Shown piece after piece: positions 1 through 36,193 of a stretch of DNA of 36,193 nucleotides (position 1 is its first letter; each line of letters begins with the position of its first letter). The stretch lies in the IMG/VR virus record IMGVR_UViG_3300045242_000042, positions 1-36,193 of that record; one strand, 5' to 3'. The stretch comes from a virus. A program made the position numbers and the translations under genes. The notes under the pieces are model-generated. The model saw only the letters and a program-made list of their open reading frames with translations. It made no database searches and had not been told where the DNA came from.

Positions 1-40
1 CGTATGACTATCAAGCGCCAAGACTTCAGTCTTCCTGAGG

Positions 41-61
41 CATCACCCTTCAGGGGTGATG
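41..61 (+). repeat. Intergenic hairpin upstream of first gene
   Basis: Perfect 8-bp stem CATCACCC/GGGTGATG with loop TTCAG, followed about 10 nt later by the ribosome-binding sequence AGGAGGAAAG. It is the first of the leader hairpins described in the findings. There is no U-run, so it is a weak candidate for an intrinsic terminator. Confidence 0.7.
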
Positions 62-80
62 CTTTGAAACAGGAGGAAAG

Positions 81-257
81 ATGGCCAAGGTTGAAGCTCA
101 GTATGTGGTCAAGGGTGACATCATTGACCTCGGCTATGAGAAGCTTCGAGTCATCGCTGATCCACTCCCTTATAGTGAGAGGGTCCTCGTTAAGCTTGAC
201 GATCTCAGTTCCATGATGATGTGGGGCACCGAAGAGGTCGAGCTGGTGAACCTGTGA
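81..257 (+). CDS. Small hypothetical protein, GD-type beta-rich
   Basis: 58 codons from an ATG placed 5-10 nt after AGGAGGAAAG. The ORF that starts at base 4 in another frame lacks such a site. The product has the pattern hydrophobic-x2-GD-hydrophobic near residues 10-15 and ends in VELVNL, a layout shared with the next gene and with the gene at 1263. This suggests a small SH3/KOW-like beta barrel (inference only). The stop overlaps the next GTG by 4 nt, so the two are translationally coupled. Function unknown. Confidence 0.75.
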   Translation: MAKVEAQYVVKGDIIDLGYEKLRVIADPLPYSERVLVKLDDLSSMMMWGTEEVELVNL

Positions 258-412
258 AGGCATGGCAGATCGAGCCTGGAGACATCATCGTCTTCAGTGA
301 TGGAATGCCTGCAATGGTCGAGTGGATCGAAGATCGCACCGACTCAATCACCTTCCACTGTTACACCCGTGCCAAGCGCTGTGTATACAGCGATGAGGTG
401 GAAATTCGGTGA
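254..412 (+). CDS. Small hypothetical protein, GD-type beta-rich
   Basis: 52 aa from GTG in a GTGA overlap with the preceding stop. An in-frame ATG at 221 would give 63 aa but would overlap the upstream gene heavily. Residues 7-13 (IEPGDII) and the ending DEVEIR match the architecture of its neighbours at 81 and 1263, suggesting paralogues. No enzymatic motif seen. Confidence 0.7.
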   Translation: MKAWQIEPGDIIVFSDGMPAMVEWIEDRTDSITFHCYTRAKRCVYSDEVEIR

Positions 413-621
413 GCATCGCCGTGTACATCAAGGCTCACAATGAGAAAGAAGGCCAACCCTTAAGGGGCTGGCTCATTCTCCAGGCTGAGGGCAACCAGTT
501 CATTGAGGATGGGATAACGGGCATTGACGCCTGTCTCCTTCCCCCGTTCACAAAGGTGCTTGCCACCTTGAATGTCTCCAAGAGTGAGTATCGTCGCATT
601 CGCAGGGAGTGTGGAGTATGA
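409..621 (+). CDS. Hypothetical protein
   Basis: 70 aa, GTG start in a GTGA overlap with the previous gene and a stop overlapping the next ATG. Not recognised. An imperfect hairpin (GCCAACCC...GGGCTGGC, about 453-472) lies inside the reading frame. The ending YRRIRRECG is basic. Confidence 0.65.
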   Translation: MSIAVYIKAHNEKEGQPLRGWLILQAEGNQFIEDGITGIDACLLPPFTKVLATLNVSKSEYRRIRRECGV

Positions 622-917
622 ACAACGAGAAGGCCTTCAGGATGATCAAAGGCAGGTTCTCCGATCAGATCAAGCTGTTCAATCAGTACGACGTAAACAG
701 CAAAGACTCTGACGCTCAGTACCTCCTAGTCATGGAGCGAATCGAGCTGGCCAGGGTTGCTCTTGAGCGTGCACCTCAGTTCAAGGTAACCATCCTGCCT
801 CGCTCCCTCGGTGATGTCTATATCGCCATCAAGAGGAACCTGACAGTTGAAGAGCGGGTCAGGTGGAATGGCCTCAACGATGAACTTGAGGCATTGCATG
901 ACAAGTACGGAATCTAG
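618..917 (+). CDS. Hypothetical alpha-helical protein
   Basis: 99 aa from ATG 618, which overlaps the upstream stop (ATGA) and has GGGAGTGTGGAG just before it. An earlier in-frame GTG at 609 is less well placed. The sequence is charged and helix-rich with no Cys pairs or membrane segment. Last gene of the 81-917 coupled set; a 9-bp hairpin follows. Confidence 0.7.
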   Translation: MNNEKAFRMIKGRFSDQIKLFNQYDVNSKDSDAQYLLVMERIELARVALERAPQFKVTILPRSLGDVYIAIKRNLTVEERVRWNGLNDELEALHDKYGI

Positions 918-933
918 TCAGTGACAAGACTTT

Positions 934-956
934 GGCTCACGTCGTGAACGTGAGCC
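934..956 (+). repeat. Leader hairpin 5' of the 992 gene
   Basis: Perfect 9-bp stem GGCTCACGT/ACGTGAGCC with loop CGTGA. A small second stem follows (AGGCA/TGCCT, 961-974) and then AGGAAGAGGGAATC immediately before the ATG. Two hairpins plus this ribosome-binding sequence make one leader module. It could terminate the upstream transcript, but no U-run is present. Confidence 0.7.
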
Positions 957-991
957 TTAGAGGCATCACTGCCTAACAGGAAGAGGGAATC

Positions 992-1174
992 ATGAGCCAC
1001 CGTACCGCTGTCGGTAATCGCGCCCCTTCGTCCAAGTTCGGGCGCAACAAGTGGAAGTGTGACAAGTACGCCTCCGAGGGTCGCAAGCAGAAGAACGCTG
1101 CCCGTAAGGCTGCAACCATCGCACGCAACCTGGCCAAGGCCGCTGGAATGATCAGCGCACTGTCGAGCAACTGA
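992..1174 (+). CDS. Small basic protein
   Basis: 60 aa from ATG preceded by AGGAAGAGGGAATC. Very rich in Lys, Arg and Ala with a helical C-terminal half, so nucleic-acid binding is possible, but no named fold is visible. The reverse-strand ORFs here are shadows: the plus frame has the ribosome-binding site. Confidence 0.75.
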   Translation: MSHRTAVGNRAPSSKFGRNKWKCDKYASEGRKQKNAARKAATIARNLAKAAGMISALSSN

Positions 1175-1181
1175 AGCATCA

Positions 1182-1221
1182 GCCCTAATGGCATACATCC
1201 TGGTTCGAGTCCAGGAAGGGC
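1182..1221 (+). other. tRNA T-arm-like minihelix
   Basis: CCTGG-TTCGAGT-CCAGG (1199-1215) is a canonical T-arm with the invariant TTCGA loop. It is enclosed by GCCCT (1182-1186) and AGGGC (1217-1221). No D-arm or anticodon arm can be folded upstream, because the space is occupied by the end of the 992 gene. It could be the relic of a tRNA 3' half or a tRNA-like RNA element; it is not a functional tRNA. Confidence 0.5.
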
Positions 1222-1224
1222 ACT

Positions 1225-1246
1225 GGCGACCCTCTAAGGGGTCGCC
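1225..1246 (+). repeat. Leader hairpin 5' of the 1263 gene
   Basis: Perfect 8-bp stem GGCGACCC/GGGTCGCC, loop TCTAAG, followed directly by TTTCAGGAAGGAGAGA and the start codon. Same layout as the other leaders in this region. Confidence 0.75.
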
Positions 1247-1262
1247 TTTCAGGAAGGAGAGA

Positions 1263-1481
1263 ATGATGATGATGACTGCGGAGCAGCTTGTCATGGGTGA
1301 CTACATTCAGCTCTCTAGCTATGGCCAGAGAGCTGCCCAGCCGGAATACGAGGATGTCTACTACGTGGACTTCATCGACTGGTATCCGGCTGGATATGTC
1401 GTTCTGTACCTCCTGGAGACCTACAGCAACGACATCGCAGTCCTGCCCTGCAAGCTGTCCGAAAAGGTTGAGGTCATCTGA
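1263..1481 (+). CDS. Small hypothetical protein, GD-type beta-rich
   Basis: 72 aa starting at one of four consecutive ATG codons (1263-1274) right after AGGAAGGAGAGA. A longer form from 1188 would begin inside the T-arm-like element and is rejected. LVMGDYIQL near the N-terminus and EKVEVI at the end resemble the products at 81 and 254. Aromatic-rich middle. Function unknown. Confidence 0.75.
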   Translation: MMMMTAEQLVMGDYIQLSSYGQRAAQPEYEDVYYVDFIDWYPAGYVVLYLLETYSNDIAVLPCKLSEKVEVI

Positions 1482-1708
1482 TGTTCGGCAAGAAGAAGTC
1501 CGAAGGAACCAGTCAGCCGAGCACTACGGCGGTCAAGATTGAGTTCCAGCTCACAACCGAGAACATGCTTGCGCCCAAGCATGTCGTGGAGGTCACCATG
1601 GCTTCCAACGAGGTCAATGACCTGAGTCGACTGCGAGACAAGGCCGCTTGGGCCGAGAATCGCAATCCCACTCAGGTTGAGGTCCTCAGGTGGTGGACCC
1701 GTGGCTAG
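1481..1708 (+). CDS. Hypothetical protein
   Basis: 75 aa, ATG in a TGATG junction with the previous gene. After a polar N-terminus, the pattern KIEFQLTTE...NPTQVEVLRWW resembles the next gene product (FEVFYMNTE...HPENIEIHGW), suggesting a tandem duplication. No known domain. Confidence 0.7.
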   Translation: MFGKKKSEGTSQPSTTAVKIEFQLTTENMLAPKHVVEVTMASNEVNDLSRLRDKAAWAENRNPTQVEVLRWWTRG

Positions 1709-1895
1709 GCTCGAACGCTTCGAGGTGTTCTACATGAACACCGAAGAAAAGAAGGTCAAGCAAGACACCTTCACGGTGGACAACCAGGAGACATGGTGCT
1801 CCGTGCCTGTCTTCAAGCGTCTCGTGGCTGGATACGAGAGCACCCACCCCGAGAACATTGAGATCCACGGATGGACGAAGGTGGATGGCCCGTGA
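1701..1895 (+). CDS. Hypothetical protein, paralogue-like of preceding gene
   Basis: 64 aa from GTG 1701 (8-nt overlap with the upstream stop, preceded by AGGTGG). An upstream in-frame start at 1677 would overlap more. The core shows FEVFY, TW and NIEIHGW motifs in the same order as the 1481 product. Confidence 0.65.
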   Translation: MARLERFEVFYMNTEEKKVKQDTFTVDNQETWCSVPVFKRLVAGYESTHPENIEIHGWTKVDGP

Positions 1896-2155
1896 AGCTT
1901 GATAAGCGCGTTCCGTTCGAGCCCTTCAATATGGGGTTCGAACTGTTCTGCAAGAAGCCCAAGAGGGGCGACAGAAGCATGACCCGAAAGGTCTTCATGC
2001 TTATCAAGGGCATTGAGACCCAGGTCGGATACATCTTTCTCCCCGATCCGAAGGTCATGAGGTATGCATTCAAGACCAATTGGATGGATCACCCCAGCAC
2101 GCAGCGTTTCAAGACGCTGCGTGAGGCCAAGGATGGACTGGGAGCGAAGCTGTGA
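1892..2155 (+). CDS. Hypothetical protein
   Basis: 87 aa from GTG in a GTGA overlap, with AAGGTGG upstream. The alternative ATG 1871 adds seven residues but lacks a site. Mixed basic/aromatic composition, no recognised motif. Next gene begins with another GTGA overlap. Confidence 0.65.
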   Translation: MKLDKRVPFEPFNMGFELFCKKPKRGDRSMTRKVFMLIKGIETQVGYIFLPDPKVMRYAFKTNWMDHPSTQRFKTLREAKDGLGAKL

Positions 2156-2343
2156 GGATGTTCAAGTGGTTGGGATCATTCAGTGATCCCGATGAGGCCG
2201 AACTGTTCATGTTGAGTCAAGCGAAGAAGCTCAAGGGTCTCGGATTGACCAACGAGTACAGGGTTGACATTTCTTCTGACACTACTGGACATCATGTCCA
2301 ACTGTGGAAGCGAAGTGATGTAGATCTACGCAAGAAGCACTGA
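2152..2343 (+). CDS. Hypothetical protein
   Basis: 63 aa, GTG start in a GTGA overlap with GGGAG upstream; ATG 2158 is a close alternative. Sequence such as FSDPDEAELFMLSQAKKL is consistent with an alpha/beta mini-domain. Last gene of the 1263-2343 coupled run. Not recognised. Confidence 0.65.
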   Translation: MRMFKWLGSFSDPDEAELFMLSQAKKLKGLGLTNEYRVDISSDTTGHHVQLWKRSDVDLRKKH

Positions 2344-2354
2344 CATTGCCTATG

Positions 2355-2442
2355 GTGCTCACTACGTGAGCACTGTGGAGTATGCCAGTACAGGCGTACG
2401 CAAAACCATCCCTTCGGGATGACCTTTGAATCAGAGATTCAA
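2355..2442 (+). repeat. Three-hairpin leader 5' of the 2460 gene
   Basis: GTGCTCAC/GTGAGCAC (2355-2373, loop TAC), CATCCC/GGGATG (2407-2421, giving a C-TTCG-G type tetraloop) and TTGAATC/GATTCAA (2426-2442, loop AGA). These are followed by CAGGAGGAGAGAAT and the start codon. The last two form the same double-hairpin plus site arrangement seen at 2799 and 3260. Confidence 0.7.
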
Positions 2443-2459
2443 ACGCAGGAGGAGAGAAT

Positions 2460-2789
2460 ATGCTTACCGTGGAACAGCGGGTTCAGCGTGGCATCGCCTA
2501 TCTGGACCTCTTTGGACCTGAGAACTGGCGAGACCTGATTCAGAAGCAGTACATCAACATGGCTAGCGCCTATGACTGCATCGCTGGTCAGGTGTTCGGC
2601 AACTACCATGACATGCCCTATGGCTTCAATCGAGCCGACTACGGCTTCATGATGACCGACGCGGAAGAGATCGCGCACAGCGATGCCATGACTGACTGGT
2701 ACAACCTGCCCGGTGACGACGACCTTCCGCCTTACCCCGTTTTTGGCATGGCTCTTCGTGATGAGTGGATCAAGCAGCTGTCTGTGTGA
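2460..2789 (+). CDS. Conserved actinophage-type hypothetical protein
   Basis: 109 aa, ATG right after GGAGGAGAGAAT. The N-terminal layout (RGIAYLD, then W, then SAYDCIAGQVFGNY) resembles a small protein family common in actinobacteriophages with a conserved Cys-x-x-G-Q-hydrophobic-x-G-x-Y segment. Function of that family is unknown to me. Acidic overall, no membrane segment. Confidence 0.75.
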   Translation: MLTVEQRVQRGIAYLDLFGPENWRDLIQKQYINMASAYDCIAGQVFGNYHDMPYGFNRADYGFMMTDAEEIAHSDAMTDWYNLPGDDDLPPYPVFGMALRDEWIKQLSV

Positions 2790-2798
2790 GTGAGGCTT

Positions 2799-2839
2799 GG
2801 CACATCCTTGGATGTGCCTTTCCTGATCTACACAGATCA
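2799..2839 (+). repeat. Double-hairpin leader 5' of the 2864 gene
   Basis: GGCACATCC/GGATGTGCC (2799-2818, 9 bp, very short loop) then TGATCT/AGATCA (2824-2839, loop ACAC), followed by CAGGGAGAGAGA and the start codon. Confidence 0.75.
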
Positions 2840-2863
2840 CTGGTTCAAATACAGGGAGAGAGA

Positions 2864-3253
2864 ATGAGCGACTACAGCGATCTCGCCACGCTTGCCGAGT
2901 TCGGTGAGGAGATCAGTGCTACTGCCCAGACCATCAAGGGCTGGTTGGACAAGCACAATGAGTCCGTCGCAGAGGATGGCAAGATCAAGCCCCTGCGGAC
3001 GTTCGGCAACACGAACGTCTACAGTCGCAAGGCACTGCTCCATATGGCTGCCGAACGTGGCAACACGCAGGCCATCAAGACTGCTGGATACGTTCACCCG
3101 GACAAGTTCAAGGAGTCCGAGGATGCTCGCATCCGTCTTGCTGGCGAGAATGCGATGATGGAGACCGAGCTTTCCTGGCTTCGCACCGAGTACGCTCGCG
3201 CTGCTGACGAGTTGGGTTGGACGCACAACTACCACCAGTATGCGTCTGAGTGA
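2864..3253 (+). CDS. Putative DNA-binding protein, winged-helix-like
   Basis: 129 aa from ATG 2864, directly after GGGAGAGAGA. The longer in-frame ORF would run through the leader hairpins and is rejected. Residues 5-60 read helix (DLATLAEFGEEI), helix (TAQTIKGWLDKH), then a strand-turn-strand (IKPLRTFGNTNVYSRKALL) like a MerR/excisionase winged helix, followed by a helical tail with a Met/Glu-rich segment. A role as transcriptional regulator is inferred from this pattern only. Confidence 0.6.
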   Translation: MSDYSDLATLAEFGEEISATAQTIKGWLDKHNESVAEDGKIKPLRTFGNTNVYSRKALLHMAAERGNTQAIKTAGYVHPDKFKESEDARIRLAGENAMMETELSWLRTEYARAADELGWTHNYHQYASE

Positions 3254-3259
3254 GGTGAT

Positions 3260-3302
3260 GCACGCCCCTAAGGGGCGTGCTTTGCCTGATCCAGACGGAT
3301 CA
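3260..3302 (+). repeat. Double-hairpin leader 5' of the 3328 gene
   Basis: GCACGCCCC/GGGGCGTGC (3260-3280, 9 bp, loop TAA) followed by TGATCC/GGATCA (3287-3302, loop AGAC), then CACAGGAAGAGAGAATC and the ATG. Best example of the leader module. Confidence 0.8.
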
Positions 3303-3327
3303 TCTTCACACACAGGAAGAGAGAATC

Positions 3328-3777
3328 ATGTCTGACAAGATTGTCGTTGATCTGGCCAAGGCTGTCACAACTGTGCGTCAGCTGATCAACGAGAAGCCCG
3401 AGGGTTACAGGTACCAGGACAATCCCTTCGCGGGTGAAGGCACGTGCCGCAATATCCTCTGGTCCCCGATCATGACCTTTCCTGACGACATGCAGCCCGG
3501 CTGCATTGTTGGCAGTGTCGTGGTCAAGCTTGGAGTCAAGCCTGTCGAGATCTTCACTACGAATGCTGTCTTCAGTGGTGTCCATGCTCTCTTCAGTGCA
3601 TTCCATGACAAGTTCACTATCACCGACTCTGCCTCTAGGTACCTGGTCCTTTGTCAGGGCTTGCAGGATAGCGGTGTCAGTTGGGCAGATGCCCATTCGA
3701 TTGCACTGAATAACCTCCTCCACGGAGAGGTGCACATCCTTTCCATTGCAGATCTTGAGTGGCTCGCCGCGCACTGA
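3328..3777 (+). CDS. Hypothetical protein, tandem paralogue A
   Basis: 149 aa from ATG 3328 after AGGAAGAGAGAATC. Contains QPGCIVGSVVVKLGV (about residues 56-70) and LQDSGVSWADAHSIAL in its C-terminal half. Both segments recur in the next gene (KPGCIIGFMFDALGV and QQDAGYSWGDSLKYAA), so the two are paralogues. Similar PxCIxG...LGV proteins occur widely in actinophages without known function. No signal peptide or catalytic motif seen. Confidence 0.75.
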   Translation: MSDKIVVDLAKAVTTVRQLINEKPEGYRYQDNPFAGEGTCRNILWSPIMTFPDDMQPGCIVGSVVVKLGVKPVEIFTTNAVFSGVHALFSAFHDKFTITDSASRYLVLCQGLQDSGVSWADAHSIALNNLLHGEVHILSIADLEWLAAH

Positions 3778-3788
3778 ATCGTTGACAT

Positions 3789-3812
3789 GGTTCACATCTT
3801 CGGATGCGAGCC
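3789..3812 (+). repeat. Leader hairpin 5' of the 3846 gene
   Basis: GGTTCACATC-TTCG-GATGCGAGCC folds into a 10-position stem with one wobble and one mismatch around a C-UUCG-G tetraloop. ACGAAGGAGAGA and the ATG follow. The second small hairpin of the module is not evident here. Confidence 0.6.
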
Positions 3813-3845
3813 TTGTGATCCATTCAGTACGACACGAAGGAGAGA

Positions 3846-4247
3846 ATGATGATCGAGTTGACTCTCGAGAAGGCTTTCAAGCTCGCCAAGAGCTTCGTGG
3901 AGCCCAATCCTGACTTCATCTACGAGGATGAGAATGGACGGAGCAGCCTGGCTGCGAACTGTCAATACATTCACGGTACTGGCACTAAGGATGAAAAGCC
4001 TGGCTGCATCATTGGCTTCATGTTCGACGCTCTTGGCGTCGAACGGAGCAGGCTCATTAACTTCGACAGGCACGCTAGCGTCGCCTGGGACGCCATGCGT
4101 ATTCTCAAGCAGGATGGCGTGATGAGTATCGAAGAAGGTGCCTTCAACTTCATCGACTGTCTTCAGCGGCAGCAGGATGCAGGGTACAGCTGGGGTGACT
4201 CCCTGAAGTACGCAGCCGGGATCGTTGGCATTGACTACCAGGGCTGA
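3846..4247 (+). CDS. Hypothetical protein, tandem paralogue B
   Basis: 133 aa, ATGATG start right after AAGGAGAGA. Paralogue of the 3328 product by the shared PGCI-[IV]-G...LGV and Q-[DQ]-D-x-G-x-SW-[AG]-D segments. Expressed from its own leader, suggesting that the leader and gene were duplicated together. Function unknown. Confidence 0.75.
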   Translation: MMIELTLEKAFKLAKSFVEPNPDFIYEDENGRSSLAANCQYIHGTGTKDEKPGCIIGFMFDALGVERSRLINFDRHASVAWDAMRILKQDGVMSIEEGAFNFIDCLQRQQDAGYSWGDSLKYAAGIVGIDYQG

Positions 4248-4929
4248 ACTGGAAGCCGTCAGGTTCATTCTGGACAAAGAATGGCCTGACGGCACCACCA
4301 GCGACTCAGTAGCAAGGGCTGCCGTCAAAGCCTTGGATGACCTGAGAAAGACGTCTCAGCGGCCCCTCGGAGGGCCGCCTAAGCCTGGTATGGCATTCAA
4401 GCCGTACTGGTCCAGTGATACGCACTACGTGCGATGGATCGGGGACGAGAGGGGAAAGACGCTGGTTTGGGCTGTGACGAAAGATTCCGACAATGGGATC
4501 CTGACTCATGTCAATTCCCCGATCTGGCAGTACTCCACTCTCGTTCCCCCCGCCGAGACCAAGACCAGGAAGTATAAGGTCATTGATCCTGATACTGGCG
4601 AGCAGGCCATGGATATGACCAAGACCAGGAAGTACAAGATCATTGATCCTGATACTGGTGAGCATGTCAGGGATGAAAATGGTGAACTGATGTACGACGT
4701 CAGGGGTGAACTGATGTATGACATCAGGACCATTCCGCCCATCACTGACACTCTGTTCACCAACACCCTTGGTCTCGTCCCTGGCGACAAGCTGTCCGTC
4801 AAGAATGTAGGCAACTATGTCGTTGAGGAAGTCTTCAGTGGCGGAGCGTTGATCAGATTCCAGGATGGAACCATCTGGGGGGAGAGCAATCATGATCTCC
4901 AGAGGTATTACAAGGATGGTTGGATATGA
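4225..4929 (+). CDS. Hypothetical protein with recent internal tandem repeats
   Basis: Open frame of 234 codons. No ATG exists in the first 55 codons, so translation probably starts at TTG 4225 or TTG 4231, overlapping the previous gene by about 20 nt. After an N-terminal helical region, residues about 112-150 hold two copies of TKTRKYK-[VI]-IDPDTGE. They are followed by two copies of GELMYD-[VI]-R. The C-terminal part is beta-rich. The frame is kept through both duplications (60 and 24 nt), so the protein is intact. No known family recognised. Confidence 0.65.
   Translation: MALTTRAELEAVRFILDKEWPDGTTSDSVARAAVKALDDLRKTSQRPLGGPPKPGMAFKPYWSSDTHYVRWIGDERGKTLVWAVTKDSDNGILTHVNSPIWQYSTLVPPAETKTRKYKVIDPDTGEQAMDMTKTRKYKIIDPDTGEHVRDENGELMYDVRGELMYDIRTIPPITDTLFTNTLGLVPGDKLSVKNVGNYVVEEVFSGGALIRFQDGTIWGESNHDLQRYYKDGWI
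4558..4677 (+). repeat. 60-bp tandem duplication within gene
   Basis: Units 4558-4617 and 4618-4677. The first about 49 nt of each are nearly identical (differences such as TATAAGGTC versus TACAAGATC), encoding TKTRKYK-IDPDTGE twice. Multiple of three, so the frame is preserved. Confidence 0.85.
4681..4728 (+). repeat. 24-bp tandem duplication within gene
   Basis: GGTGAACTGATGTACGACGT at 4681 recurs at 4705 with two changes; the unit encodes GELMYD-V/I-R. It directly follows the 60-bp duplication. Confidence 0.85.
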
Positions 4930-5099
4930 GCAGTCTGGTTATCAAGCTCACGACCGGCGAAGAGCTTTCCTATGTCCACCAGTCATCTATGGGGATCAAG
5001 GAGATAAGCAAGGCTATCCGCGAGGCTGGAACCATTCAGATCAACGGCGAGATCGTCATCAATGTGAATCACATCGTGTACGCCAAGGAGGTCAAGTGA
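4926..5099 (+). CDS. Small hypothetical protein
   Basis: 57 aa, ATG in an ATGA overlap with the preceding stop. Begins MSSLVIKLTTGEELSY and contains QINGEIVINVNHIVYAKEV, a regular beta pattern compatible with an LSM/SH3-like mini barrel (inference). The stop overlaps the GTG of the lipoprotein gene. Confidence 0.7.
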   Translation: MSSLVIKLTTGEELSYVHQSSMGIKEISKAIREAGTIQINGEIVINVNHIVYAKEVK

Positions 5100-5398
5100 G
5101 AATCAAGCTCATTGCGGCAGCCCTCTTGGGGGCTGCCGTTCTCACTGGCTGTCAGTCTCATGGAACGAAGACTCAGCCGATCACAGCTGGAACAGTGGTC
5201 GGCAAGGATTATGCTCCGCCATGGTACGAGCCGATCTCGTACAAGCAGCAGGATGGCTCGTACTCTTCCCCCGTTCCCGAATATCACTCGGAATGCTGGA
5301 CCCTTGCGTTCACTGCAAAGGGTGACTGGAACTTCGCATGTGTCAGTAAGGACAAGTTCGATTCTACGAATCTGGGAGATTGGTATGTCGCAGGATAA
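5096..5398 (+). CDS. Phage-encoded lipoprotein
   Basis: 100 aa from GTG in a GTGA overlap. The N-terminus has two basic residues, a hydrophobic core (LIAAALLGAAVL) and a lipobox LTGC with the lipidation Cys at residue 19, the classic signal-peptidase II layout. The mature part is polar with several Trp/Tyr and two further Cys. Phage lipoproteins in other systems can block superinfection at the cell surface, so superinfection exclusion is plausible but unproven. A 9-bp hairpin (5115-5138) sits inside the signal-peptide codons. Confidence 0.8.
   Translation: MRIKLIAAALLGAAVLTGCQSHGTKTQPITAGTVVGKDYAPPWYEPISYKQQDGSYSSPVPEYHSECWTLAFTAKGDWNFACVSKDKFDSTNLGDWYVAG
5115..5138 (+). repeat. Intragenic hairpin in lipoprotein signal sequence
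   Basis: Perfect 9-bp stem CGGCAGCCC/GGGCTGCCG, loop TCTTGG, 20 nt after the GTG start. It could affect translation of the lipoprotein. Confidence 0.75.
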
Positions 5399-5507
5399 GG
5401 CCCGCTGGACCCTGGAGGATGCCCTTGAAAAGCTCGGGTTCTCCTTCCCTGAGATTGACGCCCTCCTTGAGCGATTCCTGAATGAGGAGTCCAAGGATGA
5501 GTCCTGA
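5385..5507 (+). CDS. Acidic mini protein
   Basis: 40 aa, ATG preceded by GGGAG at 7 nt, overlapping the lipoprotein stop by 14 nt. Contains WTLEDALEKLGFSFPEIDAL and an acidic tail, probably two helices. No recognised family. Confidence 0.6.
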   Translation: MSQDKARWTLEDALEKLGFSFPEIDALLERFLNEESKDES

Positions 5508-5679
5508 GATGTGGATCCTTGGTGGCTATGCCACTTTGGTCACCATCACCAACGTCTTCCTTTGGCGTCGCATGTTCGACGCCGAGATCACTGTCCAGTT
5601 CAAGGATGACTGGATTGCGGAGTTGAACGAAGAGCGTGCGCACTTGAACTCGATCATCAAGACCCTGGAGAAGAAGTAA
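5497..5679 (+). CDS. Small membrane protein with C-terminal coiled coil
   Basis: 60 aa from ATG 5497, chosen for GAGGAG 7 nt upstream over ATG 5482. One membrane segment (about residues 5-23, MWILGGYATLVTITNVFLW). A charged cytoplasmic-type helix with heptad-like spacing follows, ending KTLEKK. Second member of the lipoprotein/membrane cassette. Confidence 0.7.
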   Translation: MSPEMWILGGYATLVTITNVFLWRRMFDAEITVQFKDDWIAELNEERAHLNSIIKTLEKK

Positions 5680-5855
5680 TGCACATCTTCCTGTGGTGCA
5701 TCTGTGCATCATACATTCTGGGCATCGTTAGCCAGATTGCCATGATCGGCAAGACTCGCGAGGCGAGCAAGCCTGGCACCGTGGCCACCTCAACGATTCT
5801 CAACATGTCGATAGCTGCCATGGCTGCCATGTTCGCGTCAGGAGTCTGGAAGTGA
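5679..5855 (+). CDS. Small membrane protein, two hydrophobic segments
   Basis: 58 aa, ATG in a TAATG junction. Hydrophobic segments near residues 2-23 and 38-55 flank a basic loop (GKTREASKPG). Layout would fit a holin-like or immunity-type membrane protein, but the probable holin of this phage is elsewhere (18800-19006). Confidence 0.65.
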   Translation: MHIFLWCICASYILGIVSQIAMIGKTREASKPGTVATSTILNMSIAAMAAMFASGVWK

Positions 5856-5971
5856 TTGAGCATCTCATTACCTGGCTGCTCATGATTGGCTTCTTCTGTC
5901 TTCTGGTATCAACCGGCAAGAAAGCTATCGCTCTCAAGCGATGGCTCAAGAGGGACAAGACTGACGCATGA
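5852..5971 (+). CDS. Mini membrane protein with basic tail
   Basis: 39 aa, GTG in a GTGA overlap. One membrane segment (ITWLLMIGFFCLLVS, about residues 6-20) followed by a Lys/Arg-rich tail, predicting N-out/C-in topology. Last gene before the convergent terminator. Confidence 0.6.
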   Translation: MIEHLITWLLMIGFFCLLVSTGKKAIALKRWLKRDKTDA

Positions 5972-5973
5972 AA

Positions 5974-6008
5974 GTGGGACAGGGCTCGAAAGATCCCTGT
6001 CCCTACTT
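5974..6008. terminator. Bidirectional terminator between convergent units
   Basis: GGGACAGGG (5976-5984) pairs with CCCTGTCCC (5995-6003). AAGT/ACTT flanks extend the stem after one bulge. It sits between a plus-strand stop (5971) and a minus-strand stop (6015), as expected for a shared terminator. Confidence 0.75.
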
Positions 6009-6014
6009 CTTATG

Positions 6015-6710
6015 TCACTCTCCATCCCATGCATGATCTGTCTTGGCCCTTGCGGTGGCATTCGATACAACACGTCGACCAGATGATCGAGTGTCAAACT
6101 GCCCGTTAACGGCCTCATATGGATCCGTTGGACGTGGACCACCAAGCTTGTCCCTGACGACGTACACGGCCCTGTCCAGGCGCTTCCTGCATGTCTCGGT
6201 GGAGATGCCAAGCTTCTCGGCAGCAGCCTCAACGCTGCTGCCTTCACCATAGACTTCCTTGAGAAGGCTGTACTGTACATGGTTCATCTTCTCAAGGGCG
6301 GACTTGACGTCCAGAATAGAGGCGAGCCTGTCTCCACTCGCATTAACGAGTGGCTTGCTCCCTCGGCCATCCGAAGATCCGGACTGAAACGACTGCCAAT
6401 CCTCGTAGTCGAAGACGTCCGGCAGGATCTTTCGAATGCTGGCAGGCGAGTACCACGAGAGATCTTCTGGCGAGTAACCGGTCACTGCTGCGCGCTCCTT
6501 AATTGCGTATGTACGTGCCTCCTGGTTCAAGATTGAGCGAACGATCCGTTCGCCATCCTCGCGGCTCATATACTCCTGAGCCCTCTCCTCGTTCTCCACA
6601 AGCCAGAGCCACAGCTGGTTAGCCACGTCTGGGAAAGAGACTTGAGGATAGGCGCGAGACGTGGCGCCAGCTGCACTGTTGACAATGGACACATAGTCCT
6701 GACGGTTCAA
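6015..6710 (-). CDS. Sigma-70 region 4-like DNA-binding protein
   Basis: 231 aa from TTG 6710, chosen because it makes a TTGA overlap with the upstream stop and has GGGAGG 4 nt away; GTG 6731 lacks a site. The middle contains the segment YSPEDLSWYSPASIRKILPD, typical of a recurrent actinophage protein. The C-terminal third reads LLKEVYGEGSSVEAAAEKLG followed by ISTETCRKRLDRAVYVVRD, a helix-turn-helix like sigma factor region 4. It may be a sigma-like factor or a DNA-binding regulator; region 2 is not evident. Two hairpins (6334-6353 and 6537-6553) lie in the gene. Last gene of the minus-strand island. Confidence 0.65.
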   Translation of the reverse strand: MNRQDYVSIVNSAAGATSRAYPQVSFPDVANQLWLWLVENEERAQEYMSREDGERIVRSILNQEARTYAIKERAAVTGYSPEDLSWYSPASIRKILPDVFDYEDWQSFQSGSSDGRGSKPLVNASGDRLASILDVKSALEKMNHVQYSLLKEVYGEGSSVEAAAEKLGISTETCRKRLDRAVYVVRDKLGGPRPTDPYEAVNGQFDTRSSGRRVVSNATARAKTDHAWDGE

Positions 6711-6943
6711 GACACCTCCCTCGTTGCCCACTCTTCTGTATAACCGAGTGCATCGAATGCTTCATTGATGATGGTCAACCGGAAAGTCTTCACTGTGTCA
6801 TCAGGTGCAGGCCAGTTCCAGAACTTGTTCACTGAGATATGGCACAAACACGTACAAATCGCATCACAATATTTGCAAGTGAAGCGGCACTCTTGGTGCC
6901 GCTCATGGTGACATGCAGTCGATGTGTACCGATGATCAGTCAC
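6707..6943 (-). CDS. Cys/His-rich zinc-binding-like mini protein
   Basis: 78 aa, GTG start overlapping the preceding stop (GTGA). Residues 10-33 pack a Cys/His array (CHHERHQECRFTCKYC, then CTCLCH) characteristic of small putative zinc-binding proteins in actinophages. The C-terminal half is a plain alpha/beta stretch. An 8-bp hairpin (6883-6903) overlaps the Cys-rich codons. Compare the product at 8389. Confidence 0.75.
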   Translation of the reverse strand: MTDHRYTSTACHHERHQECRFTCKYCDAICTCLCHISVNKFWNWPAPDDTVKTFRLTIINEAFDALGYTEEWATREVS

Positions 6944-7113
6944 TGGATCTCCACAAATTCCTTGATGAATTCCACGACCACAGTGAAGCAGTCGAGGCAG
7001 AGGTCATAACGCCTTCTATCATGGTAGGCATTGGCTGGAGTCGTTTGGACTTCGTTGATCCTGCCAGCATCTAGAGGCTTACTACATCCATTGCATAGCC
7101 ATACTGCACTCAC
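6940..7113 (-). CDS. Zinc-ribbon mini protein
   Basis: 57 aa, GTG in a GTGA overlap with the metallophosphoesterase stop, and its own stop overlaps the next GTG. Two CxxC pairs (CNGC near residue 7, CLDC near residue 40) indicate a treble-clef or ribbon zinc site. Function unknown. Confidence 0.7.
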   Translation of the reverse strand: MSAVWLCNGCSKPLDAGRINEVQTTPANAYHDRRRYDLCLDCFTVVVEFIKEFVEIQ

Positions 7114-7865
7114 CAGATCTCTCCATCCAACATGAACTTGCCATCCATTGCCATGATCAATTCAGGGTAGGCATGGGTGCCATCATGATGGACAAGACCG
7201 AAGGCTTGAGCCCACGTGGCATAGCCATCCTTGAGATAGCTCGCCTTACTCATGTCCATACCATGACCTACGTTCATGGCCCATCGATTGACTCGATTAT
7301 CACCCGTACCGATGGCAGTTGTGACAAGTAGTGGAGTGTGCGTATGTCCATAGACAACGTTACCTCCATACTTGACGACGGAATCGAGTCCGTACTTGCC
7401 AGGGATGGAGCTGTAGGCTCGCTCGTGTCCATGCACAGAGACGCATCCCGGAAGAAACTCATAGGGGCCTTGCACGTATGACACAGAATTCCCGTCAAGG
7501 CCAATGAGGCTGGAGAGATTGAGGCTCCGCAGCGAGGACAGAGCGGGTGCGTTGGCACTGATGTACTCCTGGGTTCGACTGTCATGATTGCTGTCCTGCA
7601 AGATAATCTCACATGAGTCACCTACTGCACGCCTGAAGCGTGCCACAATCTCAGCAGTAGCATCGAAAGCCTGCTGTAGTTGGCCGGAATATTCTCCGGC
7701 TCGACCCTTGACCCATCGACCTACCTCGGTACTGTCGGTCAGGTCTCCAATAAACAGGAGACCATTAGGCTTGAGGTAATTCGCAACTCCCACAAGGGAG
7801 TTGACGAACCCAGGGTCATGCAGTGGTACCTGCAAGTCCGGTACTACCATCCAAGTAGTTGTCAT
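7110..7865 (-). CDS. Calcineurin-like metallophosphoesterase
   Basis: 251 aa. Metal-binding motifs appear in order: DLQ at residues 10-12 (usual DxH), GDLTD at 40-44, SNHD at 92-95 (usual GNHE/D), HGHE and finally GHTHTP. This is the calcineurin-like phosphoesterase fold, with Gln in place of the first His and Ser for the first Gly of the GNH motif. Family members hydrolyse phosphodiesters or phosphomonoesters; the substrate here is unknown. First gene of the minus island. The ATG has no ribosome-binding site but sits 6 nt after a TAATAT hexamer, so the mRNA is probably leaderless. Confidence 0.88.
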   Translation of the reverse strand: MTTTWMVVPDLQVPLHDPGFVNSLVGVANYLKPNGLLFIGDLTDSTEVGRWVKGRAGEYSGQLQQAFDATAEIVARFRRAVGDSCEIILQDSNHDSRTQEYISANAPALSSLRSLNLSSLIGLDGNSVSYVQGPYEFLPGCVSVHGHERAYSSIPGKYGLDSVVKYGGNVVYGHTHTPLLVTTAIGTGDNRVNRWAMNVGHGMDMSKASYLKDGYATWAQAFGLVHHDGTHAYPELIMAMDGKFMLDGEIW

Positions 7866-7871
7866 GCGTAC

Positions 7872-7901
7872 ATATTACACACACGGAATGAGGCATTGCA
7901 A
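7872..7901 (-). promoter_or_regulatory. Putative leaderless promoter for the metallophosphoesterase operon
   Basis: On the minus strand: TTGCAA (7901-7896), 18-nt spacer, TAATAT (7877-7872), six bases, then the ATG at 7865. Transcription would begin at or next to the start codon, common in actinobacteria. The divergent gene starts at 7905. Confidence 0.6.
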
Positions 7902-7904
7902 GTT

Positions 7905-8066
7905 ATGGCAGAAGTAGTTAATGACTCCATGACTGTCACGGTCAATCTTACTCTCGAAGAGGTGACGGAGATTCGTGGCGCTCTCGATACTGGCGGCAGC
8001 GAAAGCCTGTACAACTTCTTCGACAAGCTCGAAGACAAGCTCGAAGACAAGATGATGGGACGTTGA
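7905..8066 (+). CDS. Small hypothetical protein
   Basis: 53 aa from ATG 7905, divergent from the metallophosphoesterase. Contains TVNLTLEEVTEIRGAL, a pattern seen in many phage mini proteins. A repeated KLED codon pair near the C-terminus arises from a 15-nt direct repeat. No clear ribosome-binding site (only GGCATTGCAAG upstream). Confidence 0.6.
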   Translation: MAEVVNDSMTVTVNLTLEEVTEIRGALDTGGSESLYNFFDKLEDKLEDKMMGR

Positions 8067-8067
8067 C

Positions 8068-8241
8068 ATGAACGACAAGATCAAGATCGAGTACGAGAAG
8101 GCTCCAATCAAGTGGGTCACCGTGAAGCTTGATTACAGCGACTTCGTCCGAACCCTGGCAGCCGTGCGACAGACGTGGCCCGCCAATAATTCGGTACGCA
8201 AAACCTGGGAGGACTTTACTGATGAGGTCGATGGTGAGTAA
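8068..8241 (+). CDS. Small hypothetical protein
   Basis: 57 aa, ATG one base after the preceding stop. Begins MNDKIKIEYEKAPIKWVTV; charged, no membrane segment or Cys. Overlaps the next gene by 8 nt. Confidence 0.65.
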   Translation: MNDKIKIEYEKAPIKWVTVKLDYSDFVRTLAAVRQTWPANNSVRKTWEDFTDEVDGE

Positions 8242-8392
8242 TCCACTCTGCTGGAAGTGTGACGAAGAGATCACGGACCGTAATCAGATGATCAGTTTCG
8301 GTCGCAAGATCCAGCACTTCCACTGCCCACGAGACGTCCGCCAGGAGGAGTGGGACAAGCTGATGGACCAACTGTCCAGGGGGCAGCTGTGA
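8234..8392 (+). CDS. Zinc-ribbon-like mini protein
   Basis: 52 aa from GTG 8234 (GAGG 6 nt upstream; ATG 8231 is adjacent and possible). CWKCDEE near the N-terminus and HFHCP in the middle give a C-x2-C / H-x-C zinc site. Stop overlaps the next GTG (GTGA). Confidence 0.65.
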   Translation: MSNPLCWKCDEEITDRNQMISFGRKIQHFHCPRDVRQEEWDKLMDQLSRGQL

Positions 8393-8589
8393 GGCTGTCA
8401 GAGGGGCCATTCTGGCCCGTCTGTAGCTATCTGGGCTGCTCTCACGGCTGGCTGTCCTTCCAGGCTTGCTGGACTGGCAGTCATGATCACTGCCTGGAAG
8501 TCCGAGAGGACTACTGGTGTGGATGTTGGTGCCATCTGGAAGGGAGTCCCTTTCGGGGGACTCCTCCTGGACATGACAACCTGGATTGA
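8389..8589 (+). CDS. Cys/His-rich mini protein
   Basis: 66 aa, GTG in a GTGA overlap with AGGGGG upstream. The array C-x4-C-x-H...ACWTGSHDHC...CGCWCH parallels the minus-strand product at 6707 (CHHERHQEC...CTCLCH), so the two probably belong to one family. An 8-bp hairpin with loop TTTCGG (8543-8564) lies near the 3' end. Confidence 0.7.
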   Translation: MRLSEGPFWPVCSYLGCSHGWLSFQACWTGSHDHCLEVREDYWCGCWCHLEGSPFRGTPPGHDNLD

Positions 8590-8689
8590 CTTGTCAAAAC
8601 GGGGCTCAAAAGAAGATCGGGGAGGAAGTTAGCCAGATCCAACCAGCTGACTTGCTCTAGAAAGTTCTGTAACAGTTTGGTCTCGGAGC

Positions 8690-8718
8690 TTGACAGGTTT
8701 CTGGAGTCAGATTAAACT
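8690..8718 (+). promoter_or_regulatory. Sigma-70/HrdB-type promoter
   Basis: TTGACA (8690-8695), 17-nt spacer, TAAACT (8713-8718). Best consensus match in the window. It would transcribe rightward through the hairpins into the WhiB and replication genes, leaving an untranslated leader of about 195 nt. Confidence 0.65.
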
Positions 8719-8756
8719 GATCTTAAAGGGTTTCAGACATGCAGTCATGACAGAAT

Positions 8757-8778
8757 GCGACCCCCCTAAAGGGGTCGC
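8757..8778 (+). repeat. Hairpin in control region
   Basis: Perfect 8-bp stem GCGACCCC/GGGGTCGC, loop CCTAAA, no following U-run. Same loop style as the leader hairpins. Confidence 0.75.
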
Positions 8779-8822
8779 TTGAAGCATGGTAGTACATGGA
8801 AACCAGGAAGAAGCCAAGCAGG

Positions 8823-8849
8823 ACAAGCTTGATAGACAGTCAAGCTTGT
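8823..8849 (+). repeat. Hairpin in control region
   Basis: Perfect 10-bp stem ACAAGCTTGA/TCAAGCTTGT, loop TAGACAG. AT-richer than the other hairpins and possibly a protein-binding palindrome. Confidence 0.75.
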
Positions 8850-8859
8850 AAGGTTTAAG

Positions 8860-8889
8860 GACAAGACCGCCTTTAGGGGCGGTCTTGTC
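8860..8889 (+). terminator. Terminator-like hairpin 5' of WhiB gene
   Basis: Perfect 12-bp stem GACAAGACCGCC/GGCGGTCTTGTC, loop TTTAGG, followed by TGTCTATGG rather than a U-run. It could attenuate the transcript from the 8690 promoter or act as an RNA leader structure. Confidence 0.65.
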
Positions 8890-8919
8890 TGTCTATGGAT
8901 AGAAAGTTTTGGTGGTTGG

Positions 8920-9363
8920 ATGAATCTATACTGGCGTGAGCAAGCTTTGTGTAACGGTCAAGATGTCAAGTACTTCACTCTTGGGGTGAAGGATGATGGA
9001 GTCTCAAGAGACTGGCTAACCAGGACAGCTGATCAGTACTGTTCCATCTGTCCAGTCAAGCAGGACTGCTTGGATTCAGCTACATATGAGGATCTTCAGC
9101 ACACCCTTAGGGGTGGGCTGATTCCCTCTAGTAATAAGAAGACTCCCGAAGAGTTTCCTTCTGCTGATGTGGAAGTTGCCAAGTATGTAGCGAAGGGTAA
9201 GTGTGCCAGGAGGCGTAAGCCTCATCGAATAGTCAGGGCCAAGGATGTCTTGGTCTATCTTGACTCTGGCAGGAGCAAGGGTTTCCGTCTTCGCTGCTCC
9301 TTCTGTCAGGAAGAGGCAGCCGCCAAGTATGCTTCTGCCAAGCGTGGTACAATCGATGCATGA
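8920..9363 (+). CDS. WhiB-family iron-sulfur transcription factor
   Basis: 147 aa. Four cysteines, C11, C41, C44 and C50, in the arrangement C...C-x2-C-x5-C ligate the [4Fe-4S] cluster of WhiB proteins. A following Gly-Gly turn (LRGGLIP) replaces the usual G-[VI]-WGG. The family works with the host primary sigma factor. Unlike typical WhiB proteins (about 80-100 aa), this one has a basic extension with KCARRRKPH and RCSFC, possibly an extra zinc site. It heads the replication module and could activate it. ATG follows GGTGGTTGG. Confidence 0.88.
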   Translation: MNLYWREQALCNGQDVKYFTLGVKDDGVSRDWLTRTADQYCSICPVKQDCLDSATYEDLQHTLRGGLIPSSNKKTPEEFPSADVEVAKYVAKGKCARRRKPHRIVRAKDVLVYLDSGRSKGFRLRCSFCQEEAAAKYASAKRGTIDA

Positions 9364-10208
9364 CCATTGATCACCTCTCGTACAGTAGTCTCTCTACGTA
9401 CAATCAGTGTCCACGAAGGTACTACCTTGGCAGGGTCAAGAAGGCTGAAGCCTTGCCCGCTTGGTACTTTGCCATTGGTACAGCAGTACACCAGGCAATA
9501 GAGTGGCACCTTTCGGGTGCCACTGTTGGTGAAGATGAAGTAGAGACAGTCTTCATCAAGGAAGTTGAGCGGCTCATGCTTATCGAGCCAGACACTTCAC
9601 TCTGGCTTCATGGTGGATCCAAGGATGAACCCATCACTGAAGAGCGCGCCCTGAAGCGCGCTCAGGAGTGCTTTGAGACAGCAGTGACAATCCTCCAGGA
9701 CATCACTGTCTATGAGGTTGAGCCTGACATCACCGGCTATCTGCCAGGATGCGATCTACCTATCATGGCCTTTCCGGATCTGCTCGGAGAGCACAAGAAG
9801 CATGGTCCAATGATCGTTGACTGGAAGAGCGGGGCAAGCAAGCCCAAGGATCAGCTCCAGCTCGAGACCTATGGTGCCCTACTGAAGGTTCGATACCAGG
9901 GCGTGCCAGTCGCGCGGATGGGTTGTAATTCTTCCCCCGTTCAGTACCCGAAGGGTGCTTGGGCCATGCTCAAGCCTGATCTATACAAGACTGGTCCACT
10001 CCGAGTCGTCTCCCTTAAGGAGACACCGGAGAGCATGGGCAAGATGTTCCATGCAGTTGAAGAGAGGATCCAGAAGAAGATATGGCCTGCTCTTCCAGAG
10101 TTCGGCTGCAAGTTCTGCGAGCAGCTTCCTAATTGCAAGCTCAAGAGCGGGTCCAATGAGAGGACCCGCTACTTTGACAAGGCTGAAGAAGAAGGGTACC
10201 CTTACTAG
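9360..10208 (+). CDS. Cas4/RecB-like exonuclease
   Basis: 282 aa, ATGA overlap with the WhiB gene. PD-(D/E)XK motifs in order: QCPRRYY with C17, GTAVHQAIEWH (H44), FPDLL, VDWKSG (D-x-K) and QLETYG. C-terminal CKFCEQLPNC supplies the other cysteines of a probable [4Fe-4S] cluster, as in Cas4 and AddB-type nucleases. Predicted role is DNA end resection in phage recombination/replication; no CRISPR array accompanies it. Two hairpins (9502, 9642) and one near the 3' end (10146) lie in the gene. Confidence 0.9.
   Translation: MTIDHLSYSSLSTYNQCPRRYYLGRVKKAEALPAWYFAIGTAVHQAIEWHLSGATVGEDEVETVFIKEVERLMLIEPDTSLWLHGGSKDEPITEERALKRAQECFETAVTILQDITVYEVEPDITGYLPGCDLPIMAFPDLLGEHKKHGPMIVDWKSGASKPKDQLQLETYGALLKVRYQGVPVARMGCNSSPVQYPKGAWAMLKPDLYKTGPLRVVSLKETPESMGKMFHAVEERIQKKIWPALPEFGCKFCEQLPNCKLKSGSNERTRYFDKAEEEGYPY
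9502..9524 (+). repeat. Intragenic hairpin
   Basis: Perfect 9-bp stem AGTGGCACC/GGTGCCACT, loop TTTCG, in the exonuclease gene. Confidence 0.8.
10146..10170 (+). repeat. Intragenic hairpin
   Basis: Perfect 9-bp stem AGCGGGTCC/GGACCCGCT, loop AATGAGA, near the 3' end of the exonuclease gene. Confidence 0.8.
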
Positions 10209-10474
10209 TGGACATTGCAGACATGATTAACGTAGGACTCAAGAACATGTACGATCAGCTTGAGATGCGTCTCATCACCGCCGAGAGCAAGGGCGGGAAG
10301 TACTACTCTGGATTCCATGAGGGATTCCTTGTTGGTCTCGCTAGCGGTGGCTTCACCGCCCTTGAGCATGGTCGAGACGCTAGCTCGGATGAGATCAGGA
10401 AGGCTATGGCGGCACTCAGTCGAGAGATTCGTACGACATACCTCATTGCCAATGGCGGAGTGGAGGACATCTGA
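10208..10474 (+). CDS. Hypothetical protein
   Basis: 88 aa from GTG in a TAGTG junction; ATG 10223 is an alternative. Helical with a Gly-rich patch (GFHEGFLVGLASGG), seen in phage mini proteins of unknown role. Lies between exonuclease and small basic/zinc genes in the replication operon. Confidence 0.65.
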   Translation: MDIADMINVGLKNMYDQLEMRLITAESKGGKYYSGFHEGFLVGLASGGFTALEHGRDASSDEIRKAMAALSREIRTTYLIANGGVEDI

Positions 10475-10617
10475 TGAGTCACCGTCGTAACAGCTATAAG
10501 AAGCTTCGTAAGATTGTTCGACTTGGCAAGGATCTTGATGATCTTGTTTATGTCAAGACTCTTACGAGCGCACAACAGCAGCGCCTGATCTTCTGGACTC
10601 TCACACTTCCGGAGTAG
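10474..10617 (+). CDS. Small basic protein
   Basis: 47 aa, ATG in a TGATG junction. Starts MSHRRNSYKKLRKIVRL, strongly basic, then neutral. Nucleic-acid contact is plausible; family unknown. Confidence 0.6.
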   Translation: MSHRRNSYKKLRKIVRLGKDLDDLVYVKTLTSAQQQRLIFWTLTLPE

Positions 10618-10619
10618 TT

Positions 10620-10754
10620 ATGAACGAGCGTTGCCCTTGTTGTCATAAGTTCGTGCTCTTGACCGAGCGACGAATCGTTGTCTCCAATGGTGTCGGCATC
10701 GTCTATTGTCGAGACTGTTACAAGATGTTCTTTGAAGGGGAGGATGATCGATGA
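10620..10754 (+). CDS. Zinc-ribbon mini protein
   Basis: 44 aa. CPCC at residues 5-8 and CRDC near residue 30 form two CxxC knuckles with an acidic tail. Stop overlaps the next ATG. Function unknown. Confidence 0.65.
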   Translation: MNERCPCCHKFVLLTERRIVVSNGVGIVYCRDCYKMFFEGEDDR

Positions 10755-11224
10755 CCTACTCAGTTGAGTACATCGTCAATACTGGTTCCTATGAGCATGC
10801 ACTGTTCAAGATTGAAGAGCCGGACCTCGAAGCCTTCGAGGCTTCGATGGGATTCGTGCAAGCTTCTCTCCTTGAGAGGATTGGCATGCTTGGCGCCCTC
10901 GCAAAGGGCGCCGTGTCCTACGGCTATGCCAACCCTGGTGAAGTTGATAAGTCCGAGCCTCAGGCAATGGAACTTATCAAGTCCGAGCTTGGCGGCAAGG
11001 TCCTGGAGGTCACCGAGAATCTCTACATGGGCCCTGAGCCGAGCGGAGAACAGGCGTCAATGGACTTGGGCCGAGTCGAGTCTGCTGCGGCCTCTATGGC
11101 CCCTTCCAGGCCCTGGAACAAGCAGCCTGAGGTCAAGCAGGACAAGCCGTGGACGGCTGGCAAGGTAGCACCCACACCCAAGCCCGTCAGGCAGGCTGTC
11201 GACTCGGACGACTTCTTTGATTAG
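10751..11224 (+). CDS. Replication-module protein with acidic SSB-like tail
   Basis: 157 aa, ATGA overlap with the zinc mini gene. N-terminal 90 residues alpha/beta, then a Pro/Ala-rich linker, ending DSDDFFD. That terminus resembles the acidic aromatic tip of single-stranded DNA-binding proteins. Role as an ssDNA-binding or recombination accessory factor is inferred from the tail and position. Hairpins at 10827-10847 and 10892-10912. Confidence 0.6.
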   Translation: MTYSVEYIVNTGSYEHALFKIEEPDLEAFEASMGFVQASLLERIGMLGALAKGAVSYGYANPGEVDKSEPQAMELIKSELGGKVLEVTENLYMGPEPSGEQASMDLGRVESAAASMAPSRPWNKQPEVKQDKPWTAGKVAPTPKPVRQAVDSDDFFD

Positions 11225-11240
11225 AGAGGAATGCAGTACA

Positions 11241-11435
11241 GTGGATCTTGCAGAACTGCTAGCATTGCAGCTATCGGCGGCAGCCCTTGAGGATGCCGCC
11301 CAGGACCGTGCCATTGAGTTCGTCGGCTGGCACGAGGACACTCAGCATCTGAGTCAGAAGCAACAGGATAAGCTTGCCCGTGAGGTCGAGCGCGTCATGA
11401 ACAACCGAATCATTCTCAAGCTGAAGGACAACTAA
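11241..11435 (+). CDS. Small helical protein
   Basis: 64 aa from GTG 11241, preceded by AGAGAGGA at about 10 nt; the upstream TTG 11217 has no site. Ala/Leu-rich helices then a basic end. Not recognised. Confidence 0.6.
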   Translation: MDLAELLALQLSAAALEDAAQDRAIEFVGWHEDTQHLSQKQQDKLAREVERVMNNRIILKLKDN

Positions 11436-11437
11436 CA

Positions 11438-11932
11438 GTGCCTCTGGACCCGAAGTATGCTCAGTTCATGACCGGTGGCGGAGACCGTGGGGACAAGTTC
11501 CCTGCCCTTCCTGGCCTTGAGATCGGCGAGGGTTTCGTCGCTGAGGTTACCTTTGTCGGTGATACCTTCGAGAAGAAGAACGGCCTGCACGTTCCGGCTA
11601 CCTACTCTTCTGATGGTCAGATCCTCACTGAGGCCAAGGGCCGAGAGACCGTCACCACCATGAAGGTGAACGTCATCCTCAAGAAGCTTCGAGTCATCGG
11701 TGACAATGGCATGGAGACGAAGGAGCTGAACGAGCCTCGCACTGTCTGGGTACAGAAGTGGGGTCAGTTCAAGTCCATCGTTGAGGCTGTCGCTGCCGCC
11801 AACGAGAAGTATGGTTCCGAGCTGAGTGACCTGACGGTTGGCTGGACTTGGAGCATGCAGCGAATCAAGCAGACCGAGAAGAACAGCAATGCTCACGCCT
11901 TCAAGTCCAAGCTTGATGCTCCCTCCGAGTAG
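11438..11932 (+). CDS. Putative ssDNA-binding-like protein
   Basis: 164 aa from GTG (GAAGGA upstream). Alternating beta pattern (GFVAEVTFVGDTFEKKNGLH, then TMKVNVILKKLRVIG and RTVWVQKWGQ) is compatible with an OB-fold. The gene sits among replication genes and ends before an intrinsic-type hairpin. The assignment is contextual; no family signature is certain. Confidence 0.55.
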   Translation: MPLDPKYAQFMTGGGDRGDKFPALPGLEIGEGFVAEVTFVGDTFEKKNGLHVPATYSSDGQILTEAKGRETVTTMKVNVILKKLRVIGDNGMETKELNEPRTVWVQKWGQFKSIVEAVAAANEKYGSELSDLTVGWTWSMQRIKQTEKNSNAHAFKSKLDAPSE

Positions 11933-11941
11933 CATGTAGTT

Positions 11942-11967
11942 AAGGGGCGGCTTCAGGGCCGCCCCTT
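11942..11967 (+). terminator. Terminator-like hairpin
   Basis: Perfect 10-bp stem AAGGGGCGGC/GCCGCCCCTT, loop TTCAGG, ending in CCCCTTT, between the 11438 gene and the HNH gene. Partial termination is plausible. Confidence 0.7.
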
Positions 11968-11978
11968 TCGGAGGAACC

Positions 11979-12230
11979 ATGGGCAGTCACAGGATTGGAT
12001 CAGCACATAGGCGAAGCCTGAAGCGTAGACTGTTCCAGTGGTCAAGCTTCTGCCCTGGCTGCTGGAAGTACTTCCCTATTGAGATGCTCACGCTGGATCA
12101 CATCACTCCAGTATCCAAGGGCGGAAGCAATAAGATCAGTAACCTTCGCTTGATGTGCGCACCATGCAATGAGGAAAGAGGTAATGATCTTGAGTGGAAA
12201 GTATCTAAGGCTTGTCGACCAAGATGGTGA
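11979..12230 (+). CDS. HNH endonuclease
   Basis: 83 aa, ATG after GGAGGAACC. CPGC zinc pair, then LDHITPVSKGG, a second pair CAPC and NEERG make a complete small HNH nuclease. Members act in packaging or as free-standing homing enzymes. Its position inside the replication module, after a terminator, fits a mobile homing type. Confidence 0.85.
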   Translation: MGSHRIGSAHRRSLKRRLFQWSSFCPGCWKYFPIEMLTLDHITPVSKGGSNKISNLRLMCAPCNEERGNDLEWKVSKACRPRW

Positions 12231-12381
12231 TGTCATCTACGAGATGAACGACACTGAGGTCTTCGTCCTGGTCGATCAGATCAAGAAGCTTCAGAGGATT
12301 GCCAAGTTTCAGTATGAGACCGACGAGATTGACCCACTGCTCACAACTCTTGATCGGTGGTTGAATGCGCAGTCTCACTAG
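12184..12381 (+). CDS. Hypothetical protein
   Basis: 65 aa; start uncertain (ATG 12184 with GAGG close by, or ATG 12169). Overlaps the HNH 3' end by about 47 nt, so the HNH gene may have been inserted here. The body (GDVIYEMNDTEVFVLVDQIK) is beta then helical. Unknown function. Confidence 0.55.
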   Translation: MILSGKYLRLVDQDGDVIYEMNDTEVFVLVDQIKKLQRIAKFQYETDEIDPLLTTLDRWLNAQSH

Positions 12382-13201
12382 GGCAGTCATGGAAGGCATG
12401 GATAACTCCATGCCATTGCCTGCTCCGTATCAAGTCTTCGAAACCAATCAGGCACTGCTCTATCGTGGAGCAGTAAGCCTTCTCGCTGGTGGTCCTGGCT
12501 CCATGAAGACCATCACCGCACTGAACTTCGTAGAGAAGATCAGTGTACCTACGTTGTACATCTCCAACGACAGTACCAAGTTCACCATCATCACTCGCGT
12601 ACTCGCCATGCTGAATCAGATGGATATCGCTGATGCTAAGGTAATGGTTGAGAAGGATCCACAGGCAGCCTCAATCATCCTGTCCCATTGGAAGGATGTA
12701 AGGTTCGAGTTCCACTCGAAGCCTTCCATTGAAACCATTGGCATGAACGGTGAAGCTTTCAGGGAACTCTACGGTGAATATCCACCACTCACGGTGGTGG
12801 ATATTCTCATGAACCTGGACCATGAGGGAGTGTCGGAACAGAACTACTGGCGAGTCATGCCAGAGTTGAAGGCCATTGCTGCCGAGTGGAACACGGCCCT
12901 ACTGGCCGTGCACCATACCAGTGAATCAGCCAAGGGCAATCCCTGCCCTCCAATGTCAGCTATCATGGGCAAGGCCAATCAGCTACCAGAGCTGATCATC
13001 ACTACTGCTGCCGGTAAGTACTCGGTAGTCAAGAACAGGAACGGTCCATCGGATCCTGCCGGTGTGAAGTACTTCGAGCTTGAAGTCTTTGCCGAGCAGT
13101 CCAGGATGGAAGACATGCCGGAACCGGAGAAGGTCTTTCCTGGTTCAAGAGTCTATGAGATCGGGGTAAAGGGTGGCAGTGGATCGTTGTTCGAAGAGTA
13201 G
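12365..13201 (+). CDS. RecA-fold ATPase, RepA/DnaB-like helicase candidate
   Basis: 278 aa; ATG 12365 has GGTGG upstream, with ATG 12389 or 12398 as alternatives. Walker A GGPGSMKT at residues 42-49, Walker B-like LTVVDIL, and LLAVHHTSE matching the H-H motif of hexameric RepA/KaiC-type ATPases. Predicted replicative helicase or helicase-like motor upstream of the primase genes. A 13-bp hairpin (12776-12806) lies exactly over the Walker B codons. Confidence 0.8.
   Translation: MRSLTRAVMEGMDNSMPLPAPYQVFETNQALLYRGAVSLLAGGPGSMKTITALNFVEKISVPTLYISNDSTKFTIITRVLAMLNQMDIADAKVMVEKDPQAASIILSHWKDVRFEFHSKPSIETIGMNGEAFRELYGEYPPLTVVDILMNLDHEGVSEQNYWRVMPELKAIAAEWNTALLAVHHTSESAKGNPCPPMSAIMGKANQLPELIITTAAGKYSVVKNRNGPSDPAGVKYFELEVFAEQSRMEDMPEPEKVFPGSRVYEIGVKGGSGSLFEE
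12776..12806 (+). repeat. Longest intragenic hairpin
   Basis: Perfect 13-bp stem GAATATCCACCAC/GTGGTGGATATTC with loop TCACG, inside the ATPase gene at the Walker B region. Confidence 0.85.
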
Positions 13202-13313
13202 CGACGGCAATCACATCTACGAGATGACCGATGATGGCGAGTCCGTCATCTATGTCTGCGTCTACTGTGACAACGTCAAGAGGTTTAATGCCATGACGAA
13301 GGAGTGGAGGTGA
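13179..13313 (+). CDS. Zinc-knuckle mini protein
   Basis: 44 aa from GTG 13179 (GGGTGG upstream), overlapping the ATPase 3' end; ATG 13224 would give a shorter form. CVYC near residue 28 suggests half of a zinc site. Stop overlaps the next GTG. Confidence 0.5.
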   Translation: MDRCSKSSDGNHIYEMTDDGESVIYVCVYCDNVKRFNAMTKEWR

Positions 13314-13337
13314 GGCTGACTCGAACTCCTTCGTCAT
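13293..13337 (+). repeat. Hairpin enclosing a start codon
   Basis: ATGACGAAGGAGT (13293-13305) and ACTCCTTCGTCAT (13325-13337) form a perfect 13-bp stem. The 19-nt loop holds GGAGG and the GTG start at 13310. It could control translation of the next gene. Confidence 0.75.
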
Positions 13338-13483
13338 ATCGTGTACATGATTACAGTCTGGCGTTGACTGAGGAGGAAGTGCGCCTGATTGCGCACGACT
13401 CCATCACTGATTACTTCTATACCAACAAGCTTCTCGATCTCATCAAGAAGGAGGCTGACCGACTTGAGTCACGAGAGCAGTAG
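13310..13483 (+). CDS. Small hypothetical protein
   Basis: 57 aa, GTG in a GTGA overlap. LTEEEVRLIAHDSITDYFYT then a charged helix ending RLESREQ. Unknown. Confidence 0.6.
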   Translation: MRLTRTPSSYRVHDYSLALTEEEVRLIAHDSITDYFYTNKLLDLIKKEADRLESREQ

Positions 13484-13487
13484 TGAG

Positions 13488-13652
13488 ATGCACAGGCTTC
13501 ACCAGAAGCTTGAGGCCCTAGAGAAGTATCTCGACATGAAGAGTCTCGCTATCAAGGATCTCAAGGCACTACCTCATGGCGAGTGGGATGCGTACTACGC
13601 ATCTGGCATGGCTAATGTCATCTTCGGAGCGAAGGAGATCATCAATGATTGA
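13488..13652 (+). CDS. Small helical protein
   Basis: 54 aa from ATG 13488; TTG 13464 in frame is possible. Coiled-coil-like start (LHQKLEALEKYLDMKSL). No strong ribosome-binding site. Overlaps the next ATG region. Confidence 0.55.
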   Translation: MHRLHQKLEALEKYLDMKSLAIKDLKALPHGEWDAYYASGMANVIFGAKEIIND

Positions 13653-13815
13653 GGTAAAGCTTTCCGAGGATCGCAACAAGACCTTGACCACGAACGATCT
13701 TCAGTGGTTTCAGGATGCGGTACTCGCCGCCTGCGGTCATATGGGTGACCCGATCCACATCTCCGTCATGGGTGGAACCATCGTGGCCATCGTTCCAGGG
13801 GGGCAGGATGACTGA
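13645..13815 (+). CDS. Small hypothetical protein
   Basis: 56 aa, ATG after GAAGGAGATCATCA. Alpha/beta mini domain ending GGTIVAIVPGGQDD. Overlaps the nuclease gene by 8 nt. Confidence 0.6.
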   Translation: MIEVKLSEDRNKTLTTNDLQWFQDAVLAACGHMGDPIHISVMGGTIVAIVPGGQDD

Positions 13816-14221
13816 CAATCGAGTGAGTCGCGGACGCAGGACTCAAGTCCTTGTGGCTGACTGGTTCAAGAAGGCTGGCGTCTTTCCGGACGCCAGCAGT
13901 AATCCCGCAAGCCTGTCGGGCAAGGACATCCTTGATACTCCCGGCTATGCCTGTGAGGTGAAGGCTCGAAGGGAATTCAACCCCAAGGAGTGGGCCAAGC
14001 AGGCAGCCAAGAACGCAGCTGATGGTGAGCTACCCTTCGTGGTCATGCGACCTGATGGACTTGGCGAAGAGAGCGTTGCACAGTTCCTTGCCTTCATGAC
14101 TCTCGATCGATTCACTTGGATGGTGAATCGTATCCAAGCTCTTGAGTTGGAACTTAATGGCATCCTGGCAGAACTTGATGATGCCTATGAGGATTACAGG
14201 CTCAGCGAGACTGGGGAATGA
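13808..14221 (+). CDS. PD-(D/E)XK nuclease, Holliday-junction resolvase-like
   Basis: 137 aa from ATG 13808. Basic N-terminal helix (VSRGRRTQVLVADWF), then GKDILDTPGYACEVKAR with D40, E50 and K52 as the PD-(D/E)XK catalytic set. A coiled acidic tail follows. Such proteins in phage replication modules resolve branched DNA. A 9-bp hairpin (13874-13897) overlaps the region before the catalytic codons. Confidence 0.75.
   Translation: MTDNRVSRGRRTQVLVADWFKKAGVFPDASSNPASLSGKDILDTPGYACEVKARREFNPKEWAKQAAKNAADGELPFVVMRPDGLGEESVAQFLAFMTLDRFTWMVNRIQALELELNGILAELDDAYEDYRLSETGE
13874..13897 (+). repeat. Intragenic hairpin
   Basis: Perfect 9-bp stem GCTGGCGTC/GACGCCAGC, loop TTTCCG, in the resolvase-like gene. 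Confidence 0.8.
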
Positions 14222-14227
14222 TGACCG

Positions 14228-14386
14228 ATGGACTACGGCAATCCGAACAACACCTACGCACTCTTCGTGTCAGCCAAGTTCTACTGTAATGAGTGCGACA
14301 GTCACATCTTCTCCAATGACTGGGCGCAGGTTGGCGAGAGCTACATGATCCATTGCCCCAACCATGAGCCGGAGGATGATGAGTGA
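14228..14386 (+). CDS. Zinc-binding mini protein
   Basis: 52 aa from ATG 14228; an upstream in-frame stop fixes the start. CNEC and HCPNH provide a Cys/His zinc site; acidic tail. Overlaps the primase zinc-domain gene by 8 nt. Confidence 0.65.
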   Translation: MDYGNPNNTYALFVSAKFYCNECDSHIFSNDWAQVGESYMIHCPNHEPEDDE

Positions 14387-14753
14387 GTTCGCCTTCATCC
14401 CCATCGGACCAATCCTTGAGTACTATGGCTTCGGTGCCATTGAGGATGATCGGGGATGGAGACCAGTAAGGTGCGCCTTCCATGGAGAAACGGACGCTTC
14501 TGCGTCCGTCATTACCACTGAGGATGAGCAGGCATTCAACTGTCACGCATGTGGCATGAAGGGCAACGCCGCTCAGATCATCATGAAGAAGGAAGGGGTC
14601 AGCTACAAGGATGCTGTCAAGCGAGCAGAGGGAATCCTTGGAGGTAGCAGCAGCGCGCTACATGGATTCCGTGGAACCGGCCCTTCCCTACCTTCTGACA
14701 AGAGGGATCGACAGAGCTACAGCGAGTTCAAGAGGACTTGGCTACGTAGCTGA
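14379..14753 (+). CDS. DNA primase, zinc-binding part
   Basis: Frame from ATG 14379 (GGAGG just upstream). C32, H35, C55 and C58 form the CHC2 zinc site of DnaG primases (CAFHGE and CHACG), followed by the usual helical segment KKEGVSYKDAVKRAEGIL. After about codon 88 the sequence loses primase character and stops at 14753, while the catalytic half continues in the +1 frame. Either the two parts are separate polypeptides or they are joined by frameshifting. Confidence 0.8.
   Translation: MSEFAFIPIGPILEYYGFGAIEDDRGWRPVRCAFHGETDASASVITTEDEQAFNCHACGMKGNAAQIIMKKEGVSYKDAVKRAEGILGGSSSALHGFRGTGPSLPSDKRDRQSYSEFKRTWLRS
14490..14509 (+). repeat. Intragenic hairpin
   Basis: Perfect 8-bp stem ACGGACGC/GCGTCCGT, loop TTCT, between the two zinc-ligand pairs of the primase gene. 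Confidence 0.75.
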
Positions 14754-15243
14754 TCCAATCCCTGGCCACAAGCCAGCCTCTGGAAGGCTGGCTATTCCCT
14801 ACATCACGAACAGTGGCGTGGTTGCCATGTCCTTCCGTTGCATCAAGGAGCATTCGTGCAAGGAGGAGAAGCACCCGAAGTACTGGAAACCGAAGAGCCA
14901 GTCGGCTGTGCTCTACGGCGTGCAGGATGCTTTCCAGGACACCTTGGATATACATATTGCGGAGGGGGAGATGGATGCGATCACACTCAGTGGCCTCTGT
15001 GGTCTCCCTGCCCTTGGCGTTACCGGTGCACAGTACTGGAAGCCGTGGTGGACGCTTATCCTGAAAGATTTCCGTAGAGTCTTCGTGTATGCTGACGGAG
15101 ATGAGGCAGGTAGGCATCTCTGCGAGAGGCTTCAGAAGGAAGTCGGGATGAGTGTGATCCCTGTTCTTCTCCCCGATGGAGAAGACGTGAACAGTCTGTA
15201 CTTGAAGCATGGTGCAGAGTATCTAAGGAGCATGGCTAAGTGA
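14611..15243 (+). CDS. DNA primase, Toprim catalytic part
   Basis: Frame of 210 codons from ATG 14611; the true N-terminus is uncertain. Begins with the primase RNA-polymerase-domain pattern (AAARYMDS...YLLTRGI...GLGYV). Toprim motifs IAEGEMD (E118) and YADGDEAG (D162, D164) follow. It overlaps the zinc-domain frame by 143 nt. Short cotranslational overlap, programmed +1 frameshift, or a sequence error could each explain the split. Hairpins at 14771-14793 and 15165-15185. Confidence 0.8.
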   Translation: MLSSEQRESLEVAAARYMDSVEPALPYLLTRGIDRATASSRGLGYVADPIPGHKPASGRLAIPYITNSGVVAMSFRCIKEHSCKEEKHPKYWKPKSQSAVLYGVQDAFQDTLDIHIAEGEMDAITLSGLCGLPALGVTGAQYWKPWWTLILKDFRRVFVYADGDEAGRHLCERLQKEVGMSVIPVLLPDGEDVNSLYLKHGAEYLRSMAK

Positions 15244-15245
15244 CC

Positions 15246-15263
15246 CATCGAACTAGTTCGATG
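15246..15263 (+). promoter_or_regulatory. 18-bp perfect palindrome, possible operator
   Basis: CATCGAACTAGTTCGATG immediately after the primase stop, followed by a short stem ATCGGA/TCCGAT that ends at the next start codon. Symmetry without a loop fits a dimer-binding site, or a hairpin at RNA level. Confidence 0.55.
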
Positions 15264-15283
15264 TACATAGGATCGGAGATCCG

Positions 15284-15550
15284 ATGACCCACGCAGTTTA
15301 CTACGACTACACTCTCAATGGTGTTGACAGTGTTAGCAACCTGATTCCCGAGAGTCAGTACGCTGACCCTGATGGTGATGACATCACCGAGATCGAGAAG
15401 GCCAATCAGTTCCTGGAGAACCTGTTCAAGGAGGGCGCCGGGGCTGATCAGGTTCTCCAGTACAACAAGTTCGATGCCTTCTGGAATCTCACTGGTGATG
15501 ATCTCGGTGACTACTCTCGCTTCATCTACTACGTGACTTACGTCGACTAG
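15284..15550 (+). CDS. Hypothetical acidic protein
   Basis: 88 aa, ATG after GGAGATCCG. Very acidic, aromatic C-terminus (YSRFIYYVTYVD). Single gene between a palindrome and a strong hairpin, so possibly its own transcription unit. Not recognised. Confidence 0.65.
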   Translation: MTHAVYYDYTLNGVDSVSNLIPESQYADPDGDDITEIEKANQFLENLFKEGAGADQVLQYNKFDAFWNLTGDDLGDYSRFIYYVTYVD

Positions 15551-15559
15551 CATGTCGAT

Positions 15560-15586
15560 AAGGGGCCACCCTAAAGGTGGCCCCTT
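15560..15586 (+). terminator. Terminator-like hairpin
   Basis: Perfect 11-bp stem AAGGGGCCACC/GGTGGCCCCTT, loop CTAAA, then CTGATCCTGGAGAG and the next start. Same loop style as the leaders at 3260 and 8757. Confidence 0.7.
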
Positions 15587-15602
15587 CTGATCCTGGAGAG
15601 AC

Positions 15603-15809
15603 ATGTTCTTCTTGAATGTTGAGCTTGACGTCAGCCGTCACCAGACAATCATGGTTGGTGAGAATGCCAAGGCCCTGTATCTGAAGTGGCGAGAGACTGG
15701 CAAGGATGAGGACTTCGAGCTGCTAGCCTCAACGATTGAGGATGACGTTCGCGAGCAGTTTGAGTTCTGGATCGAAGACATTAGCGCACAGAATGTGAGC
15801 AAGAAGTGA
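15603..15809 (+). CDS. Hypothetical protein
   Basis: 68 aa, ATG after GGAGAGAC. Helical, acidic middle (ASTIEDDVREQFEFWIEDI). Coupled to the RNA ligase gene by a GTGA overlap. Confidence 0.65.
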   Translation: MFFLNVELDVSRHQTIMVGENAKALYLKWRETGKDEDFELLASTIEDDVREQFEFWIEDISAQNVSKK

Positions 15810-16408
15810 TTGAGTTCCAGTCGTGGCCCAAGACTACCCGCCTGTTCCGTTCCATTACCGTGACCGAGAAGATTGATGGCACGAATGCCTGTGTCATCTT
15901 CGAGCCCAAGCCGTACGAGGAGTGGGACAATGAGCCCGACACTCTCCCGTACCACTTCGCTGCCCAGTCTCGCAACCGACTGATCACACCTGACGCCGAC
16001 AATGCTGGCTTCGCCAACTTCGTCTACGCCAAGCACGAGGAACTGTTCGCACTGCTTGGCTACGGTCGACACTACGGCGAGTGGTGGGGCCAGAAGATCG
16101 GTCGCAAGTACGACATGGATCACAGGGCCTTCTCCATCTTCAACACTGACATGTGGTCCGTCAATGTCGGCGACAAGATCTCTCACGTCGTCGGTGACTC
16201 TGAGTTGACCCATGTTCCGGTACTCTATCGTGGTGACATGGATACCGAGGAGATTCTGAATCGACTCAAGGATCTCAAGCACTATGGCAGCGTCGCCGCT
16301 CCTGGCTTCATGGATCCTGAGGGGCTGTGCGTCTGGCACTCTCAGTCTCGCATTGTGCAGAAGCTGACGCTAGACAACAACGACAAGGGAAAGTGGGAGT
16401 CTCTGTAA
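15806..16408 (+). CDS. RNA ligase, nucleotidyltransferase superfamily
   Basis: 200 aa from GTG in a GTGA overlap. Motif I EKIDGTN with nucleophilic K22, motif Ia SRNR, motif III-like GEWWGQKIG and FSIFNT, motif IV EGLCVW, motif V QKLTLDNNDKGKW. The order and spacing fit compact phage ATP-dependent RNA ligases related to Rnl2. Likely repairs or joins RNA, for example tRNAs cut by host defence nucleases; no end-healing kinase/phosphatase is seen in the window. The gene lacks the strong hairpins found elsewhere. Confidence 0.85.
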   Translation: MIEFQSWPKTTRLFRSITVTEKIDGTNACVIFEPKPYEEWDNEPDTLPYHFAAQSRNRLITPDADNAGFANFVYAKHEELFALLGYGRHYGEWWGQKIGRKYDMDHRAFSIFNTDMWSVNVGDKISHVVGDSELTHVPVLYRGDMDTEEILNRLKDLKHYGSVAAPGFMDPEGLCVWHSQSRIVQKLTLDNNDKGKWESL

Positions 16409-16512
16409 TGTGTGACATTGAGAAGCCTGACGGTGGAACCACCGAAGACATGTGGATGGACGATGGCATGTACGAGCCCGACCTTGAGGAGTGTGGCGAT
16501 AATGAGCTTTGA
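16408..16512 (+). CDS. Acidic mini protein
   Basis: 34 aa, TAATG junction with the ligase and GGGAG upstream. Rich in Asp/Glu/Met with two Cys. Unknown. Confidence 0.55.
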   Translation: MCDIEKPDGGTTEDMWMDDGMYEPDLEECGDNEL

Positions 16513-16570
16513 GTCCATCGATTGGGATGAGATCGAGCGCGAGGAGGAAGAGGATGCAGAGTCCGAATGA
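16502..16570 (+). CDS. Ultra-small acidic peptide
   Basis: 22 aa from ATG overlapping the previous gene by 11 nt: MSFESIDWDEIEREEEEDAE and two more residues. Ten Glu in all. Such length makes it uncertain, but the overlap pattern matches the operon style. Confidence 0.4.
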   Translation: MSFESIDWDEIEREEEEDAESE

Positions 16571-16658
16571 TGACGGCCTCTTGGCCGGAATCTTCCTGAT
16601 CGTGTTAACAGTATTAGGTCTGGTAGTTCTGTTCATCGCTGCACATGGGAGTCACTGA
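16554..16658 (+). CDS. Single-pass mini membrane protein
   Basis: 34 aa, ATG after GAGGAGGAAGAGG. One strongly hydrophobic segment (GIFLIVLTVLGLVVLFIAA, residues 12-30). Function unknown; possibly affects the host membrane. Confidence 0.6.
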   Translation: MQSPNDDGLLAGIFLIVLTVLGLVVLFIAAHGSH

Positions 16659-16801
16659 TGGTAGGCCGTCTCAAGCAGGCGAAGAAGAAGTGTCCCGTTG
16701 ATCCCGACGGCCTGCATCGTTGGGTGACATACGAGAATTACGACAAGGATGGTGTCTTGCACAAGCTTGTCATCTGCTCTCAGTGCAAGAACCATCCGTG
16801 A
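16658..16801 (+). CDS. Zinc-ribbon mini protein
   Basis: 47 aa, ATG in a TGATG junction. Basic start, Cys12, then CSQC near the end; a ribbon-type zinc site. Stop overlaps the next GTG. Confidence 0.6.
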   Translation: MVGRLKQAKKKCPVDPDGLHRWVTYENYDKDGVLHKLVICSQCKNHP

Positions 16802-16992
16802 GTAAATACGAAGGCACTGGTCCTGGTGGTGGCTGGGATATCAAGGGCATGGCTGATGAGATCCATCGCCTGAACCTTTGCCTGGACCATGATAATCAGA
16901 GGATCATGGCACTGGAGCAGAAGCTTGAAGACCTGGCGCTTATTGCGCCAGGTCGTTCCACTACATACCTTCCACGTAACAGGAGGACCTGA
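16798..16992 (+). CDS. Small hypothetical protein with coiled segment
   Basis: 64 aa, GTG in a GTGA overlap. Gly-rich start (GTGPGGGWDIKG) then a heptad-like helix. A 10-bp hairpin (16930-16954) lies in the second half. Confidence 0.6.
   Translation: MSKYEGTGPGGGWDIKGMADEIHRLNLCLDHDNQRIMALEQKLEDLALIAPGRSTTYLPRNRRT
16930..16954 (+). repeat. Intragenic hairpin
   Basis: Perfect 10-bp stem GACCTGGCGC/GCGCCAGGTC, loop TTATT. Confidence 0.85.
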
Positions 16993-17192
16993 TGGCTGAG
17001 TACTATGCTCAGTTCCGTAGCGACGTTGGTAAGTTCCAGGCATTCGGGCCTTACGTCACCCTGAAGGGTGCAGAGATCGCAGCCAAGAAGATTGTGAATG
17101 GCAAGGACTGGAGAGAGGTTCCCAGCCCTGACGTGGTCAAGCTGTGGAAGCACAAGGATGGACACGAGGTTCAGATTGTGGGGTCCGAGTGA
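16992..17192 (+). CDS. Small hypothetical protein
   Basis: 66 aa, ATG after AGGAGGACC, the strongest site in this stretch. Mixed alpha/beta, basic. Coupled to the next gene by GTGA. Confidence 0.65.
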   Translation: MAEYYAQFRSDVGKFQAFGPYVTLKGAEIAAKKIVNGKDWREVPSPDVVKLWKHKDGHEVQIVGSE

Positions 17193-17443
17193 AGGCACAG
17201 ATCGATGACTTGGTCATCTGGTCAAGCGATTCCAACTGGAAGCTTGGCATTGGCATTGTCTATGCTATTCATGGTGATCGACCTTACGTCCTGCCGATCA
17301 ATAGTGATGGCACCTTCGGCAGTAAGCAGGAGATTGGGGCAAACCATCTGATCATTGGCCGTCTTGACAGTCGGCCATGCGAACGACTCGTTCAGGCATT
17401 CGACATGTGGCACGAGTACATCGGAGATGCTGATGAAGTGTAG
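17189..17443 (+). CDS. Small hypothetical protein
   Basis: 84 aa, GTG in a GTGA overlap. Beta-rich start (DDLVIWSSDSNWKLGIGIVY) suggests a compact barrel. Stem TGGCCG/CGGCCA (about 17355-17376) internal. Unknown. Confidence 0.65.
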   Translation: MKAQIDDLVIWSSDSNWKLGIGIVYAIHGDRPYVLPINSDGTFGSKQEIGANHLIIGRLDSRPCERLVQAFDMWHEYIGDADEV

Positions 17444-17591
17444 GCAGTGCGGCAATACCATTCCATACCACAAGATGGACTGCTCCTATGACCATGCTCG
17501 CTTCTACTGCACTCACTGTGAAGAGAAGCCTTCCACCTACACGTACGCTCCATACTGTTCCGACTACTGCAAGAAGGCGCACGAGAAGTGA
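17433..17591 (+). CDS. Multi-zinc mini protein
   Basis: 52 aa from ATG 17433 (GGAG 6 nt upstream). Four Cys clusters: CRQC, CSYDH, CTHC and CSDYC-x2-AH, enough for two zinc ions. The most Cys-dense product of the plus-strand module. Role unknown. Confidence 0.7.
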   Translation: MKCRQCGNTIPYHKMDCSYDHARFYCTHCEEKPSTYTYAPYCSDYCKKAHEK

Positions 17592-17803
17592 TCCACTATT
17601 GGAGCTACATTCTTGCACCCTTCGGTCTCGTTGGCATGTTCATGGCCGGGCGGAAGAGTAAGAACGGTTGGCTGCTTAGCATCTTCACTCAGGTATTGTG
17701 GCTTGCCTATGCAGTACAGACCAAGCAGTGGGGATTCATTCCAGGATCCCTGGCATACGGAGCCGTGTACATGAAGAACTACATCAACTGGAGTAAGAAG
17801 TGA
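17588..17803 (+). CDS. Small integral membrane protein
   Basis: 71 aa, GTG in a GTGA overlap. Two to three hydrophobic segments (YILAPFGLVGMFMAG; GWLLSIFTQVLWLAYAV; a C-terminal amphipathic stretch). The W-x7-Q-x2-W-x2-YA pattern recalls a recurrent actinophage membrane protein; weak likeness to PnuC-type carriers noted. Function unknown. Confidence 0.65.
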   Translation: MIHYWSYILAPFGLVGMFMAGRKSKNGWLLSIFTQVLWLAYAVQTKQWGFIPGSLAYGAVYMKNYINWSKK

Positions 17804-18147
17804 CCATCAAGAAGGACGACAGGGTCAAGGCCAATAACTACCCCGGCATCTGGACCGTTCGAATGGTTGAGGATGAAAATGCTTGGTGCAGGAACGGGAA
17901 GGGCAATCACCTCACCTTCCAGCTTGGTGCACTGACGAAGGTTCCCGACTTCTTCGAGGTGGGAAAGACCTACTTCAGCGATCGAACCACCTTCGACTGC
18001 CATTATGTTGGTCAGATTGGTGGATCCATTACTGGATCAAAGTATGCCGCTGGTCAGATGAACTATGCCGGTCACAATGAGTCTGTCATCCTGCGGCCCA
18101 ACACCTTCGATAAGTGGACCACCTTCGATGAGTGGACGGAGATCTGA
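17800..18147 (+). CDS. Hypothetical protein with C-terminal repeat
   Basis: 115 aa, GTG in a GTGA overlap. Beta-rich; ends with a doubled TFDKWT/TFDEWT from an 18-nt tandem repeat (18102-18137). Unknown. Confidence 0.65.
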   Translation: MTIKKDDRVKANNYPGIWTVRMVEDENAWCRNGKGNHLTFQLGALTKVPDFFEVGKTYFSDRTTFDCHYVGQIGGSITGSKYAAGQMNYAGHNESVILRPNTFDKWTTFDEWTEI

Positions 18148-18344
18148 TGCCTGAGCGTACTGCTGAAGATTGGGCCGAGTACATTGCAGCTGCCATCAAG
18201 GCCGCTGAGGACGATGGATACGTTATTGACAATGAGATTGATGAGTGCGGCTCCGCTTGCTGCACCTGCGAGACAGCTGGACTAACCGTGAGTAAGTGGC
18301 ACGCCGACCGTCGCATCCATGAAGAGAAGAGGGTGGAGTGGTGA
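18147..18344 (+). CDS. Small Cys-containing protein
   Basis: 65 aa from ATG 18147 in a TGATG junction. Helical start (TAEDWAEYIAAAIKAAEDD), then ECGSACCTCE, a compact Cys cluster. Confidence 0.6.
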   Translation: MPERTAEDWAEYIAAAIKAAEDDGYVIDNEIDECGSACCTCETAGLTVSKWHADRRIHEEKRVEW

Positions 18345-18347
18345 CCA

Positions 18348-18425
18348 GTGGAGGATGACGAAGCGCGAGAGATGGTCGAGAATCCAATCCTTTTGCGTGC
18401 AGCAGCCAACTATCTAGAGAAATGA
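18348..18425 (+). CDS. Possible mini peptide
   Basis: 25 codons from GTG 18348 ending directly at the terminator. Begins VEDDEAREMVENPILLRAAA. Little support beyond position. Confidence 0.3.
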   Translation: MEDDEAREMVENPILLRAAANYLEK

Positions 18426-18463
18426 AAGTAGCCCCCAGTCCAATATTGGACTGGGGGCTACTT
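18426..18463. terminator. 38-nt perfect palindrome, convergent terminator
   Basis: A 19-bp arm starting AAGTAGCCCCCAGTCC and its exact complement, with AATATT at the centre and TTGTTTT after it on the plus strand. It lies between the last plus-strand gene and the last minus-strand gene, so it probably terminates both. Confidence 0.9.
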
Positions 18464-18473
18464 GTTTTAGATC

Positions 18474-18800
18474 TTAGTACGAAGCCTTGACGAACCAGGC
18501 AACACCATCAGTATAGAAGATGGCACCATGGAAGGCGGAAGCCGCAAGCACCAGGGTTGCAGCACCATTGATGGTCTGTGCACCAGCAGGGTCAATGGTT
18601 ACGGTGAACGCTGCCGCATCCTTGACCACGCTGTAAGGTCGACCTGGGGTCAATGTAGTGGCGTCAGGCAGGTTCACGGTAACAGCCGCAGTGGCGCCAG
18701 TCACGATGAGATCGAAGTCATTGTTGGTCATCGTGGTAGTGAAGACAGTGGCAGCACTGAAGGTGCGTACCGTCTCGGAAGTGTTGTCATTGCCGGACAT
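18474..18800 (-). CDS. Beta-rich virion or tail-fibre-tip-like protein
   Basis: 108 aa, ATG in a TAATG junction, AAGGAGAATTA upstream. Thr/Ala-rich beta sequence with the motif DPAGAQTINGAATLVL, typical of trimeric phage fibre or baseplate tips. Last gene of the late module, after the holin. Exact role unknown. Confidence 0.6.
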   Translation of the reverse strand: MSGNDNTSETVRTFSAATVFTTTMTNNDFDLIVTGATAAVTVNLPDATTLTPGRPYSVVKDAAAFTVTIDPAGAQTINGAATLVLAASAFHGAIFYTDGVAWFVKASY

Positions 18801-19006
18801 TAATTCTCCTTGGGCAGTAGTGCAGCGCTGCTCTTGTCACCGATCTGACCGGCAATAAGAGTCTTGACCATCGTCAGGATCACAGTGCCAACTGGAATCC
18901 AGATCGATGGAAGCTTGTCGATGTAGACACCGCCAGCCGAAAGGCCAGCGGCAATAGAGGTGAAGAGGACGCGTTCAAGCGCATCCTTCCAGAACTTGTT
19001 AAGCAT
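18800..19006 (-). CDS. Holin, r1t-like
   Basis: 68 aa from ATG 19006; TTG 19051 would add 15 residues overlapping the upstream gene. FWKDALERVLFTSIAAGLSA, a short loop, then IWIPVGTVILTMVKTLIAG and a charged tail. Two membrane segments and the KDALER...GD..SAALLP layout match the r1t holin family common in actinophages. Predicted to form lysis pores in the cytoplasmic membrane. Lies 3' of a peptidoglycan-binding-domain gene in the lysis cassette. Confidence 0.8.
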   Translation of the reverse strand: MLNKFWKDALERVLFTSIAAGLSAGGVYIDKLPSIWIPVGTVILTMVKTLIAGQIGDKSSAALLPKEN

Positions 19007-19241
19007 ATGCCTGCCTGATCCTTTCAAGAGCGATGGCTGTTGGTAGATCAAGGATGCCAGTGACCTTCAATTTGAAGAGTCCCTGGATTCCTTGGATGTG
19101 CGAACGAGTCTTCTCGTCCATCAGGCCCGACTCTTCGAGTCGTAGCACTCGTTGAGCATGCCTGATAGCTTCATGGTCGAACTCGCTGGAAGGGAAGATG
19201 ATGTCGCGGTCAAACCATTCGGGCGAATCCTTACGCGGCAT
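18999..19241 (-). CDS. Peptidoglycan-binding-domain protein
   Basis: 80 aa, ATG overlapping the preceding stop. After a short lead, residues 23-78 (AIRHAQRVLRLEESGLMDEK, then IQGIQGLFKLKVTGILDLPT) follow the three-helix PG_binding_1 pattern with paired Q..L/TG repeats. No catalytic domain is present, unusual for a stand-alone lysis gene. It may partner an endolysin encoded elsewhere. Confidence 0.7.
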   Translation of the reverse strand: MPRKDSPEWFDRDIIFPSSEFDHEAIRHAQRVLRLEESGLMDEKTRSHIQGIQGLFKLKVTGILDLPTAIALERIRQAYA

Positions 19242-19524
19242 TCAGCTTCGCCTCAATCCTGAGGACAGCATCCCTGACCAGTTCAACTTCAGCCTTCTGG
19301 GTAACCAGGGACTCGAGAACCTTGATGCGTTCACCCTGTTGGACCATCGCCTCCTTGAGGGAGGCGTTCTCGGTCCTGAGAATATCGAGCTGAGCATTGA
19401 GTAGGTCCACTGTATTGACTGCCAACTGGGAGTCATTGACCTTCAGTGTCTTGCGTCCACCATAGAAGGAGCCAGCAGCAAGGGCCACACCGCCAAGTGC
19501 CGTGACAATACTATTGGCGTCCAT
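19231..19524 (-). CDS. Membrane-anchored coiled-coil protein of lysis cassette
   Basis: 97 aa, TAATG-like junction with the tail gene. One N-terminal membrane segment (about residues 6-22) followed by a long heptad helix (residues 35-95). This layout occurs in phage lysis cassettes next to holins, as spanin-like or antiholin-like partners; the precise function is unknown. Confidence 0.65.
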   Translation of the reverse strand: MDANSIVTALGGVALAAGSFYGGRKTLKVNDSQLAVNTVDLLNAQLDILRTENASLKEAMVQQGERIKVLESLVTQKAEVELVRDAVLRIEAKLNAA

Positions 19525-21641
19525 TAGTCAATCTCCGCTGGTAGCTGCGGAACGGGGGGAACAGAGTCCGCCACAGTCCTCATGTCGATGGTGAGATAGC
19601 CACCATAGTTCTCCCTGTTGGGGCCTGGCGGCGCCAGCATGGTGAACTGATAGTCATCGATGATGACCTGTGTGGCGATGTTGTTCACAAGATCCTGGAG
19701 GGTGATCGTGTCACCACGCTGAGCCATCTGACGGATGGCAGTCAGGATGTCAAGGGACTGAGTGTCGCCCTGAATGATCTGACCGGACTTGTCCTTCATG
19801 GAGTTGAAGCACAGGAAGTTGCGAGTGATCTTCCGCTGCTTCAGGACGCCAGGGAGTGCCTTGATCTGCCAGGCGTCAAGCTTTGCGCCAATCGTTGGAT
19901 CGGTCGCTCCACGCTTCAGTGTGAACCTGAACGCTTCCCAGTTCCTTGGCCCCGTTGGAGTTGACGTCGAAATGTCAGACGTTCCAGGGTCAAGGGTTGG
20001 ACCGTATGTGATGTAGTTCGTGATACCGCCAGTATCGTCAAGCAAGGTTACAGTCAACTCCCCCTGAAGGGGAGTTGGCGTCTTCACCGACAGATACTTG
20101 AACAGCTTCGGTTCAATGGTATTGAACCTGCATCGACCAGTGTCAAGGTACCCACTGGCTATGTAGTTGTCTCGATGTTCAAGGAACAGCTTGGCAGTAC
20201 CATCTGATCCACTGCTGAATACGCATCTACCTGTAGCAGTCACCGTTACATCGGTGATGGGTAGTACAGTATTCGCTGCATAGTCCCACGTGCAGTACGG
20301 ATTGAACGTTGCACCCGTGTTGTTATTCTGTACGAGGGTGGAAAGGTCTACTGCCATGAGGCCGAACAGGCCATCATGTTGTGGAGTTCCTTGTGTGGTG
20401 ATGTATGCCTTCGCTCCATAGAAGGCGATCCTGCCGAAGCCTGAACCGCTCTCGGGTCCACCGAAGAGGGTGCCAGTCCTTGGTACGGTGATAATCTTGG
20501 GACCGTAGGCCAGCACTGCACCGCTGAATCCAGCAGTGAAGTTACCAATCCTGATACCGATGGTAGTACTGATCACCATGAAGGTGTTGATGTACGCCTG
20601 AGCATCACAGATCAGTTCTCCTTCGGGGAGAACTGCTGTGAGAGAAAGGCCATTGATGACACCATTGTTATCCACAGTAGTCTTGTAGATGTATCCCTGA
20701 TTGAAGCTGTTCGCTCCGATGTAAGCGGCATCCGGTCCATCAGTGATGGAGACAATCATCTGCCCCTGAGGGATCTGTGCATTCACCACTGGCAGTGCGC
20801 TACCTGGTGCAGCGTATGGATCCAGAGAGTACAGCTTGTTGTCCTGTGCGAGCAGTAGGGATCCACGAGACACACCAAGAGTGATACCGGCAGGACCGCC
20901 GAAGGTTGGCGGGACTACGTAGATCCTGTTGGAGGTAGGTAGTCCAATGCCACGAGTCAGGCGATAGACGCCTGACTGTGGCCCACCTACGGTGCTGTCA
21001 TTCAGAAAGCAGTAGGCATTGGCGAACTGCTGACCGGCCGAAGCGATGGTGACCAGACCGCCAGACAGGACAGAAGAGGCCCCTGCCCCTGGAGCCATGT
21101 TGATTGGAGTCATAGTCGGAAGATCCGACACTCCAACAGTCTGGCTGTACCAGTAAGGCGCCTGCGCTGCGAAGACCAAGTCACCGAAGAGTGAACTGGT
21201 CAAGCCTTCCAGATAGACTGGGCCAACGCCCAGTCCATTCAGCAGCGTGGTTGGATTGGATTCCTTCAGAAGGATGGCATTGTCCACATCACTGAACGGG
21301 TCAATGCCGATGCTCTTGCCGTAGCGAATGTTGAGCGAGTTCCCCTGAGTATCAGGATCCTGGTAGATCACCCCAGCTCCTCCAATGAAGGAGGACTGAG
21401 AGCGAAGCCACCATTGAGTCAGGGAGTACTCGCCAGGCTCTTTGTAGTTGTCGAACTGCTGCTTCTTCTGATCAGCAAGCTTCTCAGTATCAGGCCTGCT
21501 GTCCGTTGTGGCGGACAGCAGTGGCTGACCACCTAGAGCATAGTCATACTGATAGCTGCTTGGAGTATAGAGACCGGAAGATGTACTGGTCCTACCGGAT
21601 ACCTTGTAGGTGATCCGCTGAATGAGGGTTCCGAAACCCAT
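19524..21641 (-). CDS. Minor tail protein, large
   Basis: 705 aa, ATG after AAGGAGGGTTC. N-terminal region with GEYSLTQWWLRSQSSFIGGA and YGKSIGIDPFSDVDNAILL followed by a beta-propeller-like middle with repeated short strand motifs (residues 150-500) and a C-terminal sandwich. Such proteins occur in actinophage tails as hub or fibre components. Five perfect hairpins (20055, 20613, 20955, 21216, 21496) lie in this gene, the highest count of any gene here. Confidence 0.7.
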   Translation of the reverse strand: MGFGTLIQRITYKVSGRTSTSSGLYTPSSYQYDYALGGQPLLSATTDSRPDTEKLADQKKQQFDNYKEPGEYSLTQWWLRSQSSFIGGAGVIYQDPDTQGNSLNIRYGKSIGIDPFSDVDNAILLKESNPTTLLNGLGVGPVYLEGLTSSLFGDLVFAAQAPYWYSQTVGVSDLPTMTPINMAPGAGASSVLSGGLVTIASAGQQFANAYCFLNDSTVGGPQSGVYRLTRGIGLPTSNRIYVVPPTFGGPAGITLGVSRGSLLLAQDNKLYSLDPYAAPGSALPVVNAQIPQGQMIVSITDGPDAAYIGANSFNQGYIYKTTVDNNGVINGLSLTAVLPEGELICDAQAYINTFMVISTTIGIRIGNFTAGFSGAVLAYGPKIITVPRTGTLFGGPESGSGFGRIAFYGAKAYITTQGTPQHDGLFGLMAVDLSTLVQNNNTGATFNPYCTWDYAANTVLPITDVTVTATGRCVFSSGSDGTAKLFLEHRDNYIASGYLDTGRCRFNTIEPKLFKYLSVKTPTPLQGELTVTLLDDTGGITNYITYGPTLDPGTSDISTSTPTGPRNWEAFRFTLKRGATDPTIGAKLDAWQIKALPGVLKQRKITRNFLCFNSMKDKSGQIIQGDTQSLDILTAIRQMAQRGDTITLQDLVNNIATQVIIDDYQFTMLAPPGPNRENYGGYLTIDMRTVADSVPPVPQLPAEID
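20055..20077 (-). repeat. Intragenic hairpin
   Basis: Perfect 9-bp stem CAACTCCCC/GGGGAGTTG; loop reads TTCAG in the mRNA sense. The arm nearly repeats that at 7794. Confidence 0.85.
20613..20635 (-). repeat. Intragenic hairpin
   Basis: Perfect 9-bp stem CAGTTCTCC/GGAGAACTG; loop CCGAA in mRNA sense. Confidence 0.8.
20955..20977 (-). repeat. Intragenic hairpin
   Basis: Perfect 9-bp stem AGTCAGGCG/CGCCTGACT, 5-nt loop. Confidence 0.8.
21496..21521 (-). repeat. Intragenic hairpin
   Basis: Perfect 10-bp stem CTGCTGTCCG/CGGACAGCAG, 6-nt loop, near the 5' part of the tail gene. Confidence 0.85.
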
Positions 21642-21650
21642 GAACCCTCC

Positions 21651-22634
21651 TTATGCGATGCGGGTCAGGAAGATGTGACTGTTCGTCTTCAGGGTTGTAG
21701 CTGTACCATTGGAGGTTCCCTGTGCCCAGTTTACGAAGATGGCGCCAGGAGTACCAGCAGTTGTGATGATGCCATTGACATTGGCAGTAAGGGCAGCACC
21801 GGCAATAGTTCCTGCGGTGATGGTTGGTCCAATACCGGCAGTACCCTGGGCATCCGTAACAACAGTACCAACGGTTGATGCGGCAGCGTTGTTCTGGGTG
21901 ATGATACTGAAGGCGCTATTGAATCCAGCAGGACCGGCAATCTGGAACTGGAAGTCACCGGCAGGATCGCCAGTAAAGTACAGCATGGCAGATAGCTTGT
22001 ACACTGCATTGGCTACAGCGGTCACGGTCAGATGTGGATCAGCCGCAAGGGTTGTGGTGCTGGTTCGTGGAGTGTCGCCGGTCTTGAATGCTGACAGGTT
22101 GCCATTCACTCCAGTGGAGAAGATTCCACCATTGACATCAACGGTCATCTGACCAGTTGAGCCAGCAGCAAGGCCGCCAAGGTGACCGTTGACATTCACG
22201 AACGAAGACGTTCCACCAATATTGCCGTTGATGGCTGGAGTGGTGAGAGTCTTGTTGATCAGGGTCTGCGTGTCATTTACACCAACGACTGCACTGCCGA
22301 TGGCAAGTCCATGAACTCCAGTACTTGCGGCCTCATGGGCCCGCGAGTCGTTGCCATCCATCGCAGTCCAGGTGTGACGAACACCAGCACCAGCGTTATG
22401 GCTGGTAGCACTCGTGCCATCATAGGCACGAGTGACTGTCAGGTTCGTACCAGCCTGAATGGTGACAAGAACAATCTCTTCGGATGGAGTGTTGTAGTCA
22501 AGGGCAAGGATGAACGGGGTGGAAGCAGGGAAGCCGGTAGCCGCCAGGACGTTGATGACAGTCGTGGCGTTTGTGATGCCAGCAGTGAGGACAGTAGGTT
22601 GGGCTGTCGCAGAGTAATAACGACTCTGAGCCAT
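21651..22634 (-). CDS. Tail fibre or receptor-binding-like protein
   Basis: 327 aa, ATG after AGGAGTAATCA. N-terminal domain with NTPSEEIVLVTIQ...VTRAYDGTSA (adaptor type found at the start of many tail fibres), a repeat-like VNDTQTLINKTLTTPAINGN segment around residue 120, and a C-terminal jelly-roll-like head (HLTVTAVANAVYKLSAMLYF). Good candidate for host recognition, by analogy. Confidence 0.65.
   Translation of the reverse strand: MAQSRYYSATAQPTVLTAGITNATTVINVLAATGFPASTPFILALDYNTPSEEIVLVTIQAGTNLTVTRAYDGTSATSHNAGAGVRHTWTAMDGNDSRAHEAASTGVHGLAIGSAVVGVNDTQTLINKTLTTPAINGNIGGTSSFVNVNGHLGGLAAGSTGQMTVDVNGGIFSTGVNGNLSAFKTGDTPRTSTTTLAADPHLTVTAVANAVYKLSAMLYFTGDPAGDFQFQIAGPAGFNSAFSIITQNNAAASTVGTVVTDAQGTAGIGPTITAGTIAGAALTANVNGIITTAGTPGAIFVNWAQGTSNGTATTLKTNSHIFLTRIA
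22409..22434 (-). repeat. Intragenic hairpin
   Basis: Perfect 10-bp stem CACTCGTGCC/GGCACGAGTG, loop 6 nt; falls in the adaptor domain codons of the fibre gene. Confidence 0.85.
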
Positions 22635-22643
22635 TGATTACTC

Positions 22644-23561
22644 CTAGGCCAGGAAGGTTTGATAAGAGGGGAAGAGCTCATGCAGGCGATCGACTTCTTG
22701 ATTGAAGCGATCGTTGTACATCTTCCAGAAGTACTGTGAAGCATTGGATGCTGCACCAGTAGGAACAAGCGGAGCACGCTCCGTTGATTCCACTGCCTTC
22801 TGCTGAAGGCGGGCTGACTCGACTCCCGAAAGGAGTCGAGCTGTAGCACCGTACATAATCATGTCGATGGTTCGCTCTGGATAGCCAACGATAGTTGTAT
22901 AGTCATCGGTGTCATTGACCAGCGAGCCAGGTGGAAGGGTGTACATCACCCTAATCTGTCGACCGGGAACGATGGCGTCCATGATCTGAAGGGACTTACC
23001 AGTACTGGAACCATCGATAGCATCAGTGCTTGCCTGAGGATTGTATCGCCATGACTGAGCAGGGAACCAGACACGGGAAGGGCCAATGGTATCGCAGGTG
23101 ACTCGAAGGATCCCTTCGACATCCGTTGGAATCGGATACTCGTATCGTGCTGCGATCTTCGGGAACTGATAGCTCTTCATCTGATACAGATCTGGGTATG
23201 TAGCCTGAATCGTCTGATTGATAGCCTCAGTGATTCGCTGCTGAGGATAGTCCGGATCAAGAGTGACGATGTCATTGATGGCATGAGTGGCGGCAGTAGT
23301 GTTCTCCACTCCTCTCCCGTTCACGCCAGCGGCGACAGAGACTGTTCCCGTGGAAGTGTTGACCGTGTTGACGAGGAGCAGTTCATTGCCGATCTCAGCA
23401 AAGCCACGCGTGACGCCAGGAGAAGTGCCCAGATCTACAGTGAAGCTTGTATCAGTGGCGAGCATGGGAGCAGCCAGCCATGTGATCTGCTCCTGGTTAC
23501 GCGAGTAACCCTGAAGCAGTTGCTTGATCCTCCCCTTGATGTCGCCAAGCGTGGTAGTCAT
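22644..23561 (-). CDS. Virion connector or tail adaptor-like protein
   Basis: 305 aa, ATG after AAGGACCCCTC. RITEAINQTIQATYPDLYQ and later PERTIDMIMYGATARLL with a helical C-terminus resemble short-tailed phage head-tail adaptor proteins, together with a beta insertion at residues 35-95. Placed between capsid/surface genes and tail genes, as expected for a connector. Assignment tentative. Confidence 0.6.
   Translation of the reverse strand: MTTTLGDIKGRIKQLLQGYSRNQEQITWLAAPMLATDTSFTVDLGTSPGVTRGFAEIGNELLLVNTVNTSTGTVSVAAGVNGRGVENTTAATHAINDIVTLDPDYPQQRITEAINQTIQATYPDLYQMKSYQFPKIAARYEYPIPTDVEGILRVTCDTIGPSRVWFPAQSWRYNPQASTDAIDGSSTGKSLQIMDAIVPGRQIRVMYTLPPGSLVNDTDDYTTIVGYPERTIDMIMYGATARLLSGVESARLQQKAVESTERAPLVPTGAASNASQYFWKMYNDRFNQEVDRLHELFPSYQTFLA
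22818..22840 (-). repeat. Intragenic hairpin
   Basis: Perfect 9-bp stem CTCGACTCC/GGAGTCGAG, loop TTTCG in the mRNA sense, same loop as the 9502 hairpin on the other coding strand. Confidence 0.85.
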
Positions 23562-23570
23562 GAGGGGTCC

Positions 23571-23942
23571 TTAGAAGAGTGCACCAGTGATGACGCAGGA
23601 AGCTGTACCGCCACCAACATTAAAGTCTAGACTCATGCCCACATCGCCAGAGTAGCCAGACAATTCAGTAACACTGGAAGAACTGGCAACAATGCCGAGC
23701 AGGCCAGTGATGGAGAGGCGAGCGACCACGCTGTTATTGGGCGGAGAGAAAGTGCCAGCAGTAGAAGTGGTGGTCAGAGTTACTCGTGGCGTCGCAGTAC
23801 CGACGCCACTCTGAGAACCGGAGATCTGAATATCAAGGGAGAAGTAGCGATTGGCGGGAATGGTCACAATGCCAGTAGCGGTGGCCGTAGCATTACCGGA
23901 CAGGAACTCTGTGGTATTGACGAGCGTTGGGTTGTTGAGCAC
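23571..23942 (-). CDS. Beta-rich virion protein
   Basis: 123 aa from GTG 23942 in a TAGTG junction with GGGGAGAG 6 nt upstream; the ATG at 23957 has no site. Ser/Thr/Gly-rich strands throughout, ending SCVITGALF. Probably a surface or tail accessory protein. A 9-bp hairpin with CAGTAC loop (23786-23809) is internal. Confidence 0.6.
   Translation of the reverse strand: MLNNPTLVNTTEFLSGNATATATGIVTIPANRYFSLDIQISGSQSGVGTATPRVTLTTTSTAGTFSPPNNSVVARLSITGLLGIVASSSSVTELSGYSGDVGMSLDFNVGGGTASCVITGALF
23786..23809 (-). repeat. Intragenic hairpin
   Basis: Perfect 9-bp stem GTGGCGTCG/CGACGCCAC, 6-nt loop. Confidence 0.8.
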
Positions 23943-24523
23943 TAGATCTCTCCCCATACTATGCTGATGTTCCAGGTCTGACTTGTATTCCCGGCGGCAG
24001 TACGAATGACAAAACCCTCGCCTGGGGCGAGGGTCAATGGACCTGAAGCGGTGGATGCTCCAGCACCAACAGAGTGAACAAACTGGCTGGTGGTCGTATT
24101 GATTGGCGGAGGAGAATTGAAGACATTCGCCCCGGCGGTAACGGTGGGATTACCAGTCCTTACATCAGCAATGGAGGCTGGCATGGTGCTTGCGAACTTG
24201 GCGATAGCGGCTGCTCCTGCAACAGTACCTCCAGTGGCTACGCCACACTGCTGCCCTTGGAGAGAGTTCCTGGTAGTCGATGCACCGGATGCCACATATG
24301 TACTGACGAATGCACCAAGAACAATGATGACCTTGCCTGAGCCAACTGGGTTGACCAAGGTCATATAGTTGTTCGCCGCGACTACACCAACCGCATCAGT
24401 GATGCTGAAGATGTAGGCACCCTTGACTACTGGCGACTGGGCCAGGAAGGTTGCCACAGTGCCACTGATTGTGGCTGGCATCGGGTTCTGTAAGTTCTCT
24501 ACGCTGATAATCTCCTGAGCCAT
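23942..24523 (-). CDS. Virion surface protein
   Basis: 193 aa, ATG in a TAATG junction. Low-complexity Ala/Gly/Thr beta sandwich, ending TAAGNTSQTWNISIVWGE. Same composition as its neighbours at 23571 and 24523, likely a set of capsid-decorating or tail accessory proteins. Confidence 0.55.
   Translation of the reverse strand: MAQEIISVENLQNPMPATISGTVATFLAQSPVVKGAYIFSITDAVGVVAANNYMTLVNPVGSGKVIIVLGAFVSTYVASGASTTRNSLQGQQCGVATGGTVAGAAAIAKFASTMPASIADVRTGNPTVTAGANVFNSPPPINTTTSQFVHSVGAGASTASGPLTLAPGEGFVIRTAAGNTSQTWNISIVWGEI
24014..24034 (-). repeat. Intragenic hairpin
   Basis: Perfect 9-bp stem ACCCTCGCC/GGCGAGGGT with a 3-nt loop. Confidence 0.85.
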
Positions 24524-24996
24524 TAGGCTCCCATCATGTTGACCGTGACGGTGCCAGCACCAGCAACACCAGACAGAGAGACGCGTGCATAACGCGCGGC
24601 TCGACCAGTACTGAAGATGCCAACATTGGTTGCAGCGACAATGGAAGCAGTGGTTCCGGATGGAACCCAGTTGCCACCATCATAGGAAAGTTCAAGAGTG
24701 AGCGTGCCGGTCAGGGTTCCAGTGGGAACGGCGAAGCCTGCCCAGTTGGATCGAGCGGCACCACCATCAATGGATGCACCGGTAGTGTTGGCACTCGCAC
24801 TGGCGAGAGTGACGCCAGGCAGTACGAAGCCGGACTGAACATCAAGGGCATTGCCGGTGAAGGCGTTCGAGCTGACCGAGACTACCGATGTACCATCAGT
24901 GATCTTGACGTTACTGGCGGTGGCAGGAGTGTTGGTGCTGGTGACTGCGATTGGCTGATTGAGTTGATTGTCTACGAAGACATGCATCTCACCCAT
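24523..24996 (-). CDS. Virion surface protein
   Basis: 157 aa, ATG after GGAGAGCCTCA. Beta-rich; segment TLTLELSYDGGNWVPSG and the end RYARVSLSGVAGAGTVTV fit an immunoglobulin-like or jelly-roll decoration domain. Tentative. Confidence 0.55.
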   Translation of the reverse strand: MGEMHVFVDNQLNQPIAVTSTNTPATASNVKITDGTSVVSVSSNAFTGNALDVQSGFVLPGVTLASASANTTGASIDGGAARSNWAGFAVPTGTLTGTLTLELSYDGGNWVPSGTTASIVAATNVGIFSTGRAARYARVSLSGVAGAGTVTVNMMGA

Positions 24997-25261
24997 TGAG
25001 GCTCTCCATTACGTTTGCGGAGTCGAATGCTTTCCCCGTTCGCTGAGAGATTTCGACTGCGTCATTGATCTGCTTCATGCTTGTGCCAGAAGGCTGGATA
25101 CCCTGATCGGTTGCAGCCTTATAGGCGTGCAGTTCTGCATCCCAATGCTTCTGAGCAGAAGAGAAGATGGTAGGTGCATAGCCTACGCCTTTAGAGCGTA
25201 GGCATTCAGCATAGGATGCATGGTTCTTAGTCTTGCAACCAGAGGCACACTTACTAGTCAC
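24989..25261 (-). CDS. Small Cys-containing structural-region protein
   Basis: 90 aa from GTG 25261 (GAAGG 5 nt upstream, 8-nt overlap with the previous stop). N-terminal KCASGCKTKNHASYAECLRS looks like a C-x3-C...H...C zinc site, then a helical tail. The longer 163-codon frame is an extension without support. Hairpin 25181-25203. Confidence 0.65.
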   Translation of the reverse strand: MTSKCASGCKTKNHASYAECLRSKGVGYAPTIFSSAQKHWDAELHAYKAATDQGIQPSGTSMKQINDAVEISQRTGKAFDSANVMESLNG

Positions 25262-25535
25262 GCATACCTTCAGTGCTTGCGAAACTGTGAGTCTTGTAGA
25301 TGCCCTCAGCAAAGCCGTCATGATTGGAAGGAAGGCTTTCGCCTCGAATGCCCTGAGCAAGTCGAAGAGGGATGCTATCAAGCATCCCCTTTTCATCGTT
25401 CTCAATGTTGGTGGTCTTGCCGCCGGGACCGACGATGTAGCAGCAGGGGCAATCACAAGTGGAACTATGGAAACCTGCATAGTTCTTCGATGCGGCAGTC
25501 TGGGACGGATCCACGTTACGATCGTAAGCGGTCAT
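25254..25535 (-). CDS. Small protein with CDCPCC motif
   Basis: 93 aa, ATG in a TAATG junction. STCDCPCCYIVGPGG is a striking Cys cluster near residue 30, possibly redox or metal binding. Lies between the small basic protein and a structural protein. Hairpin 25369-25388. Confidence 0.6.
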   Translation of the reverse strand: MTAYDRNVDPSQTAASKNYAGFHSSTCDCPCCYIVGPGGKTTNIENDEKGMLDSIPLRLAQGIRGESLPSNHDGFAEGIYKTHSFASTEGMRD

Positions 25536-25714
25536 TACTTCGCCTTCTTCTTTCCAGCAGCAGCCATCTTGGCCATCTTGGCATTGCCATACTTCTTGCG
25601 ACCAGCGGCAGCGGCAATAGCCGCACCCTTCTCGCCACCACCAGCAGCCTTGGCCACAGCAGCGAAGCGACCACCCTGGCCAAGTGGCGCCTTCTTGTTC
25701 GGCTTAGCAGCCAT
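25535..25714 (-). CDS. Ala/Lys/Gly-rich basic virion-region protein
   Basis: 59 aa (shorter than most tracked ORFs), ATG after AAGGAGAAGCA. Sequence is AAKPNKKAPLGQGGRF followed by repeated Ala/Lys/Gly blocks, ending KKKAK. Highly basic, so DNA or capsid-interior contact is likely. Frame on the other reading is a shadow. Confidence 0.65.
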   Translation of the reverse strand: MAAKPNKKAPLGQGGRFAAVAKAAGGGEKGAAIAAAAGRKKYGNAKMAKMAAAGKKKAK

Positions 25715-25723
25715 TGCTTCTCC

Positions 25724-26050
25724 TTAAGGAGCTGGAGTGAAGTTGGCATTAGTGATTCCAATGCCACTGTTGATCAGGTCTGCCTTCGTGGCATCATTGA
25801 CAATCCAGTCGTATCCACCACGGAAGACATTCAGTCCAGTCTCAGGGAACTGATGGTCAGTACTGACTGGAAGGTTTGCCGCTCCAAGCTCATTGGTGTA
25901 AGCGTCATAGCGGGTAGTCGTATAGTTGGGACCCGGAGCTGTCTGATGAACAGTGACACCACGAGTCATGCCGTAACGTTCCATGAGAGGAGACCATGCG
26001 AACGGATTCTCCTTCGGAACGTCTGGAGTTGTAAAGTGCCAGTTCGCCAA
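25724..26050 (-). CDS. Structural-module protein with TTG start
   Basis: 108 aa from TTG 26050, selected because GGAGGTGACCCG stands 7 nt upstream and no ATG/GTG fits. The longer ORF toward 26281 runs antisense through the HNH gene. Contains ENPFAWSPLMERYGMTRGVT and GGYDWIVND, unknown family. Downstream neighbour of the capsid gene in transcription, probably a virion component. Confidence 0.65.
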   Translation of the reverse strand: MANWHFTTPDVPKENPFAWSPLMERYGMTRGVTVHQTAPGPNYTTTRYDAYTNELGAANLPVSTDHQFPETGLNVFRGGYDWIVNDATKADLINSGIGITNANFTPAP

Positions 26051-26066
26051 CGGGTCACCTCCGTGG

Positions 26067-26078
26067 TATAGTTTAGAT
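26067..26078 (+). promoter_or_regulatory. Leaderless promoter for antisense HNH gene
   Basis: TATAGT (26067-26072) followed by six bases and the ATG at 26079. A weak TTCGCC lies 18 nt further upstream. It overlaps the ribosome-binding site of the minus-strand gene at 26050. Confidence 0.5.
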
Positions 26079-26540
26079 ATGGAGAATGAATTGAAGCATT
26101 GCCGTAAGTGCGACACAATCAAGGGCCTTGATGACTTCCATCGGGACTCTTCATCGAAGGATGGACTGTGTGCCCACTGTAAGGAATGCAAGAACGAGGT
26201 GTCACGGCAGTGGACCAGGAACAATCCGGAGAAAGTCAAGGAGCATGGACGTAAGCGCGTAGAGTCTGGCGCATATCGCACATATCAACTCAAGAAGAAG
26301 TACGAGCTAACAGATGCCCAGTACTGGGATATGCTTGCCGATCAGGGCGGCTGCTGTGCGATATGTGAAACCGAGGAGCCTGGCCGTGGCAACAAGTACT
26401 TCGTTGTAGATCACGACCATGGCACTGGGAAAGTTCGCGGCCTACTCTGCAACAACTGCAATCGGGTCCTAGGGCTTTTCGGTGATTCAATCGAGACGAT
26501 CGAGAGCGCCATAGCCTATCTGGATCATTACAGCAAGTAG
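26079..26540 (+). CDS. Endonuclease VII-type HNH nuclease, antisense insertion
   Basis: 153 aa from ATG 26079. HCRKC and CAHCKEC zinc knuckles, then GGCCAICETEEP, VVDHDHGTGKVRGLLC and NNCN, ending in helix SIETIESAIAYLDHY: the recombination-endonuclease VII fold common in phage free-standing homing genes. It reads opposite to the surrounding virion genes, between capsid and the next structural gene, with its own promoter and a terminator-type hairpin after it. Confidence 0.9.
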   Translation: MENELKHCRKCDTIKGLDDFHRDSSSKDGLCAHCKECKNEVSRQWTRNNPEKVKEHGRKRVESGAYRTYQLKKKYELTDAQYWDMLADQGGCCAICETEEPGRGNKYFVVDHDHGTGKVRGLLCNNCNRVLGLFGDSIETIESAIAYLDHYSK

Positions 26541-26543
26541 AAA

Positions 26544-26569
26544 GAGGGGAGCCCCGAAAGGCTCCCCTC
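26544..26569. terminator. Terminator-like hairpin between capsid and HNH
   Basis: Perfect 10-bp stem GAGGGGAGCC/GGCTCCCCTC. Followed on the minus strand by TTTCTACTT, so it would act mainly on capsid transcripts, and it lies between converging stops. Confidence 0.8.
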
Positions 26570-26575
26570 AATCAG

Positions 26576-27580
26576 TTACGCGTTAGGCCGTGGGGTTGCA
26601 ATGGTCTGGCTCATGATGAGCGCTTCCGGCCTATACAAACTCCAACCCGCCACACCGTACCAGCCAAGAGGCTGGAAGCGAGTGAGCTTATCAACGACCG
26701 GACCACGAATGGTGTGGAACTCTTCAGCGCAAGCCTCAGCAAGAGCCTGCTGACCAACGGTGTACGTGTTGTACACACGAGTCTGAGTCGCACCAGCGCC
26801 AGCACCAACCTGAGCATTGATGGCACGAGGAGTCTCAATGAAGACGGAACCCTCGTACTCGCCAATCTCGCCAGCCCAGATGTTCTCGGCAGCCGAGTAG
26901 TTGTGCGGGTCACGCCAGGCCGCAGCACCAGTCTCAGACCGAAGGTCATAGGAGACCTGCGGGTGAATGTACGTGGTGTAGAAGCTGCCCTTGTTCGGGT
27001 GAACCTTGTTGGTCCGCAGCTGAACGACAGCAGTACGAGCCATGCTCGAACTGAAGGTGTTGTTCGCATTGGTACCAGCAGAGGTGATGGCAGTCAGAGC
27101 AGTAGGCTGAGTAGGCGTGGTACCGAAACCATAGGTCACGTTACCGGTAGCCGGATCACGACGCAGAGTCTGGGTCGTGGTAGCCAGAACGTTCTGAACA
27201 ACCAAGTCGACAGAGTCAACGAGGTTCCATGCCACCTGATTGACGAGACCGGCGGTCACGTCGGTGAAGCTGAACAGGTCGAGCTTGTTGGAAACCAGGA
27301 TCGCGTTACCGTACTCATTGAGGGTAACGGACACGGTGGTCGGGTTACCGGCCGCAACAGCGTCCGGGTCGACAAGCTCATTCAGTGGGGTGATCTGCTG
27401 AGCAAGGTCAGCATAGATCTCGAAAACGACACTGGAGCCAGGCATAGCCTGCTGAACAGGTCGCTTGTCCGCAACCATGCGGAACATGGGCTGAGCGCGC
27501 AGTGCGAACTCAAGAGCCCGGTCATACGCGGTCTGAACCAGGTTCGCCATTGCGGCGGTACCGGTAAACGCGTTTGCCAT
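26576..27580 (-). CDS. Major capsid protein, N4-gp56 family
   Basis: 334 aa. Layout typical of N4-gp56-type coat proteins: N-terminal helix, PGSSVVFEIYADL, LNEY...VSNKLDLFSFTD, LVDSVDLVVQNVLATTT, VQLRTNKVHPNKGSFYTTYI, IGEYEGSVFIETPRA, VVDKLTRFQPLGWYGVAGWS. HK97-fold coat protein building the icosahedral head. The ORF has no strong internal hairpins, unlike most genes here. Preceded in transcription by the scaffold-like gene and followed by a terminator-type hairpin. Confidence 0.9.
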   Translation of the reverse strand: MANAFTGTAAMANLVQTAYDRALEFALRAQPMFRMVADKRPVQQAMPGSSVVFEIYADLAQQITPLNELVDPDAVAAGNPTTVSVTLNEYGNAILVSNKLDLFSFTDVTAGLVNQVAWNLVDSVDLVVQNVLATTTQTLRRDPATGNVTYGFGTTPTQPTALTAITSAGTNANNTFSSSMARTAVVQLRTNKVHPNKGSFYTTYIHPQVSYDLRSETGAAAWRDPHNYSAAENIWAGEIGEYEGSVFIETPRAINAQVGAGAGATQTRVYNTYTVGQQALAEACAEEFHTIRGPVVDKLTRFQPLGWYGVAGWSLYRPEALIMSQTIATPRPNA

Positions 27581-27642
27581 GTCACATCCTTAAGGGAGTC
27601 ATTGGACTTGTTCAATGTCCAACGGGATGCAGCACTTCACTG

Positions 27643-28104
27643 TTAGATGTTTAGATTCTGGAAGGCTGCAATCAACTGTGCGGGAGTCTGGGCATCCTTG
27701 ATGCTGAGAGTTGCAGCATCAACATTGCCCATCGTTGCGCCACCCTGTCCTGCGTTGTTCATGCGCTCGTACTGTGCCTGAGTGTTGGAATCTAGTACAG
27801 GCTGAGCAGGCTCGACAGGAGCGGCTGGAGCAGCGCCGAAAGCGCTGCGGAGGTCATTGACCCATGCGGTTACCTTCTCGGGATCCGCGTCGCCCTGATA
27901 GTGCTGTGCTGCGGAGCGGGCAACTCCCTGGGATTCGAAGATGTCTGCGACAGTGGTTCGAGCAATCTGCTTCTCCATTGCGGCAAGCCGGGACTCTAGT
28001 TCCTTATTCTTGGCTGCCGTATCTTCGGCAAACTTGCGCAGACCCTTGCCACCATTCTGGCCCTGGTCGCTGTCATCCTCGTTGTAACCCCATGCGTCAT
28101 TCAT
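27643..28104 (-). CDS. Scaffold-like protein
   Basis: 153 aa from ATG 28104 (GGGAGAAG upstream); the longer ORF from 28149 lacks a site. Acidic N-terminus, long coiled coil (AEDTAAKNKELESRLAAMEK), Pro/Ala linker, and helical end, all typical of phage scaffolding proteins. Immediately upstream of the major capsid gene, the usual scaffold position. Confidence 0.75.
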   Translation of the reverse strand: MNDAWGYNEDDSDQGQNGGKGLRKFAEDTAAKNKELESRLAAMEKQIARTTVADIFESQGVARSAAQHYQGDADPEKVTAWVNDLRSAFGAAPAAPVEPAQPVLDSNTQAQYERMNNAGQGGATMGNVDAATLSIKDAQTPAQLIAAFQNLNI

Positions 28105-28139
28105 GACGACTTCTCCCTCTGATGTGAGTGCAAACGCCA

Positions 28140-28165
28140 AAGGCCACACCGGGGAGTGTGGCCTT
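28140..28165 (-). repeat. Hairpin between tRNA cluster and scaffold gene
   Basis: Perfect 10-bp stem AAGGCCACAC/GTGTGGCCTT, loop CGGGGA on the plus strand. Possible processing or leader structure of the scaffold/capsid mRNA. Confidence 0.8.
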
Positions 28166-28225
28166 GATACGTTCTACCGGTCTTATGGATACGAGCACAT
28201 CGGGGCCGGTCGGTCCTGTGCTGGC

Positions 28226-28296
28226 TGGAATGACAGGGTTCGAACCTGTGCGCATCGGGCTTCAACCGATAGCTCTGCCTACTGAGCTACATTCCA
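28226..28296 (-). tRNA. tRNA-Phe (GAA anticodon)
   Basis: Cloverleaf on the minus strand: acceptor TGGAATG/CATTCCA, D-arm GCTC/GAGC, anticodon stem ATCGG/CCGAT with loop TTGAAGC (anticodon GAA), T-arm ACAGG-TTCGAAC-CCTGT. No CCA encoded. The discriminator base would be G, unusual for tRNA-Phe. Confidence 0.88.
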
Positions 28297-28318
28297 TCAT
28301 GCTAGGTGTAATTCCGTT

Positions 28319-28334
28319 ATACGAGTACTCGTAT
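28319..28334 (-). repeat. 16-nt perfect palindrome between tRNAs
   Basis: ATACGAGTACTCGTAT, directly 3' of the tRNA-like fragment on the minus strand and 5' of tRNA-Phe. Possible processing signal. Confidence 0.55.
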
Positions 28335-28373
28335 GGTCGAGCACCAGGAGTCGAACCTGATTTCCTAGCCCGT
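28335..28373 (-). pseudogene. Partial tRNA 3' half (T-arm minihelix)
   Basis: Immediately after tRNA-Pro on the minus strand: a T-arm CAGG-TTCGACT-CCTG, then TGCTCGA where an acceptor 3' strand should be. No matching 5' acceptor, D-arm or anticodon arm exists upstream. GGGC and GCTC can pair around the T-arm. Resembles the 1182-1221 element. Confidence 0.5.
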
Positions 28374-28444
28374 CTGATAGGAGAGAATCGAACTCCCGAC
28401 TTCCACGTCCCAAACGTGGCGTCCTGCCATTGGACTTCTATCAG
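28374..28444 (-). tRNA. tRNA-Pro (TGG anticodon)
   Basis: Acceptor CTGATAG/CTATCAG, D-arm GTCC/GGAC, anticodon stem CCACG/CGTGG with loop TTTGGGA (anticodon TGG), T-arm GGGAG-TTCGATT-CTCTC, discriminator A. No CCA encoded. Confidence 0.88.
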
Positions 28445-28485
28445 TCATGTGCGTGAGTTTAAAGTGTTCAGCACTGTCACACTTG

Positions 28486-28558
28486 TGGCGGGAGCTGGAT
28501 TCGAACCAGCGACTAACAGGTTATGGGCCTGCTGTTCTGACCACTGAACTATCCCGCT
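28486..28558 (-). tRNA. tRNA-Met (CAT anticodon)
   Basis: Acceptor AGCGGGA/TCCCGCC with an A-C mismatch at the first pair, D-arm GTTC/GAAC, anticodon stem GCAGG/CCTGT, loop CCCATAA (anticodon CAT), T-arm GCTGG-TTCGAAT-CCAGC, discriminator A. Position 33 is C instead of the usual U. The anticodon stem lacks the three G-C pairs of initiators, so elongator Met or a lysidine-type Ile tRNA. Confidence 0.85.
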
Positions 28559-28560
28559 AA

Positions 28561-28608
28561 GATGAGGGTTCAAATCCAAAAGGATTCCATCATCTCTCCC
28601 CTTTGGGG
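28561..28608 (-). repeat. Hairpins at 5' side of tRNA cluster
   Basis: A compound stem GATGA...AATCC/GGATT...TCATC (28561-28594) and a short CCCC/GGGG stem (28598-28608). They separate the 28643 gene from tRNA-Met. Likely termination or RNA-processing structures. Confidence 0.55.
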
Positions 28609-28642
28609 TGTATTGAGATGAAGCTGTCCCCTCACTTTGATG

Positions 28643-29515
28643 TTACACGTTTATATCAGTTCGTGCAAGTCCTCCGGCTGCACCGCCAGCCTTACCTTCC
28701 TGCCTTGCACGGTTGAATGAAGCAAGACGATCGAGCTTGGCTTGAGGAGATTCAGCCATGAAGCCTTCCTCCGCCTGATTGCCAGTCGTGTTGTTCTCAA
28801 GCAATGCACGTTCGAAGTCAGTCTGAGTAACGTTCTCACCATAGAGGTGAGAGAACTGGCTGTACTGTGGAAGCTGCATTGCTATCTGACCATAGGCAGT
28901 AGCAGCCTGACTGGCTGTTACTCCAGCAGTAGCATAGGCTTCGCTATAAGGCGAAGCCGTTAGTCCACGCTTCAATGCTTCAGCGCCAATGGCAGCGGCA
29001 CTTGCCTGCTTCTGAAGAAGCGGCAATGCCTTGTCCTCATCAAGGAAGTAGGCAGTGATGTTACTGTCATCAAGGCCATACATCTGCTGAAGGGCACGCT
29101 TGTAGTTTGGATTGGCAAGAGTGGTTGCCTGGCTTGCCAAGTCCACTCGACTCTTCAACTCGGTAGGACTTACATCCTTACCGATGAAGTCATTGAAGTC
29201 GGAAGGCTGATCATAGAAGCCCTGAGGCAGACCAGCTTGCTGCATGGTCTGCCTATAGTTGTCCTCTGTGGCAAGATACTGAGCGGGGGAAAGAACAGGA
29301 AGACCCTTCTGCTTCCTTACTTCATTACCAGCGAACCTCTGCTTGTACTCGTCGGAATCCTGAAGAAGGATGGAAACGGTGTCAGCGGAGTAGCCGTTCT
29401 GAATGTAGCTATAGATCTTCGGTGCCAGAGACTGAAGGCCGTACGAGGAGAACAGGTTGTTCACGGCTTCGTAGGCGTTCCTCTGGTCTCCAGAAAGATT
29501 GTCTCCGAGTGCCAT
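28643..29515 (-). CDS. Virion-associated helical protein
   Basis: 290 aa, ATG after GGGAGTAGACA. Helix-rich with DEYKQRFAGNEVRKQKGLPVLSP and LASQATTLANPNYKRALQQM segments, Gly/Ala-rich C-terminus. Together with the next three genes it resembles internal head or injection proteins of short-tailed actinophages. The homing-type HNH gene interrupts the run just upstream. Hairpin 28937-28958. Confidence 0.6.
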   Translation of the reverse strand: MALGDNLSGDQRNAYEAVNNLFSSYGLQSLAPKIYSYIQNGYSADTVSILLQDSDEYKQRFAGNEVRKQKGLPVLSPAQYLATEDNYRQTMQQAGLPQGFYDQPSDFNDFIGKDVSPTELKSRVDLASQATTLANPNYKRALQQMYGLDDSNITAYFLDEDKALPLLQKQASAAAIGAEALKRGLTASPYSEAYATAGVTASQAATAYGQIAMQLPQYSQFSHLYGENVTQTDFERALLENNTTGNQAEEGFMAESPQAKLDRLASFNRARQEGKAGGAAGGLARTDINV

Positions 29516-29518
29516 TGT

Positions 29519-29899
29519 CTACTCCCGTACTTCGAGATAGTCGGCTGCTCGTCGCAACCTTTCTGGATCGTCGTTCATATTCCCTAGGGTCGTGTTGCAG
29601 TTTCGGCATAGCAGTCCCCTGACCCTTCCGGTTATATGATCATGGTCTACGGCCAAGCGATTCGTGCCACCATATCGACCGGTGGATACGGTTTCTGGCT
29701 CAAGACATATAGCGCAAAGTCCACCCTGCGCATCGCTCATCTCATGGTATTGATCAATATCTATGCCATACTTGCGCACTAGGGTCTTGCTCTTGATGTT
29801 CTCCATGTTGATGCGAGCATAGTTTCGATAGTGCTCAAGATGCTTTGTGCATCGGGAACGATCAGGCTCAGCCTCTAGCCTACAGTCACGACACTTCAC
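29519..29899 (-). CDS. Endonuclease VII-type HNH nuclease
   Basis: 126 aa from GTG 29899 in a GTGA overlap with the preceding stop (TTG 29914 is a less likely start). KCRDC zinc knuckle, helix with YGIDIDQYHEM, GGLCAICLEPE, LAVDHDHITGRVRGLLC and RNCN. Same fold as the antisense gene at 26079 but different sequence, so an independent homing-type arrival. Confidence 0.88.
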   Translation of the reverse strand: MKCRDCRLEAEPDRSRCTKHLEHYRNYARINMENIKSKTLVRKYGIDIDQYHEMSDAQGGLCAICLEPETVSTGRYGGTNRLAVDHDHITGRVRGLLCRNCNTTLGNMNDDPERLRRAADYLEVRE

Positions 29900-30975
29900 G
29901 AGTACAGACCCCAATCCTGCAACACCTTGTGTGCTGTTCCCATCGCGGCGTCTTGTGCATTCTGAGTCTTACTCCATCTGGGATCCTGGCGAAGACTGTT
30001 CTGAAACTGCCAGAGCGGCTGAGCAGAACCGGAACCATCAGGGTTCCGGTATGACATGGCACTCCTGATCGTTGGATCGAACAGGTTTACCTGACCGGCT
30101 GGCACTTCAAGAATCTGCTGCATGGACTGAGTATACGGTTGAGCCAAAGCCTCAACCGTCATGCCAGACCTGATCTGCTGCTCATACTGAGGGAAGGCGG
30201 AGATGGCCTGAGTCATGATTTGATTCTTGGCATCCTGATCGGTGGCAGTACCACGAACAATGTTCATGACGTTCTGCCTGATCCAGTCGTCAGAGTTCTT
30301 GATGCCCATGGAGTAGGCGTAGGAGTTCAGGTTCTGAACCTCCTGACCAGCAGCACCTCCCACCATTCCCCCGTTCCCGAAGTTCAGGTGCAAACCCAGC
30401 TCATTGTTGGTCCGCTCATCGGACCAACCTTCCATGATGACCTTCTGCGCCACGGCATTGACGGTCGTTGAATCATTCGGATCAACACCCATGGATGCGG
30501 CGAGAGTCTTGACATGCATCTGGGTATCGGCCTGGAGCTTGGCATACGATGCGGGATCTGCATACTGCATGACAATGGCCTTGCGGCCAGTATCACTAAG
30601 AGTCTGGAACCATTGAGTGTTCTTGACTGCTGCACCGAACCTGTCGGCGGTCCACTGTTCTCGTGCTGCCTGATCGAAGAGCTTGCCAAGCTCTGGATAG
30701 GCATTCATTAGACTGAGAGTGAAGCCGTACTGTTGGGCCAGAGTGCTTCGATCAATGATTGCAGCTGGTGCAGCGGCAGCCGCCTTAGCGGCAGCCGTGC
30801 TAGTAGACCTTCCACTCGAGCCAGTCTTAGGAGTACTGGGAGCTTGCTGCTGTGGTGTTGACTGATTAGCGGCAGCTTCCCTTCGTGCTAGATCTCCAGC
30901 ATAGTCAGGTTCAGCCCTCGCCTTTGCGGCTGCTACGTATGGAGCATTCTCAACCAGATCTGGATTGCGTGCCAC
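29896..30975 (-). CDS. Virion protein, paralogue of NlpC/P60 gene's C-terminal region
   Basis: 359 aa, GTG in a TAGTG junction. After a low-complexity start (about residues 45-90), the rest aligns in order with residues about 150-429 of the next upstream gene: YGFTLSLMNAYPEL versus YGWAYSFMQSDPGV, YAYSMGIKNSDDWI versus YAGSMGVDLNDDAY, LRQDPRWSKTQNAQDAAM versus LRGDPRWNSTQQAQDQAM. Thus a duplicated structural domain without the peptidase. Hairpins at 30028, 30135 and 30406. Confidence 0.75.
   Translation of the reverse strand: MARNPDLVENAPYVAAAKARAEPDYAGDLARREAAANQSTPQQQAPSTPKTGSSGRSTSTAAAKAAAAAPAAIIDRSTLAQQYGFTLSLMNAYPELGKLFDQAAREQWTADRFGAAVKNTQWFQTLSDTGRKAIVMQYADPASYAKLQADTQMHVKTLAASMGVDPNDSTTVNAVAQKVIMEGWSDERTNNELGLHLNFGNGGMVGGAAGQEVQNLNSYAYSMGIKNSDDWIRQNVMNIVRGTATDQDAKNQIMTQAISAFPQYEQQIRSGMTVEALAQPYTQSMQQILEVPAGQVNLFDPTIRSAMSYRNPDGSGSAQPLWQFQNSLRQDPRWSKTQNAQDAAMGTAHKVLQDWGLYS
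30028..30050 (-). repeat. Intragenic hairpin
   Basis: Perfect 9-bp stem ACCGGAACC/GGTTCCGGT, 5-nt loop. Confidence 0.85.
30135..30159 (-). repeat. Intragenic hairpin
   Basis: Perfect 9-bp stem ACGGTTGAG/CTCAACCGT, 7-nt loop. Confidence 0.85.
30406..30428 (-). repeat. Intragenic hairpin
   Basis: Perfect 9-bp stem GTTGGTCCG/CGGACCAAC, 5-nt loop. Confidence 0.85.
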
Positions 30976-32264
30976 TAGCCCATCAACCCCATCTGATTGA
31001 GTACCTGCTTAGAGATAGACATGGCCTGATCCTGGGCCTGCTGAGTAGAGTTCCATCGTGGATCGCCACGCAACTGCTGCTGGAAACTGGTGATGGTCTT
31101 GCCTACTGGCTTACCATTCGCATCCAATCCATTGAGTGCGGATGTGATGGTTGGATCCTTCAGGCTGATGCTGTTCGGATTCATCTCGAGACTCTGAGCC
31201 ATCGTCTGAACATAAGGATTGGCTATCTGCTTCATGGTCTGACCGGCATCGATCTGTGAACTAAAGGCAGGATACTGAGACTGTGCCTGCTGCCTGATGA
31301 AGTTCTGGAAGTCAGACTCGGTAGAAAGGCCGCGCGTTATAAGCGCGGCCTGCTGCTTATAGGCATCATCATTCAGGTCGACACCCATACTTCCGGCGTA
31401 TTGCCTCATGTTGTGCTCGAAGACTCCAGCTTGACCCTTGAGGGTTCCATTGACGAAGTCTACGTAGCCACCAAGAGTATTGTTGATCTGCTCTGGTGTC
31501 ATGCCGAACATAACGACATGATCGGCTATCTCGTTCAGCTGCTTGTCTGTCACTGCCGCCCCGACCTTAGCGGCTTCGGCTGTGACTTGATCCTTCGCCG
31601 CTTGGACTTGAGCATTGTATGTGGCAGGGTCGCTAGTCTTCAGGACCATTGCGTTACGAGTAGTCTCGGCATTCTTCTGATACCAAGGGGTATCCTTGAT
31701 GGCAGCCTGGAACTTGTCAGGAGTCCAGCTTCCTTCGACCGCTTGATTGAATACGTTCTTAACTCCAGGATCAGACTGCATGAAGCTGTACGCCCAACCG
31801 TACTTGCTGGCCATCTCTTCAGGAGAAAGCTTGGCGACAGTCTCGGGACTGGCGGGTGCGCCAGTCCCATTGTCGGTCATGTCATCCATCCGCCTGCCGC
31901 CCATAAAATGGGAAGTGTAGTAGTTGGATGTAATGTCAGTCATTCGGACAGAGGCGCCCGTGTGGGGCGCCTCGATCATCTGACCATTACCAGCGTATAC
32001 ACCTACATGGTCTGGTCCAGCGGTATTGGGATCAGTGTCGAAGAAGACAGTGTCTCCAACTTGGAGATTGTCGAAGTCGACAGCCTTGCCAACGTTGATC
32101 TGATCGTAGGTGACTCGAGGAACGCTCACTCCGAAGTGAGCGAGACCCTGCTGAACCAGACCTGAACAGTCAATGCCACCGCTCAGGGAGTTGCCTCCCC
32201 AGACGTATGGCGTACCGAGATACTGCTGAAGATAGCTGACCAGATCCTGACCGGAGAATGCCAT
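30975..32264 (-). CDS. NlpC/P60 peptidase virion protein
   Basis: 429 aa, ATG in a TAATG junction with AAGGGGATCT upstream. Residues 1-110: TPYVWGGNSLSGGIDCSGLV with catalytic C33, then DHVGVYAGNG (H86) and EAPHTG (H101), a full NlpC/P60 cysteine peptidase that cuts peptidoglycan stem peptides. Residues 150-429 are the structural domain shared with the following gene. Likely a virion-carried enzyme that opens the cell wall during DNA entry. Hairpins at 31327, 31845, 31951 and 32123. Confidence 0.88.
   Translation of the reverse strand: MAFSGQDLVSYLQQYLGTPYVWGGNSLSGGIDCSGLVQQGLAHFGVSVPRVTYDQINVGKAVDFDNLQVGDTVFFDTDPNTAGPDHVGVYAGNGQMIEAPHTGASVRMTDITSNYYTSHFMGGRRMDDMTDNGTGAPASPETVAKLSPEEMASKYGWAYSFMQSDPGVKNVFNQAVEGSWTPDKFQAAIKDTPWYQKNAETTRNAMVLKTSDPATYNAQVQAAKDQVTAEAAKVGAAVTDKQLNEIADHVVMFGMTPEQINNTLGGYVDFVNGTLKGQAGVFEHNMRQYAGSMGVDLNDDAYKQQAALITRGLSTESDFQNFIRQQAQSQYPAFSSQIDAGQTMKQIANPYVQTMAQSLEMNPNSISLKDPTITSALNGLDANGKPVGKTITSFQQQLRGDPRWNSTQQAQDQAMSISKQVLNQMGLMG
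31327..31351 (-). repeat. Intragenic hairpin
   Basis: Perfect 9-bp stem AGGCCGCGC/GCGCGGCCT, 7-nt loop. Confidence 0.85.
31845..31868 (-). repeat. Intragenic hairpin
   Basis: Perfect 10-bp stem GGGACTGGCG/CGCCAGTCCC, 4-nt loop; falls at the linker between peptidase and structural domain. Confidence 0.85.
31951..31973 (-). repeat. Intragenic hairpin
   Basis: Perfect 9-bp stem GAGGCGCCC/GGGCGCCTC, 5-nt loop; covers the codons around the third catalytic residue of the peptidase. Confidence 0.85.
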
Positions 32265-33097
32265 TAGATCCCCTTAATGGCATTGACCAGTGCACCCATG
32301 TAAGTAGTGGCTGCCTGATAAGCACCATACTCAGGGTTCTTCTCTGCCTCCTGCTGAGCCAGCAGCTGAGCAGCAGCACTACTCACGCCACCAGTTGTAT
32401 TCCTGCTGGTGTTGGTCGTATTGCCAAGACTGTCAGTCGTGGTAGTGATGGTTGCCTGCGTCGGATTCGCAGACTCCTGGGAGTTCAGCAGGCTGGCAAA
32501 CTGAGCAGACTCATCAGCTGTAGGCGCACGCCCCAGGAGGGACTGTGCCGCACTCTTGAAGATGGCATTGGCATCTACTCGACTGGTCAGTGAAGTATCA
32601 CTGGTTGTCTGGGTCTTGGTACCAGCGAGACTGGCAGCAGGACCGCTCTTCGCAGAGATATCCTTGGCCAAGATATCCAACGGGGTAACAGTCATGCCAC
32701 CGGCAAGATAGTTGGCAGACTGCTGAACATAGTCTCCCCAAGCCTGTGCAATGGTACTGTCGGGCGCCGTGAGGGCGCCCTTATCAATCAGTGCAAGCTT
32801 GGACCTGAACTGCTGGCGCTGGTCATCGCTCCACTTGTAGTACTCGTTGGACATGTCAGTGACAGACTTTGTGGAGCCCCTGAATGCCTGAGACTGAAGA
32901 TAGCTGCCATGCTCGTAGTCACTGAGTGGTCGACTCTGTGGACCGTAGGTCTTGCCACCGAAGGCAGTGGTTGGCTTGCCGCCAACATTGGGAGCAGCCT
33001 GTGCGCCCACGAAGGAATTGAATGTCTGATCCTGCGAGCTTGGCTGTGGTGCTGATCCGGTAGGACTAGCACTTGGCTGTGGCAGTGGAGTTGTCAT
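32264..33097 (-). CDS. Virion-associated protein
   Basis: 277 aa, ATG in a TAATG junction. Pro/Ser-rich start, then YYKWSDDQRQQFRSKLALID (helical) and AQSLLGRAPTADESAQFASL, a pattern recurring in actinophage internal structural proteins; Gln/Ala-rich end. Sits between the giant protein and the NlpC/P60 protein. Confidence 0.6.
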   Translation of the reverse strand: MTTPLPQPSASPTGSAPQPSSQDQTFNSFVGAQAAPNVGGKPTTAFGGKTYGPQSRPLSDYEHGSYLQSQAFRGSTKSVTDMSNEYYKWSDDQRQQFRSKLALIDKGALTAPDSTIAQAWGDYVQQSANYLAGGMTVTPLDILAKDISAKSGPAASLAGTKTQTTSDTSLTSRVDANAIFKSAAQSLLGRAPTADESAQFASLLNSQESANPTQATITTTTDSLGNTTNTSRNTTGGVSSAAAQLLAQQEAEKNPEYGAYQAATTYMGALVNAIKGI

Positions 33098-36000
33098 TAC
33101 TGGTTCACCGCCTGCTGGCTCAGTGCCGGATCGTAGTGATTGAACATGTCATGAACAAGGAACCTGTCGTGCAGAGACTGGAACTTGGTGTTGCTCTGAA
33201 TCAGATCTGCGATGGCATCATGGAAACCTTGCAGTACATCCTGATTGCTCTTCGCATTGATGTCAGCAGAACCACCAAGCTTGTTCCTGTTGTTCAGGAT
33301 CTCCTTGGCGGAGTTGCGATATACCATGTACTGAGCCAGTCCTTGAATGTCCTGCCTCATAGGATCCCTCACAAGGGATCCTTCAGTGACAAGCTTCTCC
33401 ATGGCAAGAGCCTGCCTGTCGTCCTTGTTCTTGTCGACAGTGTTGAATGCCTTGTCGAACTGCTCATTGTACTGCTTATTCGGAGTCACACCATCAGGCA
33501 TGAAGGGACTGGTAAGCATGGCGATGAGACCCTTGCGCTGGTTGTCATACAGGTTTGCCCCCTTGTCCTGGAAATGTTGGAAGCCAGCCTGATACAGGCC
33601 AGCAGTGATGTTATTCATGTACTTCTGGAAGGTAGCCCAACCAAGGTTGACCTTTGCCTGATCCATTGAAGTCTGAGGATCAACCTTCTGTCGCTCGCCT
33701 GAAGCGAGCTGCTGAGCATAGGCAGTCTGACTGAATGCATTGTTGTTGCCATACTGACCGATGATCAGAGAGGCAAGCTCAGGATCCTCATTGGTAAGGT
33801 ATGCATACTTCTGGTCAGCCTGTACTGCTTCACGAGTGGCAGGCAATCCCTTGGCGCTCTTTGTGAGAGCGCCAGTGAAACTGAATGCAGCATCGCCATA
33901 CTTGGCCATGAATACCTGATCAGCAGTCTTGGGGTTCGCCTGCTGAAGTTCCTGGTAGCGATCCCTGAAGAACTGGTAGGGATCCTTGAAGGAGGCACTG
34001 ACAGGAAGAACAGTCTTGAACAGTGCACGAAGATCAGCGCCATTCTGGGCGCGATCCTTGACCTCTTGCCAGGTCGGCTCCTTGTCGCGCATGCCATTCT
34101 TGAACTTGTAGTCCTCGGCCTGCATGATCTGAATCATGTCCTTGCGCTGCTGATCGGGGTCACCAGTGATGACCTGATTCAGGAACTTCGGAGCCGCACC
34201 AGCGAGCTGACTCATTGGATTCTGCTGAACGGACTGAAGAATGCCAAGGTTCTTCAGTGTATCGCCAACCTTGGGATCGGCCCTTAGGGCGATCCAGTTG
34301 GCAGGAACCTGGACGAATGGACCTTCGCCAGGGTTGTACCAAGGGTCATTCTGAAGGACGAGGTTCAAGGTATTGATGGGCATATCCACAACGCTGCCGC
34401 CATCAAGACCGATGCCCTTCTGTGCCCAGGCCGGAACCTGGAACTGAATGTGCATCTGATCCTTTGGTACCAGAGTCCTGGTTCCATCGGCATTCGTTGT
34501 GTATCCATCCTGATCAACAGGATTGCCGTTCTGATCAACGGCATGTCCAGCCCTGATGGGGCTGGTGTAGATGTTGGCAGCATGGGCTACAACATCAGGA
34601 CGATCGGCGATGATCCTTCCCCACCTCTGAAAGGACTCCTGAGTTGGACCGAAGAACGGGGCAATGAAGCGTAGCTTGTATGCAAGTTTCCCTTCGAAGT
34701 CCATGTTGAACGTGAACCTCTTGACGTCCTTCAGTGCGAACTGCCTGGCCTGTTCGGTAATGGCCTGCTGCCTCATGGGGGACAGTTTGGCTATTCCCTG
34801 TTCCGCAGCATTGTTCCACAGTTCGGATACGTGCTGACGGTACAGCTGGAAGAACAGTGGATTCCTGGACAGGACTTCAGCTGGAAGCCTGTTCATCTTG
34901 TCATACCAGCCAGTCATGACCTTATCCATATTGGTCACCACGTCAGACTTGCCCATGGCATAGGCCAGTCCTTCCGACTGAACCGCTGGCCTATCCACCT
35001 GATTAACCTGCTTCATCAGTCCAGCAACAGTCTTGTCGTCAGCACCAGAGGCAATGGCCTTTCGAAGTTCCATGGCTTCTGGTGTATGAGTAGGAAGGTA
35101 TTGTTCGACGTGAGCGGCGATCCTGTCTGCATGCTCAGCATCAGACATGTTCTTCAGCGGGAACTGGGCACGATATGCCTTGCCCTGCTGAGTGCCGAAC
35201 CACTGCTCGAGCCCCTTGGCGTCAGCACCCTTGACAACTCGCATGGCCGCTGGATCATTGGCGATCTGATACTGAACATCCTTCAGCCAAGACTGAAGAT
35301 GATTCGGATCGCTGTTCTCGATCACCTGCCAGTTTCCTGATCTGTAGTGGTTCCAGGTGTCGGAAGCGGTTCCACCCATGATGGAGTCGATGGTTCGACG
35401 GTCAGAGTTCATGTCCTTGAACATGGCACCACGCGTCCCCTCAAAGGGACGCGCATAGGCAGTGCCATCAGGCATGATCTGATAGTTGTCACCAAGAGCA
35501 TTCTTGGTTTGACCGAGAACATTCCTGCGATTCTTCAGATCCTCAAGAACCTTCTCGTTGTCGGTAAGTCGCTGCGTATAGTTCTTCACGGCATTGACTT
35601 GCATGGAGCCGAGGACCTTGCCACTGGGAGTCTGCTCGATTCCCCCGGCCAGTCCACTTGTGAGCTTGTCGATCCTGTCCTGATAGAACTGACTGCGGCT
35701 GGTCAGATCGGAGATACCGGACTCGAGACTTGCCGCCTGCTGTTCGAAGCCGGTTGGATCGCCCATGATGTGGTTCATCTTTCGAACCATCATGTTCCTG
35801 CCGCCGACAAGGGTTCGCTCGGCGAAAAGGTTCCATGCACCAAGCCTGGCAGCCTGGCCCATGAAGTCATCAGCGATAGCGCGAGGGCCATAACCAAGCC
35901 TCAGGAGGACATTGAACTTCCAGAGCCTGCCCATCAGGTCAAGAGATTCCTTGCCCATCTGAGCGGCATTGTAGGTCTTTGCTCCCATGGTCTTGGGCAG

Positions 36001-36193
36001 TGCCTCGAGCGCTGCATTCTGTGCCTCGGTAGCAGCGCCAGCAGTGAGAGGACCTGGAACACCGGCACGCATGCGAATGGATTCCTCATTGAAGAGCTTC
36101 TTGAATCCACCAGCAGTGTACTTCAGGACGTTGTTCAGGTGTTCGTAGTCGGTCATGATGTGCGTATTCTCGAGCTGAGTACTGAGAATCGGA
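33097..36193 (-). CDS. Giant internal virion-like protein, 5' end outside window
   Basis: The frame stays open from the ATG at 36156 to the window edge (codons reading ...STQLENTHI before it), and that ATG lacks a ribosome-binding site, so the N-terminus lies outside. At least 1,031 residues: helical throughout, with DFEGKLAYKLRFIAPFFGPT, TLNLVLQNDPWYNPGEGPFV, and a long helical C-terminus. Size and neighbours fit an internal head or DNA-ejection protein of a short-tailed phage; no enzyme motif seen. Hairpins at 33361, 33852, 34547 and 35432. Confidence 0.7.
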   Translation of the reverse strand, partial: PILSTQLENTHIMTDYEHLNNVLKYTAGGFKKLFNEESIRMRAGVPGPLTAGAATEAQNAALEALPKTMGAKTYNAAQMGKESLDLMGRLWKFNVLLRLGYGPRAIADDFMGQAARLGAWNLFAERTLVGGRNMMVRKMNHIMGDPTGFEQQAASLESGISDLTSRSQFYQDRIDKLTSGLAGGIEQTPSGKVLGSMQVNAVKNYTQRLTDNEKVLEDLKNRRNVLGQTKNALGDNYQIMPDGTAYARPFEGTRGAMFKDMNSDRRTIDSIMGGTASDTWNHYRSGNWQVIENSDPNHLQSWLKDVQYQIANDPAAMRVVKGADAKGLEQWFGTQQGKAYRAQFPLKNMSDAEHADRIAAHVEQYLPTHTPEAMELRKAIASGADDKTVAGLMKQVNQVDRPAVQSEGLAYAMGKSDVVTNMDKVMTGWYDKMNRLPAEVLSRNPLFFQLYRQHVSELWNNAAEQGIAKLSPMRQQAITEQARQFALKDVKRFTFNMDFEGKLAYKLRFIAPFFGPTQESFQRWGRIIADRPDVVAHAANIYTSPIRAGHAVDQNGNPVDQDGYTTNADGTRTLVPKDQMHIQFQVPAWAQKGIGLDGGSVVDMPINTLNLVLQNDPWYNPGEGPFVQVPANWIALRADPKVGDTLKNLGILQSVQQNPMSQLAGAAPKFLNQVITGDPDQQRKDMIQIMQAEDYKFKNGMRDKEPTWQEVKDRAQNGADLRALFKTVLPVSASFKDPYQFFRDRYQELQQANPKTADQVFMAKYGDAAFSFTGALTKSAKGLPATREAVQADQKYAYLTNEDPELASLIIGQYGNNNAFSQTAYAQQLASGERQKVDPQTSMDQAKVNLGWATFQKYMNNITAGLYQAGFQHFQDKGANLYDNQRKGLIAMLTSPFMPDGVTPNKQYNEQFDKAFNTVDKNKDDRQALAMEKLVTEGSLVRDPMRQDIQGLAQYMVYRNSAKEILNNRNKLGGSADINAKSNQDVLQGFHDAIADLIQSNTKFQSLHDRFLVHDMFNHYDPALSQQAVNQ
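33852..33874 (-). repeat. Intragenic hairpin
   Basis: Perfect 9-bp stem TGGCGCTCT/AGAGCGCCA; loop CACAA in the mRNA sense. Confidence 0.85.

Follow-up and report, generated by a model that had tools for sequence, protein, structure and literature searches.

Nearly all early genes in a 36,193-base fragment record from a Beephvirinae-like Streptomyces phage, hereafter the window, are preceded by a small folded RNA. The fold usually consists of two interlocking helices, likely a pseudoknot, and in one case is tRNA-like. Hundreds of copies of these leaders are found in related and unrelated actinophages, which suggests an undescribed viral way to delimit genes on one long message. The structure of the leaders is well supported, while their function is what we infer. 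Both types also occur in cultured phages, where the records examined carry no annotation for them, and we found no description of them in Rfam, ARAGORN or the literature. No Rfam 15 covariance model matched the leaders at gathering; at E≤5 there were only two chance-level matches, well under the cut-offs, one of which covers 1152–1253.

The first-pass annotation had described near-identical sequences before six gene starts (992, 1263, 2460, 2864, 3328 and 3846), each preceded by a GC-rich hairpin and, in four cases, a second small one. All six purine boxes (GGAAGGAGAGAATC and variants) indeed adjoin these starts, every start has its GC-rich hairpin, and the second hairpin is present in leaders 992, 2460, 2864 and 3328. 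Within the window, GAGAGAAT-N(0-3)-ATG occurs four times on the + strand versus 0.22 expected, and not at all on the − strand. Two features had been missed: pairing of the second-hairpin loop with an upstream arm, designated arm a, and a tRNA-like minihelix in leader 1263. The elements of each leader, apart from the minihelix, are as follows.

40–80, + strand: hairpin-only leader of gene start 81, a seventh copy; hairpin 40–62, purine box 72–80; z −5.5
919–924, + strand: leader 992, arm a CAGTGA, right after the TAG stop of the upstream gene (915–917); pairs with 966–971
934–956, + strand: leader 992, first hairpin, 9 bp
961–974, + strand: leader 992, second hairpin AGGC-ATCACT-GCCT; loop region 966–971 pairs with arm a
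979–991, + strand: leader 992, purine Shine-Dalgarno box GGAAGAGGGAATC
1225–1246, + strand: leader 1263, GC-rich hairpin, 9 bp
1252–1262, + strand: leader 1263, purine box GGAAGGAGAGA
2354–2459, + strand: leader 2460, a variant; hairpins 2354–2373, 2407–2421 (these two GC-rich) and 2425–2443, purine box 2448–2459
2781–2788, + strand: leader 2864, arm a TCTGTGTG, overlapping the upstream TGA stop (2787–2789); pairs with 2830–2836
2799–2818, + strand: leader 2864, first hairpin
2824–2839, + strand: leader 2864, second hairpin TGATC-TACACA-GATCA; loop pairs with arm a
2854–2863, + strand: leader 2864, purine box GGGAGAGAGA
3243–3248, + strand: leader 3328, arm a CGTCTG, 2 nt upstream of the TGA stop (3251–3253); pairs with 3292–3297
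3260–3280, + strand: leader 3328, first hairpin
3287–3302, + strand: leader 3328, second hairpin TGATC-CAGACG-GATCA; loop fully complementary to arm a
3315–3327, + strand: leader 3328, purine box GGAAGAGAGAATC
3773–3779, + strand: leader 3846, arm a ACTGAAT, containing the TGA stop (3775–3777); pairs with 3822–3828
3789–3812, + strand: leader 3846, first hairpin, UUCG loop
3816–3834, + strand: leader 3846, second hairpin with degenerate stem; loop segment ATTCAGT (3822–3828) complementary to arm a
3836–3845, + strand: leader 3846, purine box GAAGGAGAGA

In RNA folding, the leaders of the window have z-scores between −1.5 and −5.5. A lone GC-rich hairpin within 70 nt is found in 11% of random windows and at 6/30 other gene starts. 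Because a single hairpin is not rare, it is the recurrence of the architecture, and the fact that it is conserved, that carries the evidence. The earlier observation that the arms vary while the architecture is kept extends to two relatives, L005 and L087, in which different stem sequences still pair. This holds for the leader 81 stem in both genomes, for the first hairpin before the 992 gene in L087, and for the first hairpin of leader 2864 in L005, where a GCACGCCCC/GGGGCGTGC-type stem occupies the site. The second-hairpin stem of leader 3846, degenerate in the window, is intact in L005. The purine box alone was rejected as a marker of the module because matches to it in a bacterial-genome scan were scattered over many phyla.

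Four leaders (992, 2864, 3328 and 3846) have a second-hairpin loop complementary to an arm of 5–8 nt located 5′ of the first hairpin; the arm is usually found at the stop codon of the preceding gene. Such complementarity implies two interlocking helices, either as a pseudoknot or as two mutually exclusive folds. The helices follow the interlocking a-b-a′-b′ order of an H-type pseudoknot, and both pass swap tests in a survey of ~30 relatives. Using representatives picked blind and not by score, arm-loop pairing was detected in 42 of 64 non-redundant leaders versus 14.2±3.1 with arms swapped (0/5000 shuffles), and in 6–12 of 64 control stretches farther upstream; it is specific both to the leader and to the position. 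With the register fixed, all five pairs formed in 34/66 leaders versus 8.1±2.3, and in 9/29 versus 1.2±1.0 for the non-redundant set. The b/b′ helix is independently supported (30/77 versus 8.3±2.6), and a Shine-Dalgarno-agnostic test on annotated genes gave 24 paired of 38 versus 9.6±2.4. RNA pairing in the leaders is strongly supported by this covariation between sequences.

The second hairpin ends mostly 16–21 nt upstream of the start codon. A stop codon overlaps arm a in 73 of 136 modules, and in most of the remainder it lies 5′ of arm a at a variable distance of up to about 25 nt. Arm-loop pairing occurs on the early strand only. Just 2 of 34 late genes have the two hairpins, and the pairing is absent from late genes, TM4 and BRock. 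Leaders 81 and 2460 take neither the pseudoknot nor the tRNA-like form; in leader 2460, arm-loop pairing was looked for and none was found.

The tRNA-like minihelix of leader 1263, reported by neither ARAGORN nor Rfam, is composed of the following parts.

1182–1223, + strand: whole minihelix, with acceptor-like stem, D-loop-like GG, T-arm and R-C
1182–1186, + strand: acceptor-like GCCCT
1187–1198, + strand: D-loop-like aatggcatacat
1199–1215, + strand: T-arm CCTGG-TTCGAGT-CCAGG
1217–1221, + strand: acceptor 3′ strand
1222–1223, + strand: R73-C74-like AC

The acceptor-like stem would stack on the T-arm. In total, 120 unique minihelices sit before ORFs, with G1-C72 in 108, R73-C74 in 112 and a T-loop of the form TTCRANY. 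These comprise 38 acceptor sequences and 39 T-stem sequences, and shuffled sequence returned one match in 0.61 Mb. Amela carries 8 copies and Send513 carries 12, unannotated and on one strand only in each genome; most are located 6–15 nt after a stop and 14–58 nt before an annotated start. The minihelix has R-C and no CCA, and we rejected it as a tRNA gene, which would have a full cloverleaf with an anticodon arm. ARAGORN called one tRNA only at the minihelix copies, in L150, and none at those in L118, L128, L142 and L144; Rfam gave no match at the copies in L118 and L128.

A given gene may carry either form in different genomes, as the gene at 1263 shows: it has the tRNA-like form in the window and in L087 and the pseudoknot form in the close relative L005. 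Within a genome, the two forms are nearly mutually exclusive.

We tentatively favor the explanation that the leaders are structured intercistronic RNAs that punctuate the early polycistronic mRNA, separating cistrons and keeping ribosome binding sites open; the tRNA-like form would be cut by RNase P. Each leader occupies the space from the upstream stop to the Shine-Dalgarno box of the next gene. In the pseudoknot form, arm a lies over or near the stop, followed by the GC-rich hairpin and by the second hairpin b/b′, whose loop a′ pairs with arm a such that a/a′ and b/b′ would interlock. In the tRNA-like form, a GC-rich hairpin of the same kind comes after the minihelix. The fold most likely holds the purine box single-stranded and insulated from upstream sequence, and supplies each cistron with a structured, decay-resistant 5′ boundary. 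In the tRNA-like form, host RNase P may cleave 5′ of G1 in the acceptor-like stem; the pseudoknot form would play an equal role through folding alone, and a ribosome terminating upstream would open a/a′ transiently. Cutting of the RNA, its protection, the insulation of cistrons and whatever influence the leaders have on expression are all inferred.

RNase P cleaves model hairpins consisting of an acceptor stem plus T-arm (PMC11143913). The minihelices share with these minimal substrates an acceptor-like stem, a T-arm and T-loop, G1-C72 and R73-C74, and differ as natural intergenic elements that have a D-loop-like linker, no CCA and a putative RNase P site. Pseudoknot substrates of RNase P need RCCA (PMC12710915). 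We looked for RCCA 3′ of the second hairpin in the pseudoknot form and did not see it; thus RNase P is not indicated for this form, and we rejected it as a further substrate.

A broader proposal is possible though speculative: actinophage early mRNAs would carry dedicated structured spacers in two interchangeable forms, with the tRNA mimic recruiting host RNase P and each gene gaining its own 5′ end and an open ribosome binding site, which would parallel, in a virus, the tRNA punctuation of mitochondria. In mitochondria, tRNA-shaped spacers between genes mark processing sites. The likeness lies in the idea of tRNA-shaped intergenic spacers, processing being only putative here; the phage elements differ in being minihelices without an anticodon arm, located in early operons and followed by a hairpin and Shine-Dalgarno box. 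If the tRNA-like leaders are RNase P sites, phage early expression would use host tRNA maturation to cut mRNA, and cultured phages of Streptomyces and of Mycobacterium smegmatis allow a direct test.

The pseudoknot form could instead act as a translational-coupling switch, which we consider rather unlikely. Here the long a/a′ hairpin and b/b′ would be exclusive, and a terminating ribosome covering arm a would let b/b′ form near the Shine-Dalgarno box and tune initiation of the next gene. The frequent overlap of stop and arm a and the independent covariation of a/a′ and b/b′ agree with such a switch. Additionally, for most of the leaders tested, Vienna MFE predictions, which consider nested folds, place a/a′ at the base of a long hairpin in preference to the two-hairpin fold, so either a pseudoknot or a two-state switch may apply. 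However, most other modules have their stop upstream of arm a at a variable distance, the purine box is covered by neither fold, and the tRNA-like form fills the same slot without such a switch.

It is improbable that a phage or host protein recognizes the shape of the early leaders and binds them jointly, for instance to repress or activate translation. The recurrence of a single architecture ahead of many early genes does resemble a regulon, and T4 offers precedents in gp32, which binds a leader pseudoknot, and RegA, which represses about 30 mRNAs (PMC3014915). However, the pseudoknot form has hardly any conserved sequence, and the tRNA-like form is shaped differently. The leaders are like that of T4/T2 gene 32 in placing a likely H-type pseudoknot in a phage mRNA leader 5′ of the translation start (PMC3014915). 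In gene 32, a single gene has a pseudoknot 67 nt upstream that is bound by its own product, whereas the leaders described here precede many genes per genome, vary in sequence, contain a hairpin within the first loop and often include the previous stop in a helix.

More improbable still is regulation between RNAs, in which the purine box would be the target of a conserved hairpin farther down the early operon with a complementary loop, CTCTCTCCC, and the upstream folds would only present the box. About 16 relatives each have a single anti-box hairpin of this kind, with a stem that varies and a loop that is almost constant, and the conserved GAGAGA of the box reaches beyond the canonical Shine-Dalgarno sequence; yet none was found in the window, G001, G002, G008 or G015, pyrimidine loops match purine boxes easily, and the reversed-motif control lacks independence, GAGAGAG being identical when reversed. 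That the hairpins are intrinsic terminators or attenuators separating early genes is very improbable and was rejected: the hairpins are GC-rich, have UUCG or UCCG loops in many cases and are followed by two or three T, but no leader hairpin on the + strand passes a scan for a GC-rich stem plus T tract, the depositors' ARNOLD terminators in Abafar are confined to the late region, and the next gene starts without an obvious intervening promoter.

The leaders had been likened to the start-associated sequences (SAS) of cluster K phages as an analogous but different system. The analogy stands for position only: both have a repeated box at the starts of non-structural genes, in many cases a structured or repeat element upstream, and gaps >50 nt. 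The cluster K box has the 13-bp consensus GGGATAGGAGCCC at start codons, from which the window boxes differ. The ESAS elements are 17-bp imperfect inverted repeats with a consensus, for which RNA base pairing is not supported according to the authors (PMC3203893), whereas the leader arms are free to vary in sequence and show the covariation of RNA helices, and a tRNA-like type exists in addition. Since neither box nor inverted repeat corresponds, we rejected membership in this system. In TM4, ESAS sites are TTGAC..CAA repeats, and loop-arm pairing is not above swapped controls.

A lack of further copies was one of two outcomes that the first-pass annotation had named as counting against the module, and the many copies present in relatives answer it. 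A 2010 review considered T4-type gene 32 possibly the sole viral pseudoknot in translational autoregulation (PMC3014915), and viral leader pseudoknots have so far been known singly. The gaps of actinophage genomes hold 148 unique pseudoknot leaders, some chance matches among them, together with the 120 tRNA-like ones, natural examples of gene-separating parts within a single message.

All six purine (Shine-Dalgarno) boxes and GC-rich hairpins proposed by the first-pass annotation, upstream of the genes starting at 992, 1263, 2460, 2864, 3328 and 3846, were found in the window, where a purine box with a start codon occurred four times versus 0.22 by chance. A lone GC-rich hairpin ahead of a gene is unremarkable by itself, since 11% of random 70-nt windows contain one, and the argument therefore depends on the leaders being repeated and conserved. 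In leaders parsed from nine related genomes, the loop (a') of a second hairpin (b/b') is complementary to an arm (a) directly upstream of the first hairpin, and arm a usually lies over or near the preceding gene's stop codon. Four leaders in the window have this pairing, each expected singly by chance in 0.5–6% of cases, and leader 1263 carries a tRNA-like minihelix:

919-924 with 966-971, plus strand: pairing of leader 992 (CAGTGA)
2781-2787 with 2830-2836, plus strand: pairing of leader 2864 (TCTGTGT)
3243-3248 with 3292-3297, plus strand: pairing of leader 3328 (CGTCTG)
3773-3779 with 3822-3828, plus strand: pairing of leader 3846 (ACTGAAT)
1182-1223, plus strand: minihelix of leader 1263 (GCCCT-aatggcatacat-CCTGG-TTCGAGT-CCAGG-a-AGGGC-AC)

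Sixty-four non-redundant leaders with a candidate second hairpin were selected blind to arm-loop pairing. The pairing was present in 42, compared with 14.2±3.1 when arms were swapped between leaders (42 in 0 of 5000 trials) and 6–12 in control stretches further upstream. All five pairs in one fixed register, the best of 15 scanned, occurred in 34/66 leaders versus 8.1±2.3, and in 9/29 versus 1.2±1.0 among non-redundant leaders (likewise the best of 15). When the search was begun from a/a', the flanking stem b/b' was recovered in 30/77 versus 8.3±2.6. An independent test on depositor-annotated genes, with the purine box unused, gave 24/38 versus 9.6±2.4. The two-hairpin arrangement preceded only 2 of 34 late genes, and arm-loop pairing showed no excess in TM4 (1/5) or BRock (4/10). 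The leader sets come from motif scans and include some chance matches; the relatives share ancestry, an effect on the statistics that non-redundant sets lessen but do not abolish.

Arm a is separated from the first hairpin by a median of 9 nt, the first hairpin from the second by 5 nt, and the latter from the purine box by 6 nt. Many first hairpins have a UNCG loop. In most of 148 unique modules the end of the second hairpin lies 16–21 nt upstream of the start codon; overlap between arm a and the stop codon was seen in 73 of 136. When pseudoknots are disallowed, energy folding in most cases favours a long hairpin that a/a' closes, so the helices either form together, as a pseudoknot, or exclude each other as alternative folds. 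Within the fixed register all loop bases but the first are paired, a pattern that would suit a kissing-type pseudoknot.

The leader 1263 minihelix comprises an acceptor-like stem, a D-loop-like GG, a T-arm and an R73-C74-like AC. The downstream gene has the tRNA-like form also in the close relative L087 and the pseudoknot form in L005; these two close relatives cover most of the window's leaders. Relatives with few or no pseudoknot leaders carry up to seven minihelices per genome on the early strand. Among 120 unique minihelices before ORFs, position -1 is A in 91, G1-C72 is present in 108, and the acceptor is followed by AC or GC in 112; the linker consensus is AMYGGCAKACAY, while acceptor sequences number 38 and T-stem sequences 39. 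Shuffled sequence gave one match in 0.61 Mb. A viral contig scan and a cultured phage search showed the minihelix to be widespread outside Beephvirinae, including Camvirus (Amela, Kamino) and the cluster R mycobacteriophages Send513 and Papyrus; Gordonia and Microbacterium records were found by BLAST only, and halovirus BLAST matches may be true tRNAs. All minihelices lie on one strand in Amela (8/8) and Send513 (12/12), most starting 6–15 nt past a stop and ending 14–58 nt before an annotated start. They are without an annotated feature in the cultured phage records examined. Minihelices precede many early genes in Amela, Send513 and the phage records L315, L352, L312 and L343, whose capsid proteins are unrelated to the window's.

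The window comprises a single 36,193-base record from IMG/VR. Its major capsid protein, encoded at 26576-27580 on the minus strand, shares up to 78% identity with those of the Beephvirinae Streptomyces phages Immanuel3, Manuel and FlowerPower. Among contigs retrieved by leader pattern, every module-bearing contig of at least 26.9 kb has a capsid homologue, and two long contigs without one have no module. Early genes occupy the plus strand at the left and structural genes the minus strand; between these convergent blocks, a perfect 17-bp inverted repeat with a 4-nt loop (18426-18463) is likely a two-way terminator.

The nearest known leader pseudoknot is that of T4 gene 32 (PMC3014915). The cluster K start-associated sequence (SAS) and its extended element, to which the first-pass annotation likened the leaders as an analogous but different system, have nothing but position in common with them (PMC3203893). 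Some cluster K SAS without the extended element have a GC-rich RNA hairpin upstream (TM4, 32437 and 40710). Searches of Rfam 15 and of an open-access library yielded no description of either leader form; an earlier one may exist elsewhere.

The data demonstrate the helices, their covariation, slot, strand and gene class, and the exchange of one form for the other. Both forms would delimit cistrons, leave the Shine-Dalgarno box accessible, and shield or set a 5' boundary. RNase P, which cleaves model hairpins made of an acceptor stem and a T-arm (PMC11143913), would cut the tRNA-like form. A pseudoknot with RCCA can also be cut (PMC12710915); the pseudoknot leaders lack RCCA, and we therefore do not claim RNase P cutting for them. 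Among alternatives to this cistron-boundary role, a translation-coupled switch ranks first, followed by a protein site and then an RNA-RNA circuit. Terminators are the least probable.

Relatives carry a long hairpin whose stem varies and covaries and whose near-constant loop (CTCTCTCCC) is complementary to the early purine box; it was looked for in the window and not found. Its positions in relatives are:

L006, about 38445, minus strand
L091 38103; L092 38084; L093 37096
L094 39047; L095 37732; L096 38920
L121, L124, L149, L158, L160, L161, L164, L166 and L188

In most of these, a gene with the leader CGAAAGGA follows the hairpin, which is possibly an RNA regulator of early leaders. In several Beephvirinae the DNA primase annotation consists of two genes that overlap (L006, 30346-31219), which may reflect a frameshifted or split gene. 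Lastly, ORF 4225-4929 of the window contains an imperfect tandem repeat of about 60 bases (4562-4690; accaagaccaggaagta..attgatcctgatactgg), present in L005 too.
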